A program made the translations under genes and the position numbers. DNA of 37,161 nucleotides from Rhodopseudomonas sp. AAP120 (GTDB lineage Bacteria > Pseudomonadota > Alphaproteobacteria > Rhizobiales > Xanthobacteraceae). Location of the stretch: assembly GCF_001295845.1 (NCBI RefSeq), contig NZ_LJIC01000048.1:1-37161 (forward strand), in the 5' to 3' direction. Positions 1-37,161 of the stretch are shown in pieces. How positions within the stretch are numbered: position 1 is the first letter of the stretch; each line of letters starts with the position of its first letter. Below the pieces are notes generated by a model, which did no database searches, was not told the DNA's origin, and saw only the letters and a list, made by a program, of their open reading frames with translations.

Positions 1-1
1 G

Positions 2-292
2 CGCGACGTGCAGCGCCGCCGCTACGCCGGGCTCGGCCTGCCGCAGGTCCGCACCAATGCCGAAGCCCCGGCCGCCGCGCTGGAGACCGTCGCGCAGCCC
101 GACGCAGCCGGCCTCAAGCTGCTGCGCGACGCCGCCGAAACCATGCGGCTGTCGGCGCGCGGCTATCACCGCGTCCTGCGCGTCGCCCGCACGCTCGCCG
201 ATCTCGACGGCAGCGAGACGATCGGCCGACTGCATCTCGCCGAGGCGCTGTCCTACCGGGCGCTCGGCGAAGACGTCCGCCACGCGGCGTGA
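2..292 (+). CDS. YifB/ComM-family Mg-chelatase-like AAA+ ATPase, C-terminal fragment
   Basis: This is the last 96 residues of a longer protein; the frame is open to the left edge, so the start lies outside the window. The stretch [18 protein letters not shown] followed by a segment ending EALSYR is the typical C-terminal Mg-chelatase-like helical domain of YifB/ComM proteins. In the competence literature ComM is a hexameric branch-migration helicase acting in recombination; other YifB members are uncharacterised. The ATPase core cannot be seen here, so the call rests on the C-terminal domain alone. It ends at TGA about 105 bases before the next gene, which is on the same strand. Confidence 0.8.
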
Positions 293-397
293 TGGTGAAT
301 CGGGTTCGTTGCCCATCAACCTGCTGGTAACGACCTTTGTTTACGCTCTGCGAACCATAGCCCCGCGTATCGGGGCTGGCGTTGGCGAGGCGTTGTG

Positions 398-880
398 ATG
401 TTGCGTTTCCGGGTTCTGGCCTCGGCCGTTCCGCTGCTGCTGCTCGGTCTGTTCGCGCGCAGCGAACTGATCGCCGGGCCGCAGCCCTGCATCGCCGCCG
501 GCGACCGCGTGGTGCAGATCGCGCCCGCCTCCTGGATGGCGCAGCTCCATGTCGGCTTCACCGACGATCCGTCGCGCGCCACCGTGCGGGTGCAGATCGT
601 CGACGATCCGGACGCCGCCGACTTCGCGGTGTCGGACGACGCCGTCACCGACGAACATAGCGCCTGCGCGGCGCCGGACAACCGCCTGGTCGCGATCGCC
701 GCGCATCCGTCGGCGGGCGAGCCGCTGATCTATCTGACCCACGACGCCGACAGCGATGCCGACTACCGGATCTTCGTGCGCTCCGCCCGGTTCAGCGAGC
801 GCGAAGCCGCCGCGCTGCTGGTCGGCGCGTCGGCGCGCCATTTGCCGATCAGCACCGCAGCGCTCGGCCGCAACTCTTAA
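398..880 (+). CDS. small exported protein of unknown function
   Basis: A 160-residue protein I do not recognise. ATG at 398 is preferred because a GAGG ribosome-binding site (387-390) lies 7 bases before it; an in-frame GTG sits one codon upstream. Residues 1-25 form a signal peptide or anchor: basic start (MLRFR) then a run rich in A, L and V. The remainder is Asp/Ala-rich with two cysteines (in QPCIAA and HSACAAP) that could pair by a disulfide after export, and a motif with YLTHD, DADYRIFVRS and FSEREAAALL. Codon use and GC match the neighbours, so recent transfer is unlikely. Periplasmic or membrane-anchored location is inferred; no function can be assigned. Confidence 0.75.
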   Translation: MLRFRVLASAVPLLLLGLFARSELIAGPQPCIAAGDRVVQIAPASWMAQLHVGFTDDPSRATVRVQIVDDPDAADFAVSDDAVTDEHSACAAPDNRLVAIAAHPSAGEPLIYLTHDADSDADYRIFVRSARFSEREAAALLVGASARHLPISTAALGRNS

Positions 881-993
881 GCTTCGGTCAACCCTGTCGG
901 CATCGCGCGCCGATCGACGCGTGCGTTTCAAACTCTTTGCAACGCCGATCACCGATACTGCCGGGCAGCGATGCCGGAGGATCAGGTGGACGT

Positions 994-2898
994 ATGAGGC
1001 CGGGGCTGCGGATCGGATCGAGACGCCGGGCTTTCGCGCGCCGGTTTCCACGGCTCGCCGGCGTGCTGCGTTCCGCCGTGGTGTTGGCGGCGGCTTGCGC
1101 CGGCGCGATCGGCGTCATCGGCGTCGTGCTCCCACAGGCCGGCCCGTGGTTCGTCACGCTCGGCGTCAGCCTGCTGATGGGATCGTGCTGCGTCGCCTTG
1201 GCGGTACAGAGCCTGCGGCTGCGACGGCTGCAGCAGCGACTGCGCGCCGTGATCCTGCACAACGAGTCCCTGACGGACCGCAACTGGGAGCTGCACGAGG
1301 CGCGCGAGCGCCGCGTGGCGCCTGATCCCATCGCGGCCCGCGGCGAGACCGACGCACGGGCCAGATCCAGGCTGCTGGCGATGGCGTCGCACGAGATGCG
1401 CACGCCGCTCAGCGGCGTGATCGGGATGAGCAGGCTGCTGCTCGACACCCCGCTGTCGGCCGAGCAGGCGACCTATGCGCGCGCGGTGAAGACTTCCGCC
1501 GAATCGCTGCTGTCGCTGGTCGACCAATTCCTCGACGACGCCCGGATCGACGCCGGCCGGATCGAGCTCGAACAGGACCCGTACGCATTGGCACCGCTGA
1601 TCGAGGACGTCACCGAGCTGTTGGCGCCGCGGGCGCAGGCGCGCGGCCTCGAGATCGCCGCCGATGTCGACGAGCGGCTGCCCGCGCGGCTGATCGGCGA
1701 CGCCGCACGGCTGCGTCAGGTGCTGCTCAACCTCGCCGGCAACGCCATCAAGTTCACCGACAAGGGCGGCGTGGCCCTGATCGCTACGCCCGGTGGCCGG
1801 GACGGCGAGATCGATCTTGTGGTGCGCGACACCGGGATCGGGATCGCGGCGGAGGCGCAGCAGCGCATCTTCGGCGAGTTCGAACAGGCCGACGACGCCA
1901 TCGCCCGAACCTATGGGGGCACCGGGCTGGGACTGAGTATCAGCGAGCGGATCGTCCGCCGGATGGGAGGCCGGATCACGCTGCGCAGCCAGCCGGGCGC
2001 CGGCAGCACCTTCACGGTCTCGCTGCCGCTCGCCGCCGCCGAGGCCGAAGCGGTGGCTCGCTGGGCCGTGCCGGATCTCGCCGGCCAGGCAGTGCTGATC
2101 GCCGCGCCGCAGCCCATCGAGGCGGAGCTGGTCGCCCGGCGGCTGCAGCGCTGGGGCGCGCAGACCCGCGTGCTGTCGGATCCCGACGCGGCCGGCGCGG
2201 CGCTGCAGGCGCAGTGCTGGACCGCGATCCTGATCGATATCGGTTTTGGCCGGCAGGCCGCCGAGGCGCTGGCGCAGCGCGCAGTGCCTTATGTGGCGCA
2301 GCGCATCGTGCTGTTGACGCCGTCGGTGCGATCGGAGGTTCTTCCCGAACTACCCGCCGCCTTCACCGGCTATCTGGTCAAACCGCTACGTGCGGCGTCG
2401 CTAGCGGCGCGGCTCGGCGCGTTGGTCGACGTCGCCGCACCCGGGATCGCCGACGGCGAGCCGCCCGGCTTCGCGCCGCCAAGCTCCGGGCGATGTTTGT
2501 CGGTGCTGGTCGCCGAAGACAACGACATCAACGCACTGCTGATCCGCGCGATGCTGGACAAGCTCGGCCACCGCGCCGTGCTGGCCGGCGACGGCCGGCA
2601 GGCCGTGCAGCATTGGCTCAGGGCGCTGAATGACGGCACACCGTTCGACTTGGTGCTGATGGATCTGCAGATGCCGCTGATCGACGGCCTCGCGGCTTGC
2701 CGGCAGATCCGCGCGCACGAAGCGGCCGTCGCAACACCGCGCACACCGGTTCTGGCGCTCACCGCCAATACGCTGGCCGAGGATCGCGACGCCTGCCTAG
2801 CGGCCGGCATGGACGGCGTGCTGATCAAGCCGCTCGATCGCGACAAGCTCGCCGATCTTCTCGCCGACATTGCCGCGATGCGCCCGGTGGCCGTGTAG
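994..2898 (+). CDS. membrane-bound hybrid sensor histidine kinase with two receiver domains
   Basis: A 634-residue hybrid kinase. The ATG at 994 with AGGTGG at 984-989 is chosen over an upstream in-frame start at 937. Two hydrophobic segments (about residues 25-45 and 50-70) with almost no loop between them are followed by a short coiled linker, a HisKA domain with phospho-acceptor His133 in SHEMRTPLSGV, and an HATPase domain with N box (Asn250 in NLAGNAIKF), DTGIGI and GGTGLGLS. Next comes a degenerate receiver (about 370-475) that lacks the N-terminal acidic pair but keeps an Asp at about 415, then a complete receiver (about 505-630) with AEDN, Asp557 in LMDLQMP and a conserved Lys in VLIKP. 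No sensor domain is visible, so the signal is unknown. It probably passes phosphate on to a histidine phosphotransfer protein encoded elsewhere. Confidence 0.92.
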   Translation: MRPGLRIGSRRRAFARRFPRLAGVLRSAVVLAAACAGAIGVIGVVLPQAGPWFVTLGVSLLMGSCCVALAVQSLRLRRLQQRLRAVILHNESLTDRNWELHEARERRVAPDPIAARGETDARARSRLLAMASHEMRTPLSGVIGMSRLLLDTPLSAEQATYARAVKTSAESLLSLVDQFLDDARIDAGRIELEQDPYALAPLIEDVTELLAPRAQARGLEIAADVDERLPARLIGDAARLRQVLLNLAGNAIKFTDKGGVALIATPGGRDGEIDLVVRDTGIGIAAEAQQRIFGEFEQADDAIARTYGGTGLGLSISERIVRRMGGRITLRSQPGAGSTFTVSLPLAAAEAEAVARWAVPDLAGQAVLIAAPQPIEAELVARRLQRWGAQTRVLSDPDAAGAALQAQCWTAILIDIGFGRQAAEALAQRAVPYVAQRIVLLTPSVRSEVLPELPAAFTGYLVKPLRAASLAARLGALVDVAAPGIADGEPPGFAPPSSGRCLSVLVAEDNDINALLIRAMLDKLGHRAVLAGDGRQAVQHWLRALNDGTPFDLVLMDLQMPLIDGLAACRQIRAHEAAVATPRTPVLALTANTLAEDRDACLAAGMDGVLIKPLDRDKLADLLADIAAMRPVAV

Positions 2899-3058
2899 CT
2901 GCGGCAGCCTGTTACCAAACCTACATGTCCGGGGCGACGTTCAGCGACGTGTCATGCAGCGGCAATCGATGTGTCACAACGCTGTCGGAACCCCGTGATC
3001 TTTGATGCGCGCAGGCCGCGCACCACGCGATTCGGTGGCAGGCGGTCACGAGGATGCC

Positions 3059-4018
3059 ATGCACACCGACCAATTTGCCCGCTCGAAGAAATTCATCAAA
3101 TTGCTGCGCCCGGACGTCGCCGGCGCCGCGGCACAGACCGCGATCACCTGGTTCAAGCCGGCGCTGAAAATCGGCGACCACGGCAAGCCGATCGCGCAGC
3201 CGACGCTGACGCCGGCGACGCTCGGCCGGCTCGGCGCGCTGGAAGTGCGGCTGGCGCAGAAGAAGCAGGACATTAAGCGCGCCCAGAAGCTGCGCTATCG
3301 CGTGTTCTACAAGGACGGCACCGCGATCGCCGACGCCGCCACGATGCTGGCGCGGCGCGACAAGGACGCGTTCGACAAGATCTGCGACCATCTCTTGGTG
3401 ATCGATCATGCCGCCAAGCCGTCGCTGAGCGGCAAGCAGCCGGTGGTCGGCACCTATCGGCTCCTTCGCCAGGAGATCGCCGACCGCCACGGCGGCTTCT
3501 ACACGCAGAACGAATTCGACATCGCCGGCATGATCGCGCGGCATCCGCAACTGCGCTTCCTCGAACTCGGCCGTTCCTGCGTGCTGCCGCCGTATCGCAA
3601 CAAGCGCACGGTCGAACTGCTGTGGCACGGCATCTGGAGCTACGTCCGTCAGCACGGCGTCGACGTGATGATCGGCTGCGCCAGCTTCGACGGCACCGAT
3701 CCGGAGCAGCTGGCGCTGCCGCTGTCGTTCCTGCACCACTACGCCGCCGCGCCCGAAGCCTGGCGCGCGAAGGCGCATCCGTCGCGCTACGTCGAAATGA
3801 ACCGGATGCCGAAGGAAGCGGTCAACCAGAAGGCCGCGCTGCGCGAACTGCCGCCGCTGATCAAAGGCTATCTGCGGCTCGGCGCCACGATCGGCGAGGG
3901 CGCGGTGATCGACCATCAGTTCGGCACCACCGATGTGCTGATCATCATGCCGGTGTCGGCGATCAGCAGCCGCTACATCGAGCACTTCGGCGTCGACGCG
4001 TCGCGCCACGCGGCTTAA
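3059..4018 (+). CDS. olsB: L-ornithine N-alpha-acyltransferase (ornithine lipid synthesis), OlsB
   Basis: A 319-residue protein of the OlsB family, related in fold to GNAT acyltransferases. OlsB transfers a 3-hydroxyacyl chain from acyl-ACP to the alpha-amino group of ornithine, giving lyso-ornithine lipid, the first step to the phosphorus-free membrane lipids common in Rhizobiales. Diagnostic stretches are RAQKLRYRVFYKDG, FDKICDHLLVID, VGTYRLL, RFLELGRSCVLPPYRNKRT, the PPLIKGYLRLGA segment and HQFGTTDVLII. ATG 3059 is selected because CGAGG (3049-3053) is 5 bases upstream; a longer in-frame start at 3002 adds residues that do not look conserved. The partner OlsA is not in the window. Confidence 0.92.
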   Translation: MHTDQFARSKKFIKLLRPDVAGAAAQTAITWFKPALKIGDHGKPIAQPTLTPATLGRLGALEVRLAQKKQDIKRAQKLRYRVFYKDGTAIADAATMLARRDKDAFDKICDHLLVIDHAAKPSLSGKQPVVGTYRLLRQEIADRHGGFYTQNEFDIAGMIARHPQLRFLELGRSCVLPPYRNKRTVELLWHGIWSYVRQHGVDVMIGCASFDGTDPEQLALPLSFLHHYAAAPEAWRAKAHPSRYVEMNRMPKEAVNQKAALRELPPLIKGYLRLGATIGEGAVIDHQFGTTDVLIIMPVSAISSRYIEHFGVDASRHAA

Positions 4019-4049
4019 TTAGTTCTCGCTTGCTGCCGAACGCATCCGC

Positions 4050-4129
4050 CGTCATTGCGAGGAGCGAAGCGACGAAGCAATCCAGCTCGGTGCACAGAGC
4101 TGGATTGCTTCGCTGCGCTCGCAATGACG
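4050..4129. repeat. imperfect palindromic intergenic repeat, family 1 (copy 1)
   Basis: Outer arms CGTCATTGCGAG and CTCGCAATGACG enclose a second inverted pair (GAAGCAATCCAGCTC / GAGCTGGATTGCTTC), so the whole 80 bp can fold into one long hairpin. It sits between the convergent ends of olsB and coaA, where it may end both transcripts. A second copy is at 26578-26695. Confidence 0.9.
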
Positions 4130-4157
4130 CGGCAAACCTGTCTGCTTTGAGGTGACT

Positions 4158-5114
4158 CTACAACCGCCGCAACGCCACCGAGTCCACCACGTGGTCGGCG
4201 CCCTTCTTCAAAATCAGCGTCGCACGCGGCCGGGTCGGCAGGATGTTGTCCTCGAGGTTGGCGAGGTTGGTGCGTTCCCAGATCGCGATCGCGGTGGCGG
4301 TGGCTTCCTCGTCGGACAGCGGCGCGTAGCGGTGGAAGTAGGAGCGCGGATCGTGGAACGCGGTGTCGCGCAGCGCCAGGAAGCGCTTGATGTACCAGTC
4401 GCGCAGCACCGGCTCCTCGGCGTCGATATAGACCGAGAAGTCGAAGAAGTCCGACACCACCGGCACCGCCTTGCCGTCGCGCGGCAGCCGGCCGGTCTGC
4501 AGCACGTTGACGCCCTCGACGATCAGGATGTCGGGGCGGTCCACCACGGTGAACTTGTTGGGCACGATGTCGTAGGTGAGATGCGAATAGATCGGCGCCT
4601 TGACCTTGCGGCGGCCGGACTTGATGTCGCTGAGGAAGCCGAGCAGCGCCGGCAGATCGTAGCTCTCGGGGAAGCCCTTTTTCTGCAGGATGCCGGCACG
4701 CTCCAGGATCGCGTTGGGGTGCAGGAAGCCGTCGGTCGTCACCATGTCGACTTTCGGCCGCGGCGACCAGCGCGCCAGGAGCGCCTGCAGCACACGCGCG
4801 GTGGTCGATTTGCCGACCGCCACCGAGCCGGCGACGCCGATGATGTAGGGCATCTTGCGCTCGACCACGCCGAGGAAGCGGCGCTGCGCGTAGTACAGCT
4901 GCTGCATCGAGGCGACGTGGATCGAGAGCAGCCGCGACATCGGCAGATAGATCTCCTCGACCTCGGTGAGATCGAGCCGGTCGTGCATCGATTTCAGCGC
5001 CGCGATTTCGGCGGCGTCGAGCGTCATCGGCGTGTCCTGGCGCAGATTGGCCCACTCCGACCGCGAGAACGTGCGGTAGGGGTTGTAGTGGTGCAGTTCC
5101 GACCTGGCGTCCAT
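4158..5114 (-). CDS. coaA: type I pantothenate kinase
   Basis: A 318-residue protein of the usual CoaA length. It phosphorylates pantothenate with ATP to 4'-phosphopantothenate, the first committed step of coenzyme A synthesis in the cytoplasm. The P-loop GSVAVGKS is at about residues 96-103, followed by TTDGFLHPN, the [14 protein letters not shown] segment, the Walker-B-like [11 protein letters not shown] and the substrate-site region FDFSVYIDA. It is the last gene of the histidine cluster, 95 bases after hisE, an arrangement usual in Rhizobiales; the link between the two pathways is positional only. It converges on olsB across a palindromic repeat. Confidence 0.97.
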
Positions 5115-5209
5115 CGCGTCGTTCCTCGCCTTGTTGCCGTGACCGGCTTTTGTTGTTGTTGCGGCCGGCGGCCGATGATTGAGTTGAACCGCGTTGCGGC
5201 GCAGCCGCG

Positions 5210-5533
5210 CTACTCGCGTTTGCGCGCGGCTTTCTCTTCCAGGCCCGACATCGAGGTACGCTGGCCGAGCGCGGCTTCGACCTCGCCCAGCGTCACGCCG
5301 CGCGCCTTCAGCAGCACCAGCATGTGGAACAGCACGTCGGCGGCCTCGGCGATCAGATTGGTGCGGTCGTTCTCGACCGTGGCGATCACCAGCTCGACCG
5401 CTTCCTCGCCGAACTTCTTGGCGCAGTGCTCGGCGCCCTTGTCGAGCAGCTTCTTGGTGTAGGAGACGTCGCCGCTCGAGGCGGCTCGGGCGTCGATGAT
5501 GCCGGCGAGGTCGTGAAGGGTGAAGCGGGGCAT
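5210..5533 (-). CDS. hisE: phosphoribosyl-ATP pyrophosphatase
   Basis: A 107-residue stand-alone HisE of normal size. It hydrolyses phosphoribosyl-ATP to phosphoribosyl-AMP and pyrophosphate, step 2 of histidine synthesis. The MazG-like all-alpha fold is shown by [20 protein letters not shown], whose Glu pair binds metal, and by [20 protein letters not shown]. HisI, which takes step 3 and is fused to HisE in enteric bacteria, is not in the window. The gene lies 65 bases downstream of hisF on the same strand and is followed by coaA. Confidence 0.96.
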
Positions 5534-5598
5534 ACGCGTACTCTACAGTTCTGCCGGTGCGAGACTAACGCGCCGTCCGGCGTGACACCAGGGATCGG

Positions 5599-6366
5599 CT
5601 AAGGATCGAGCCGCATCGGCAATCCGGCCTGCAGCATATGATCCTTGGCCTGACGAATGGTGTATTCGCCGAAATGGAAGATCGAGGCCGCCAGCACCGC
5701 GGTGGCATGGCCCTCGCGGATGCCGTCGACCAGATGGTCGAGATTGCCGACGCCGCCCGAGGCGATCACCGGCACGCCGACGCTGTCGGCAATCGCGCGG
5801 GTCAGCGGCAGGTCGAAGCCGGATTTGGTGCCGTCGCGGTCCATCGAGGTCAGCAGGATCTCGCCGGCGCCGAGCGACACCACTTCCTGGGCGAATTCGA
5901 TCGCGTCGATCCCGGTGCCCTTGCGGCCGCCATGGGTGAAGATTTCCCAGCGGTCCTTGTTCGGCACCCGCTTGGCATCGATCGCCACCACGATGCATTG
6001 GTCGCCGAACTTCTCGGCGGCTTCCTTGACGAATTCGCGCCGCGCCACCGCGGCCGAATTGATCGAGACCTTGTCGGCGCCGGAGCGCAGCAGCGTCTTG
6101 ATGTCGTCGACGGTGCGCACGCCGCCGCCGACCGTCACCGGCATGAAACAAGCCTCGGCGGTCCGCCGCACCACGTCCAGCATGATGCCGCGGTTCTCGT
6201 GAGTGGCGGTGATGTCGAGGAAGCACAGCTCGTCAGCGCCGGCGGCGTCATAGGCGATCGCGGCCTCGACCGGATCGCCGGCGTCGCGCAGATCGACGAA
6301 GTTGACGCCCTTGACGACGCGGCCGTCCTTGACGTCGAGGCAGGGAATGACGCGGACCTTGAACAT
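5599..6366 (-). CDS. hisF: imidazole glycerol phosphate synthase, cyclase subunit
   Basis: A 255-residue (beta-alpha)8 barrel. HisF takes ammonia passed from the glutaminase HisH and converts PRFAR to imidazole glycerol phosphate and AICAR. The two catalytic aspartates fall at the textbook positions, Asp11 in IPCLDVKDG and Asp130 in VVAIDAKR. Phosphate-binding loops are visible as [12 protein letters not shown] and [12 protein letters not shown]. It starts 10 bases after the hisA stop, so the two are very probably co-translated. Length and motifs are complete. Confidence 0.98.
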
Positions 6367-6376
6367 CGCGGCGTCC

Positions 6377-7114
6377 TTACGCGGCCTTGGCGGCGCCGAT
6401 CAGCGCCAGCGCCTGCGCCGGATCGAGCCGGCCGTCATACAGCGCCCGCCCGGCGATCGCGCCTTCCAGCTTGGCGGCGCGCGGGCTGAGCAGGGTTTTC
6501 ACGTCTTCGATCGAGGCGAGGCCGCCCGAGGCGATCACCGGAATGCTGATCGCATCCGCCAGCGCGATGGTGGCGTCCCAGTTGATGCCCTTCAGCAGGC
6601 CGTCGCGAGCGATGTCGGTGAAGATGATGGCGGCAACGCCGGCATCTTCGAACCGCTGCGCAATCTCCAGCGCGGTGACTTGCGAACTTTCCGCCCAGCC
6701 TTCGACCGCGACGTGGCCGTCGCGGGCGTCGAGTCCGACGGCGACGCGGCCGGGGAATTGCTTGGCGGCGTCCTTCACCAGCGCCGGATCGCGCACCGCG
6801 GCGGTGCCGATGATGACGCGGCTGATGCCTTTGCTGAGCCAGGCTTCGATGGTCTTGAGATCACGGATGCCGCCGCCGAGTTGCACCGGCATCGACACGA
6901 CTTTGAGCATCGCCTCGACGGCCTGGGCATTCATCGGCTTGCCGGCGAAGGCGCCGTCGAGATCGACCACGTGCAGATACGCAAAGCCTTGCGCCGCGAA
7001 GCTTTTCGCCTGCGCGGCGGGATCGAGATTGAACACCGTGGCGCGCGCCATGTCGCCCTGTTCGAGCCGCACGCACTGGCCGTTCTTGAGATCGATCGCG
7101 GGGAAGAGAATCAC
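6377..7114 (-). CDS. hisA: ProFAR isomerase (HisA)
   Basis: A 245-residue (beta-alpha)8 barrel that isomerises the aminoaldose ProFAR to the aminoketose PRFAR. The catalytic aspartates are at the expected places: Asp8 in ILFPAIDLK and Asp129 in VGLDARDG. The start is GTG at 7114, sharing GTGA with the hisH stop codon (4-base overlap). A much longer open frame runs upstream to 7930 but only overlaps hisH in another frame. The GTG start, the HisA N-terminus and the coupled stop all agree, so the start is secure. Followed 10 bases later by hisF. Confidence 0.96.
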
Positions 7115-7761
7115 GGCTTCCACTTCAGAAAATTCGAGATCAGCGCCAGCCCGAAGCGCTGGCTCTTTTCGGGGTGAAACTGGGTGCCCAGCATGGTGTC
7201 GCGGCCGACCACCGCGGTGAGCGGGCCGCCGTAATCGGCGCGGGCCAGCACGTCGGTCTCGTTCTCGGCGGCGAGGTGGAAGGAGTGCACGAAATACGCG
7301 TGCAGGCCCTTCGGCCCGAGCGGCAGCTTCTCCAGCACCGGGTGATCCGCCAGCACGTCGAGCGTATTCCAGCCCATATGCGGGATCTTCAGATCCTCCT
7401 GGCTCGGCGCGATCTTGACCACATCGCCGGGAATCCAGCCGAGACCGTCCGTCGTGACGTGCTCCTTGCCGCGCGTCGCCATCAGCTGCATGCCGACGCA
7501 GATGCCGAAGAACGGTCGCGCCTTGACCCGCACCGTCTCGTTCAGCGCCTCGACCATGCCGTCGATCGCATCCAGCCCCTTGCGGCAATCCGCAAAGGCG
7601 CCGACGCCGGGCAGCACCACGCGGTCGGAGCGAAACACCTGCTCGGGATCGCGGGTGACGATGATCTTTTCGGGGGTCTCCATGCTCCGCGCCGCGCGCT
7701 CGAACGCCTTGGCGGCCGAGTGCAGATTGCCGGAGCCGTAATCGACGATCGCGACGCTCAT
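7111..7761 (-). CDS. hisH: imidazole glycerol phosphate synthase, glutaminase subunit
   Basis: A 216-residue class I glutamine amidotransferase. It hydrolyses glutamine and channels ammonia to HisF. The triad is complete: Cys88 in [11 protein letters not shown], with His196 and Glu198 in GTQFHPEKS. The N-terminus [15 protein letters not shown] is diagnostic. ATG at 7761 has a GGAGGG-type site just upstream and overlaps the stop of the preceding DUF2628 gene by ATGA; the longer in-frame start near 7998 lies inside that gene and is rejected. Its own stop overlaps the GTG of hisA, so translation appears coupled across three genes. Confidence 0.97.
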
Positions 7762-8276
7762 CGCAGCCCTCCCGGGCGCGGGAACGAGCCGACGATGTCG
7801 CCATGGATCGAGGACGCCGGCAGCGGCATGCCGCGGGTCGGCGGCGGGGCGCCGCGGTCGATCGGCAGCGAGAAGCTGACCGGGGCCGGCTGGCGGCCGG
7901 ACCAGCGATCGAAGAACCGCCGTTCGGCACCGGGCAGGTCGTCGCCGACCACGACGTCGAGCTGGCGCCAGCCGCGGCGGCGCAGCGTCCAGCGCCACAG
8001 GCTGCCGGCTTCGAGGCCGAGCAGGGCGGCGATCAGCAGCAGCACCACGAGCCGAGGGCCGGACGCGACGCCGAGCGCACTCAGCGCGACGTTAGCCGCC
8101 ACCGACAGCGCCACATAGCCGAGCAGCGCCAGCCACAGCCGCCGCGTCAGCAGCCACAACGGCCCGAACACGAACGCCCAGACATAGAACCCGTCGCGCA
8201 CGAACACGAAGCGGTCCGGCGCGGCGCTGCGTTCGTCGGCGTCCGCCGGGGGCGCATGAACTGTAAAGACCGGCAT
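7758..8276 (-). CDS. DUF2628-family membrane protein in the histidine operon
   Basis: A 172-residue protein with a cytoplasmic-looking N-terminus, two or three hydrophobic segments (about residues 30-55 and 58-90; [16 protein letters not shown] and [13 protein letters not shown] are clear), and a polar, Pro-rich C-terminal tail. The pattern [17 protein letters not shown] is typical of DUF2628 proteins, whose function is unknown. ATG 8276 is preferred over TTG 8279 because GGAG lies 7 bases before it. It sits between hisB and hisH and overlaps hisH by 4 bases, so it must be expressed with histidine enzymes, although nothing in its sequence suggests an enzyme. Confidence 0.85.
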
Positions 8277-8301
8277 CAACTATCTCCGCCGCTGGACGGC
8301 G

Positions 8302-8895
8302 CTAGCCGCCGAGCTGACCCTTGGTCGAAGGCACTTCGCCCGCCGCTTGCGGATCGATCGCCACGGCCGCGCGGAGCGCCCGCGCCAGACCCTTGAAGCA
8401 GGATTCCGCGATATGGTGGCTGTTCAGCCCATATAGGGTCTCGACGTGCAGAGTCACGCCCGCATTGATGGCGAAGGCCTGGAACCATTCGCGCACCAGC
8501 TCGGTGTCGAACTCGCCGATCTTGTCGCGCGGAAACTCCGCCTTGAACACCAGGAACGGCCGGCCGGAGACGTCGATCACCACCCGGGTCAGGGTTTCGT
8601 CCATCGGCATCAGCATGCTGGCATAGCGGGTGATGCCCGCCATATTGCCGAGCGCCTGCTTGACCGCCTGGCCGAGCGCGATGCCGACGTCCTCGGTGGT
8701 GTGGTGGAAGTCGACATGCAGATCGCCCACCGCCTTGACGGTGATGTCGATCCGGGAGTGCTTGGCCAGCAGCTCCAGCATATGGTCGAAGAAGCCGATC
8801 CCGGTCGCCGAATTGGACACGCCGGTGCCGTCGAGATTGACGGTCACCTCGATGTCGGTCTCGCGGGTCTTGCGCTTGATCGTCGCCGTGCGCAT
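8302..8895 (-). CDS. hisB: imidazoleglycerol-phosphate dehydratase
   Basis: A 197-residue monofunctional HisB (no fused phosphatase domain). It dehydrates imidazole glycerol phosphate to imidazole acetol phosphate using two manganese ions. Metal ligands lie in [29 protein letters not shown] and the late [17 protein letters not shown] motif; the N-terminus [13 protein letters not shown] is typical. It is the first gene of the leftward cluster, so the operon promoter should lie in 8896-9092, shared with the divergent hslV. A 25-base gap separates it from the DUF2628 gene. Confidence 0.98.
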
Positions 8896-9092
8896 GAAAG
8901 CGGCCTCTCCTTGCGAAAACGGCGTCCTTTTAACAGGCGGATGACGCCTTCGCTACTGCACGGGGCGCAACGGCGTCCCGATCTTCGTCCTATGGTGACC
9001 GGTTTGCAGGCACCGCCCGACCGCGTCCGATGGTCCGGAGATTTGCAAGCCGGCGTGGTCGTGCCTAGATCAGCGCTCGCGAAAGGTTTCCC

Positions 9093-9668
9093 ATGAATAT
9101 GTATTCCGCGGCGGGCGAAGGCTCGTCCCAAAGCCCCGGCTGGCACGGCACCACCATCCTGACGGTCCGCAAGGGCGGCAAGGTCGTGGTCGGCGGCGAC
9201 GGCCAGGTCTCGATCGGCCAGACCGTGATCAAGGCCAACGCCAAGAAGGTCCGCAAGCTCGGCAAGGGTGAGGTGATCGGCGGCTTCGCCGGCGCCACCG
9301 CCGACGCCTTCACGCTGTTCGAGCGGCTCGAGGCCAAGCTCGAGCAATATCCCGGCCAGCTCACCCGGGCCGCCGTCGAGCTCGCCAAGGACTGGCGCAC
9401 CGACCGCTATCTGCGCCGGCTCGAAGCCATGATGATCGTCGCCGACAAGGACGTCTCGCTGGTGCTGACCGGCACCGGCGACGTGCTCGAGCCGGAAGCC
9501 GGCGTGATGGCGATCGGCTCCGGCGGCAATTACGCGCTGGCGGCCGCCCGCGCGCTGATCGACACCGACCAGGACGCCGAGACCATCGTGCGCAAATCGC
9601 TCGGCATCGCCGCCGAGATCTGCGTCTACACCAACGGCAATCTCACCATCGAGACGCTGCCCGCATGA
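9093..9668 (+). CDS. hslV: ATP-dependent protease HslVU, peptidase subunit
   Basis: A 191-residue threonine peptidase that forms the double-hexamer core of the HslVU (ClpQY) protease. The mature catalytic threonine should be Thr20, in [13 protein letters not shown], so a 19-residue leader must be removed autocatalytically; in Escherichia coli only the initiator Met precedes it. [19 protein letters not shown] and GAGGNYA-like [15 protein letters not shown] segments are characteristic. ATG 9093 is taken; ATG 9099 is also possible. It overlaps the next gene by ATGA. I saw no convincing heat-shock promoter in the 197 bases upstream, only a weak TTGCAA element at 9043. Confidence 0.97.
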
Positions 9669-10276
9669 GCATGGCGCGGGCCGAACGGCCGGCGGCGTCC
9701 GCGACCGGCCTGCCGGTTCGCTGGGCGCTGACAGTCGTTGTGGCCCTACTGGTAGTGCAGGCCGTCGCGCTGTGGGCGATGGGACGGGTGCCGATCTGCA
9801 CCTGCGGCACCGTCAAGCTGTGGCACGGCGTGGTGCAGAGTTCGGAGAACTCGCAGCACCTCACCGACTGGTACACATTCTCGCACATCATCCACGGCTT
9901 CCTGTTCTACGCCGGCACGCGGCTGCTGCTGCCACGCTGGTCGTGGGCCACGCGGCTGATTGTGGCGGTGCTGATCGAAGGCGCCTGGGAGCTGACCGAG
10001 AATTCGAGCTTCATCATCGAGCGCTACCGCGCCGGCACGATCTCGCTCGATTACTACGGCGACAGCATCGTCAATTCGGTCGCCGACACGCTGGCGATGA
10101 TCTTCGGCTTCGTGCTGGCGTGGCGGCTGCCGGTCGTCGTGACGATTGCCGTTGCGCTGCTGTTTGAAGTGCTGGTCGGGCTGCACATCCGCGACAACCT
10201 GACGCTCAACATCATCATGCTGATTCATCCGTTCGATGCCATCCGGCAGTGGCAAGCGGGACCGCCCATCATCTGA
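9665..10276 (+). CDS. DUF2585 (UPF0314) family membrane protein
   Basis: A 203-residue protein with four or five predicted membrane segments (about residues 20-40, 75-90, 95-112, 138-155, 157-175). Conserved polar stretches between them include [13 protein letters not shown], the [15 protein letters not shown] region and [18 protein letters not shown], which resemble the UPF0314/DUF2585 family of Rhizobiales. Function is unknown; the density of His, Glu and Cys near the membrane would suit a metal or lipid enzyme, but this is speculation. Its ATG overlaps the hslV stop (ATGA) and it is followed by hslU, so it is translated inside the protease operon. Confidence 0.88.
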
Positions 10277-10344
10277 CAGCTTTGCATCGGGCGGCTCGCA
10301 TCTGACCGCTTGTTCCTCACTCCGACTGACCCTACGTAGGCCCC

Positions 10345-11649
10345 ATGACCGACTTCTCCCCCCGCGAAATCGTTTCCGAACTCGACCGCTTCATCGTCGG
10401 CCAAGCCGACGCCAAGCGCGCGGTCGCCATCGCGCTACGCAACCGCTGGCGGCGGCTGCAGCTCGAAGGGTCCTTGCGCGAAGAGGTGCTGCCGAAGAAC
10501 ATCCTGATGATCGGCCCGACCGGCGTCGGCAAGACCGAGATCGCGCGGCGGCTGGCCAAGCTCGCCGGCGCACCTTTCCTCAAGGTCGAAGCCACCAAGT
10601 TCACCGAGGTCGGTTACGTCGGCCGCGATGTCGAGCAGATCATCCGCGATCTCGTCGAAGTGGCGATCGCGCAGGTCCGCGAGAAGAAGCGCAAGGACGT
10701 TCAGGCGCGCGCTCAGATCGCCGCCGAGGAGCGCGTGCTCGACGCACTTGTCGGACCGGGCTCCAGCGCGGCGACGCGCGACTCGTTCCGACGCAAGCTG
10801 CGCGCCGGCGAGCTCAACGACAAGGAAATCGAGGTCGAGACCCAGGCGGGCGGCAGCGGATCGCCGATGTTCGAAATCCCCGGCATGCCCGGCGCGCAGA
10901 TCGGCGCGATCTCGCTCGGCGACATTTTTGGCAAGATGGGCGGCCGCACCAAGACGCGGCGGCTCACCGTGGCCGACTCGCACGAGATCCTGGTCAATGA
11001 AGAAGCCGACAAGCTGCTCGACAACGATCAGCTGGTGCAAGAAGCGATCAGCGCGGTCGAGAACAACGGCATCGTCTTCCTGGATGAAATCGACAAGATC
11101 TGCGTGCGCGACGGCCGCAGCGGCGGCGAGGTCTCGCGCGAGGGCGTGCAGCGCGACCTGCTGCCGCTGATCGAAGGCACCACGGTGTCGACCAAGCACG
11201 GCGCGGTGAAGACCGAGCACATCCTGTTCATCGCCTCCGGCGCCTTCCACATCGCCAAACCGTCCGACCTGCTGCCCGAACTGCAGGGCCGCCTGCCGAT
11301 CCGCGTCGAACTCAATGCACTCAGCCGCGACGACATGCGGCGCATCCTGACCGAGCCGGAAGCCTCGCTGCTCAAGCAATATGTGGCGCTGATGCAGACC
11401 GAGGGCGTGACGCTGGAATTCGGCGACGACGCCATCGATGCGCTCGCCGACGTCGCGGTCGCGGTCAACTCCACGGTCGAAAACATCGGCGCGCGGCGGC
11501 TGCAGACCGTGATGGAGCGCGTCCTCGACGACATCTCCTTCGTGGCCCCCGACCGCGGCGGCGAAACCATCCGCATCGACGCCGACTACGTGCAGAAGAA
11601 CGTCGGCGACCTGGCGAAGAATACGGATCTGAGCCGGTTTATTCTGTAA
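10345..11649 (+). CDS. hslU: ATP-dependent protease HslVU, ATPase subunit
   Basis: A 434-residue AAA+ unfoldase that delivers substrates into HslV. Walker A GPTGVGKT is at residues 57-64, Walker B is VFLDEIDKI, and an intermediate (I) domain (about 105-230) separates them, as is normal. The pore-type motif [13 protein letters not shown] follows the first strand. The C-terminus ends DLSRFIL, the tail that docks into HslV to activate it. A 68-base gap follows the DUF2585 gene. No T-rich terminator is seen downstream, where two palindromic elements begin. Confidence 0.98.
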
Positions 11650-11700
11650 GTGATCGTCGCTCGCTCCCGCGCTCCCGCGAGCATCGCCACAACTACAAAC

Positions 11701-11776
11701 GTAATGCGCGGGCTTGACCCGCGCATCCATCCTTCTTCGCAAGACGATGGATTGCCGGGTCAAGCCCGGCAATGAC
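11701..11776. repeat. palindromic intergenic repeat, family 2
   Basis: Arms 11701-11730 and 11747-11776 are inverted copies beginning GTAATGCGCGGGCTTGAC and ending GTCAAGCCCGGCAATGAC. Each arm also carries a short internal hairpin around CTTGAC/GTCAAG. It lies in the 348-base gap between the convergent hslU and Smr genes, in which I see no gene. Confidence 0.8.
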
Positions 11777-11831
11777 TAGCGTTGTGTTGTGATGCGTTTC
11801 GGCTAACTACCGGCCTCTCCCCGTTCTCCGA

Positions 11832-11939
11832 CGTCATCGCCCGGCTTGACCGGGCGACCCAGTATCGCAGAGAGTCTGCGGCGGCTAAGTAACAGTCGCT
11901 CTGGAATACTGGATCACCCGCATGCGCGGGTGATGACGG
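11832..11939. repeat. palindromic intergenic repeat, family 3 (copy 1)
   Basis: Outer arms CGTCATCGCCCGGCTTGACC (from 11832) and the complementary GGATCACCCG..GGGTGATGACGG segment ending at 11939; a smaller pair, ACCCAGTAT / ATACTGGAT, lies inside. A second copy occurs at 35003-35105. It shares the hslU-Smr gap with the family 2 element, so two unrelated palindromes sit in tandem. Confidence 0.82.
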
Positions 11940-11997
11940 CCGTGGATGGATGCGTCGTTGGATAAGATCAAAGGCTTACTAATCTTCCTCGAGCTTG

Positions 11998-12591
11998 CTA
12001 ACTACCGCGCGCCCGCCTCACCCGCACATACAGCGCGCCTTCGCCGCCGTGGCCGAGGGCGGCTTCGTCGAAGCCGACGACGTAGCTGCGGAATTCCGGC
12101 AGGCCCAGCCAATGCGGCACCTGGCGGCGGAGCACGCCGCGTTCCGGATCGCCGCCGAGCCGGCCGCCCTTGCCGGTGATCACCAGCACGAACGACAGCC
12201 CGTCGTGACTGGCGCGCTGCAGGAAGCGCAGCAGCGCGTGATGGGCGCGCGCCTGGGTCATGCCGTGCAGATCGATCCGCGCATCGATGTCGGTGCGGCC
12301 GCGCGACAGATGCGAGCGCTCGCGGCGCCCCAAGGTGGCAAGCGGCGGCGGGCTCATCGGCGCTGCGAGTTTGGCCGGGCGCTTGATCGGCTGCTGCGAT
12401 GGCGGCGGGGCAGGCGGCTTGGCGACGGGTGCGTCCGGGGCTGCAGTCAGTTCGATCCTGGTCAGCCGCGGACGGCCGCGCAGCGGTTTGACCTGCTTGG
12501 CGACGCTGTCCCACAGCGCGCGCTCTTCCTCGCTGAGGTGGCGCTTGCGCCGCGGCGCCGGAGGATCGAGCGGAGGAATGACGCGCTTCAT
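11998..12591 (-). CDS. Smr-domain protein
   Basis: A 197-residue protein. The C-terminal half (about residues 105-197) is an Smr domain, with IDLHGMTQARAHHALLRFLQ and the glycine-rich LVITGKGGR. The family's HGxG-type loop appears here as TGKG. Smr domains occur in MutS2 and alone and often nick DNA or cleave RNA; this member is uncharacterised. The N-terminal half is basic and Pro-rich and probably disordered. The start at 12591 (MKRVIPPLDPP) fits the 4-base spacing after the mltA stop; a longer in-frame start at 12672 would lie inside mltA. Confidence 0.88.
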   Translation of the reverse strand: MKRVIPPLDPPAPRRKRHLSEEERALWDSVAKQVKPLRGRPRLTRIELTAAPDAPVAKPPAPPPSQQPIKRPAKLAAPMSPPPLATLGRRERSHLSRGRTDIDARIDLHGMTQARAHHALLRFLQRASHDGLSFVLVITGKGGRLGGDPERGVLRRQVPHWLGLPEFRSYVVGFDEAALGHGGEGALYVRVRRARGS

Positions 12592-12595
12592 GGCA

Positions 12596-14143
12596 TCACG
12601 GCGTCGGCCGCTGCTGCGAGCGTCCGTCGGAGCGGCGCTGCTCGCGCGGCGGCACGGTGGCGGGCGCGGCATCCGGACGGGGCTGCGGCGTGGGCACCGC
12701 CTGCGTGGCCGGCGATGCGGCGGGAGATGCCGCCGCCGTATCGGCAGGCTTGGCTTCCGGCGGCAACGCGGGCGGGCTGACTTTCGCCGGCGTTTGCGGG
12801 AACAGCTTGGCGATCCTGGCCGACGGCCGCGGCTCGGGCAGCGGCAGGGTGCGCCCGCGCGCCAGCGGATCGAGACTCTTCGGCATCAGCATCACGAAGC
12901 GGATCGGATGCCGCATCCGGCCGGCCACCGCGCCTGCCTCGGCGCCGGCACCGAAGTACAAATCAGCGCGCGCCGGGCCGACGATCGCCGAGCCGGTGTC
13001 CTGCGCCACCATCAGGCGGCGAAATTCCGTCTTGGCATCGACCGCCGCCACCGGCAGTTCGCCGGTGATGAAGAACGGCGTGCCGTAGACGTGCAGCGCC
13101 TTGTCCACCGCGATCGAGCGACCGGCGGTGAGCGGCACGCCCTGCGCCCCGACCGCCTCGTCGTCGTCCTTCAGCTTGACCTCGCGGAAAAACACATAGG
13201 AGCGGTTGGCGCGGCGCAGCTCCTTGGCGCCGTCCGGATTGGCATCCATCCATTCGCGGATGCGCTGCATCGACATCTGCTCCTTGGGGATGATGCCGCG
13301 ATCGATCAGAATGCGGCCGACCGGCGTGTAGGGATAGCCGTTGTGAGCGTCGTAATTGATTCGGATGAAGCTGCCGTCCTCGAGCTTGACGCGCGCCGAG
13401 CCCTGGATCTGCGAGAACAACAGATCGGTCTGGTTCTTCAGCCAGCAGATCTCCAGCCCGCGGCCGGCCACCGCGCCGTCCTCGATCGCAGCGCGGTCAT
13501 AGTACGGCACCAGTTTGCGCCGGCCGATCTTGCGATAGACCGGCCCGCCATTCGGCAGCGCGGCGTCCTGCTGATAGCCACGAACGAACAGGTTGGAGGG
13601 CCGCCGATACACCGGCACGTTATAGACGTCGGTCTGCACCCGCGAGCCTTCGACCACCGGCTCGTAATAGCCGGTGACGAAGCCGGCGTCCTCGCCGAGC
13701 CGGGAAATCTCGACCGGCAGGAAATGCTGTTCGAAGAAGGTGCGGGCCGACGCGCTGTCGGTGACGTGAGCGGCCCGTGCGGCACCGCAGGGCTCGACCA
13801 GCGAGGCACCGAGCGGCTTTGAATCGGACGGAGCCTTGCCCCGGCTCGCCAGGATCGGACGGCAGCTTACCTGAAAAGTCCTGAAGGCGGCGAGCTGATC
13901 GTCGGTGCCCCAGCCGGTGACTTGATCCCAGCTCGTCGGCGCGTATCGGGCGCCGGGGATCTCGATCGGCCAGACCGGCTGAACCGGCCGCTTTGCGGCG
14001 GCGTGATGGTGGTGATGTCGCGACGCGTGGTGCCGGTGTGCGGCGTCCGCCGACAGAGGAGTCAGCAGCACCGCGGCGAGCACGCCGCGCGCCCAGACGG
14101 CGCGCGCCGTACCGCGGGCGTTACTGGCCGGCGCCGGTCCCAA
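12596..14143 (-). CDS. mltA: membrane-bound lytic murein transglycosylase A
   Basis: About 515 residues. MltA cleaves the glycan strand of peptidoglycan with formation of 1,6-anhydromuramic acid. The MltA barrel is shown by VTGYYEPVVEGSR, YRKIGRRKLVPYYDR and SQIQGSARVKLEDG, and the 3D catalytic domain by VAQDTGSAIVGPARADLYFG, with the family's essential Asp. The start is uncertain: TTG 14143 has GGAAG 5 bases upstream and gives a signal peptide ending near SADA; GTG 14083 gives a shorter one. No lipobox cysteine is apparent, unlike E. coli MltA. A histidine-rich run follows the signal (RHHASRHHHHH). The C-terminal 80 residues are Ala/Pro-rich and likely disordered. Overlaps the Tim44-like gene by about 23 bases if the TTG is used. 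Confidence 0.88.
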   Translation of the reverse strand: MGPAPASNARGTARAVWARGVLAAVLLTPLSADAAHRHHASRHHHHHAAAKRPVQPVWPIEIPGARYAPTSWDQVTGWGTDDQLAAFRTFQVSCRPILASRGKAPSDSKPLGASLVEPCGAARAAHVTDSASARTFFEQHFLPVEISRLGEDAGFVTGYYEPVVEGSRVQTDVYNVPVYRRPSNLFVRGYQQDAALPNGGPVYRKIGRRKLVPYYDRAAIEDGAVAGRGLEICWLKNQTDLLFSQIQGSARVKLEDGSFIRINYDAHNGYPYTPVGRILIDRGIIPKEQMSMQRIREWMDANPDGAKELRRANRSYVFFREVKLKDDDEAVGAQGVPLTAGRSIAVDKALHVYGTPFFITGELPVAAVDAKTEFRRLMVAQDTGSAIVGPARADLYFGAGAEAGAVAGRMRHPIRFVMLMPKSLDPLARGRTLPLPEPRPSARIAKLFPQTPAKVSPPALPPEAKPADTAAASPAASPATQAVPTPQPRPDAAPATVPPREQRRSDGRSQQRPTP

Positions 14144-14828
14144 CCAGCTTCCAGTTCGGATCGCGCGAGCTGACGTCGCGGGCGAAGGTCCAGACGTCGG
14201 TGATGTCGGCGACCTTGTCGGGGTTGCCGTCGACGATCGCACCGGACTTGTCGCGGGTTACCGAGATCATCTGCGACACGAACCTGACGGTGAGCTGCGC
14301 GGTGTGATCGCGCACCTCGGCGCTGGTCAGCTCGGCCTTCTCGATCGCCACGAAGCGGGTCTCGGTCTTGAGCTCGTTCTTTTCGCGATCCTTGATGGCG
14401 GCTTCGAAGCTGTCATAGACCTCGCTCGACAGCAGGTCCTTCAGCGCGCGGCGATCGCCATTGGCGAACGCCATCACGATCATCTCGTAGGCGCTCTTGG
14501 CGCCGGTGAGGAAGTGGTTGGCGTCGAACGAGGAGTCCTGGACCAGGACGGCGTTGAGGCCGTGGGCCAGCGGCGAGTCCGGCTCGGCGATGCCCTTCCA
14601 GCGATCCGACGGCGGCACGACATCGGCGCTCGGCGCGTTCGGCACCGGATCGATCACCGAGCCGGGCATCGGCACGACATTGCCGTCCGGCTTGCCGGGC
14701 AGCACATCCCGCGCCGCCGCGCGATCGAACGGCGGCCGCTCGTTGCCGGTCTTCTGACCCAGCACATTGCGCAGACGCAGGAAAATGAACACCGCAAGCG
14801 CAAGAAAGATGATGGTGTAGATATCCAC
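14121..14828 (-). CDS. Tim44-like domain protein
   Basis: A 235-residue protein with one N-terminal membrane anchor (about residues 3-19, IYTIIFLALAVFIFLRLRNVLG), a Pro-rich linker (30-80) and a Tim44-like domain (about 85-230) with DANHFLTGAKSAYEMIVMAF, a leucine-rich amphipathic stretch LLSSEVYDSFEAAIKDR and TVRFVSQMISVTRDKSG. Bacterial homologues of the mitochondrial import motor component Tim44 are membrane-anchored and cytoplasmic or periplasmic; their role is not established. Gene order secB / Tim44-like / mltA / Smr is a familiar alphaproteobacterial arrangement, here with secB on the opposite strand. Confidence 0.92.
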   Translation of the reverse strand: MDIYTIIFLALAVFIFLRLRNVLGQKTGNERPPFDRAAARDVLPGKPDGNVVPMPGSVIDPVPNAPSADVVPPSDRWKGIAEPDSPLAHGLNAVLVQDSSFDANHFLTGAKSAYEMIVMAFANGDRRALKDLLSSEVYDSFEAAIKDREKNELKTETRFVAIEKAELTSAEVRDHTAQLTVRFVSQMISVTRDKSGAIVDGNPDKVADITDVWTFARDVSSRDPNWKLVGTGAGQ

Positions 14829-15267
14829 GTCGCTTCACTTTCTCATCGGCGCCGGTCGGGCGCGCTGTGCGCCGGCGACCGGGGGCCCAGAATCACGATG
14901 GGCCGGCCCTCAGATGTAGTGAGGAACTTGGCCCGTCCAATGGCGCGTTTTGGCACAGCCGGGCCGGTTGGCAAGTGCCGTCCCGCCACGCCCGGGCTTC
15001 GATCCGGCTGAATGTAAGCCCTTCGTCGCAGCGGGGAAACCGCATCATTGTAAGAAAGTTCATCGCGCCAGTGATTTAGGCAGGTCCGGCCGCGGCCCGC
15101 GACCACCGCCCCGGCGCCGCCGGCTTCGGCCGGCGGATGCAGCTTCGGTCGACCTTGTGGACGGCGGCGGGCCTATGATAGCCACTCGCCGACACTTTCA
15201 CCCGCCCTTCGCGTGAATGCCGCCGCCCCGGCCGCATCGTCCCGCGCTCGCCCCAGGAGAGATTTCG
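14829..15267. other. 439-base divergent intergenic region between the Tim44-like gene and secB
   Basis: No convincing gene is present: the open frames here look like chance frames of GC-rich DNA. It must contain the leftward promoter for the Tim44-like operon and the rightward one for secB. A TATGAT at 15174-15179 is a fair -10 for secB, but no matching -35 is obvious. A strong 8-bp hairpin with a TTCG loop is at 15117-15136. In relatives a small membrane protein gene (fxsA) often lies next to secB; I see none here. Confidence 0.5.
15117..15136. other. GC-rich hairpin with TTCG tetraloop
   Basis: CCGCCGGC and GCCGGCGG form a perfect 8-bp stem closed by TTCG, a very stable RNA tetraloop on the + strand. 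No T-tract follows on either strand, so it is not a standard intrinsic terminator. It lies about 130 bases before secB. Confidence 0.6.
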
Positions 15268-15738
15268 ATGACCAACGGCAACGGCGCTCCCCCCGAGGGC
15301 GCTCCTCCGCAGCTCAACGTGCTGGCACAGTACACCAAGGATCTGTCGTTCGAGAACCCGAACGCCCCGGCGTCGCTGGCGCCGCAGCAGAACCAGCCGG
15401 CGATCAACATCCAGATCAATGTCGGCGCCAACAAGCTCGCCGACACCGAATACGAAGTGACGCTGTCGATCGAGGGCAAGGCCGAGTCCGGCAGCAGCGT
15501 GCTGTTCAGCTTCGAATTGGCCTATGCGGGCGTGTTCCGGATCGTCAACATTCCGGAAGAAAACCTGCACCCGCTGATCATGATCGAATGCCCGCGGCTG
15601 CTGTTCCCGTTCGCCCGCGAGATCATCTCGAGTGCGGTCCGCGACGGCGGCTTCCCGCCGCTGATGCTCGACCCGGTCGATTTCGTCGGCCTGTATCGCC
15701 AGAATCTCGAGCGGGCGCAGCAGGGCCAGCCGAGCTGA
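15268..15738 (+). CDS. secB: protein-export chaperone SecB
   Basis: A 156-residue SecB of normal size. The tetrameric chaperone keeps precursor proteins unfolded and hands them to SecA. Characteristic segments are [43 protein letters not shown], and [20 protein letters not shown] with [16 protein letters not shown] 15268 follows AGGAGAG (15255-15261) at good spacing; an upstream in-frame start at 15217 is rejected because it adds a Pro-rich, unconserved leader. The N-terminal 15 residues are flexible, as in other alphaproteobacteria. A palindromic element lies between its stop and dnaQ. Confidence 0.97.
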
Positions 15739-15783
15739 GATTCGGCTTCGCCAAGCCTCGTTGGCCGTTCTCCACCCGGAAGA

Positions 15784-15892
15784 CCTCATGCTGAGGAGCC
15801 CGGCGCAGCCGGGCGTCTCGAAGGATGGTCACACGGAATACTTGGCCCATGCTTCGAGACGCCGCGCCAAGGCGCGGCTCCTCAGCATGAGG
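15784..15892. repeat. palindromic intergenic repeat, family 4
   Basis: Arm 15784-15823, starting CCTCATGCTGAGGAGCC, is the imperfect inverse of arm 15852-15892, ending GGCTCCTCAGCATGAGG. Each arm has its own inner hairpin (CCGGCGCAGCCGGG; GCCGCGCCAAGGCGCGGC), so it can form a three-way or cruciform fold. It separates the convergent secB and dnaQ genes. Confidence 0.88.
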
Positions 15893-15942
15893 ATCGGACC
15901 CGTCGCTTCCTGACGTGATGAAATCTGACTGAACGCGGCAGG

Positions 15943-16638
15943 TCAGGCGCCGGCCGTGTACTCGTTCCAGATCGCCTTCTCGCCCATCAGCCCGATGAAG
16001 GCGCGGTGAGCTTCGAGATCGGCATCGGTGACCCGTGGGGTGAGCGCGATCGGGCGCTGCCGGCGCGGGGTGTCGCCGCCGACGCCGGTGCGTTCCGACG
16101 GCACTTCGGCCAGAATCAGCTGCGACTGCCGGGCGCCGATCAGATCGATATAGACTTCGGCCAGCAGTTCGGCGTCGAGCAGCGCGCCGTGCTTGGTGCG
16201 GCGCGAATTGTCGATCGCATAGCGCGAGCACAGATCGTCCAGCCGGTTCGACACGCCGGGGTGCTTGCGCCGCGCCAGCAGCAGCGTATCGACCAGCCGC
16301 TCGCGCGGGATTGCCGCGCGCGACAGCCGCCCCAGCTCCGCATTGATGAAGCCGATGTCGAACGAGGCGTTGTGGATCACCAGCGGCGCGTCGCCGATGA
16401 ACTCGACGAATTCGTCGGCGATCTCGGCGAAAAGAGGCTTGTCGGCGAGAAACTCGGCTGACAGCCCGTGCACCGCGAAGGCTTCGGCCGGCATGTCCCG
16501 CTCGGGATTGATGTAGCGATGATACACCTGCCCGGTCGGCATCCGGTTGAAGATCTCGACGCAGCCGATCTCGACCAGCCGGTCGCCGCGCAGCGGATCG
16601 AGGCCGGTGGTTTCGGTATCGAGAACGATTTCACGCAT
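15943..16638 (-). CDS. dnaQ: DNA polymerase III subunit epsilon (proofreading exonuclease)
   Basis: A 231-residue DEDDh 3'-5' exonuclease that proofreads for the replicative polymerase. Exo I is VLDTETTGLD (Asp7, Glu9), Exo II is VIHNASFDIGFINAEL, and Exo III is TKHGALLDAELLAEVYI (His and Asp). The C-terminal tail after about residue 185 is the part that binds the alpha subunit. Last gene of the leftward PPSR-maf-coaE-dnaQ block, 39 bases after coaE. All catalytic residues are present. Confidence 0.96.
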   Translation of the reverse strand: MREIVLDTETTGLDPLRGDRLVEIGCVEIFNRMPTGQVYHRYINPERDMPAEAFAVHGLSAEFLADKPLFAEIADEFVEFIGDAPLVIHNASFDIGFINAELGRLSRAAIPRERLVDTLLLARRKHPGVSNRLDDLCSRYAIDNSRRTKHGALLDAELLAEVYIDLIGARQSQLILAEVPSERTGVGGDTPRRQRPIALTPRVTDADLEAHRAFIGLMGEKAIWNEYTAGA

Positions 16639-16677
16639 CGGAGGACGGATGGCTCGCTGGAAAGGGGCGCCGCCGAA

Positions 16678-17277
16678 TCAAGGCCGGCGACGCGGCATCT
16701 TAGCAGCCGCGGCGAGGATTTCCTGGATCCGCGCCCGCACCGGGTCGAGCCCGTGCGACGTATCCACCACGAAATCGGCGCGCTTGCGCTTCTCGGCATC
16801 GGGCATCTGCCGCGCCAGGATGGCGTCGAGCTTTTCCGGCGTCATGTTGTCGCGCGCCAGAATCCGCTCGCGCTGCACGGTCGGCGAGGTCGTCACCACC
16901 ACCACCGCATCGACGCGCTTCTCGCCGCCGGTTTCGAACAGCAGCGGCACATCGACCACCGCGACCGCGGCGCCGGAGGACTCGGCGTCGTCGAGAAACG
17001 TCTGGTGATGCGAGCGCAGCATCGGATGCACGATCTGCTCGAGCCGCTTCATCGCTGCGGCGTCGTGCACAACCTTGGCGGAGAGCAACGCGCGGTCGAC
17101 CTTGCCGTTCACGACGACGCCGGGAAACGCCGCTTCGATCGCCGGCACCGCTTCGCCTTCATAGATCTTATGCACGGTGGCGTCGGCGTCGTAGACCGGC
17201 AAGCCCGCTTCCTGAAACAGCTTGGCGGTGGTCGATTTGCCCATTCCGATCGACCCGGTCAGTCCAAGTACCAGCAT
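16678..17277 (-). CDS. coaE: dephospho-CoA kinase
   Basis: A 199-residue P-loop kinase. It phosphorylates the 3'-hydroxyl of dephospho-CoA, the last step of coenzyme A synthesis; the first-step enzyme coaA is 12 kb away in this window. P-loop GSIGMGKS is at residues 8-15; [26 protein letters not shown] and the LID-region [20 protein letters not shown] are typical. The gene starts 10 bases after the maf stop, consistent with one transcript. Confidence 0.97.
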
Positions 17278-17287
17278 CGCCGCTCCC

Positions 17288-17896
17288 CTAAAACGTCAGC
17301 AATTTCTGGCTACGCAGAAAGGCCAGCAGAGGCAACAGCGGCAGCCCCAGAATGGTGAAGTGATCGCCGTGAATGCCATCGAACAAATGCACGCCGAGGC
17401 CTTCGACCTGATAGCCGCCGACGCTGGAGGTCGCCTTGTCGCCGGCCTGGTCCAGATAGGCGGAGATCTCGTCGTCGGTCAGCGGCCGCATCGTCATCCG
17501 GGCGATCACCACGTCGGAGAACAGCACCAGCCCGTTGCGCACCAACGCGATCGCCGAATGCAACTCGTGGCGACGCCCGGCAAGTTCGCGCAGCTGCCTG
17601 GCGGCCTCGGCGCGATCCGCCGGCTTGTTGAAGCCGCGGGCGCCGAGCGCCAGCGTCTGATCGGCACCCAGCACCAGCCGGCCAGGGTGGCGATTCGACA
17701 CGAAGGCGGCTTTCTCCCGCGCCAGCAGGCCGGCGATCTCGCCCGGCGCCGACAGGCCCGAGGCCTTGGCGATGCCGCGCTCGTCGATGTCGGCCGGAAT
17801 CGCGTCGAACGGAATGCCCGCATTGCCCAGCAGCGCCTGACGCGCGCGGCTCTGCGACGCCAGCACCAGAGGCTGCGGCCCGAGCCACAGCGTCAT
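17288..17896 (-). CDS. maf: Maf-family nucleoside triphosphate pyrophosphatase
   Basis: A 202-residue protein of the Maf/YceF/YhdE group, which hydrolyse modified or canonical NTPs to monophosphates and so clean the nucleotide pool. Motifs: [18 protein letters not shown] near the N-terminus, a central [17 protein letters not shown] with the catalytic Asp, and [29 protein letters not shown] (substrate-loop region, residues about 155-185). It overlaps the upstream PPDK-regulatory gene by ATGA. Which nucleotide it prefers cannot be told from sequence. Confidence 0.95.
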
Positions 17897-18732
17897 TCGG
17901 AAACCCTCTGACGCTGCCGGTCGGCGAGCAGCTTCATGATCGCCGCCGCGGTTTCCTCAATCGACCGGCGTGTGACGTCCAGCAGCGCCCAGCCGTATTT
18001 GGCGCTGAGCTTGCGCGCCAGCAGCACCTCGTCGGTCACCGCCTGCTTGTCGATATACGAATCATTGCCGGAGCCGGCACCGAGGCTGAGCAGTCTGTTC
18101 TGACGTACCTGGATCAGCCGCTCGGGCGAGGCGTGGAGACTGACCACCAGCGGCTTCTTCAAGGTCTCGAGCTGATGCGGAATCGGAATGCCGGCAACCA
18201 GCGGCACGTTGGCGGTGCGGATGCCGCGATTGGCCAGATAGATCGAAGTCGGCGTCTTCGAGGTGCGCGACACGCCGACCAGCACCACGTCGGCCTCTTC
18301 GAGGCCTTCGACGTGCTGGCCGTCGTCATGCATCATCGAATAGTTCAGCGCGTCGATGCGCTGGAAATATTCGGCATTGAGCGTGTGCTGCGCGCCGACC
18401 CGGCCGGTGGTCGAGGCGCCCAGATAGGCTTCGAACAGCTGCATCACCGGACCAATGATCGACAGGCTCGGGCTGTTGATCTCCTGGCACTTGGCCTCGA
18501 GCCGGTTGACCAGTTCGCTCTCGAGTAAAGTGAACAGCACGATGCCGGGCGATTCCTCGATCTCCTGCAGCACGCGGTCGAGCTGCTTCTGGCTGCGCAC
18601 CAGCGGATACACATGTTCGACCGGCGTGACGTTGGCATATTGCGCCGCGACCGCGCGGGACACCGTGATCAGAGTCTCGCCGGTCGAATCCGACACCAGG
18701 TGAAGGTGAAAATAGCTGCCGTCGGTCAGCAT
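17893..18732 (-). CDS. bifunctional PPDK / PEP-synthase regulatory protein (DUF299 family)
   Basis: A 279-residue serine/threonine kinase-phosphorylase that uses ADP to inactivate, and phosphate to reactivate, pyruvate phosphate dikinase or PEP synthase. N-terminus [14 protein letters not shown] and the P-loop-like [11 protein letters not shown] (about residues 153-163) are diagnostic. ATG 18732 is preferred, with AGGG shortly upstream; ATG 18735 is adjacent and equally possible, while 18786 adds unconserved residues. The homologous gene marks one side of oriC in several alphaproteobacteria, including Rickettsia (RP001, as I recall it) and Caulobacter. The first gene of the leftward block, its 5' end faces the candidate origin. 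Confidence 0.95.
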
Positions 18733-19181
18733 CATGACCCTGTGTATCCTGTGAACAGCGGGGCGAAAGCCGCCGGATTGCGGCACCGCGGCCGACGCGG
18801 GCGGGATAACCCGGCGTTTTCTTCACAGGCCTCGGGGTGAGGAAAGTGTCTCGGGATGAAGCCGAGGTTAACGGGTGAATGTGGATTTGTCTCTTGATAA
18901 TGCGCGACCAGGACGGCGCAAACAGCCGACGCCACAAGGCCCGGCGCGCTTGGGACAGCGATCGCCAGGATCTGTGCAAATGTGAATCGCGCACGAACAA
19001 GCCGGGACATCTTCTGTGCCGGCCCTATCCCCTGTCACTACGACTCAAACCCTAAGAATCTATAAATATTGTTTAGAGGGGTGGAGCTTGCGGAAAAGCC
19101 CGTCATCGCGCATTCGAGTAACGCGTGGCGAGAACGGCGGGTTCCGACGAGGCACGCGAATTCCACGCGGTGGGCGCCCTC
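18733..19181. other. candidate chromosomal replication origin (oriC) region
   Basis: This gap of about 450 bases holds no credible gene. It separates two divergent gene blocks in the place where alphaproteobacterial oriC is commonly found. Seen in it: near matches to the DnaA box TTWTNCACA at 18819-18827 (8 of 9), 18880-18888 (reverse, 7 of 9), 18973-18981 (reverse, 8 of 9) and 18981-18989 (reverse, 7 of 9); a 26-base tract at 19051-19076 that is about three-quarters A+T in otherwise GC-rich DNA; and three GANTC (CcrM) sites at 18984, 19042 and 19056. No perfect DnaA box is present, so the call is inference. The same tract could instead serve a hemJ promoter. Confidence 0.5.
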
Positions 19182-19622
19182 ATGTTCGACTGGTCAGATG
19201 TCTATCTCTGGGTGAAGGCGCTGCACGTGATCGCGGTGATCTCGTGGATGGCGGGCATGCTCTACATGCCACGGCTGTTCGTCTATCACTGCTCGGCCGA
19301 GATCGGATCGGTGCAATCCGAGACCTTCAAGGTCATGGAGCGCCGGCTGTATCGCGCCATCATGAACCCGGCCATGATGGTCGCCTGGGTGGCGGGCCTG
19401 GTGATCGCCTGGGAGCAGGGCTATTTCGTCGTCGGCTGGTTTCACGCCAAGCTGGCGGCGGTGGTGCTGATGACCGTGATCCACGTGATGCTGGGCCGCT
19501 ATGTGCGCGATTTCGCCGCAGACCGGAATACGCGATCCCATAAATTCTATCGGATCATCAATGAGATACCGACTTTGCTGATGGTCGGCGCGGTGATCTT
19601 CGTGGTGGTGAAGCCGTTCTGA
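19182..19622 (+). CDS. hemJ: protoporphyrinogen IX oxidase HemJ
   Basis: A 146-residue membrane protein with four membrane segments. HemJ oxidises protoporphyrinogen IX to protoporphyrin IX, the next-to-last step of haem synthesis, in bacteria that lack HemG and HemY. The conserved His of the first helix (His15 in ALHVIAVISWMAGMLY) and the FHAKLAAVVLM segment with the conserved Lys are present. ATG 19182 fits the family N-terminus; a GTG at 19125 is in frame but adds a polar leader. In many relatives hemE and hemH lie next to it; here it stands alone before rho. Confidence 0.93.
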   Translation: MFDWSDVYLWVKALHVIAVISWMAGMLYMPRLFVYHCSAEIGSVQSETFKVMERRLYRAIMNPAMMVAWVAGLVIAWEQGYFVVGWFHAKLAAVVLMTVIHVMLGRYVRDFAADRNTRSHKFYRIINEIPTLLMVGAVIFVVVKPF

Positions 19623-19659
19623 TGCCACAAAATCGGGCGAGGGAGCGTTATCGAACGCC

Positions 19660-19688
19660 TTGCGAAGCCTCCGGCGATTTTCTATAGT
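19660..19688 (+). promoter_or_regulatory. probable housekeeping promoter of rho
   Basis: TTGCGA (19660-19665, 4 of 6 to TTGACA) and TATAGT (19683-19688, 5 of 6 to TATAAT) are 17 bases apart. Transcription would begin near 19695, leaving a leader of about 190 bases before rho. Such a long leader is expected if Rho controls its own gene by early termination. Confidence 0.6.
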
Positions 19689-19888
19689 TTGTCTGTCCCA
19701 CCTAAGCAGGCGAATGTGGTTGCGATCCGGTTGTGTTTTGAGCCGGCCGCCGCATCGGGTTTGAAGCCTCTTCGCACCTTCCTTGCTCAAGACGTCGTCG
19801 ACCTGAAGACCTGCGGACTCCCCGTATTTCCAGTCGCCGCACTTCCGCTGACGATTCTCCCCTCTCGCTTTTCCACAGGACTATCCCA

Positions 19889-21154
19889 ATGCGGGAAATG
19901 AAACTGCAAGACCTCAAGGCCAAGACGCCGGCCGAGCTCGTCTCGTTCGCGGAAGAGCTGGGGGTCGAGAACGCCAGCACGATGCGCAAGCAGGAGCTGA
20001 TGTTCGCCTGCCTGAAGCAACTCTCGGCGAAAGAAACCGACATCATCGGCGAAGGCGTCGTCGAGGTTCTGTCCGACGGCTTCGGCTTCCTTCGCTCCCC
20101 GGATGCGAACTATCTGCCCGGCCCCGACGACATCTATGTCTCGCCCTCGCAGATCCGCCGCTTCGGGCTTCGCACCGGAGACACGATCGAAGGCCATATC
20201 CGCAGCCCGAAGGAAGGCGAACGCTACTTCGCGCTGCTCAAGGTCAACACGCTGAACTTCGAGGATCCCGAGAAGTCCAAGCACAAGGTCAATTTCGACA
20301 ACCTCACGCCACTGTTTCCGGACGAGCGCTTCCGCCTCGAGATCGACGATCCGACCCGGAAAGATCTGTCGGCCCGCGTCATCGACATCGTGGCGCCGAT
20401 CGGCAAGGGCCAGCGCGCCCTGATCGTGGCGCCGCCGCGCACCGGCAAGACCGTGCTGATGCAGAACATCGCACACTCGATTACCGCTAATCATCCCGAG
20501 TGCTATCTGATCGTGCTGCTGATCGACGAGCGGCCCGAAGAAGTCACCGACATGCAGCGCTCGGTGAAGGGCGAGGTGGTGTCGTCGACCTTCGACGAAC
20601 CGGCGGTGCGCCACGTTCAGGTCGCCGAGATGGTGATCGAAAAGGCCAAGCGCCTGGTCGAACACGGCCGCGACGTCGTCATCCTGCTCGACTCGATCAC
20701 CCGCCTCGGGCGCGCCTACAACACCGTCGTGCCGTCCTCTGGCAAGGTGCTGACCGGCGGTGTCGACGCCAACGCGCTGCAGCGCCCGAAGCGCTTCTTC
20801 GGCGCCGCGCGAAATATCGAAGAGGGCGGCTCGCTCACCATCATCGCCACCGCGCTGGTCGATACCGGCTCGCGCATGGACGAAGTGATCTTCGAAGAGT
20901 TCAAGGGCACCGGTAACAGCGAACTGATCCTCGACCGCAAGGTCTCGGACAAGCGCACCTTCCCGGCGATCGACATCTCGCGCTCCGGCACCCGCAAGGA
21001 AGAGCTGATCACCGATCCGCAGGTGCTGAAGAAGATGTACGTGCTGCGCCGCATCCTCAACCCGATGGGCACCATGGACGCGATCGACTTCCTGCTCGAC
21101 AAGCTGCGCAACACCAAGAGCAATGCCGAATTCTTCGAGTCGATGAACACCTGA
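19889..21154 (+). CDS. rho: transcription termination factor Rho
   Basis: A 421-residue hexameric RNA helicase. The N-terminal Rho domain (about 5-45) is followed by the primary RNA-binding cold-shock-like domain (about 50-120; [21 protein letters not shown]), then the ATPase with P-loop APPRTGKT (181-188), Walker [17 protein letters not shown], the Q-loop near [22 protein letters not shown] and the R-loop. The N-terminus lacks the long insertion seen in Actinobacteria. It is preceded by a promoter at 19660 and followed by a strong intrinsic terminator at 21180. Confidence 0.99.
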
Positions 21155-21179
21155 TCGAACTCGCCTTCGACCCCTCCGA

Positions 21180-21207
21180 AGGGCGCCCCGAAACGGGCGC
21201 CCTTTTT
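21180..21207 (+). terminator. Rho-independent terminator after rho
   Basis: AGGGCGCCC (21180-21188) pairs with GGGCGCCCT (21195-21203) around the loop CGAAAC, followed by five T. It is the clearest intrinsic terminator in the window and separates rho from mnmE. Confidence 0.92.
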
Positions 21208-21250
21208 GTTTGGCCGTTGCGCCTGATCGCGCGGCCCGGCAAGACAGGGC

Positions 21251-22561
21251 ATGCATCCGAACGACCAGACCATCTTTGCGCTCGCGACCGGGCTGTTGCC
21301 GTCGGCGATCGCGATCGTGCGCGTGTCAGGAGCGGAAGCCGGCACGGTGCTCACTGCCTTGGCCGGTGCGATACCGCCGCCGCGAATGGCTCGTCGCGCG
21401 ACCATCCGAACTTCGACCGGCGAGCCGATCGACGACGCGGTGGTGCTTTGGTTTCCGGCGCCGGCGAGTGCGACCGGCGAGGACGTCGCCGAGATTCATA
21501 TTCACGGCGGCCGGGCGGTGCTGGCGGCACTGACCTCGGCGCTGTCGGCGATCGCAAATGTCCGGCCGGCGGAGCCTGGCGAGTTCACCCGCCGCGCCTT
21601 CGAGAACGGCAAGCTGGATCTCACCGAAGCCGAAGGGCTGGATGATCTGATCCACGCCGATACCGAGATGCAGCGCCGCCAGGCGATGCGGCAGCTCGGT
21701 GGGCTGCTGGGGGACCGGGCCCGGCGATGGCGAGCACAGATCATCGAAGCCGCCGCGCTGATCGAGGCGGGTATCGATTTCTCCGACGAGGGCGACGTCC
21801 AGGGTGACTTGATGGCGCCGGCGCTGCGAAGCATTGCGCAACTTCATGCCGAGATCGTCGAGGTGCTCGGCGCGCACGGCCGGGGTGAGCGGTTACGTGA
21901 CGGTCTGGTGGTGGCGATCGCGGGTGCGCCGAACGTCGGCAAGTCGACCCTGCTGAACAGGCTGGCGCGCCGCGAGGTCGCGATCGTGTCGCCTTACGCC
22001 GGGACGACCCGCGATGTGATCGAGGTGCATCTCGATCTCGGCGGCTACCCGGTGACGCTGATCGATACGGCGGGCATCCGTGACAGCGACGATCCGGTGG
22101 AGCAGGAAGGGATCCGCCGGGCGCTGGCTCGGGCCGCGGAGGCGGATCTGGTGTTGTGGCTGGACGATGGGCGCGGCGGCGGGGCGCCGGCATCCCCGAG
22201 TGGAACGGTCTGGCAGGTCCGGACGAAGGTGGATTTGGTCGGGGAGGATGAGACTGCTTCCTCTTTGCGGATCTCGGCCGAAACCGGGCAGGGAGTCGCT
22301 TTGCTCATTGCTGCAGTGCAGCAGTTCGCCGCTGACTATTTTGGGAAGGCGGAAGTGGGCCTGGTCACCCGGCAGCGCCATCGCGAGATGTTGCAGCATG
22401 CTGCAGATATGTTGCACTGCAGCATAACCTCTGGACTTGCGCCGGAGCTAGTCGCCGAGGAGCTCCGTCTGGCGGCGCGCGCGCTTGGGCGCCTGCTTGG
22501 GCGGGTCGATGTCGAGGATGTGCTCGGCGAGATTTTTGGGCGGTTCTGCATAGGCAAGTAG
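21251..22561 (+). CDS. mnmE: tRNA modification GTPase MnmE (TrmE)
   Basis: A 436-residue potassium-dependent GTPase that works with MnmG to add the carboxymethylaminomethyl or aminomethyl group to wobble uridine 34 of certain tRNAs. The tetrahydrofolate-binding N-terminal domain (1-115) includes [20 protein letters not shown]; the G domain has P-loop GAPNVGKS (225-232), the K-loop PYAGTTRD, and DTAGIR. The fourth guanine motif, normally NKxD, reads TKVD. The C-terminal CxGK signature is intact as FCIGK. Start ATG 21251 matches the family N-terminus. Followed after a parS-containing gap by mnmG. Confidence 0.97.
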
Positions 22562-22596
22562 ACATCGCCTTGGAAGAAGCCTCGGTTCCGCGGTGA

Positions 22597-22612
22597 TGTT
22601 TCACGTGAAACA
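22597..22612. promoter_or_regulatory. parS centromere site 1
   Basis: TGTTTCACGTGAAACA, a perfect 16-bp palindrome identical to the consensus ParB-binding site. It lies 64 bases before the mnmG start. Confidence 0.95.
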
Positions 22613-22675
22613 TGCTCCGCGTGCGATCGGCAATACCGCTTCAAAGCCGCCGGGTTGTGCGCTAGAAGCCGCGCC

Positions 22676-24550
22676 ATGTGGACAACTTTCGACGTCATCG
22701 TTATCGGCGGCGGTCATGCTGGCTGTGAGGCCGCGTCCGCGGCCGCGCGCACCGGTGCCCGCACTGCACTGCTGACCCACCGTTTCGCGACCGTCGGAGC
22801 GATGTCGTGCAATCCGGCGATTGGCGGATTGGGCAAAGGCCACCTCGTCCGCGAGGTCGATGCGCTTGACGGCCTGATGGGCCGCGTCGCCGATGCCGGC
22901 GGCATCCAGTTTCGCATGCTCAATCGGCGCAAGGGTCCGGCGGTCCGCGGTCCCAGGACCCAGGCCGACCGCAAGCTCTACGCCGCGGCGATGCAGGCGG
23001 CGATCCGGGCAACCCCCAATCTGGAGGTCGTCGAGGGCGAGGCGGATGCATTGCTGTCTGCGGACGACCGCGTCACCGGCGTTCGGCTGTCCGACGGGCG
23101 GGAGCTGTCGGCCGGCGCGGTGGTGATCACCACCGGCACCTTTTTGCGCGGCCTGATCCATCTTGGCGAACAGAGTTGGCCTGCCGGCCGGATCGAGGAG
23201 GCGCCGGCGCTCGGCCTGTCGGCCTCATTCGAGGCGCTCGGCTTCAAGCTCGGCCGGCTCAAGACCGGGACGCCGCCGCGGCTCGATGGCCGGACCATTG
23301 ATTGGGGCGCGGTCGAGATGCAGCCGGGCGATGATCCGCCCGAGCCGTTCTCGGTGCTGACTGCCGCGATTACGACACCGCAGATCGAATGCGGCATCAC
23401 CCGGACCATGCCGGCGACCCACGCGGTGATCCGCGCCAATGTGCACCGCTCGCCGATGTATTCGGGGCAGATCCAGTCGACCGGGCCGCGCTACTGCCCG
23501 TCGATCGAGGACAAGATCGTCAAGTTCGGCGATCGCGACGGCCACCAGATCTTCCTGGAGCCCGAAGGGCTCGACGATCCGACCGTCTACCCCAATGGCA
23601 TCTCGACCTCGCTGCCCGAAGAGGTGCAGCGGGCAATCCTCAAGACCATTCCGGGGCTGGAGCGGACCGAGATGATCCGCCCGGGCTATGCGATCGAATA
23701 CGACCACGTCGATCCGCGCGAGCTGGAGCCGACGCTGCAAACCAAGCGGCTGCGCGGGCTGTTTCTGGCCGGCCAGATCAACGGCACCACCGGCTATGAA
23801 GAAGCCGCCGCGCAGGGGCTGGTCGCCGGCCTGAATGCGGCGCTGCTTGCCGGCGGCGGCGATCTGGCGGTGTTCGACCGGGCCGACGGCTATCTCGGGG
23901 TGATGATCGACGATCTGGTGACCCGCGGCATCACCGAGCCGTACCGGATGTTTACCTCGCGCGCCGAATATCGCCTGACGCTGCGCGCCGACAACGCCGA
24001 CCAGCGCCTCACCGACCGTGGTCTTGCGCTCGGCTGCGTCGGGACGGAGAGGGCGGCGTTTCACCGGACCAAGATGGCGGCGCTGGCCGAAGCCAAGGCG
24101 CTGGCGCGGTCGCTGTCGATCACGCCAAACGAAGCCGCCCGGCACGGGCTGGCGCTCAATCGCGACGGCCAACGCCGCTCGGCGTTCGACCTCTTGTCCT
24201 ATCCGGAGATCGGCTGGGAGCAGGTGAGGGCGATCTGGCCGGAGCTGGGCGCCGTTTCGCCCACCATCGCCACGCATGTCGAGATCGACGCCAAATACGA
24301 CGTCTATCTGGAGCGGCAGAAAGCCGACGTCGAAGCTTTCCGCCGCGATGAAAGCCTGTCGCTGGTCGAGATCGACTATGCGGCGGTCCCCGGCCTGTCG
24401 AACGAGGCCCGCACCCGCCTGGGACGACATCGCCCCCACACCGTCGGACAGGCGAGCCGCCTCGACGGCATCACGCCGGCGGCGTTGGGCATTCTCGCTG
24501 CCTACATCCGGCGTGAGGCGCGGAAACCCCGGGTGGTGGCGGCTCCATAG
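22676..24550 (+). CDS. mnmG: tRNA uridine-5-carboxymethylaminomethyl modification enzyme MnmG (GidA)
   Basis: A 624-residue FAD protein, partner of MnmE in the wobble uridine 34 modification complex. The dinucleotide-binding motif [13 protein letters not shown] is at about residues 8-20; also seen are [35 protein letters not shown] with the catalytic-region residues, [20 protein letters not shown] and [18 protein letters not shown]. The C-terminal helical domain that contacts MnmE is complete. ATG 22676 is taken; a further start at 22655 adds residues upstream of the family N-terminus. The gene is bracketed by parS sites, a frequent arrangement near alphaproteobacterial origins. Confidence 0.98.
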
Positions 24551-24552
24551 CT

Positions 24553-24568
24553 TGTTTCACGTGAAACG
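24553..24568. promoter_or_regulatory. parS centromere site 2
   Basis: TGTTTCACGTGAAACG, the parS consensus with one change at the last base. It begins 3 bases after the mnmG stop codon and 31 bases before site 3. Confidence 0.9.
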
Positions 24569-24583
24569 CATCCGGCCTCGCCG

Positions 24584-24599
24584 TGTTTCACGTGAAACA
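24584..24599. promoter_or_regulatory. parS centromere site 3
   Basis: A second perfect TGTTTCACGTGAAACA, 31 bases after site 2, about three helical turns centre to centre, so two ParB dimers would bind the same face of the DNA. Confidence 0.95.
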
Positions 24600-24641
24600 A
24601 GGTCACACTATCTAGCCAACAATAGAGAGGCAGCCACCCGC

Positions 24642-24884
24642 GTCGCCCTCACCCCAACCCTCTCCCGCAAGCGGGAGAGGGAGCAGGCCGTGCTCTTGTT
24701 GACGATCGCACTCCACATCCGCGCGGTCGGACATTTCAAAGGCTGTCCGGATCGCTTTGTCGTCAAATGCCAGCCACTCGCCATCCCGAAGGCTGGACCA
24801 CCCTTTCGATCAAGCTAGGCACCTTCCGCGATTGCCGGCGCGCTCCCTCTCCCGCTTGCGGGAGAGGGGTGGGGTGAGGGCGAC
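24642..24884. repeat. long inverted repeat with 43-base arms, family 5
   Basis: Arms 24642-24684 and 24842-24884 are inverted copies with a single mismatch, each containing an inner hairpin CCTCTCCCGC/GCGGGAGAGG. The 157 bases between them hold no gene that I recognise. The element fills most of the 421-base gap between mnmG and rsmG, after parS sites 2 and 3. A third hairpin of the same kind is at 37131-37154. Confidence 0.9.
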
Positions 24885-24971
24885 CCAGGCAGTGCGCTTC
24901 TCCATCTAGACGTAGCCGGAATCACGCCGGCACCTTATTTGTAGATCCGCACAGCAGGAGCTCACGGGCCG

Positions 24972-25682
24972 ATGGCCACCCGCACTCAATCAACGATGCC
25001 TTCTACCGGGTCGGATCATGCCGACAAGGCCGCCGCGCTCGACCTCACTCCTGTTTCACGTGAAACAGAGCAGAGGCTGGAGGCCTATCTCGATCTGCTG
25101 CGGCAGTGGCAGGCCAAGACCAACCTCGTCGCCCCATCGACCCTGCCCCAGCTGTGGACCCGGCATGTCGCCGACTCCCTGCAGCTTCTGACCATCGCCC
25201 CAGAGGCGCGGCGCTGGCTCGACTTTGGCAGCGGCGGCGGCTTCCCGGGCATCGTGCTCGCTTGTGCCATGGCCGAGGTCGGGGGTCATGTCACGCTGGT
25301 CGAGCGGATCGCCAAGAAGGCCGCGTTTCTGCGCGAGGCGCTCCGTGTGACCGGCTCGCCAGGCACAGTGATCCTCGCGGACATCGGGGATAATGTGGAT
25401 AGATTTCCGAAGGCGCTGGATTGCATCACCGCGCGCGCGGTGGCTCCGCTACACCAGCTCATCGGTTTCGCCAAACCCCTGATGGCCCCCGGCACGCGAG
25501 CGCTGTTTTTGAAGGGCCAAGATGTAGAGGCGGAATTGACGGAAGCTACCAAGTATTGGAAGATCGAGCCGCGTCTCCACGCGAGCCTGACAGGCGGTCA
25601 GGGTTGGGTGGTCGACCTCGATCGGATCGACCGACAGGTTCTCACCGCCGTCAGCAAAGAATCCGCGCATGACCATCATTGA
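24972..25682 (+). CDS. rsmG: 16S rRNA (guanine527-N7)-methyltransferase RsmG (GidB)
   Basis: A 236-residue S-adenosylmethionine methyltransferase that makes m7G527 in 16S rRNA. SAM-binding motif WLDFGSGGGFPGIVLA (about residues 77-92), LVERIAKKAAFLRE and ARAVAPLHQLIGFAKPLM are typical. ATG 24972 follows AGGAG at 24956-24960; a shorter start at 24996 is possible, since the first 25 residues are variable. Codons for PVSRETE (about 27-33) contain a full parS palindrome. The 3' end overlaps parA by 14 bases, so the methyltransferase and the segregation genes are translationally linked. Confidence 0.96.
   Translation: MATRTQSTMPSTGSDHADKAAALDLTPVSRETEQRLEAYLDLLRQWQAKTNLVAPSTLPQLWTRHVADSLQLLTIAPEARRWLDFGSGGGFPGIVLACAMAEVGGHVTLVERIAKKAAFLREALRVTGSPGTVILADIGDNVDRFPKALDCITARAVAPLHQLIGFAKPLMAPGTRALFLKGQDVEAELTEATKYWKIEPRLHASLTGGQGWVVDLDRIDRQVLTAVSKESAHDHH
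25052..25067. promoter_or_regulatory. parS centromere site 4, inside the rsmG coding sequence
   Basis: Perfect TGTTTCACGTGAAACA within rsmG, read as V-S-R-E-T in the gene's frame. It is 617 bases upstream of parA. Confidence 0.95.
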
Positions 25683-26523
25683 TGAAATCTATCAAGGGGA
25701 TAGGGCCGTGACCGAGCCCGGACGTCCGCGCATCATCGCGCTCGCCAACCAGAAGGGCGGGGTGGGGAAAACCACCACCGCCATCAATCTCGGCACCGCG
25801 CTGGCCGCGATCGGCGAGCGGGTGCTGATCGTCGATCTCGATCCGCAGGGCAACGCCTCGACCGGTCTCGGCATCGATCGCCGCGACCGCAACACCTCGA
25901 CCTACGACGTGCTGGCCGGCGAGGCGCCGCTGCGCGACGCCGTGGTGGCGACCGCAGTGCCGCGGCTGCATATCGCCGCTTCGACCATGGACCTGTCCGG
26001 CCTCGAGCTCGAACTCGGCCATTCGCGCGACCGCGCGTTCCGGCTGCGCGACGCGATCGGGATGCTCAACAAGGACATCGATCCGCCGCTCGACTACACC
26101 TACGTGCTGATCGACTGCCCGCCGTCGCTGAACCTGCTCACCGTGAACGCGATGGCGGCCGCCGATGCGATCCTGGTGCCGCTGCAGTGCGAGTTCTTCG
26201 CGCTCGAAGGTCTGTCGCAGCTGCTGCAGACAGTCGAGCAGGTGCGCTCGACGCTGAACCCGGAGCTCACCATCCACGGCATCGTGCTGACGATGTTCGA
26301 CAGCCGTAACAATCTGTCGAGCCAGGTGGTCGCCGACGTGCGCCAGTTCATGGGCAAGAAGGTCTACGACACCATGATCCCGCGCAACGTCCGCATCTCG
26401 GAAGCGCCGAGCTACGGCAAGCCGGTGCTGGTCTACGATCTGAAATGCGTCGGCAGCGAAGCCTATCTCAAGCTCGCCACCGAAGTGATCCAGCGCGAAC
26501 GCGAACTCCGCACGACGCATTGA
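25669..26523 (+). CDS. parA: chromosome partitioning ATPase ParA
   Basis: A 284-residue Walker-type ATPase of the ParA/Soj group that moves ParB-parS complexes after replication. The deviant Walker A NQKGGVGKTTT is at about residues 27-37, with VDLDPQGNASTGLG (A' motif), VLIDCPPSLNLLTVNAM (Walker B) and YDTMIPRNVRISEAPSYGKPV. The start at 25669 overlaps rsmG by 14 bases; a GTG at 25708 (VTEPGRP) would give a shorter protein without overlap. Immediately followed by a palindromic element and parB. Confidence 0.97.
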   Translation: MTIIDEIYQGDRAVTEPGRPRIIALANQKGGVGKTTTAINLGTALAAIGERVLIVDLDPQGNASTGLGIDRRDRNTSTYDVLAGEAPLRDAVVATAVPRLHIAASTMDLSGLELELGHSRDRAFRLRDAIGMLNKDIDPPLDYTYVLIDCPPSLNLLTVNAMAAADAILVPLQCEFFALEGLSQLLQTVEQVRSTLNPELTIHGIVLTMFDSRNNLSSQVVADVRQFMGKKVYDTMIPRNVRISEAPSYGKPVLVYDLKCVGSEAYLKLATEVIQRERELRTTH

Positions 26524-26540
26524 GCGCGCCGTCTTTCGAA

Positions 26541-26568
26541 GCGTGGGCACAGCGAAGTGTGTCCACGC
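26541..26568. repeat. short hairpin repeat in the parA-parB gap
   Basis: GCGTGGGCACA and TGTGTCCACGC form an 11-bp stem (one mismatch) around GCGAAG. Related GTGGGCACAGCG sequence recurs at 27922-27987. Confidence 0.7.
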
Positions 26569-26577
26569 CAGTGTCTC

Positions 26578-26695
26578 GTCATTGCGAGCACCCGGATCGG
26601 CGCTTCGCGCCGTCCGGGCACAGGCTCCGCGAAGCAATCCAGAAGCGCCGAGCACCGGACTGGATTGCTTCGTCGCTGCGTTCCTCGCAATGACG
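26578..26695. repeat. palindromic intergenic repeat, family 1 (copy 2, with inserted hairpin)
   Basis: Same outer arms (CGTCATTGCGAG / CTCGCAATGACG) and inner GAAGCAATCC / GGATTGCTTC pairs as 4050-4129, but the left arm is interrupted by about 40 bases carrying a separate 12-bp stem at 26591-26618. It lies between parA and parB, so part of the operon message must contain it. Confidence 0.88.
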
Positions 26696-26761
26696 GCAAT
26701 CTAACTAACAAGTCTCGTTTCATCTGTGCGGAGTAGCGACGTGAATCCAAGGGAGCTGGCG

Positions 26762-27652
26762 ATGGCCGACGAGCACCGTTCGCGACTGGGGCGGGGGCTG
26801 GCGAGCCTGATCGGAGATGTCGGCGGCGAGGCCGCGCATGTCGAACGGCCGCGCGGTCAGCGCAAGGTGCCGATTGAATTCATCAAGGCCAATCCGCGCA
26901 ACCCGCGCCGCAACTTCACCGACGCCGAACTGAGCGAGCTGTCGGATTCGATCAAGCAGCACGGCGTGATCCAGCCGATCGTGGTGCGGCCCGTGAAGGG
27001 CGCCAACGATCGCTTCGAGATCATCGCCGGCGAGCGGCGCTGGCGCGCGGCGCAGCGCGCCGGGCTGCACGAAGTGCCGATCGTGCCGGTCGAGGTGTCG
27101 GACGCACTCGCGCTTGAAATCGCCATCGTCGAGAACGTGCAGCGCGAGGATCTCAATCCGCTCGAAGAGGCGCTCGGCTATCACGCGCTCGCCAACGACT
27201 TCAAGCGCAGCCAGGACGAGATCGCCAAGATCGTCGGCAAGAGCCGCAGCCACGTCGCCAACATGATGCGGCTGACCAAGCTGCCCGAGGACGTGCAGGC
27301 GCTGATCGCCGCCGGCGATCTCAGCATGGGCCACGCCCGCGCGCTGATCGGCGTGCCCGATCCGTCGGCCGCGGCCAAGCGCATCGTCGCCGAAGGCCTC
27401 AACGTCCGGCAGACCGAAGCGCTCGCGCACGAAGAGGGCGTGCCCGAACGCAAGCCGCAGAAGCCGCGCGCCGCCGCGAGCGCCAAGCCGGCGAAGGACA
27501 CCGATACGATCGCACTGGAAAAGCGCGTCTCCGACGCGCTCGGCATGAAGCTGACGATCGACGATCACGACGGCGCCGGCACAGTCCAGATCCGCTACGC
27601 CGATCTCGACCAGCTCGACGACATCATCCGCAGGCTCGAAGCGGGCGGTTAG
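26762..27652 (+). CDS. parB: chromosome partitioning protein ParB
   Basis: A 296-residue centromere-binding CTPase. The N-terminal RLGRGLASLIGD binds ParA; the CTP-binding ParB/Srx domain has NPRNPRRNF, HGVIQPIVVRP and GERRWRAAQRAG; the central helix-turn-helix that reads parS is about SQDEIAKIVGKSRSHVANMMRL; and the C-terminal dimerisation segment ends LDQLDDIIRRLEAGG. ATG 26762 has GGGAG 6 bases upstream; an in-frame GTG at 26726 is rejected. Its substrate sites are the four parS sequences upstream of parA. Confidence 0.98.
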   Translation: MADEHRSRLGRGLASLIGDVGGEAAHVERPRGQRKVPIEFIKANPRNPRRNFTDAELSELSDSIKQHGVIQPIVVRPVKGANDRFEIIAGERRWRAAQRAGLHEVPIVPVEVSDALALEIAIVENVQREDLNPLEEALGYHALANDFKRSQDEIAKIVGKSRSHVANMMRLTKLPEDVQALIAAGDLSMGHARALIGVPDPSAAAKRIVAEGLNVRQTEALAHEEGVPERKPQKPRAAASAKPAKDTDTIALEKRVSDALGMKLTIDDHDGAGTVQIRYADLDQLDDIIRRLEAGG

Positions 27653-27690
27653 TTCACGTTGTTAGTTGACGCCTTGAACGGCGATCTATC

Positions 27691-27849
27691 GTTTGTCATT
27701 CCGGGGCGCGCAGCGTAGCTGCGCGAACCCGGAATCCATACTCACAAGTCTTTCATGTGAGCACGATGGCGACGGCTCTGTTCTTAAATCCTGGGCACAG
27801 GGATTATGGATTCCGGGCTCGCGCTACGCGCGCCCCGGAATGACGAACG
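27691..27849. repeat. palindromic intergenic repeat, family 6
   Basis: Arms at about 27691-27740 (GTCATTCCGGGGCGCGC...) and 27806-27849 (...GCGCGCCCCGGAATGAC) are imperfect inverted copies; CCGGAATCCATA / TATGGATTCCGG forms an inner pair. Lies in the 397-base gap between the convergent parB and holA genes, where I see no gene. Confidence 0.85.
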
Positions 27850-27921
27850 AGAGGGTAGTTGTCTCGCGAGGTTCGTGCGTGGCCTTCGCTGCGCCCAGTA
27901 CGTCGCGTGAGCAAAGCGAAG

Positions 27922-27987
27922 CGTGCCCACGCGTCCTGCGGCGGAGATTAGCGCGCAATGCGCGCGTGGGCACAGCGCTTCACGCCT
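27922..27987. repeat. short imperfect palindrome beside holA
   Basis: GAAGCGTGCCCACGCG and CGCGTGGGCACAGCGCTTC are inverted near-copies around a GC-rich centre. They resemble the hairpin at 26541-26568, so the two are probably one repeat type. Confidence 0.6.
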
Positions 27988-28006
27988 TTGCCCCGCCTGC
28001 ATTCAC

Positions 28007-28050
28007 CGAACCACTTTCCCGAACCACTTTCCCGAACCACTTTCCCGAAC
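28007..28050. repeat. 13-base tandem repeat abutting the holA stop codon
   Basis: Three direct copies of CGAACCACTTTCC plus a partial fourth. The array ends at the holA stop codon (28050-28052). Confidence 0.9.
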
Positions 28051-29078
28051 TAACTCCGTCGCCGCGCGCTCACCGCGATCGACAGCAGCGTGCGCTGGGC
28101 GATGGCGGCGCCGAGGGTGGCCTGGCGGCGTGTATCAAGTGCGGCGACGGCGAGCTGATCGATGATCTGCGCCAAGCGGGCCGGGGATAGATTGCGCAGC
28201 GCGGTTTCGGCCGCGGTCTTGCGCGAGAAGTGCAGCCGCGGAAAGCCGCTGTCGAGCGCGGTCGCGGCCGGCGTTCCGCCCTCGACCGTCAGGCTGGTCT
28301 TGTGCAGGAATGCGGCGTGACGCTGCGCCGCCAGGATGATCTGGCCCGGATAGGTGCCGGCCACCATCGCCTTGGCGAATTCACTCTCGACAATCTGCGG
28401 CTTGCCCGAAAACGCCGCGTCGACGATGACGTCGAGCTTGAGGTCGGACGCGTCGGAGACACACGCCATGACGTCGTCGAGCGTGATCTCACCTTGGCCA
28501 TGGGCGTAGAGCGTGAGCTTGCGCACTTCGTTGCGCGAGGCCTGGCGGTCGCCGCCGAGCAGCGTCATCAGCACCGCGCGAGCGTCGCGGCCGATCTGCA
28601 GATTGGAGGCCCGCAGTTCGTCGTCGATCAGCTTGGCGAGGTCGGCTTCTGCGTCCGGATAGCAGCCGATCGCCACCGCGCTCGGCGCTTTCTCGCAGGC
28701 TTTGCGCAGCGCGTTGTCGGGCTTGATGTCGCCCGCCTCGATGACGATGCGGCATTCCTTCGGCGGCGTTGCGGCGAGTGCTTCGACGCCGGCGACGAAA
28801 CTGCGCGAGCCGGCGCGCACACGAATCGCGCGGCGGCCGCCGAACATCGGGATCGCCAGCGCCTCGTCGACCAGCCGCGACGGCTCGGCGGCGAGCTCGT
28901 CGCCGTCGAGGCGCACCAGGGCGAACGGATCCTTGGGATCGTCGAGCGCGGAAGCGATCAGCGCGTCGGCGCGTTCACGCACCAGGCCGGCATCCGGGCC
29001 GTACAGCAGAACGATCGGCCGCGCCGGGTCGGGGCGGGTGATGAAGGCGGTGGCGTCTCGTCCACGCAGCGCGACCAT
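28050..29078 (-). CDS. holA: DNA polymerase III subunit delta
   Basis: A 342-residue clamp-loader subunit that opens the sliding clamp. Domain I begins with the degenerate ATPase-like LLYGPDAGLVRERADALI, followed by LVRLDGDELAAEPSRLVDEALAIPMFGGRRAIRVRAG, which is characteristic of the family, then LLGGDRQASRNEVRKLTLYA and the C-terminal collar with AAQRHAAFLHK. Length is normal. It lies 47 bases downstream of lptE in the leuS-lptE-holA block, an order conserved across Proteobacteria. Confidence 0.95.
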   Translation of the reverse strand: MVALRGRDATAFITRPDPARPIVLLYGPDAGLVRERADALIASALDDPKDPFALVRLDGDELAAEPSRLVDEALAIPMFGGRRAIRVRAGSRSFVAGVEALAATPPKECRIVIEAGDIKPDNALRKACEKAPSAVAIGCYPDAEADLAKLIDDELRASNLQIGRDARAVLMTLLGGDRQASRNEVRKLTLYAHGQGEITLDDVMACVSDASDLKLDVIVDAAFSGKPQIVESEFAKAMVAGTYPGQIILAAQRHAAFLHKTSLTVEGGTPAATALDSGFPRLHFSRKTAAETALRNLSPARLAQIIDQLAVAALDTRRQATLGAAIAQRTLLSIAVSARRRS

Positions 29079-29125
29079 GACGAATCAACCCGACGCAGCG
29101 ACGCGAAGGCCGCGCATGGCCCGTC

Positions 29126-29686
29126 TCACATGCCGGCGTAGAAGAACGAGGCGAGCCGGGTGTTGATGTTCTCGGCGATTTCCTGCGAAGCCCGGTCCTC
29201 GGCGTCGCGGCCGGCGCGGGTGCGGGCGAATCGCTGGGTCTGTCCCGGCACGTCGTATTCGACGCGCGAGAAGGTGTTGCCGGTCAGCACGACCTTGCCG
29301 GTCGCGATCTCGGTGAGCCGGTAGCTGGCGTCGATGCCGTAATTCTCGATCGTCGGCAGCGCAGTGTTGGGATCGACGATCAGCGACGACCGCTGCGTGT
29401 TGATGTTGAGCGCCAGGCTGTACAGCGGCGGCGCGCCGGTGGCGGCGCCGTACATCTTGAACATCAGCGCATTGCGGATTTCGACGCCGATTCGGGCGTT
29501 GCGCGAGCCGTTCGGCAGCTTGAGCGGCGGGACCTCGACGGCGGAGATCTTGTCGCGCAGCGTCGGCGATCCGTCGCCGCGATCGGCGTACATCGGCTGA
29601 AAGCAGGCGGCGAGCGGCGCCGTCAGCACCGCCGCAAGTGCCAGCCTCGCGACCACTTTCGCCACAGCGGGCCTAACCGACGACAT
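29126..29686 (-). CDS. lptE: LPS-assembly lipoprotein LptE-like
   Basis: A 186-residue predicted lipoprotein. The signal peptide ends in the lipobox LAAC with acylated Cys28 ([15 protein letters not shown]). In the outer membrane LptE forms a plug with LptD for lipopolysaccharide insertion. Sequence is poorly conserved between phyla; the call uses the lipobox, the CFQPMYA start typical of alphaproteobacterial members, and the position between leuS and holA, the standard place for lptE. The start overlaps the leuS stop by 14 bases. Confidence 0.88.
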
Positions 29687-32297
29687 TCACGATCCTCTGC
29701 GGAACCACGATCACCTTGCGGACGGGCTTGCCGTCCAGCGCTTGTCTTACCGCATCGAGGGCCAAAACGGCAGCCTCAATTTCTGCGGTCGCGGCAGCCC
29801 GGGGCACCGTGACCTCGGCGCGCTTCTTGCCATTGACCTGCACTGGCAACGTGATGCTGTCCTCGACCAGCAGATCGCGCTCGATCTGCGGCCACTCGGC
29901 CTCGGACACCAGGCCCGGCTGCCCGAGCACCGCCCAGCATTCCTCGGCGAGGTGCGGCATCATCGGATGGAACAGCTGCACCAGGATGACGGTGGCCTCA
30001 CGAATCGCCCAGGCCAGGTCCGGCGTCGGCGTGCCGGCCTTGGCCAGGACGTCGCCGAGCCCGTTGGAGAATTCGCGGATGTGAGCGAGGCTGACGTTGA
30101 ACGCCAGCCGCTCGATGCCGGACAGCACCTTGTCCAGCGCGCCATGCGCCGCTTTGCGCACCGCCAGCGCCTCGGCGCCGAAGCTCTCGGGCCGCGCCGC
30201 CGGGGCCGAACGGGCGATCTCGGCGGCATCGTTCACCATCCGCCACAACCGCTGCACGAAGCGCGACGCGCCCTTCACGCCTTCCTCGCTCCAGATCACG
30301 TCGCGATCGGGCGGCGAGTCCGACAGCATGAACCAGCGCGCGGTATCGGCCCCATAGGTGCCGATGATCTCGTCGGGGTCGACGGTGTTGCGCTTGGACT
30401 TCGACATCTTCTCGATCGGGCCGATCTCGACCGGCGTGCCGCCGTCGAGCAGCGTCGCCTTCCGCGAATCACCCTCGATCGTGATCGAGATCTCCGCCGG
30501 CGAGGCGAAGTGGCCGTCGGCGGTCCGATAGGTCTCGTGCACCACCATGCCCTGGGTGAACATGCCCTTGAATGGCTCGTCCAGCGCGACGTGACCGGTC
30601 GCCTTCATGGCCCGGGTGAAGAAGCGGCTGTAGAGCAGATGCAGAATCGCGTGCTCGACGCCGCCGATATACTGATCGACCGGCAGCATGCGGTTGACGA
30701 CGTCGGGCGTGGTCGGCGCGGTCTCGTTCCACGGATCGGTGAAGCGCGCGAAGTACCAGGATGAATCGACGAACGTATCCATCGTGTCGGTTTCGCGCAG
30801 CGCCTTAGCCCCGCATTGCGGGCAGGCGACGTGCTTCCAAGTCGGATCGTGATCGAGCGCGTTGCCGGGCTTGTCGAACGAGACGTCCTCCGGCAATTCG
30901 ACCGGCAGGTCCTTGTCGGGCACCGGCACGACGCCGCACACCTCGCAATGGATCACCGGGATCGGGCAGCCCCAATAGCGCTGACGCGAGATACCCCAGT
31001 CGCGCAGGCGGAAGTTGACCTTGCGCTCGCCGACCGGCGCGCCGCCGAGCTGCGCCGTCTCCAGCCGCTTGGCGACTTCTTCCTTGGCGTCGGCGATCGT
31101 CATGCCGTCGAGGAAGCGTGAATTGATCATGCGGCCGTCGCCGTCATAGGCCTCGTCGGTGATGACGAAGCTGGCCGGGTCCTGACCTTCGGGACAGACC
31201 ACCGGCGTGTTGCCGAGCTGGTACTTGTTGACGAAGTCGAGGTCGCGCTGATCGTGCGCCGGGCAACCGAAGATCGCGCCGGTGCCGTATTCCATCAGCA
31301 CGAAGTTGGCCACATAGACCGGGATCTGCCAGTTCGGGTCGAACGGATGCACGGCGCGGATGCCGGTGTCGATGCCCTGCTTCTCGGCGGTGTCGATCTC
31401 GGCCTGCGCGGTGCCGCGCCTCTTGCAGTCCTCGACGAAGGCCGCGATCTGCGGGTTGTTCGCCGCAGCCGCCTGCGCCAGCGGATGATCCGCCGCGATC
31501 GCCATGAACTTGGCGCCGAACAGCGTATCGGGCCGCGTGGTGAAGATCTTCAGCTCGGTCTCGCCGGCCGGTGTCGTCGTGGGATCGAGCGCGAACCGGA
31601 CCAGCAGGCCTTCGCTGCGGCCGATCCAGTTGCGCTGCATCAGCCGCACCTTGTCGGGCCAGCGGTCGAGCGTCTCCAGCGCGTCCAGGAGCTCCTGGGA
31701 GTACTTGGTGATCTTGAACACCCACTGGTTCATCTCGCGCAGCTCGACGACGGCGCCCGAGCGCCAGCCGCGGCCGTCGATCACCTGCTCGTTGGCCAGC
31801 ACGGTCATGTCGACCGGGTCCCAATTGAGCTTGCGGGTCTCCCGTTCGGCGAGTCCCGCCTTCAGGAAGTCCAGAAACATTTTCTGCTGGTGCTTGTAGT
31901 AGCGCGGGTCGCAGGTCGCGAATTCACGCGCCCAATCGAGCGACAGCCCCATGGTCTGGAGCTGCTTCTTCATCGCCGCGATATTGTCGTAGGTCCACGC
32001 CTTGGGCGCGACCTTGCGCTCGATCGCCGCATTCTCGGCCGGCAGGCCGAACGCGTCCCAGCCCATCGGATGCAGCACGTTGTAGCCGCGCGCCCGCATC
32101 GTCCGCGCCACCACGTCGCCCATGGTGTAGTTGCGGACGTGGCCCATGTGGATGCGCCCCGACGGGTACGGGAACATCTCGAGCACGTAATACTTTGGGC
32201 GCGGGTCGTCGTTCTGCGTGGCGAAGATCTTCGCCTCGTCCCATTTCGCCTGCCATTTCGGCTCGGATTCGCGGGCGTTGTAACGTTCGTTGCTCAT
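29673..32297 (-). CDS. leuS: leucyl-tRNA synthetase
   Basis: An 874-residue class I synthetase that charges tRNA-Leu. The HIGH motif is HMGH at residues 50-53 ([20 protein letters not shown]); the KMSKS motif is KMSKS at about 630-634; the CP1 editing domain lies between (about 225-420), with the threonine-rich [10 protein letters not shown] and [18 protein letters not shown]. Residues 455-510 include a CEVCGVVP / CPQCGAKA zinc-type pair. The anticodon-binding and C-terminal domains are complete. First gene of leuS-lptE-holA. Confidence 0.98.
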
Positions 32298-32387
32298 GGA
32301 GATCAGTCGGGCGGCCGGTTCGAGCGCTGTTCAGGACGGATGGAAGCGCGAATGAGGTCGCAAACCGGTGCGGGCTCGGGGAAAATT

Positions 32388-32404
32388 CGCGCGCGAGGCG
32401 CGCG
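32388..32404 (-). terminator. possible weak terminator after the diguanylate cyclase gene
   Basis: A 7-bp stem of alternating C and G around a 3-base loop, followed on the minus strand by AATTTT. The T-tract is short. It lies 63 bases past the end of the cyclase gene and before leuS. Confidence 0.35.
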
Positions 32405-32466
32405 GAATAGGCCATGAAACACGGCGCCCGGTCAATGGGATGGCGCAGGTGCCCGGCGTACCGGCT

Positions 32467-34143
32467 TCAGCTCGCGATGGCCATCGACACCGGGTCGGCG
32501 ATTCGCATGATGCCGTGTTCGACCACGGTGTTGCGACCGCGATGCTTGGCGGCGTACAGCGCGGCGTCGGCGGCCTCGACCAGCTCGCTCGGGGCGTTGC
32601 CGTCGGTCGGCAAGGCCGCGGCGACGCCGACGCTGATGGTGACGCGCTGGAAGACGCTGGTCCGGTGCGGCAGCGCCAGCCGTTCGATGGTGGCGCGGAC
32701 CATCTCGCCCACGGTCGCGGCGACGGTGGCGTCGCTTTCCGGCAGCAGCAGGCAGAATTCCTCGCCGCCGTAGCGTGCGGCAAATCCGCCGGTGTCGTTG
32801 GCGACGCCGGCCAGGGCCTCGCCGATTCGCGACAGACAGGCGTCGCCCTCGGGATGGCCGTAGCTGTCGTTGAACATCTTGAAGTGGTCGACATCGAGCA
32901 TCAGCAGCGCCACGCCGTGGCCGTTCTGTACGGCGCGCATCCACTCGAAATCGAGCCGGCTCTGGAAGCCGCGGCGATTGGCGAGGCCGCTCAGCAGGTC
33001 CATCGACGCCATCACGGCCAGGCTGTTGTTGGTCGCCACCAGCTCGCGTTCGCGCTGGCCGAGCTGTGCCGCCATGGCGTTGAAGGCGCGTGCCAGCGGC
33101 TGAAATTCCGAGGGCAGCTGGGCGCGGTTGGCGCGCGCCGACCAGTCGCCATGGGCGAACTGGCGGGCCGTCGAGGTCAGCACCGAAATCGGTTTCACGA
33201 TCAGCCGTTCGGCTGCGATCAGCGCGCCGAGCAGGGCGATCAGGCAGACCAGCCCGAGCTCCAGATAGGCGGTCCGGATTTCCTGATTGATCGCGGCGGA
33301 CACGACGCTCTCGTCGAGCGTCGTCACCAGCCGGGCATTGGTGCCGGAAATCCGCGACACGGCGAGCAATCGGCCGTCGTCGTCATGCGCCGTCGCCAGT
33401 TCGCGGTCGCGCGGGTCGGCGCCGAGCGCGAATTTCAGCGGGGCGTCGTCGAGCTTGTGGCCGATCCGGCTGCGCTGGTTGGGGGAGGCCGCCAGCACGG
33501 TGCCTTCGCCGTCGATCAGCGCGACGCTCAGTCCGGCATGGCCGGCCAGATTGGTCATGATGTCGGACAGCCAGTCGAGATTGATGCCGGCGATCAGCAC
33601 CGCCTCTTCGCTCGCATCCACCGCCGACACCGGATAGGCCGCCAGGATCGTGCCCTTGCCGCTCTGCGCGCCGACCACGAAATCGCTGACGACGAAATCG
33701 TGGATCTCGATCGCCTTGCGGAAATACGCCCGCTGGCTGACGTCGGCGCCGACGAACATCGAAGACGTCGAGCAGTGGATGATGCCGTTGCCATCGGCCA
33801 CCGAAAGCATCCGCACCGACGGCAGGTCGACCCGCAGGCTGGCGCGCAGGATGCTGCAGCCGCGGCCGATCTGCGATGCGCCGGCGTGGATATAGGCGGC
33901 CGATTTCAGCACCGCTTCGACCGAGGAAATCACCTCGCGCTGGGCATCGGCGGCGCGCTGCGCCAGGGTCGCGACGTTGTTGGCGACCGCCGCGACCTGG
34001 GTGGCGCGGGTGTGCTCGAGCAGCCGCACCCGATCGAGCATCATCGGGCAAACCAGGATCAGGGCCAGAATCACCAGCCTTGCACGGATCCCAAGCAGCC
34101 CCCTGAGCTTCGCTTTCTTGCGAATGATGGCGATGCGTGACAT
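32467..34143 (-). CDS. membrane sensor diguanylate cyclase (Cache-type sensor, HAMP, GGDEF)
   Basis: A 558-residue protein. A first membrane segment (about 19-37, RLVILALILVCPMML), an extracytoplasmic dCache-like sensor (about 38-265; SSVEAVLKSAAYIH, QRAYFRKAIEIHDFVVSDF), a second membrane helix (about 272-297), a HAMP linker (298-350) and a GGDEF domain. The active-site loop is YGGEEF, with GGEEF at 459-463, so it should make cyclic di-GMP from two GTP. The inhibitory RxxD site expected 5 residues before it is replaced by DTGG, so product inhibition is probably lost. ATG 34143 with AAGGGG just upstream is preferred to 34167. It may respond to small organic ligands, as Cache domains often do. 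Confidence 0.92.
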   Translation of the reverse strand: MSRIAIIRKKAKLRGLLGIRARLVILALILVCPMMLDRVRLLEHTRATQVAAVANNVATLAQRAADAQREVISSVEAVLKSAAYIHAGASQIGRGCSILRASLRVDLPSVRMLSVADGNGIIHCSTSSMFVGADVSQRAYFRKAIEIHDFVVSDFVVGAQSGKGTILAAYPVSAVDASEEAVLIAGINLDWLSDIMTNLAGHAGLSVALIDGEGTVLAASPNQRSRIGHKLDDAPLKFALGADPRDRELATAHDDDGRLLAVSRISGTNARLVTTLDESVVSAAINQEIRTAYLELGLVCLIALLGALIAAERLIVKPISVLTSTARQFAHGDWSARANRAQLPSEFQPLARAFNAMAAQLGQRERELVATNNSLAVMASMDLLSGLANRRGFQSRLDFEWMRAVQNGHGVALLMLDVDHFKMFNDSYGHPEGDACLSRIGEALAGVANDTGGFAARYGGEEFCLLLPESDATVAATVGEMVRATIERLALPHRTSVFQRVTISVGVAAALPTDGNAPSELVEAADAALYAAKHRGRNTVVEHGIMRIADPVSMAIAS

Positions 34144-34179
34144 CGTTGCCCCTTCAAACCCCCGCAAACACCCTAGGTC

Positions 34180-34199
34180 GAAGGGTTCAAGAACCCTTC
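34180..34199. promoter_or_regulatory. perfect 20-bp palindrome upstream of the diguanylate cyclase gene
   Basis: GAAGGGTTCAAGAACCCTTC: 9-base arms around AA, ending 37 bases before the cyclase ATG, in the divergent gap shared with the YggS-type gene. Perfect dyad symmetry suits an operator for a dimeric regulator; a hairpin in the leader RNA is the alternative. Confidence 0.55.
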
Positions 34200-34318
34200 C
34201 TCCAACTCGTTACAATTTGAGCGAAGGCGCCACCCTTGATTGAAGATGACACCTATTTCGTGTGGAAGGTCGCCCGTCCCGGCTGCAGGGCGGGGGGCCT
34301 CGGGGGCGCGGTGGTCCG

Positions 34319-34984
34319 ATGAGCGGGTCGGCAGTCGAGGGGCTCGCGGCGGTCGAGCGGGAGGTTGCGCAGGCGTGCCGCGAGGCGCGCCGGGAGCGGG
34401 ATTCGGTCACGCTGATCGCGGTGTCGAAGACGTTCGACGCCGCGGCCATCGAACCGGTGCTGGCCGCCGGGCAGCGGGTGTTCGGCGAAAACCGCGTGCA
34501 GGAAGCCAAGGCCAAGTGGCCGCCGCTGATCGCCGCCCATCCGGGCACGACGCTGCATCTGATCGGTCCGCTGCAATCCAACAAGGTCAAGGAAGCCGTC
34601 GCGCTGTTCGACGCGATCCATTCGGTCGACCGTCCGAGCCTCGCCGAAGCGCTCGGCAAGGCGCTGCCGGTCTCCGGACGCTCGGTCGAACTGTTCGTTC
34701 AGGTCAACACCGGCGAGGAGCCGCAAAAGGCCGGCGTCGCGCCGCAGGAGGCTGACGGTTTCATCGCGGCCTGCCGCGACCAATGGGGTCTGAGCATCGC
34801 CGGCCTGATGTGCATCCCGCCGGTCGACGAGGCCCCGGCGCCGCACTTTGCGCTGTGCGCCAAGATCGCCAAGCGCAACAGCCTGTCCAAACTGTCGATG
34901 GGCATGAGCGCCGACTTCGCCACCGCGATCGAATTCGGCGCCACCCATGTTCGCGTCGGCTCGGCGATTTTCGGGCATCGGTAG
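34319..34984 (+). CDS. YggS/PROSC-family pyridoxal phosphate homeostasis protein
   Basis: A 221-residue alanine-racemase-fold protein that binds pyridoxal 5'-phosphate and helps keep vitamin B6 and amino acid pools balanced; no enzyme activity is known. PLP should be on Lys37 in LIAVSKTFDAAAI; also seen are VFGENRVQEAKAKWP, LHLIGPLQSNKVKEAV, FVQVNTGEEPQKAG, GLMCIPP, LSMGMSADFATAIEFGATHVRVGSAIFG. ATG 34319 is chosen over a longer start at 34262 whose leader is unconserved. Divergent from the diguanylate cyclase. Confidence 0.95.
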   Translation: MSGSAVEGLAAVEREVAQACREARRERDSVTLIAVSKTFDAAAIEPVLAAGQRVFGENRVQEAKAKWPPLIAAHPGTTLHLIGPLQSNKVKEAVALFDAIHSVDRPSLAEALGKALPVSGRSVELFVQVNTGEEPQKAGVAPQEADGFIAACRDQWGLSIAGLMCIPPVDEAPAPHFALCAKIAKRNSLSKLSMGMSADFATAIEFGATHVRVGSAIFGHR

Positions 34985-35002
34985 GAGGCCACATTCCCGG
35001 TG

Positions 35003-35105
35003 GTCATCGCCCGGCTTGACCGGGCGACCCCATATTCCAGAGCGTCTGAGTTGAACAACGAGTGCTCTGGGATACTGGGCCACCCGCTTTCGCGGGTGGT
35101 GACGG
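35003..35105. repeat. palindromic intergenic repeat, family 3 (copy 2)
   Basis: Shares GTCATCGCCCGGCTTGACC and the CACCCGC...GCGGGTGGTGAC end with 11832-11939, and the inner TATTCCAGAG / CTCTGGGATA pairing. Lies between the convergent YggS-type and YkuD genes. Confidence 0.85.
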
Positions 35106-35155
35106 GGAGTGCATAGCGGGGCGCTGACGGCCCCGCGGCTCCGGCTGGCGCCACC

Positions 35156-35698
35156 TTACCCGATCACGATCTTCGTCTTCGGCCCGATCCGCGCCAGCAG
35201 GCGCAGCAGATTGGGGCGGGTCATGGCGATGCAGCCGGCGGTCGGGCCGAAATTGTCGCGGGCCAGATGCAGGAACACGGCGCTGCCGCGGCCCGAGATG
35301 CGCGGCGTCGTGTTGTGGTCGATCTCGATGATGAAATCGTAGAGGTGATCGGCGCGCTGCAGCCGGTCGCCGGCTTCGCCCGCGCCGCGGCGGAGCGGGC
35401 GGTTGTAGTGCCGGCTGGTGGGATCCTCGCACCACGCATCTTCGGCCGTGATCGGACGGACCGGCAGCAAGGTGCGCGGCCGCGGCGAGCGGTCGGCCCG
35501 CCACCACAGCCGCAGCGGCCGAAACGTGCCGCGCGGCGTGCCGCCGTCGCCCTCGCGCTTGTTGGCCAGAATGCCGCCGCGGCCGAGCGCGACCGGAATG
35601 GTCAGGCCCGCCGCCGTCAGCCAGCCGCGGCTGCGCTGACCGGCCGCGGTCTGAACCCGGATGGTCGACAACGGGGAGGCGGATTTCAAATAAGTCAT
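35156..35698 (-). CDS. YkuD-family L,D-transpeptidase
   Basis: A 180-residue protein of the YkuD catalytic fold. YkuD enzymes cross-link peptidoglycan stem peptides, or join lipoproteins to them, with a Cys nucleophile. Here the active site is AVFLHLARDNFGPTAGCIAM, with His143 and Cys155. KREGDGGTPRGTFRPLRLWW is the substrate-side motif of this subgroup (COG3786-like). No signal peptide is apparent at the N-terminus, although the fold normally acts outside the cytoplasm. Start ATG 35698; it is divergent from the response regulator. Confidence 0.88.
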   Translation of the reverse strand: MTYLKSASPLSTIRVQTAAGQRSRGWLTAAGLTIPVALGRGGILANKREGDGGTPRGTFRPLRLWWRADRSPRPRTLLPVRPITAEDAWCEDPTSRHYNRPLRRGAGEAGDRLQRADHLYDFIIEIDHNTTPRISGRGSAVFLHLARDNFGPTAGCIAMTRPNLLRLLARIGPKTKIVIG

Positions 35699-35812
35699 TG
35701 ATCTGTATTCATTATTAGAAGACCCAGGTCCGTATCGAGGCTCCGCGAACCGGCAAATTTAGCATAGCGCTGTTCAATTCAGCGGGAGCGATCCCTATTT
35801 GCTGTTCTGCGA

Positions 35813-35818
35813 TACAAT
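35813..35818 (+). promoter_or_regulatory. possible -10 element for the response-regulator gene
   Basis: TACAAT (5 of 6 to TATAAT) about 65 bases before the ATG. No good -35 at 16-18 bases upstream was found, so the site may need an activator or may be chance. Confidence 0.3.
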
Positions 35819-35885
35819 CGCGCGTGATTTGGAAGGCATCGGCCCGCATCGGCGGAGCTGCCTGCAAGACCGAAGGACATCGACC

Positions 35886-36572
35886 ATGCCGAACGCCCGC
35901 AAGATCCTGATCGTGGATGACGACACCGATCTGCGCGATGCGCTGGTCGAACAGCTGTCGCTGCACGAGGAATTCGAGGCCTCGGCGGTCGACACCGGTG
36001 CCAAGGGCGTGCAGTCCGCGAAGGCCAATGCCCCCGACCTGGTGCTGATGGATGTCGGCCTGCCCGACACCGACGGCCGCGAGGTGGTGCGCAGCCTCCG
36101 CAAGGGCGGCTTCAAGGCGCCGATCATCATGCTGACCGGCCATGATACGGACTCTGATACCATCCTCGGCCTCGAGAGTGGCGCCAACGACTACGTCGCC
36201 AAGCCGTTCCGCTTCGCCGTGCTGCTGGCCCGGATCCGCGCTCAGCTGCGCCAGCACGAGGCCAGCGAGGACGCGGTGTTCACCGTCGGTCCCTACAGCT
36301 TCCGCCCCGGCTCCAAGATGCTGACCGGCGCCAATGCCAAGAAGGTGCGGCTCACCGAAAAGGAAACCGCGATCCTGCGTTTCCTGTACCGCGCCGGACA
36401 ATCGGCGGTGTCGCGCGAGACGCTGCTGCAGGAAGTGTGGGGCTACAATTCGGGCGTGACCACCCACACGCTCGAGACTCACATTTACCGACTTCGCCAA
36501 AAGATCGAGAAAGATGCCGCCAATCCGGAGATTCTGGTGACTGAGGCCGGTGGCTACAAACTCGTGCCGTGA
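35886..36572 (+). CDS. OmpR-type response regulator (CenR-like)
   Basis: A 228-residue two-domain regulator. The receiver (1-120) has the acidic pair in IVDDDTDLRD, phospho-acceptor Asp56 in LMDVGLP, Thr84 and Lys106 in YVAKPF. The winged-helix DNA-binding domain (about 130-228) has LTEKETAILRFLYRAG, EVWGYN and TTHTLETHIYRLRQKIE. The receiver and the block VLLARIRAQLRQHE resemble CenR, an envelope regulator of alphaproteobacteria; I give no symbol because this rests on recall. ATG 35886 is preferred over an upstream in-frame start at 35799. No kinase gene is adjacent, so it is an orphan here. Confidence 0.9.
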   Translation: MPNARKILIVDDDTDLRDALVEQLSLHEEFEASAVDTGAKGVQSAKANAPDLVLMDVGLPDTDGREVVRSLRKGGFKAPIIMLTGHDTDSDTILGLESGANDYVAKPFRFAVLLARIRAQLRQHEASEDAVFTVGPYSFRPGSKMLTGANAKKVRLTEKETAILRFLYRAGQSAVSRETLLQEVWGYNSGVTTHTLETHIYRLRQKIEKDAANPEILVTEAGGYKLVP

Positions 36573-36593
36573 TACCAATAGGGGCCGAATCGA

Positions 36594-36624
36594 CGCCAAG
36601 CGTTCGCTGATCGAGCGTTTGGCG
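36594..36624 (+). terminator. strong hairpin between the response regulator and the cNMP-binding gene
   Basis: A 13-bp stem (36594-36606 with 36612-36624) around CTGAT. Two of the pairs are G-U in the + strand RNA and would be C-A mismatches in the opposite RNA, so it folds only in the rightward transcript. A TTTT follows 8 bases later. It may end the regulator's message or reduce read-through. Confidence 0.55.
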
Positions 36625-36649
36625 CGTCCCGTTTTCTGACCGGTCCCTG

Positions 36650-37099
36650 ATGTCGATCGAAGATGATGTTGCGCTGCTTGAACGTGTCCCGACGCTGCGG
36701 CTGTTGGGCGACACGTCGCTGCGCATGCTTGCGATCGGTTCCGAGCAGCGCGACTACGCGCGCGGCGACGTGCTGTTCAATGCCGGCGACGCGTCGGACG
36801 CCGGCTATGTGGTGCAGACCGGATCGTTCCAGCTGACATCGTCCGACGGTGGCCCGTACGAACTGATTGCGCGACCCGGCGACCTGATCGGCGAGCTGGC
36901 GCTGGTGCTGCCGATGCCGCGGCCGTCGAGCGCGGTGGCGCTGGAGTACTCGTCGGTGATCCGGATCGCCCGCAGCCTGTTCCAGCGCGTGCTGGAAAGC
37001 GACCCGCCCGCCGCCCGCCGTCTGCGCGACGAATTCGCGATCCGCACCAGTCAGATCGCCAGCGACATCCTGATCGCCGGCGCCAAGCTGAGTTCGTAG
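36650..37099 (+). CDS. small cyclic-nucleotide-binding-domain protein
   Basis: A 149-residue single-domain protein with a CRP-type beta roll (about residues 20-115). The phosphate-binding cassette reads IGELALVLPMPRPSSAVAL, with the Glu and Arg that contact cyclic nucleotide retained. There is no helix-turn-helix and no other effector domain, so it cannot act as a CRP-like activator on its own; it may sense nucleotide and bind a partner, or not bind nucleotide at all. Starts 77 bases after the response regulator on the same strand, with a hairpin between. No function assigned. Confidence 0.85.
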   Translation: MSIEDDVALLERVPTLRLLGDTSLRMLAIGSEQRDYARGDVLFNAGDASDAGYVVQTGSFQLTSSDGGPYELIARPGDLIGELALVLPMPRPSSAVALEYSSVIRIARSLFQRVLESDPPAARRLRDEFAIRTSQIASDILIAGAKLSS

Positions 37100-37130
37100 C
37101 AAGCGAACGCATCGCGGCGAGATCTCTTCC

Positions 37131-37154
37131 CCCTCTCCCGCTTGCGGGAGAGGG
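37131..37154. repeat. family 5 hairpin (truncated by the window end)
   Basis: CCCTCTCCCGCTTGCGGGAG continues into AGGG as one 24-bp palindrome, like the arms of the element at 24642-24884. If a second arm exists it lies beyond the right edge. It sits 31 bases after the cNMP-protein stop. Confidence 0.85.
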
Positions 37155-37161
37155 CCGGGGT

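Follow-up and report, generated by a model that had tools for sequence, protein, structure and literature searches.

The gap between the gene for a PPDK/PEP synthase regulator and hemJ is very likely oriC, the origin of chromosome replication, in this Rhodopseudomonas, as a switch in GC skew, the location of parS sites, a conserved architecture of DnaA-like boxes and orthology to a published putative origin together indicate. The window, a stretch of 37,161 nucleotides, is one entire contig (C172) of a genome of 6.16 Mb assembled into 228 contigs, and its nearest named relatives are Rhodopseudomonas. We computed the position of the gap, its box and AT content and its conservation, as well as the skew switch and the clustering of parS in relatives. 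A sequence-only reading of the window had proposed that the gap is the origin or a remnant of it. The former is supported by all of these lines, with dnaA fitting the skew of sister genomes far worse, while the latter finds no backing, since the gap looks like a conserved element whose main blocks are kept in 86 gaps.

The same reading had described a gene-free divergent gap with genes directed away from it, and the annotation agrees on both points (Table 1). The regulator, maf, coaE and dnaQ run leftward, with secB beyond dnaQ, and hemJ, rho, mnmE, mnmG, rsmG, parA and parB run rightward; for hemJ, an alternative GTG start at 19125 is possible. Across the gap from the regulator we find hemJ in 102 of the 104 loci that have this regulator, some of these loci being the same genome counted twice. 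The two exceptions are L104, which has hemE there, and L019, which stops at a contig end. No match to Rfam at gathering scores was found in the whole window.

Table 1. Features of the candidate origin region, in coordinates of the window. DnaA-like matches are to TTWTNCACA; fractions refer to 86 distinct related gaps, and "CACA core" denotes an intact core with ≤2 mismatches.
Feature	Position	Strand	Remarks
PPDK/PEP synthase regulator (COG1806/RP001 type)	17893-18735	-	left flank; NCBIfam NF003742, 337.5 bits
Candidate oriC gap	18733-19181	none	449 bases
DnaA-like GGATACACA, 7 of 9	18741-18749	-	CACA core in 44/86
DnaA-like CTGTTCACA, 7 of 9	18750-18758	-	CACA core in 81/86
DnaA-like TTCTTCACA, 8 of 9	18819-18827	+	best conserved: 83/86 at ≤1 mismatch; CACA core in 84/86
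DnaA-like AAATCCACA, 7 of 9	18880-18888	-	inside conserved block ATGTGGATTTGTCTCTTGATAA; CACA core in 57/86
8-of-9 match ATTTGCACA	18973-18981	-	not conserved: 6/86 at one mismatch; CACA core in 12/86
DnaA-like CGATTCACA, 7 of 9	18981-18989	-	CACA core in 71/86; commonest form TTGTTCACA, 38/86
Conserved AT-rich element, two GANTC sites	19041-19083	none	proposed unwinding element
8-of-9 match TTTTCCGCA	19089-19097	-	9/86 at one mismatch, 63/86 at two; CACA core in 1/86
hemJ	19182-19622	+	right flank; NCBIfam TIGR00701
parS (exact)	22597-22612	none	
parS (one mismatch)	24553-24568	none	
parS (exact)	24584-24599	none	
parS (exact)	25052-25067	none	
parA	25669-26523	+	Pfam AAA_31
parB	26726-27652	+	Pfam ParB_N, HTH_ParB, ParB_C

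A putative origin of Bradyrhizobium has been placed between bll0636 and blr0637 in USDA110 and at 629,186-629,573 in USDA6, in passages that term both flanking genes hypothetical (PMC3927601); a skew shift near it, at 650 kb, has also been published, and the origin passage for DOA9 repeats the same placement (PMC4339197). In a genome of 9,207,384 bases, the length of USDA6, we find that these coordinates fall between a PPDK regulator (match from 629,580) and hemJ. The stretch aligns with the gap of the window and has the same flanking genes. Judged from this alignment, the gap corresponds by orthology to the origin proposed for Bradyrhizobium japonicum USDA6, and its kind is therefore already known. 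The Bradyrhizobium origin differs in belonging to another genus and in its individual boxes, which are unlike those found here; as here, it is a prediction. A comparison of the DOA9 coordinates with gene lengths in 23 Bradyrhizobium loci produced no exact match, and among the papers listed we recognised none with experimental origin mapping in Rhodopseudomonas or Bradyrhizobium. We note that the numbering of contig 1 in both G344 and G382 (genus g25, Bradyrhizobium) begins a few bases from the start of the PPDK regulator, i.e., at this gap.

The origin of Caulobacter, Cori, lies between hemE and COG1806, and this type of origin and its criteria are described in PMC1914354. Like Cori as described there, the gap is flanked by COG1806 on one side, measures a few hundred bases and contains several DnaA boxes and an AT-rich stretch. 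Unlike Cori, it has no hemE opposite, and it carries neither a TTAA-N7-TTAA CtrA site nor the IHF consensus.

The missing hemE had been explained as a replacement by hemJ, which the gene order of relatives contradicts: those that keep hemE show the arrangement regulator, gap, hemE, hemJ. An order-level search of 199 genomes gave 168 with a regulator match, and in the 30 best-scoring of these 168 loci, hemE follows the gap in 23 cases and hemJ in 7 (the window included). Within the family, hemE adjoins the regulator in 52 of 80 regulator genomes by coordinates and in one more (G028) across contig ends, i.e., in 53 of the 78 with a hemE match; it lies elsewhere in 25 of the 80, and 2 of the 80 gave no hemE match. 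In the window's own genome, hemE is on another contig. When 30 hemE loci were inspected, seven included the regulator, and hemJ followed hemE in all seven. The gap ahead of hemE in G057 carries the main blocks of the window gap, among them ATGTGGATTTGTCTCTTGATAA (locus L104), and in G266 (genus g13) a gap with the AT-rich GANTC block is followed directly by hemJ. Because of these blocks and the hemE-hemJ order, we conclude from comparative sequence that hemE formerly stood between the putative origin and hemJ and left from there, and that hemJ is no replacement.

The 25 genomes with hemE elsewhere comprise nine genera (22 genomes) and genus g13 (3 genomes), and the loss of hemE from the origin probably happened twice in the family. 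In the three g13 genomes (G027, G266 and G288), the loss of origin-linked hemE appears to be independent, in a second lineage. We also considered the distant hemE as a foreign replacement and dropped the idea, as its identity to relatives declines gradually over the family.

Matches to the DnaA box consensus TTWTNCACA are enriched in the gap. At one mismatch there are three (18819 on the forward strand, 18973 and 19089 on the reverse), compared with a mean of 0.35 in dinucleotide shuffles, 0 of 500 of which reach three; at ≤2 mismatches there are ten, with a shuffle mean of 3.92 and 6 of 500 shuffles reaching ten. The sequence-only reading had listed two 8-of-9 and two 7-of-9 matches; that count was too low, as three and seven are present. 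Across 86 distinct gaps (102 gaps minus identical ones, the window's included), the one-mismatch mean is 2.28 versus 0.56 after shuffling, although these gaps are not independent because relatives share ancestry. The one exact match of the window, TTTTCCACA, lies outside the gap, at 19869 before rho.

The boxes are weak, and their one-mismatch density is not unique to the gap. In G004, the gap is one of eight 450-base windows in 440 kb that share the highest count, two one-mismatch matches, and the stretches sampled in G003, G011 and G012 contain ties as well; we therefore dropped one-mismatch density as a marker of the origin. Sites with an intact CACA core and ≤2 mismatches, a definition chosen after the alignment was seen, single out the gap more clearly. 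By this measure the gap is the densest 450 bases in the window (7, one of them inside the regulator gene, versus 2 in the next), the single maximum in the 440 kb of G004 (5 versus 4 in the next best) and, in G003, G011 and G012, the single maximum of the one 20 kb stretch tested around the gap of each genome.

Alignment of the 86 gaps reveals conserved blocks rather than conservation of the whole gap, and conservation differs from site to site (Table 1). In relatives, the site at 19089 most commonly reads ATATCCGCA (33/86), which lacks the CACA core; since it is kept in 63/86 at two mismatches, most often in this form, it may represent a different type of weak box. As a control we used the hemJ-rho gap of 80 of those 86 loci, in which 38% of columns reach 90% identity versus 20% in the oriC gap. 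Overall conservation was consequently dropped as an origin marker, the hemJ-rho gap being the more conserved of the two. That gap itself has a strongly conserved stretch (19660-19790) that includes a promoter-like GATTTTCTATA and, ahead of rho, a long conserved part, with 100 of 266 columns at ≥90% identity; the stretch is possibly a structured rho leader.

These comparisons also bear on the reading of the gap as a promoter region serving the divergent PPDK regulator and hemJ genes, with regulatory blocks and incidental boxes. Divergent genes require promoters there, hemJ begins 42-141 bases after the AT-rich block, according to which start codon is used, and the hemJ-rho gap is more conserved yet is not taken for an origin. 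However, the main blocks stand ahead of hemE in G057 and the AT-rich GANTC block ahead of hemJ in G266, and they therefore did not follow the downstream gene. CACA-core sites moreover average 9.9 per kb in the 86 gaps versus 3.4 per kb in the 80 hemJ-rho gaps, and promoters leave both the skew and parS unexplained. We thus regard a promoter region alone as very improbable, and note that promoters may overlap the origin.

The second feature expected of a bacterial origin, an AT-rich unwinding element, has a putative counterpart in the conserved block at the right of the gap. The tract 19051-19076 is 77% A+T, as first reported, and 35 of the 37,121 40-base windows are at least as AT-rich as 19044-19083. 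Three GANTC sites within 77 bases had been noted as well and are found at 18984, 19042 and 19056; the latter two are conserved (78/86 and 85/86 gaps), the first in 7/86. Methylation of GANTC might play some role here. Over the window as a whole (1-37161), GANTC is strongly avoided, with 71 sites found versus 192 expected from dinucleotide shuffles. The strict CtrA consensus TTAA-N7-TTAA is absent from the window gap and present in 1 of the 86 related gaps, and a search with the strict IHF consensus found no site in the window gap and sites in 2 of the 86.

GC skew was sampled in relatives because the window's own genome is in 228 contigs, and the skew within the 37 kb window is too noisy for use. 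The alternative named at the outset was a skew minimum beside dnaA. In same-genus genomes, dnaA lies about 325 (G004), 332 (G011), 349 (G003), 350 (G002), 377 (G014) and 440 kb (G012) from the gap, on the hemJ side in five of six and on the opposite side in G003. There, dnaA is at 4940867 and the gap at 4592364, a similar distance on the other side, as an inversion around the origin would produce. Skew was sampled, rather than computed completely, in four closed sister genomes (G004, G003, G011 and G012) and fitted in 328 pooled bins of 5 kb within 600 kb of the gap. The pooled changepoint lies 5 kb from the gap, with 5-10 kb within 2 log units and the gap itself 2.6 log units below the best; these figures overstate certainty because neighbouring bins are not independent.

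An origin at dnaA, as in many bacteria, would make the gap a merely conserved intergenic region. Three of the five single-contig same-genus genomes (G004, G011 and G012) are indeed closed sister genomes numbered from dnaA, and the window genome's own dnaA region has up to 3 CACA-core sites per 450 bases. The stretches upstream of dnaA in three sister genomes, in contrast, hold ≤2 such sites per 450 bases, and the pooled skew fits are 22 log units worse at 325 kb to the hemJ side (the dnaA site in two genomes) and 23 log units worse at 350 kb to the other side (the dnaA site in a third). The pooled sign switch is thus at the gap and not at dnaA, and we consider an origin at dnaA extremely unlikely.

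The individual genomes vary in clarity. Left and right skew within 400 kb differ with p = 5e-5 in G004, 3e-4 in G003 and 1e-6 in G011; G012 has little skew overall, and its switch is not significant alone (p = 0.28). In G004, all stretches sampled from 3.2 to 5.2 Mb have negative skew, as do most of those between zero and 340 kb, and all of those from 340 kb to 2.9 Mb have positive skew. Its cumulative skew over 0-440 kb has its minimum at 333 kb, with the lowest points at 323-336 kb. The changepoint from G004 alone falls at 395 kb, positions from 370 to 605 kb being within 2 log units, and the gap, at 325 kb, fits 3.4 units less well; we interpret this as skew being weak on either side of the origin. 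In G011, where the gap is at 333 kb, skew turns between 320 and 360 kb, and two negative stretches follow beyond, at 360 and 700 kb. In G003, where the gap lies at 4.592 Mb and dnaA at 4.941 Mb, the turn is gradual: up to 4.70 Mb skew is mostly negative or near zero, a single stretch at 4.60 Mb being positive, and from 4.72 Mb on it is positive. Sites of the FtsK-type GGGNAGGG are too few near the gap to assess strand bias.

The parS sites point to the same region. At ≤1 mismatch there are 3-6 per genome in nine genomes, all found within 13 kb of the gap and none elsewhere in those nine genomes. In seven Rhodopseudomonas genomes, the window's own among them, they lie 3-7 kb from the gap; in G057 the distance is about 9 kb, and in G028 it is 10-13 kb.

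These same sites underlie a competing placement. Ori-Finder, in its account of the Bradyrhizobiaceae, gives TGTTTCACG as the family DnaA box with oriC beside gidA (PMC2275245), a prediction followed for Oligotropha (PMC3091675). The origin would then lie beside mnmG (gidA), at the cluster of the palindrome TGTTTCACGTGAAACA. This prediction shares with ours the 10 kb of chromosome and the skew switch, and at a bin size of 5 kb skew cannot distinguish the gap from the parS/mnmG region, which lies at a distance of 3-6 kb. It differs in being placed beside gidA, with a DnaA box that is half of parS. In fact, the same 16 bases are given as the parS of Hyphomonas neptunium, a ParB-binding site (PMC7022226), parA and parB adjoin the palindrome, and the mnmE-mnmG and mnmG-rsmG gaps of the window hold no TTWTNCACA at ≤1 mismatch. 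We consequently judge an origin beside mnmG unlikely, with only a slim chance of being correct. Because the palindrome adjoins parAB in the window and matches the Hyphomonas parS, our analysis suggests that a segregation site was mistaken for a start site when TGTTTCACG was proposed as a DnaA box.

For the gap as origin, we infer the following course. DnaA would bind a set of boxes between 18741 and 18989, in the left and middle of the gap, most of them weak and non-consensus, and the AT-rich, GANTC-bearing element would open. On firing, the left fork would pass through the regulator, maf, coaE and dnaQ, and the right fork through hemJ, rho, mnmE, mnmG, rsmG and parAB. ParB and ParA would segregate the new origins via the parS sites 3-6 kb to the right. 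Inversions symmetric about the origin would leave dnaA on the opposite side, as in G003.

In sum, the gap very probably represents an alphaproteobacterial origin, ordinary and well supported, from whose side hemE has been lost. A broader proposal, which we offer tentatively and hold to be somewhat short of an even chance, is that the Bradyrhizobium-Rhodopseudomonas origin has weak non-consensus boxes (commonly TTCTTCACA, GGATTCACA, TTGTTCACA and AAATCCACA), that its start control is unlike that of Caulobacter, given these weak boxes without CtrA or IHF consensus sites, and perhaps acts via the two conserved GANTC sites, and that family predictions based on TGTTTCACG mark the centromere and not the start. 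The gap would provide a precise origin candidate for a genus in which three of five single-contig genomes start their numbering at dnaA, about 325-440 kb off. By-products are a list of conserved boxes and a likely correction of the parS-derived DnaA box. Within the family, the origin element would have kept its place when the adjacent hemE departed, apparently on two occasions.
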